NCBI GenBank assembly: GCA_003599475.1
Contig: QZKK01000117.1
Span: 1-10,400, forward strand
DNA: 10,400 nucleotides
Reading direction: 5' to 3'
DNA from: Desulfobacteraceae bacterium
GTDB taxonomy: Bacteria; Desulfobacterota; Desulfobacteria; Desulfobacterales; SURF-15
Part shown: positions 1-10,400 of the stretch, piece after piece
How the letters are laid out: every line of letters begins with the position of its first letter
Position numbering within the stretch: the stretch's first letter is position 1
Translations under genes and position numbers: made by a program
Notes under the pieces: model-generated
What the model was told of the DNA's origin: nothing
Seen by the model: the letters and a program-made list of their open reading frames with translations, nothing else
Databases searched by the model: none

Positions 1-549
1 AACCTCGATGAATTCCGAAAGCTTCTGCGGATCGGGGAAGATGACGCGCCCCTTCCACTCGGGTTTGGTCAGATCCCAGAGCGATTTGACCGGAGGCGAG
101 CTCATCTTTTTATTGTTGTAGATGAGCGCATCCACACTTGCGTGATGGACAAGAAGCGGTTCCCGATATTCTGCAGGGATCAGCGCTTCCAGATCCGAGG
201 GAACATAGTTGAAGACGAGTTTTTTGTTGAAAAGCTCGTTTACCACGGTGGACGGATCCTTCAGGAAGATCACGTCGGCAACGTAGTTTTTGGCCGCCTG
301 CTCGGCCAGGACCTTGGTCACGATCTCGGGTGAATCCATGTCGAAGCCTTTCACCTTGATTCCGGGATATTTTTCTTCGAAGGTCTTCCCGAATTTAAAC
401 ACCCGCGAGGAGTAAGAGTAGATATTGACCTCTCCTTCCTGTTTGGCCGCCTGATAGAGCGCCTCCTCATTGAAAGGCTCGGCGCTTGCCGAAAACGAAA
501 AAAACAAAACGAGAAGTACCGGAATTACGACCGAAGCTGCTTTTCTCAT
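1..549 (-). CDS. ABC transporter periplasmic solute-binding protein, iron(III)-type (AfuA/FbpA-like), C-terminus cut by window edge
   Basis: The frame is open from an ATG at 549 to the window edge, giving 183 codons of a protein that would usually have about 330-350 residues. The N-terminus reads MRKAASVVIPVLLVLF followed by an ASA-type cleavage site near residue 23, a typical Sec signal peptide. The mature part starts with LYQAAKQEGEVNIYSYSS, then a KTFEEKYPGIKVKGF segment and a WDLTKPEWKGRV segment. These are characteristic of the COG1840 family of periplasmic binding proteins that feed ABC importers for ferric iron and some organic ligands. The start is supported by AGGAGG at 557-562, seven bases upstream. 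The substrate cannot be fixed from this half; the metal ligands of FbpA-like proteins lie mostly in the missing C-terminal part. Permease and ATPase genes would be expected further left, on the same strand. No functional link to the redox cluster on the right is evident. Confidence 0.85.
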   Translation of the reverse strand, partial: MRKAASVVIPVLLVLFFSFSASAEPFNEEALYQAAKQEGEVNIYSYSSRVFKFGKTFEEKYPGIKVKGFDMDSPEIVTKVLAEQAAKNYVADVIFLKDPSTVVNELFNKKLVFNYVPSDLEALIPAEYREPLLVHHASVDALIYNNKKMSSPPVKSLWDLTKPEWKGRVIFPDPQKLSEFIEV

Positions 550-1031
550 CGTGGATCCTCCTTCCATTCACAGTCATTGACTCCCCCGATCCTGCATTAG
601 GTAAGTTTGATGCCATCCGGGGATCTTGTCTAGGCACCGCTGCAGAAGGCGCCATATCGTAGATATGGAAAGAGACGTTAACAGGAAAATCGAAAGTAGT
701 AAAGGTAATTGTACCGGCTCGTTTTCCTTCCTTTTCGTCAACCGGTTCTGTCTTATTTTCGACTGGCGTGCTTTTTCAGGATCGCAGGTGAAGCCCCGGC
801 GCTGGACCTCCGAATAATAGGCGCTTGCGCTCGGTACGATGGAGTTGTTCGGAATGGCTAATTGCCCGCCGATCTTTTTTGCACGGCGGACGAATCGACG
901 GCCCACTCCTTGCTCTGGCTGATGATCATGTTGTTCGAACAGGCCTTTGCGGTGATATAGACGGAGCGCATGGTTAGCGCCACGTGCTCCTGCTCCAGTA
1001 CAAAATGCCGGATCAAGGGCAAGGGGATGCC
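550..1031. other. Gene-poor stretch, possible decayed reading frame on the minus strand
   Basis: No convincing gene is seen in these 480 bases. On the minus strand the frame of the upstream regulator stays open for 57 codons beyond its TAA stop (1032-1034), to a TAG at 858-860. A second frame, open from 906 to 574 (110 codons), takes over near a run of six T at 875-880. Read together across that run they would give a chain of about 150 residues with one hydrophobic segment (LPLLLSIFLLTSLSIS). I do not recognise the sequence, and neither frame has a good ribosome binding site. It could be a frameshifted remnant or simply chance open frame in GC-rich DNA. It presumably also holds the promoter of the solute-binding protein gene. 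Confidence 0.3.
652..668. promoter_or_regulatory. Perfect dyad symmetry, candidate operator
   Basis: CCATATCGTAGATATGG is a perfect inverted repeat with 7-base arms and a 3-base centre, about 103 bases upstream of the solute-binding protein start. Its size and symmetry suit a dimeric repressor site, but it matches no operator that I can name, and it is not followed by a T-run that would make it a terminator. Confidence 0.3.
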
Positions 1032-2420
1032 TTACCCGGGATCGGATACCATGACCCGTTTGAGATCGATTCCGTATTTTTTCATCCGGTTCCAGACGGT
1101 GACGCGGTTGATCCCCAAAACCCGCGCCGCCTCGCTCTGGTTGCCGTTGCTCTGGCGCAGTGCGCGAATCAGGGCCTTCTTCTCATCCATGCTTTGGGAA
1201 TGCCTCCATCCGGTTTCCGGTGTGCCCACCTCCCTTCGGGCATCCTGAAGCAGCGGCAGGTGATCGGGTTCGATCAAGCCCTTTTCCGCAATCACAAAGG
1301 CATACTCCAGGGCACTCTTGAGTTCCCGGACGTTTCCGGGCCATCGGTAGGCCATGACCTTTTCCATCGCTGCATGGGTAAGTCCGGTGATGTTTTTCCC
1401 GGTAGCGGATCGGATGCGCCGCATGAAGGCGTTGATCAAAAGCGGGATATCCTCCATCCGATCCCTCAATGGCGGCAGGTGGATCGGAATCACATTGATC
1501 CGAAAGAAGAAATCCTCCCGGAAGGTATTCTGTGCGATGAGCGCTTTGAGATCCTTATTGGTGGCGGTGATGATTCGCACATCGACGGAAATGGTGCGGT
1601 GATCTCCGACCTGTTCGAACTCCTTGGTTTCCAGAACCCGCAGCAGCTTGATCTGGATGGAAAGCGGAAGATCTCCGATTTCGTCCAGGAAGAAATCTCC
1701 GCCGTTTGCCGCTTCGAACCTCCCCTGGCGATGCCGGTAGGCGCCGGTGAAGGCTCCCTTGATGTGTCCGAACAGTTCGCTTTCCAAAAGCGCCTCGTTG
1801 AGGGCCGCACAGTTGAGTTGGACAAAGGGCTTGTCTCGCCGGGGCCCAAGCTGGTGGATGGCCTGGGCCACAAGCTCTTTGCCGCTGCCGCTCTCGCCGG
1901 AGACGATGACGGGAGCCTCACTGCGTGCGGCTTTGCGGATCACCTCGAACACCCGATGCATCCCTTCGGATTTGCCGATCAATCCGTAAAAGTCCCCTTC
2001 CATTTCCAGTCGACGGGAGAGCAGGTTGACCTCCCGATCCAGACGGTCCAGTTCCGAGATGTCGGTGATGGTCTCCACCGCACCGATGGGCTGCATCCGG
2101 TCGTCGGTCAGGATGGAGGCGTTTTTCAACGCTTTCAGGTGGCTCCCATCTTTTCGGACCAGCATGCACCGTTTGGTGACCTCCTTTCCCTTCTCAAAGA
2201 GCGAGCACCAGACCCCTGGTTTTTGCGTCGCCCTTTCGCAAGCATCGCAGTTTAAGACCGTGCAGGGCCTTCCGATGAGCTCATGGGAAAGATACCCCGT
2301 CAGCTTTTCGAAAGCCTGGTTCACCATCACGATGCTGCCGTCCATGCCGATCATGATCAGCCCCTCGTTCATGGTGTTGATGACTTTTTTCCAGTGCCGA
2401 TTCATCTCCTGTTCTTTCAT
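1032..2420 (-). CDS. Sigma-54-dependent transcriptional activator, PAS (Cys-rich) - AAA+ - Fis-type HTH
   Basis: An enhancer-binding activator that would hydrolyse ATP to open sigma-54 promoters. Numbering from the ATG at 2420 (462 residues): a PAS domain at about 7-120; the AAA+ domain from about 145, with Walker A GESGSGKE at 175-182, the sigma-54 contact loop GAFTGA at 222-227, Walker B ending in D246-E247, and the arginine-bearing FREDFFFRINV and PLRDRMEDIPLL segments; and a Fis-type helix-turn-helix at about 427-451 (NQSEAARVLGINRVTVWNRM). There is no receiver domain, so input is sensed by the PAS domain and not by phosphorelay. The PAS domain carries C53, C58, C61, C72 and C85, unusual for the fold, and could hold a metal or Fe-S centre or act as a thiol switch. 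A GTG at 2444 would add eight residues, but lacks a ribosome site; the ATG at 2420 follows a GGGGG run. It lies divergent to the redox cluster and next to a -24/-12 promoter, so it is the likely activator of that cluster. Confidence 0.93.
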   Translation of the reverse strand: MKEQEMNRHWKKVINTMNEGLIMIGMDGSIVMVNQAFEKLTGYLSHELIGRPCTVLNCDACERATQKPGVWCSLFEKGKEVTKRCMLVRKDGSHLKALKNASILTDDRMQPIGAVETITDISELDRLDREVNLLSRRLEMEGDFYGLIGKSEGMHRVFEVIRKAARSEAPVIVSGESGSGKELVAQAIHQLGPRRDKPFVQLNCAALNEALLESELFGHIKGAFTGAYRHRQGRFEAANGGDFFLDEIGDLPLSIQIKLLRVLETKEFEQVGDHRTISVDVRIITATNKDLKALIAQNTFREDFFFRINVIPIHLPPLRDRMEDIPLLINAFMRRIRSATGKNITGLTHAAMEKVMAYRWPGNVRELKSALEYAFVIAEKGLIEPDHLPLLQDARREVGTPETGWRHSQSMDEKKALIRALRQSNGNQSEAARVLGINRVTVWNRMKKYGIDLKRVMVSDPG

Positions 2421-2433
2421 ATGCCCCCGGGTC

Positions 2434-2471
2434 TGTTTAATCACCTGTTCGATTGTTTAAACACGTGTTTA
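2434..2471. promoter_or_regulatory. Putative activator binding site (UAS), overlapping palindromes and a 20-base-phased repeat
   Basis: TGTTTAA occurs at 2434-2440 and again at 2454-2460, exactly 20 bases (about two helical turns) apart. The second copy is part of two overlapping perfect palindromes, TGTTTAAACA (2454-2463) and TAAACACGTGTTTA (2458-2471). The block lies about 100 bases upstream of the -24 element at 2570, the usual range for enhancer-type sites of sigma-54 activators, and directly before the activator gene. That it is the site of the neighbouring activator is inference. Confidence 0.5.
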
Positions 2472-2499
2472 GATACCACATCCCAAAGCGGTATGGCAA
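2470..2499 (-). promoter_or_regulatory. Possible sigma-70 type promoter of the activator gene
   Basis: On the minus strand TTGCCA (2499-2494) and TATCTA (2475-2470) are separated by 18 bases, resembling -35 and -10 boxes. Initiation would fall near 2463, inside the TAAACACGTGTTTA palindrome, which would allow the activator to repress its own gene. Each box departs from consensus, so this is a weak call. Confidence 0.35.
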
Positions 2500-2568
2500 G
2501 GAGAACTTCGATTCAGTTTTTTTAGCATAATTCAATAGCTTAATCTGCCGGAGCCGGGCAACGGGCCT

Positions 2569-2584
2569 CGGCATGGCTGTTGCA
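2569..2584 (+). promoter_or_regulatory. Sigma-54 (-24/-12) promoter of the redox cluster
   Basis: CGGCATGGCTGTTGCA carries GG (2570-2571) and GC (2582-2583) separated by exactly ten bases, with the C-A of the -24 element and the TTGCA of the -12 element matching the sigma-54 consensus (TGGCACG-N4-TTGCW). It points towards the TusA-like gene and would give a leader of about 45 bases. The neighbouring gene encodes a sigma-54 activator with an intact GAFTGA loop, which strengthens the call. Confidence 0.65.
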
Positions 2585-2639
2585 GTCGGTCCCCCTTAAA
2601 GTCGGTGGTACAGGGACTTGGGGATCGAAAGGGAGTGGG

Positions 2640-2867
2640 ATGTCTAACAAAGCCGAGCTGGATCTTGCGGGGGTGGGCTGGCCGGTCTGCCTGCTGGAGT
2701 GCAAGCGAACCCTGAAGTCCATGCAGGCAGGCGATATCCTGGAGATCGCCCTTCAAGACCCCGATGCACTGGATGAACTGGTGACGATCGTTACCCGCTC
2801 GCCGGATCGGATCCTTGCAATCGATCCGGAACAGGGGGGCTACCGGATCCGAATCCGGAAGGGCTGA
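2640..2867 (+). CDS. TusA/SirA-family sulfur-carrier-like protein with altered CPxP motif
   Basis: A 75-residue protein with the length and pattern of the TusA/YedF/SirA fold: LDLAGVGWPVCLLECKRTLKSMQAGD in two overlapping parts (LDLAGVGWPVCLL, then ECKRTLKSM), a DILEIALQDPDALDEL strand-helix, and a C-terminal YRIRIRKG strand. TusA proteins carry persulfide sulfur on the cysteine of a CPxP motif. Here that position is W14 and the motif reads W14-P15-V16-C17, so a cysteine lies three residues later, with another at C21. The protein may therefore use C17 as sulfur acceptor, or may have a non-transferase role. The ATG at 2640 is chosen over a TTG at 2580 because it follows GGGAG at a good distance, gives the usual family length, and leaves the -12 promoter element outside the gene. 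It is the first gene after the -24/-12 promoter and 37 bases ahead of the HybA-like gene, suggesting that the operon handles sulfur compounds. Confidence 0.85.
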   Translation: MSNKAELDLAGVGWPVCLLECKRTLKSMQAGDILEIALQDPDALDELVTIVTRSPDRILAIDPEQGGYRIRIRKG

Positions 2868-2904
2868 TTGAACCGGATCAAATAGGTCGAACAAAGAGGA
2901 GGCC

Positions 2905-3828
2905 ATGGATAGAAGGGATTTTTTGAAAGCAGCGGGTTCTCTCGCCGTTGCAGCGCTTACGGGCAGAGCAAAAAACGCCGCCGCTTCTCCGGGGGGAGGA
3001 AACGAACTCGGCTGTCTGGTGGATACGACCCTTTGCGTGGGGTGCAGAAAGTGCGAGTCGGCGTGCAATCAGAGGCAGCACCTGGCCAAGCCGAAGGAAT
3101 CCTTCGACGAATTGACGGTGCTCGAAAATCCGCGGCGGCCGGATGAAACCTCTTATACCGTGGTAAACAAATACTACCCGAAGCACATCGGCTCCCTCAC
3201 CTGGCGGCATCGTCCGACATTTGTCAAGTTCCAGTGCATGCACTGCTCTGATCCGTCCTGTGTCTCCGCCTGCATCGTGGGGGCGTTGACAAAGGAAGCC
3301 TCGGGTCCGGTCACCTACGATGCCAAAAAATGCATCGGATGCCGTTACTGCATGGTGGCCTGCCCGTTCCAGATTCCCGCCTACGAATACCACAACGCAC
3401 TGACGCCACAGGTTCGCAAATGCAGCTTCTGCTACGATGCCGTAAAGGAAGGCGGGCTTCCCGGGTGCGTCCAGATCTGCCCGCGGGAAGTGATCGTGTT
3501 CGGAAATAGGGAAAAGCTTCTGGATCTTGCGCGCTGGAAAATGAAAAATCATCCCGGACGCTACGTGGACCACATTTACGGGGAAAAGGAGGTCGGCGGA
3601 ACCTCCTGGCTCTATCTTTCCGGAGAACCTTTCGAAACCATCGGTTTTCCGAAACTCGGAACCAAAGCCCCGCCGCGGCTGACCGAAGCCATCCAGCACG
3701 GTCTTTTCCAGTATTTTGCAGCCCCCGCCGGTCTTTTTGCGGTGCTGGGCGGCATCATGTGGACCACCAATTTCTACGATTCCAGGCGGAAGAACAATTC
3801 AAAGCCCGACGGAGGAGACATCCCATGA
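2905..3828 (+). CDS. HybA-like periplasmic ferredoxin-type protein, four [4Fe-4S] sites, Tat signal and C-terminal membrane anchor
   Basis: A 307-residue electron-transfer subunit. MDRRDFLKAAG at the N-terminus is a Tat signal (RRDFLK), followed by an alanine-rich stretch to about residue 27. Four cysteine quartets can hold four [4Fe-4S] clusters: C44, C47, C50, C54; C111, C114, C119, C123; C143, C146, C149, C153; and C173, C176, C188, C192. A hydrophobic helix at about 266-288 (GLFQYFAAPAGLFAVLGGIMW) anchors the C-terminus, as in HybA of E. coli hydrogenase 2. HybA-type proteins sit on the outer face of the cytoplasmic membrane and pass electrons to or from the HybB quinone subunit. The ribosome site AGAGGAGG at 2895-2902 supports the ATG at 2905. 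The stop overlaps the next start (ATGA at 3825-3828), so the two proteins are probably translationally coupled and form one complex. No hydrogenase gene is present, so the partner enzyme must differ. Confidence 0.92.
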   Translation: MDRRDFLKAAGSLAVAALTGRAKNAAASPGGGNELGCLVDTTLCVGCRKCESACNQRQHLAKPKESFDELTVLENPRRPDETSYTVVNKYYPKHIGSLTWRHRPTFVKFQCMHCSDPSCVSACIVGALTKEASGPVTYDAKKCIGCRYCMVACPFQIPAYEYHNALTPQVRKCSFCYDAVKEGGLPGCVQICPREVIVFGNREKLLDLARWKMKNHPGRYVDHIYGEKEVGGTSWLYLSGEPFETIGFPKLGTKAPPRLTEAIQHGLFQYFAAPAGLFAVLGGIMWTTNFYDSRRKNNSKPDGGDIP

Positions 3829-6800
3829 ACATGCATGAGCCGGCAGCCCCGGTCGAGGAGAAGTTTTTAACCCCCGGGGTCATGGTGATGCTGGCCTTTA
3901 TGGCCGTGGGCTTTGCCTTCACCGCAGTCCGGTTTCTTTTTGGAATCGGGGCTGTTTCCAACCTCAACAACCAGTTCCCCTGGGGAATCTGGATCGGAAT
4001 CGATGTGGCCTCCGGGGTGGCGCTGGCTGCAGGCGGCTTCACCACCGGCGCCATTGCTTACGTATTCAACCGGCAGCAGTATCATGCGGTCATACGGCCT
4101 GCGCTCTTGACCGCCATGCTGGGCTATACCTTCGTAGTCCTTGGGCTGCTGGTCGATATCGGCCGGTACTGGAACATCACAAGCCCCCTGATCAACCACA
4201 ACGGCAACTCGGTGCTCTTCGAGGTGGCCATGTGCGTCATGATCTACCTGCATGTCCTCTACATCGAATTCATTCCGATCGCAGTCGAGCGGTTCAAAGA
4301 CCGTGTGAACCTGCCGGGTTTCCTTGCCGCGTTCAACGGTCTGGTGGAACGGGTGCTCGACCTCGCCGACAAAATGCTCGGGAAGGTGATGTTTTTCTTC
4401 ATCATCGCAGGGATCGTACTCTCCTGCTTTCATCAGTCCGGCCTCGGCAGCCTCATGCTGATCGCCGCCTACAAGGTGCATCCCCTGTGGTACACGCCGG
4501 TTCTGCCGCTTCTTTTTCTCTTGTCTGCCTTTGCCGCCGGATACCCCATGGTCACCTTCGAGTCGATCATCGTCGCCAAATCGTTCGGCCGGAAGCCGGA
4601 GATGGAGGTTCTGACCCCGCTTGCCCGATACATGCCCGTCCTGATGGGGCTCTATCTGGCCGCAAAGCTTTCGGACATGGCGGTACGGGGCACCTATGTG
4701 TACCTGCTGGACGGAACGGTTCAAACCAATGCCTTTATCGTGGAGGTCCTCTTCGGGGTTATCCTCCCGTTTGTCCTGCTGCTCTTTAAAAAGGTGCGGC
4801 GGTCTCCGGGGTGGCTGTTTTTTGCCTCCACCGCCTTTATCCTGGGGATTCTTTTCAACCGGATCAACGTCTTTGTGGTCAGCTTCACGCCTCCGTATGT
4901 GATTACCGGCTATTTCCCGTCCGTAGGAGAGATGGCCATCACCGCCGGCTTCATCGCGGGGCTGATGTTTCTGTACCGGGTTTTCGTATTCATCTTCCCG
5001 GTCCTGGGGGCCCACCCTCGGAAGATGTCCACTGCGCTTCTGCTGATCTTTCTTTTTTCCGCACTCCTGGGGCGGCCTTCCGCCGATGCCTCGGAGGCCG
5101 CAGATTCCGGGAAGCGGCCGCTTCCGGCCGCAGCAAAGATCATCCCGTCCATGGAAGATGCCCCGGCGGTGCACATCATCGACCACCCGAGCGTCAATGC
5201 GCTGAGCGACCTGTACGAAGGGGTGCGCTTCATGCACCGGAAGCACGCAAACGTTCTCAAGGACTGCACTCTCTGTCACCACCGGATTCCCCGCGAAGAG
5301 GGGGACACCTACGGGATGCCGGCAACCCTGCAGCTCCTGCGGGAAAAAGAGATCGTTCCCTCCGGGTGTGCGGTATGCCACGGAACTCCCTTCAACGAGA
5401 AGCAGCTTCACACCCCGGGCCTCAAAGGGGCGTTTCACCAGTTGTGCATGGACTGCCACCAGGAATCCGAACAGGTCCCCCACGCCCGGGGGCCCGTGAT
5501 CCACAGCGCGATGGTGCGCGGGCCGATCGCCAGGACGCTCGACACCCGAGCCCCTACAGACTGTCTGGCCTGCCACCCCAGGCGGGTTCCGGACCACAAA
5601 GAACTGGTGAAGCTTAAAGAAAGCCCGGACGCGTTGTCTGTCACCCAAAATTGTCTTTCCTGCCATGCCAAAGAAGGCGAAGCGATTTTAAAGACCTCCC
5701 ACTGGAACTGGCAGGGGCCCTCCCCTTTCACGGTGGGGCATGAGAAAAGGATCGATCTCGGCAAGCGGCACACCACCATCAACAATTTCTGCATCAACTT
5801 GAACGGAAACTGGGAGCGCTGCACAAGCTGCCATATCGGCTACGGCTGGAAGGACAAGGATTTCGATTTCGCCGACAAGAGCCGGATCGACTGCCTCGTC
5901 TGCCACGACACGACAAAGACCTACAAGAAGGCGCCTGCGGGAGCCGGCTTTCCCGCAGACGGCGTGGATCTTCTAAAGGTCGCTCAAAACGTGGGGCGGC
6001 CCGACCGGAGCACCTGCGGCACAAGCTGTCATTTCGTGGGCGGCGGCGGGGATGCAGTCAAACACGGCGACATGAACACCAACCTGGAAAAGCCAGGCGG
6101 AACCTGCGATGTGCACATGGGCACCGACGGCAAGGGGATGAACTTCAAATGCCAGGATTGCCACAAAACCCGCAACCACATGATCTCTGGCAGAAGCATC
6201 GCAGTTCCGGCCGCTGAAGGAGACCTCTCCTGCCAGTACTGCCATACGGACGACCCCCATCCGGAAGGCAGCCTGCTCTCGCAGCACTTGAACAGGCACA
6301 CCGAAACGGTTTCCTGCCAGACCTGCCACATCCCGATCTACTCCAAGTGCCGGCCCACCAAGGTTTCCTGGGACTGGTCTACTGCCGGAGACGACCGGAC
6401 CCCCGAAAAAGACAAGTACGGCAAACCGGTCTACGACAAAATGAAGGGAAGCTTCGTGTGGAAGGAATCCGCCAAACCGGATTACTACTGGTACAACGGA
6501 ACCGTCAAACGGCATCTGCTCGGGGACCGGATCGAAGAAGAAGGGACGACCGAACTGGCTCGGCCGGTGGGGAGCATCCGCGATCCGGCCTCCCGGATCT
6601 ACCCCTTCAAGCTCCATCGGGGAAAGCAGATCTCCGATGCGGTCTCTAAACGCTTGATCGTCCCCAAACTGTGGAACGGATACTGGAAACACTGGGATTG
6701 GAATCGGGCCGCAAAGGACGGAATGGCCGCCGCCGGCCTCGAATACAGCGGCAAGTATGAGTTTGTGGAAACGGTCATGTACTGGGGGATTACCCACGAG

Positions 6801-7106
6801 GTGATGCCGAAGGAAAACGCCCTTTCCTGCGCCAACTGCCACATCCCCCTGTCCAAAGCCCCTTACTGCGGAACGTGCCACCAGGAAAAAGAGGGGTTGG
6901 ACTTCAAGAACCTGTCCGAAAAGGGGATCGACTTCGAAGCCCTGTCGCGACAGGGAAGGGACGTGAGACACCTGAAGAATGCGACCGACTACATCGATTT
7001 CAAGGCGCTGGGCTACCCGGGGGATCCGATTGCAACCGGGGGCAGGTTCAGCAGGCTTCCGCTGGCAAAGGTGGAAGCAGACCTCCCTCGGACGAAAACA
7101 AGGTAA
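3825..7106 (+). CDS. Fusion of HybB/NrfD-type quinone membrane subunit with 13-heme-site cytochrome c of the octaheme tetrathionate reductase family
   Basis: One open frame of 1093 residues. Residues 1-400 are a polytopic membrane domain closely resembling HybB (FLTPGVMVMLAF, AVSNLNNQFPWGIWIGID, LVDIGRYWN, later helices to about 395), which exchanges electrons with quinone. At 401-425 a signal-peptide-like hydrophobic stretch (MSTALLLIFLFSALLG then ADA) probably forms one more membrane helix that puts the rest in the periplasm. Heme sites start at C481, C515, C541 and C580 (a four-heme N-terminal module), then C610, C666, C690, C731, C776, C803, C831 and C1002 (the OTR-like octaheme part) and C1015 (an extra heme); all are CXXCH except C731, which is CX3CH. 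OTR-type active-site residues appear as N653-x-x-C656 and D743-x-x-K746, the lysine expected to ligate the catalytic heme. OTR of Shewanella reduces tetrathionate, nitrite and hydroxylamine in vitro; the substrate here is unknown. HybB is usually a separate protein, so the fusion gives direct quinol-to-heme wiring. The start at 3825 overlaps the HybA-like stop. Confidence 0.9.
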   Translation: MNMHEPAAPVEEKFLTPGVMVMLAFMAVGFAFTAVRFLFGIGAVSNLNNQFPWGIWIGIDVASGVALAAGGFTTGAIAYVFNRQQYHAVIRPALLTAMLGYTFVVLGLLVDIGRYWNITSPLINHNGNSVLFEVAMCVMIYLHVLYIEFIPIAVERFKDRVNLPGFLAAFNGLVERVLDLADKMLGKVMFFFIIAGIVLSCFHQSGLGSLMLIAAYKVHPLWYTPVLPLLFLLSAFAAGYPMVTFESIIVAKSFGRKPEMEVLTPLARYMPVLMGLYLAAKLSDMAVRGTYVYLLDGTVQTNAFIVEVLFGVILPFVLLLFKKVRRSPGWLFFASTAFILGILFNRINVFVVSFTPPYVITGYFPSVGEMAITAGFIAGLMFLYRVFVFIFPVLGAHPRKMSTALLLIFLFSALLGRPSADASEAADSGKRPLPAAAKIIPSMEDAPAVHIIDHPSVNALSDLYEGVRFMHRKHANVLKDCTLCHHRIPREEGDTYGMPATLQLLREKEIVPSGCAVCHGTPFNEKQLHTPGLKGAFHQLCMDCHQESEQVPHARGPVIHSAMVRGPIARTLDTRAPTDCLACHPRRVPDHKELVKLKESPDALSVTQNCLSCHAKEGEAILKTSHWNWQGPSPFTVGHEKRIDLGKRHTTINNFCINLNGNWERCTSCHIGYGWKDKDFDFADKSRIDCLVCHDTTKTYKKAPAGAGFPADGVDLLKVAQNVGRPDRSTCGTSCHFVGGGGDAVKHGDMNTNLEKPGGTCDVHMGTDGKGMNFKCQDCHKTRNHMISGRSIAVPAAEGDLSCQYCHTDDPHPEGSLLSQHLNRHTETVSCQTCHIPIYSKCRPTKVSWDWSTAGDDRTPEKDKYGKPVYDKMKGSFVWKESAKPDYYWYNGTVKRHLLGDRIEEEGTTELARPVGSIRDPASRIYPFKLHRGKQISDAVSKRLIVPKLWNGYWKHWDWNRAAKDGMAAAGLEYSGKYEFVETVMYWGITHEVMPKENALSCANCHIPLSKAPYCGTCHQEKEGLDFKNLSEKGIDFEALSRQGRDVRHLKNATDYIDFKALGYPGDPIATGGRFSRLPLAKVEADLPRTKTR

Positions 7107-7433
7107 AAATCGAGTAAATCGTCATGACAAGGTGAATAGATAGAAATTCGAAATCCGAATATCGAAACTCGAAACAAATTCGAATGACTAAAATCAAAAT
7201 GACCAAAACAAGAGATCATTCCTGAATACTCTCCTCCCACAACCCCTTTCACCCGGGGGGGAGAGCTTTTCGTTCCCGGAGAGAACAAGTTTTAGAGTCT
7301 TAACTGTAATTGATTCGGGGGCTGAGAGGATAAGAGCCGTGTGTTTGGCTCTTTGGTTTTGAATTTTGAATTTGTTTCGGATTTCGGAATTTGAATTTCG
7401 GATTTGAAACGAAGTGTTAAGAGGAGGAAAAAT
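7107..7433. repeat. Repeat-rich intergenic spacer with imperfect inverted repeats of AT-rich GAAAC/TTCG units
   Basis: No gene is seen. Two low-complexity blocks, about 7141-7210 and 7355-7412, are built from short units such as GAAATTCGAAATCCGAA and its complement. They are imperfect inverted copies of each other: CGAAACAAATTC at 7170-7181 recurs inverted as GAATTTGTTTCG at 7368-7379. The base composition is markedly more AT-rich than the flanking genes. The middle (7231-7290) is GC-rich with short C and G runs. Similar filler occurs between genes of other Desulfobacterota as I recall, but I cannot confirm this here. The spacer may be a small non-autonomous repeat element inserted within the cluster. 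Confidence 0.5.
7332..7365 (+). terminator. Possible weak terminator hairpin
   Basis: AAGAGCC (7332-7338) pairs with GGCTCTT (7347-7353) around an 8-base loop, followed by T-rich sequence (TGGTTTTGAATTTT). The T-run is broken by GG and GAA, so termination would be partial at best. It lies between the fused cytochrome gene and the small cytochrome gene and could reduce expression of the downstream genes. Confidence 0.3.
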
Positions 7434-7775
7434 ATGTTTCGTCGCATCGGTTCCATCGTTCTGATTATTTTCTTTTTGGCCGCTTTCATCGGCATCGGGA
7501 TCGCTTCCGGCAAGGCCGACGGGAATGCCCGGAAGGGGAAATACCTTTTCCGGAAAAACTGCCGGTCTTGCCACCAGGAGGGCGGCTCCGCCAAGGATTT
7601 GAGCCCCGTGGACAAAACCCAGGCCGACTGGACCGCAGCCTTTGCCAAGGACGCGCAACAGTCCTTGGCCTGCAAGGCCGAATGGGAAAAGCAGTCCGCA
7701 TCGGACATCACCGACATCTACACCTACATGCACGATCATGCCTTCGATTCTCCCTCGCCGGCCAAGTGCAAGTAG
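7434..7775 (+). CDS. Small monoheme c-type cytochrome, exported
   Basis: A 113-residue protein with an N-terminal hydrophobic segment at about 5-24 (IGSIVLIIFFLAAFIGIGIA) serving as signal peptide or membrane anchor, and one heme site C43-R-S-C46-H47 in the pattern GKYLFRKNCRSCHQEGG, typical of class I cytochromes c. M99 in TYMHDHAF near the C-terminus is a candidate sixth heme ligand. C80 and C112 are extra cysteines that could form a disulfide in the periplasm. The ATG at 7434 has GAGGAGG at 7421-7427, seven bases upstream. Lying between the HybB-cytochrome fusion and the molybdoenzyme genes, it is well placed to shuttle electrons between them. It follows a 327-base repeat spacer and precedes a 190-base hairpin-rich one, so it may be transcribed or dosed separately from the genes on either side. 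Function beyond electron transfer is unknown. Confidence 0.85.
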   Translation: MFRRIGSIVLIIFFLAAFIGIGIASGKADGNARKGKYLFRKNCRSCHQEGGSAKDLSPVDKTQADWTAAFAKDAQQSLACKAEWEKQSASDITDIYTYMHDHAFDSPSPAKCK

Positions 7776-7965
7776 GCTCGATCGAAGTCAGAAAACTCGA
7801 TCCAATTTCCCCTCCCCACCTGAGAACACCTGGGGAGGGGAAGGGGTTCCCTCCCCTTCGATGGGGAGGGTTAGAGTCTGCCCCGTACTCGATACGGGGG
7901 GGTGAAAACGCTGAACGCTGAACACTGAATCCCGCCGAGGCGGGAAACACTTTATTGGAGGTATC
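7776..7965. repeat. Hairpin-rich spacer: stem-loops plus a 7-base tandem repeat
   Basis: Four stem-loops follow each other: TTCCCCTCCCCA/TGGGGAGGGGAA (7807-7842), CCCTCCCC/GGGGAGGG (7849-7870, loop TTCGAT), CCCCGTA/TACGGGG (7881-7899) and CCCGC/GCGGG (7931-7944, loop CGAG). Between the last two, CGCTGAA, CGCTGAA and CACTGAA stand in tandem at 7909-7929. None is followed by a T-run, so they are not ordinary terminators on the plus strand. They may stabilise mRNA ends, separate the transcripts of the cytochrome and molybdoenzyme genes, or be decayed repeat elements. Confidence 0.55.
7957..7962 (+). promoter_or_regulatory. Ribosome binding site fixing a GTG start
   Basis: GGAGGT stands four bases ahead of the GTG at 7966 and directly precedes the Tat signal-encoding codons. 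It is the only well-placed site, so the molybdoenzyme gene most likely starts with GTG. Confidence 0.75.
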
Positions 7966-10149
7966 GTGAACCGACCGATTTCCCGGCGGCAATTCATGAA
8001 GGTTTCGGGGGCGGCCGCGACGGCCGCGGCCCTGGGGGGACACACCCCGATCCTTCATGCACTGGTCTCTGAAGAAAACACCGCCCCCGGCGGCAAAACC
8101 TCCCGGCGCTACTCGATCTGCGACATGTGCTTCAACAAATGCGGTCTGATCGCCCGGGTGGACAAAAACGGGGTGGTGGTGAAGCTGGATCCCAACCCGA
8201 AATTCCGCAAATCCCGCGGGATGCTGTGCGCCCGTGGAAATGCGGGGATCCGGCAGCTCTACGATCCGGACCGGTTGAAGTATCCGCTGCTCAGAAAAGG
8301 AGAACGGGGCGAAGGCAAGTGGCACCGCCTCTCCTGGGATCAGGCCCTGGACCATGCCGCGGAGCGGATGAAAGAGATCGCGGAAAACTACACCCGCTGC
8401 GGCATGCTCTTTATGGCCGGAAGCGATCTGCAGTCCACCTTCGTCCATCGGTTTGCGGAGGTCTTCGGCTCCTACAACGTCATCTCGCATGAATCCAACT
8501 GACTGATCAGCAGAAACCGGGCGTTTCTGGACACCTTCGGCGAAGTCCCCGCTGCCGATCTGCGCCGCTGCAGGTACATGATCATGGCCGGCGCCAATCG
8601 CTTCGAGGCCCTGGTGACCCCCGACAGCATCGACATCGTGGCAGCCATGGAAGAAGGGTGTAAGCTGGTGGTCCTGGACCCCCGGTTTACCAAGACCGCC
8701 GCTCTGGCAAACGAGTGGCACCCGATCCGGCCCGGCACCGACATGGCTTTCTTCCTGGCGATCGCCCATGTCTTGATCGCAGAGAACCTCTACGACAAGA
8801 AGTTTGTGGCCGAAAAAACCTTCGGATTGGAAAAGCTTGCCGCGCATGTGGCGCAGTACTCTCCCGAGTGGGCCGAGCAGGAATGCGAGATCCCGGCCTC
8901 CGACATCCGCCGCATCGCACGGGAGCTGGCAAAGGCGGCCCCCGCGGCCGTCGTCTACCCGGGGAGAAGAAGCTCCGACTATACGGACTCCACCCAGATC
9001 CGCCGATCCTTTGCCATCGTAAACGCCCTGCTGGGAAACTGGGACAACCCCGGGGGCCTTGTCGCCGCCCGTCAGATCGGCCTCAAATCCCCCTCCTACG
9101 ACGCCCCCTTTTACGAAGACAATCCCGAAGGACGGGTGGACGCCGGGCGGGCGAAGATGATGTTCGAAGAGGAGGGCTCCTTCAAACACACCCGGAATGC
9201 GGTGATCGAGGGAAAGCCCTACCCCGTCAAGGGGTGGTTCACCTACAAGACAAACCCGATGCAGACAGGGGCCAACCGGGAGAAAACCGTCCGGATGATC
9301 CAAACGCTTGATTTTATGGTGACCGTCGATATCGCCATGAGCGATACGGCCTGGATGGCGGATCTGGTCTTGCCGGCTCCAAGCTACCTTGAGCGGCAGG
9401 ACCCCGCCTCCGCCGTGCAGGGGGCTTCCGCCTGTGCGTGCGTGGTGATGCGGGACCCGGTGGTCCCCGCCCTGTTCGAATCCAGACCGGTCTTCTGGAT
9501 CGTGACCGAACTGGCCAAACGGCTGGATCTTTCCGAATACTTCGATTTCACGATCGACTCCTTCCGGCAGGAACAGTTGAGCGAGCTTCCCGAAGCGATG
9601 GAGATGTTGAAGCGCGACGGGGTCTATCACACAAACAGCAAGGAATACGGCATCTACGATGGTAAGGTCTTTAAGACGCCCTCCAAAAAAATCGAACTCT
9701 ACAGCAAACGCTACGAAGAAGCGGGCATCGACCCGATGCCTGTCTACCGCCCGCCGAAGCCGGTGCCGCCGGGCCGCTTCAGGATCGTTGTGGGAAGAAA
9801 TGCCTATATCACCCAGGGCTCAAGCACCAACAACGATCTGCTGGCCGAGCTTGTGCCCGAAAACTGTCTCTGGCTTCATCCCGAATCGGCCGGGCGGCTC
9901 GACATCCGGCCGGGGGATACCGTCGAGGTGGAAAGCTCGGTGGGAAGCCAGCGGCTGAAGGTGCGCATCACCGAGGAGATCCGCGAGGATACCGTCTACA
10001 TGGACTCGGGCTTCGGGGCGCTCTCACGGGGACTTTCGCGTGTGCACGGAATCGGCGCCTGCATTTCGGCCGTATTGGAAGACGCAAGCGACGAGATCTC
10101 CGGCAACATGGCGATGCACGAAACCCTGGTTACGGTCCGCAAAGTATAG
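7966..10149 (+). CDS. Selenocysteine-containing molybdopterin oxidoreductase, PsrA/PhsA-like catalytic subunit, Tat-exported
   Basis: Read through an in-frame TGA at 8500-8502 as selenocysteine, this gives 727 residues, the usual size of polysulfide/thiosulfate-reductase-type catalytic subunits. The N-terminus has a Tat signal (SRRQFMKVSG at 6-15), then a [4Fe-4S] site C52, C55, C59, C88. The motif FGSYNVISHESN precedes U179, in the position where PsrA/PhsA-type enzymes carry the cysteine that ligates molybdenum (or tungsten). The chain then continues without a break through GANRFEALVTPDS, DPRFTKTAALANEWHPIRPG, GNWDNPGG and DLVLPAPSYLERQD to a C-terminal cofactor-binding domain (LDIRPGDTVEVES). 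The upstream 178 and downstream parts are halves of one family, and a hairpin follows the TGA. An ordinary nonsense mutation is the alternative. Substrate is uncertain: sulfur compounds are likely, but arsenate, selenate or formate enzymes are related. The gene is followed nine bases later by its presumed iron-sulfur partner. Confidence 0.9.
8500..8502 (+). other. In-frame UGA codon read as selenocysteine (U179)
   Basis: The frames on both sides of this TGA are the same, and both match one molybdoenzyme family with no residues missing. The codon occupies the conserved metal-ligand position (ESN-U-LISRN). A TGA next to a compact hairpin, in a family in which related enzymes use selenocysteine, makes recoding much more likely than mutation. 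Confidence 0.85.
8511..8529 (+). promoter_or_regulatory. Putative bacterial SECIS hairpin
   Basis: CAGAAAC (8511-8517) pairs perfectly with GTTTCTG (8523-8529) around a 5-base loop CGGGC. It begins eight bases after the UGA and its loop begins 16 bases after it. Bacterial SECIS elements lie inside the coding region immediately after the UGA and usually present G in the first two loop positions for SelB; here G is the second loop base. The fit is good, but SelB binding is not shown. Confidence 0.7.
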
Positions 10150-10158
10150 GGGAAAAAA

Positions 10159-10400
10159 ATGGGAATGAAGCAGTACGCCATGTTCATCGACACCGCCCGC
10201 TGTTTCGACTGCAAGGCCTGCATGGTCGCCTGCAAGGTGGAAAACCGGGTCCCTGCAGGCCTTTGGAGAAACTGGATCCGCCATACGGGCGGTGAAAAGG
10301 GGAAGCGGACCCGGTTTCAGCCGGGCCAGTGCATGCAGTGCGATTCCCCCTCCTGTGTGGCCGCCTGCCCTGTGAAGGCCACCTACAAGGGGAAAGACGG
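10159..10400 (+). CDS. Iron-sulfur subunit, PsrB/NrfC-like, partner of the molybdoenzyme; C-terminus cut by window edge
   Basis: Eighty codons are visible before the window ends. The N-terminal part carries C15, C18, C21 and C25 in a CX2CX2CX3C quartet (CFDCKACMVAC) and C58, C61, C66 and C70 in a CX2CX4CX3C pattern (CMQCDSPSCVAACP), the first half of the usual four-cluster arrangement of PsrB, NrfC and DmsB proteins. There is no Tat or Sec signal, as expected for a subunit that is co-exported with its Tat-bearing catalytic partner. The start at 10159 follows GGGG at 10149-10152; the gene lies nine bases after the molybdoenzyme stop, so both are one transcription unit. It would carry electrons between the molybdenum site and a membrane subunit or the cytochromes upstream. 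A membrane anchor (PsrC/NrfD-like) may follow to the right, or the HybB-type fusion protein may serve instead. Confidence 0.88.
   Translation, partial: MGMKQYAMFIDTARCFDCKACMVACKVENRVPAGLWRNWIRHTGGEKGKRTRFQPGQCMQCDSPSCVAACPVKATYKGKD

Follow-up and report, generated by a model that had tools for sequence, protein, structure and literature searches.

One gene joins a HybB/NrfD-like membrane domain to an OTR-family multiheme cytochrome in a Desulfobacteraceae bacterium, in a sulfur-related gene neighbourhood

Cytochromes of the OTR family and quinone-linked multiheme complexes are both already known. In Thermosulfurimonas dismutans, an OTR adjoins a "cytochrome b subunit" (TDIS_1882/1883; PMC4911364), and sulfate reducers have an octaheme/quinone complex, Ohc (PMC4287179). 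Acidobacterial otr transcripts were 36-fold up with tetrathionate at day 8, the change at day 1 being not significant (PMC8528874). The Shewanella tetraheme cytochrome proposed as the donor of OTR binds it weakly, with a Kd of 1.6 mM (PMC4484225), and CbcL of Geobacter is an inner-membrane cytochrome for low-potential acceptors (PMC8235581). In the portions of the open-licence literature covered by our search, we found no description of an NrfD/HybB-OTR fusion, and it is this join in one gene that we describe in the stretch of DNA analysed here, 10,400 nucleotides of Desulfobacteraceae contig QZKK01000117.1 (the window). All coordinates are window positions, on the plus strand unless stated, and residue numbers are those of the 1093-amino-acid fusion protein.

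The fusion gene (3825-7106) was delimited from the open reading frame listing, profile searches and homologues. Its frame, directly preceded by GGAGGAG, is open throughout from the ATG at 3825 to the stop codon at 7104-7106, giving 1093 codons with zero internal stops. The product comprises, in order, a HybB/NrfD-type domain, a junction, a c3-like tetraheme stretch, an octaheme OTR core and one extra heme, and it carries 13 heme motifs, 12 of them CXXCH and one CX3CH (CGTSCH at 731). Pfam NrfD (PF03916; NrfD/PsrC superfamily) matches residues 44-351 (82.8 bits versus a gathering cut-off of 25.8) with a fold that also fits, and Cytochrome_cB matches residues 846-1007 of the same protein with 215 bits. 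The initial annotation had read a HybB-like domain and a 13-heme OTR-family cytochrome in one frame, a reading borne out by the open frame, by the NrfD, HybB-model and TIGR04315 matches and by the motif count. Its 690-residue cytochrome does belong to the OTR family, yet proves modular, with a signal-like junction, a four-heme part, the eight-heme OTR core and one extra heme; the HybA-like Fe-S partner, the PhsA-like second reductase of the gene row and the prior OTR and Ohc reports had been missed. With the fusion as query, 7,998 sequences were scored and 874 homologues reached E ≤ 1e-3. The best 120 of these 874 share 67-83% identity over 90-100% of the query and are 990-1113 residues long, and PF03916 and PF11783 occur together in 120/120 of these listed matches, as read by eye. 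Some homologues are annotated as "Ni/Fe-hydrogenase cytochrome b subunit", others as "octaheme c-type cytochrome", and two of the 120 are named "partial". Fused frames are present in further genome collections too, where counts are lower bounds, with 2 to 4 candidates scored per genome at most.

The membrane domain (residues 1-398; 3825-5018) has ten predicted helices. With helix limits placed by hand, Lys and Arg number 17 in the even loops and 3 in the odd ones, which places both ends of the domain in the cytoplasm and puts the cytochrome part, by prediction, outside. The HybB model NF008133 matches residues 7-395 with 351.7 bits, below its equivalog cut-off of 450, and the HmcC model NF045714 scores 271 bits on the domain, below its equivalog cut-off of 550; VIA-align structural matches are dominated by this domain. 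Immediately upstream, a HybA/HmcB-like Fe-S protein with a TAT signal (2905-3828) overlaps the fusion ATG by four bases at its end, and it scores 348 bits with the HmcB model and 257.8 bits with the HybA model, under the equivalog cut-off of 263.

In the cytochrome part, profile search and alignment relate the tetraheme domain (residues 440-590; 5142-5594; motifs at 481, 515, 541 and 580) to the C-terminal one of the c3-like domains in HmcA. The OTR-type core (residues 590-1012; 5592-6860) has the eight heme motifs of the family between residues 610 and 1006 (610, 666, 690, 731, 776, 803, 831 and 1002), including the single CX3CH, and TIGR04315 (octaheme_Shew) assigns residues 590-1007 to the OTR family with 527 bits versus a cut-off of 375. 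The thirteenth motif, located by motif scan, lies beyond the core at residues 1015-1019 (6867-6881). Lys746 (codon 6060-6062) aligns with Lys153 of Shewanella oneidensis OTR (1sp3), which we take to be the unusual ligand of the catalytic heme, and this Lys is kept in 84 of the 87 OTR rows. Cys656 (codon 5790-5792) aligns with Cys64 of the same protein, a position occupied by Cys or Sec in 75/87 rows, by neither in 10/87 and by a gap in 2. The UGA found there in 27 relatives is probably a selenocysteine codon; the window has TGC, not UGA, at 5790-5792, and its OTR is not counted among the selenoproteins. When nine sources were compared with Rfam, four tRNAs and one sRNA were the only matches to reach gathering scores, and no SECIS family was among them. 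Simple frame listing splits UGA genes in two. Its exchange for Sec in the active site singles out Cys64 as a residue of chemical importance, and such an exchange would suit thiol chemistry better than nitrite; tetrathionate reductase activity of the core is putative.

The initial annotation had taken the product for a single chain. One frame is indeed present, but one mature chain is doubtful, the junction (residues 399-422; 5019-5090) being shaped like a cleavable signal peptide, with RKM, a hydrophobic core and ADA, as judged from motif counts, variability and pLDDT. In the window clade its anatomy consists of Lys/Arg, a relic Met, a short hydrophobic core and AxA. Pattern rules, used in place of a trained predictor, call an internal signal peptide with a signal peptidase I motif, as in a processed precursor of the FbcH type, and the likely candidate site lies after residue 422. 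Across 121 sequences (the window and the 120 listed homologues), the hydrophobic core is present in all 121, a Met occurs at most 8 residues past the last helix in 114, and strict AxA is found at 86 junctions versus 177 of the membrane domain's 1,005 hydrophobic stretches. AxA is an imperfect guide, as just 14/32 N-termini of split cytochromes show its strict form. Mean pairwise identity among 25 sequences is 0.23 at the junction versus 0.69-0.92 for the ten helices. AlphaFold, usable with a 71-sequence alignment that omitted five acidobacterial or window-clade rows (mean pLDDT 76.3) and useless with 25 close sequences (46.9), gave pLDDT <50 for residues 393-434 and only a 10-residue helix of low confidence. 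Since the junction resembles a signal peptide and varies much more than the ten helices that precede it, signal peptidase probably cuts it, so that in the window clade one precursor would yield two subunits, an outcome at least as likely as a single chain; the 120 kDa heme band predicted for the latter may be absent. Separate initiation of translation from the junction Met is not favoured. The ribosome-site energy at its ATG has a median of -3.6 kcal/mol (n=19; 4/23 loci have no ATG there, and in L004, L021 and L026 the ATG used sits within the hydrophobic core), compared with -8.7 at starts (n=22) and -2.4 at other internal Met (n=686), and because the ATG has no ribosome site the Met looks like a relic.

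The chain might instead stay uncut, the junction forming an eleventh membrane helix and the quinone site, wire and catalytic site sharing one polypeptide. We retain this as a tentative alternative: distant fusions from Acidobacteriota, Myxococcota and Planctomycetota have an anchor-like helix there, with strict AxA in 5/17, and the uncharged, Pro-free run of the window junction, 16 residues, is long enough for a tight anchor. Against it stand the strict AxA of 19/23 window-clade loci and of the larger set, the low junction identity and the short predicted helix.

The neighbouring genes are largely those of sulfur metabolism. A TusA-like sulfur carrier (2640-2867; profiles) recurs in 14/25 window-clade loci, and a sigma-54 activator with a PAS domain (1032-2444, minus strand; profiles) is encoded in 14/25, directly upstream and divergent in 12; a crude pattern found no sigma-54 promoter site 5' of tusA. 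Downstream lie a monoheme cytochrome c with a hydrophobic N-terminus (7434-7775; profile; 10/25 window-clade loci), a PhsA/PsrA-like molybdopterin enzyme with a TAT signal (7966-10149; profiles and structure-database match) and a PsrB/TtrB-like Fe-S protein truncated by the window edge (10159-10400; profiles). The best solved relative of the window PhsA is the thiosulfate/polysulfide reductase 2vpw (2vpw_A, 419 bits), and its 582.9 bits do not reach the cut-off of 694 of the PhsA equivalog NF012032. An in-frame TGA (8500-8502) occupies a metal-ligand position that is Cys in 15 relatives, and PhsA of this organism probably carries selenocysteine there. Folding places a hairpin 3' of this UGA (8511-8529; 7 bp, loop CGGGC), a possible SECIS; compared with shuffled sequences the stretch shows no gain in folding (z 0.0 and 0.74), and predicted hairpins are stronger than that of the window in 2/15 Cys-type PhsA relatives. 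Close PhsA is absent from 5/20 window-clade loci with 3.5 kb downstream, and split and acidobacterial-type loci have none, save one weak match (L034). Rhodaneses and a TorD-like chaperone are encoded in relatives' loci.

Our working model, to which we give even weight for and against, is that an Hmc/HybAB-like menaquinol module feeds a periplasmic OTR-type sulfur-compound reductase, the membrane and cytochrome parts coming from one cut precursor. The components read directly from the DNA are the HybB-like domain, the signal-like junction, the tetraheme domain, the OTR core containing Lys746 and Cys656, and the overlapping HybA-like gene. The ribosome would make the HybB part and the cytochrome as one chain, the HybB part would insert into the membrane as ten helices, the junction would export the cytochrome, and signal peptidase I would cut after residue 422, the two subunits remaining together with HybA. 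Menaquinol would donate electrons at HybB, and these would pass through the HybA clusters and the tetraheme domain to the OTR core. There, the Lys-ligated heme together with Cys656, a residue replaced by Sec in some relatives, would cleave the S-S bond in tetrathionate or in a sulfur compound like it. The thiosulfate formed could be taken by the PhsA/PsrB pair of the same gene row, which would receive electrons through those hemes as well as the monoheme cytochrome, and sulfane sulfur would be handled by rhodanese and TusA. The sulfur setting, with TusA, PhsA and PsrB at the window and rhodaneses and the TorD-like chaperone in relatives, supports this mechanism. So do the conservation of the fusion, the junction features, the Hmc-like build, the conserved Lys and Cys/Sec of the OTR site, and the published tetrathionate response and tetraheme donor of OTR. 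Counting against the model are the nitrite and hydroxylamine activity of S. oneidensis OTR, the opposite electron flow proposed for Ohc, the exceptions to AxA, the OTR rows with neither Cys nor Sec, the fusions that lack an OTR core and the loci that lack a close PhsA. Its fuller version is rather doubtful: a two-headed complex from a self-splitting precursor, in which the Cys/Sec OTR cuts tetrathionate and the same hemes feed PhsA/PsrB reducing the thiosulfate formed. If true, one menaquinol entry would serve two catalytic centres in series.

Equally doubtful is that the complex runs in reverse, oxidising periplasmic thiosulfate, sulfide or another reduced compound and reducing menaquinone, in an Ohc-like manner or in disproportionation. 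HybAB takes part in hydrogen oxidation, and TusA and rhodaneses occur in sulfur oxidation as well, both of which count for this direction. So does the proposal that Ohc moves electrons from the periplasm to quinone (PMC4287179); however, the TorD-like chaperone and PhsA-like enzyme indicate a reductase row, and the acidobacterial otr transcripts are raised by tetrathionate (PMC8528874). An ammonifying nitrite or hydroxylamine reductase appears improbable: S. oneidensis OTR reduces both compounds in vitro (PMC4484225), but the neighbours here are sulfur genes and the Cys/Sec exchange would better match thiol chemistry. We are just as sceptical that the octaheme core is a non-catalytic wire to PhsA or outside acceptors. 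A HybB-tetraheme gene without the OTR core occurs in at least two genomes, one of which keeps PhsA alongside, and for this reason the chief catalyst in these genomes may be PhsA rather than OTR; the near-constant catalytic-heme Lys and the prevalent Cys/Sec argue against a mere wire, for which it would be costly to keep Sec and a conserved hairpin.

Among the 87 OTR segments (the window and loci L001-L088), 40 are fused with NrfD in one frame, so that relatives are not always separate. A sister clade, 37 loci in size, has the two parts as separate genes, in line with the separate occurrence noted in the initial annotation. An assembly or frameshift artefact can be dismissed, because the 120 listed homologues, with both domains along 90-100% of the chain, read through the junction, 40/87 segments are fused and other genomes hold fused frames. 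Fusion-type genes occur in several phyla, the distant ones in Acidobacteriota, Myxococcota and Planctomycetota. None of the 98 loci matched the primer for the acidobacterial otr gene in the literature. In the OTR tree, which left out segments <300 residues (L021, L041), split rows form one group and fused rows two, and one fusion with one later split requires the same number of steps as two fusions; the two junction types, signal-like and anchor-like, would favour two fusions.

These findings outline a path, open to experiment, by which menaquinone-pool electrons may reach cytochromes of the OTR family. The presence of OTR, a PhsA-like enzyme and TusA in one gene row, with rhodaneses in relatives, hints at the way sulfate reducers and related bacteria deal with tetrathionate and thiosulfate in sediments. 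The junction is a naturally occurring candidate for the processing of a respiratory subunit at an internal signal peptide, and the Cys-to-Sec exchange points to informative OTR variants. Annotation calls for caution, as fusions are filed under hydrogenase or octaheme names and UGA genes are split by frame listing.

The T. dismutans locus resembles ours in having an OTR near a many-helix membrane subunit, with tetrathionate reduction proposed, and differs in its separate genes, the subunits being compared by their published description (PMC4911364). S. oneidensis OTR (PDB 1sp3) is a stand-alone octaheme protein; unlike it, the window gene adds 4+1 hemes and the HybB domain, and an Fe-S partner is encoded next door. 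The three kinds of subunit of Ohc, Hmc and Tmc, namely a multiheme cytochrome, an HmcB/HybA-like Fe-S protein and an NrfD-type subunit, are all present here, the comparison with Ohc being one of kinds of subunit. The HmcB and HmcC models match window proteins and the tetraheme domain resembles the HmcA end, but in Ohc, Hmc and Tmc the cytochrome is encoded by a separate gene, and no HmcE/F-like protein was found among the eight window frames scanned. The likeness to HybA/HybB of hydrogenase 2 (HybB 351.7 and HybA 257.8 bits) stays under both equivalog cut-offs (450 and 263), and the same eight frames include no hydrogenase. As for PhsABC/PsrABC, the window PhsA best matches 2vpw_A and a PsrB-like gene then follows, but no PsrC-type gene was seen alongside in ten loci, where, by a crude hydropathy rule, frames with at least three helices were absent within 2 kb of psrB. 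The HybB domain may take the place of PsrC. Like the window fusion, CbcL has a quinone-side membrane domain and a multiheme cytochrome on one gene, but in CbcL a diheme b-type domain, not NrfD, sits in the membrane, and there is no OTR core. FbcH of Bradyrhizobium, a cytochrome b/c1 precursor from one gene that is cut at an internal signal sequence, is an unrelated protein, and the cleavage that would liken the window fusion to it is predicted only.

The fusion gene (3825-7106, + strand) starts at an ATG preceded by GGAGGAG and is open through to its stop. Pfam recognizes NrfD at residues 44-351, class III cytochrome c at 450-556, cytochrome c7 at 772-835 and Cytochrome_cB at 846-1007, and the NCBIfam model for the octaheme tetrathionate reductase (OTR) family, TIGR04315, covers residues 590-1007 with 527 bits (cut-off, 375); the NCBIfam HybB (351.7 bits) and HmcC (271 bits) models stay below their equivalog cut-offs. 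This open frame, with NrfD and TIGR04315 in one protein, bears out the initial annotation of a HybB-like domain joined to a multiheme OTR-family cytochrome, and its count of 13 hemes stands, with 12 CXXCH motifs and one CX3CH. The CX3CH (window 6015-6032, fusion residues 731-736) also occurs in most of 25 aligned relatives, with CXXCH at that position in the Shewanella oneidensis OTR (1sp3) and in two of the 25 (P0117 and P0122).

Of 7,998 candidates scored in a database search, 874 qualified as relatives at E ≤ 1e-3. Read by eye, the best 120 of the 874 are 990-1113 aa long, cover 90-100% of the query and each contain PF03916 and PF11783 together; a domain pair of the kind that the initial annotation proposed to search for is thus found in one protein in 120/120 relatives listed. 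A scan of GTDB contigs, from 560 relatives, yielded at least 80 loci. When OTR segments were counted with our own profiles and with TGA read through, in the window and in loci L001-L088, 40 of 87 were in frame with an NrfD domain and 47 were not, so that the two parts are not always separate genes in relatives, the case that the annotation had held against a genuine fusion.

The loci fall into three groups. The window's clade (25 loci) comprises 23 fused loci, window counted, plus L022 and L077, which are truncated by contig ends. The 17 acidobacterial-type fused loci have record titles of Acidobacteria, Myxococcota, Planctomycetota (L044), Aminicenantes (L076) and Deltaproteobacteria. In the 37 split loci, a separate NrfD gene was located in 32; four of the other five begin where their contig does, and in L070 none lies in the 8 kb upstream. 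In a tree of 85 OTR cores with stand-alone OTRs as the outgroup, the split rows form a single clade (37 rows, 100/100) adjoined by the window's clade (24 rows, 97/94; we assigned L022 as fused, and L077, whose contig begins within the gene, is labeled "alone"); the 16 rows of acidobacterial-type fusions (100/99) branch outside these two clades. Among evenly drawn genomes, single-frame fusions spanning the whole profile or almost the whole of it, read by eye and counted as lower bounds, occur in at least 5/395 genomes of the phylum of Desulfocarbo, at least 9/297 of the acidobacterial sample and at least 3/193 of the myxobacterial sample, the last including one counted from two matches within a single 1109-aa frame and one stopping at position 1008. 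Shortened fusions of 623 aa, consisting of HybB and four hemes and stopping before the OTR core, are found in two genomes of the Desulfocarbo-phylum sample, G109 (same contig as L037 and L090; L037 5665-7533) and G073 (L089), either of which may encode an OTR elsewhere. By eye, the shortened gene of L037 sits in a sulfur gene row similar to that of the window, among TusA-, HybA-, monoheme-, PhsA-, PsrB- and rhodanese-like frames.

The junction between membrane domain and cytochrome is poorly conserved, with a mean pairwise identity (25 sequences) of 0.23 at residues 402-426 versus 0.69-0.92 in the ten helices. In the window's clade it reads like a signal peptide, the pattern being mostly Pro, Lys/Arg, Met, ∼12-19 uncharged residues and usually AxA. 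Across the window and 120 homologues, a Met lies at most 8 residues from the last helix in 114/121 sequences, and a strict AxA follows the junction hydrophobic core in 86/121 (84/121 under another junction rule), compared with 177/1,005 hydrophobic stretches within the membrane domain. By locus, strict AxA is clearest in the window's clade (19/23), with 5/17 in the acidobacterial kind. Since only 14/32 split cytochromes show it at their N termini (of 37, two had no hydrophobic core and three too little upstream), the motif is imperfect even at expected real N-terminal signals. The acidobacterial-type junction looks like a true membrane anchor. These anchor-like fusions (L023-L036, L040, L041, L044 and L076, of acidobacterial/myxobacterial kind) have the Fe-S gene just upstream in 12/17, and their residue 656 is not Cys in 6/17 and a gap in 1/17. 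Given that no ribosome-binding site precedes the conserved junction Met, we read it as a putative vestige of the start codon from a time when the cytochrome had its own gene. By loop charge (17 K+R vs 3), the ten-helix domain would begin and end in the cytoplasm, which predicts the cytochrome outside. In the better AlphaFold model (mean pLDDT, 76.3), residues 393-434 score below 50 and the helix there has just ten residues.

Gene neighborhoods differ between the groups. The 25 loci of the window's clade contain HybA-like (21), close PhsA-like (15, including the window and excluding weak matches in L017 and L026), PsrB-like (17), TusA (14), monoheme cytochrome (10), rhodanese (8, weak in L016) and TorD-like (6) genes, and a sigma-54 activator in 14, divergent just upstream in 12 and elsewhere in L007 and L022; PhsA is present in 15/20 loci having at least 3.5 kb downstream. 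The 37 split loci have HybA-like (32), activator (21), TusA (11) and rhodanese (2, weak) genes and no PhsA match, and the 17 acidobacterial-type loci have 12 HybA-like genes and one weak PhsA match. Among the relatives tested, Pfam confirmed the Fe-S protein, rhodanese domains and a TorD-type chaperone family. In ten loci, no 150-aa frame having at least three hydrophobic stretches was found within 2 kb of psrB. Window 1-567 (− strand) holds the beginning of an extracellular solute-binding protein (SBP_bac_8), truncated at the window edge.

The window's own OTR has Cys at the position of Cys64 of 1sp3. Among 80 OTR matches, 27 have an in-frame TGA exactly there and nowhere else within the match, the remainder having Cys (41) or other residues (10) or being unaligned (2). 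Of these UGA genes, 25 are split and two fused (L015 and L016). The 25 split ones share a 20-base sequence that could fold, 20 bases past the UGA, into a 7-bp hairpin (GGC loop); among 98 loci it is restricted to these 25, and L092 has it complete except for the first base. Hairpin energies average −8.6 in UGA genes (n = 27) versus −3.6 in Cys genes (n = 41; Mann-Whitney P = 4e-8, overstated by related rows), and the four strongest single hairpins belong to Cys genes, not UGA genes. In the Desulfocarbo-phylum genome sample, we counted a single TGA in at least 30 stand-alone OTR rows; the six examined (L091-L096, five genomes) all fit, with TGA at the Cys64 position in 6/6 and a different hairpin class in 5/6. 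The downstream hairpins of UGA OTRs form at least two classes (25 split loci in L045-L080; L015, L016; L091-L096). A tRNA-Sec scored over the cut-off in 22/25 genomes (16/19 with UGA OTR, 6/6 with Cys OTR) and in 5/14 control genomes; none did in UGA-OTR genomes G016, G023 and G025, which may reflect incomplete genomes or argue against the selenocysteine reading. A table in a 2026 review gives a TIGR04315 selenoprotein as "GenBank annotated" (PMC13188914), and Sec-OTR as such is therefore already on record.

In the PhsA-like gene of the window (7966-10149, +), the codon at 8500-8502 (+) is an in-frame TGA, whereas 15 relatives carry Cys there (SHESN-C/U-L); it probably encodes a selenocysteine acting as a metal ligand, and owing to it a plain frame listing breaks the gene in two. 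A 7-bp hairpin (−7.4 kcal/mol) follows; 11/15 Cys relatives have no qualifying hairpin and 2/15 a stronger one, and the stretch after the TGA folds no better than shuffles.

Most likely, the fusion system uses menaquinol to reduce tetrathionate or similar sulfur compounds, with both direction and substrate inferred. This reading draws on the fusion and its neighbors and on otr transcripts of a sediment acidobacterium, which with tetrathionate were up 36-fold at day 8 (PMC8528874). Ohc has been proposed to run in the opposite direction (PMC4287179). In the open-licence literature, we found no description of an NrfD/HybB-OTR fusion, its signal-like junction or the OTR-PhsA row. For the junction itself, FbcH is a known parallel, and multiheme/NrfD complexes are already familiar. 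An earlier paper notes an OTR adjoining a membrane "cytochrome b subunit" (PMC4911364), and the proposed OTR donor in Shewanella is a tetraheme cytochrome (PMC4484225); by analogy, the built-in tetraheme domain of the fusion could serve as electron donor to its OTR core.
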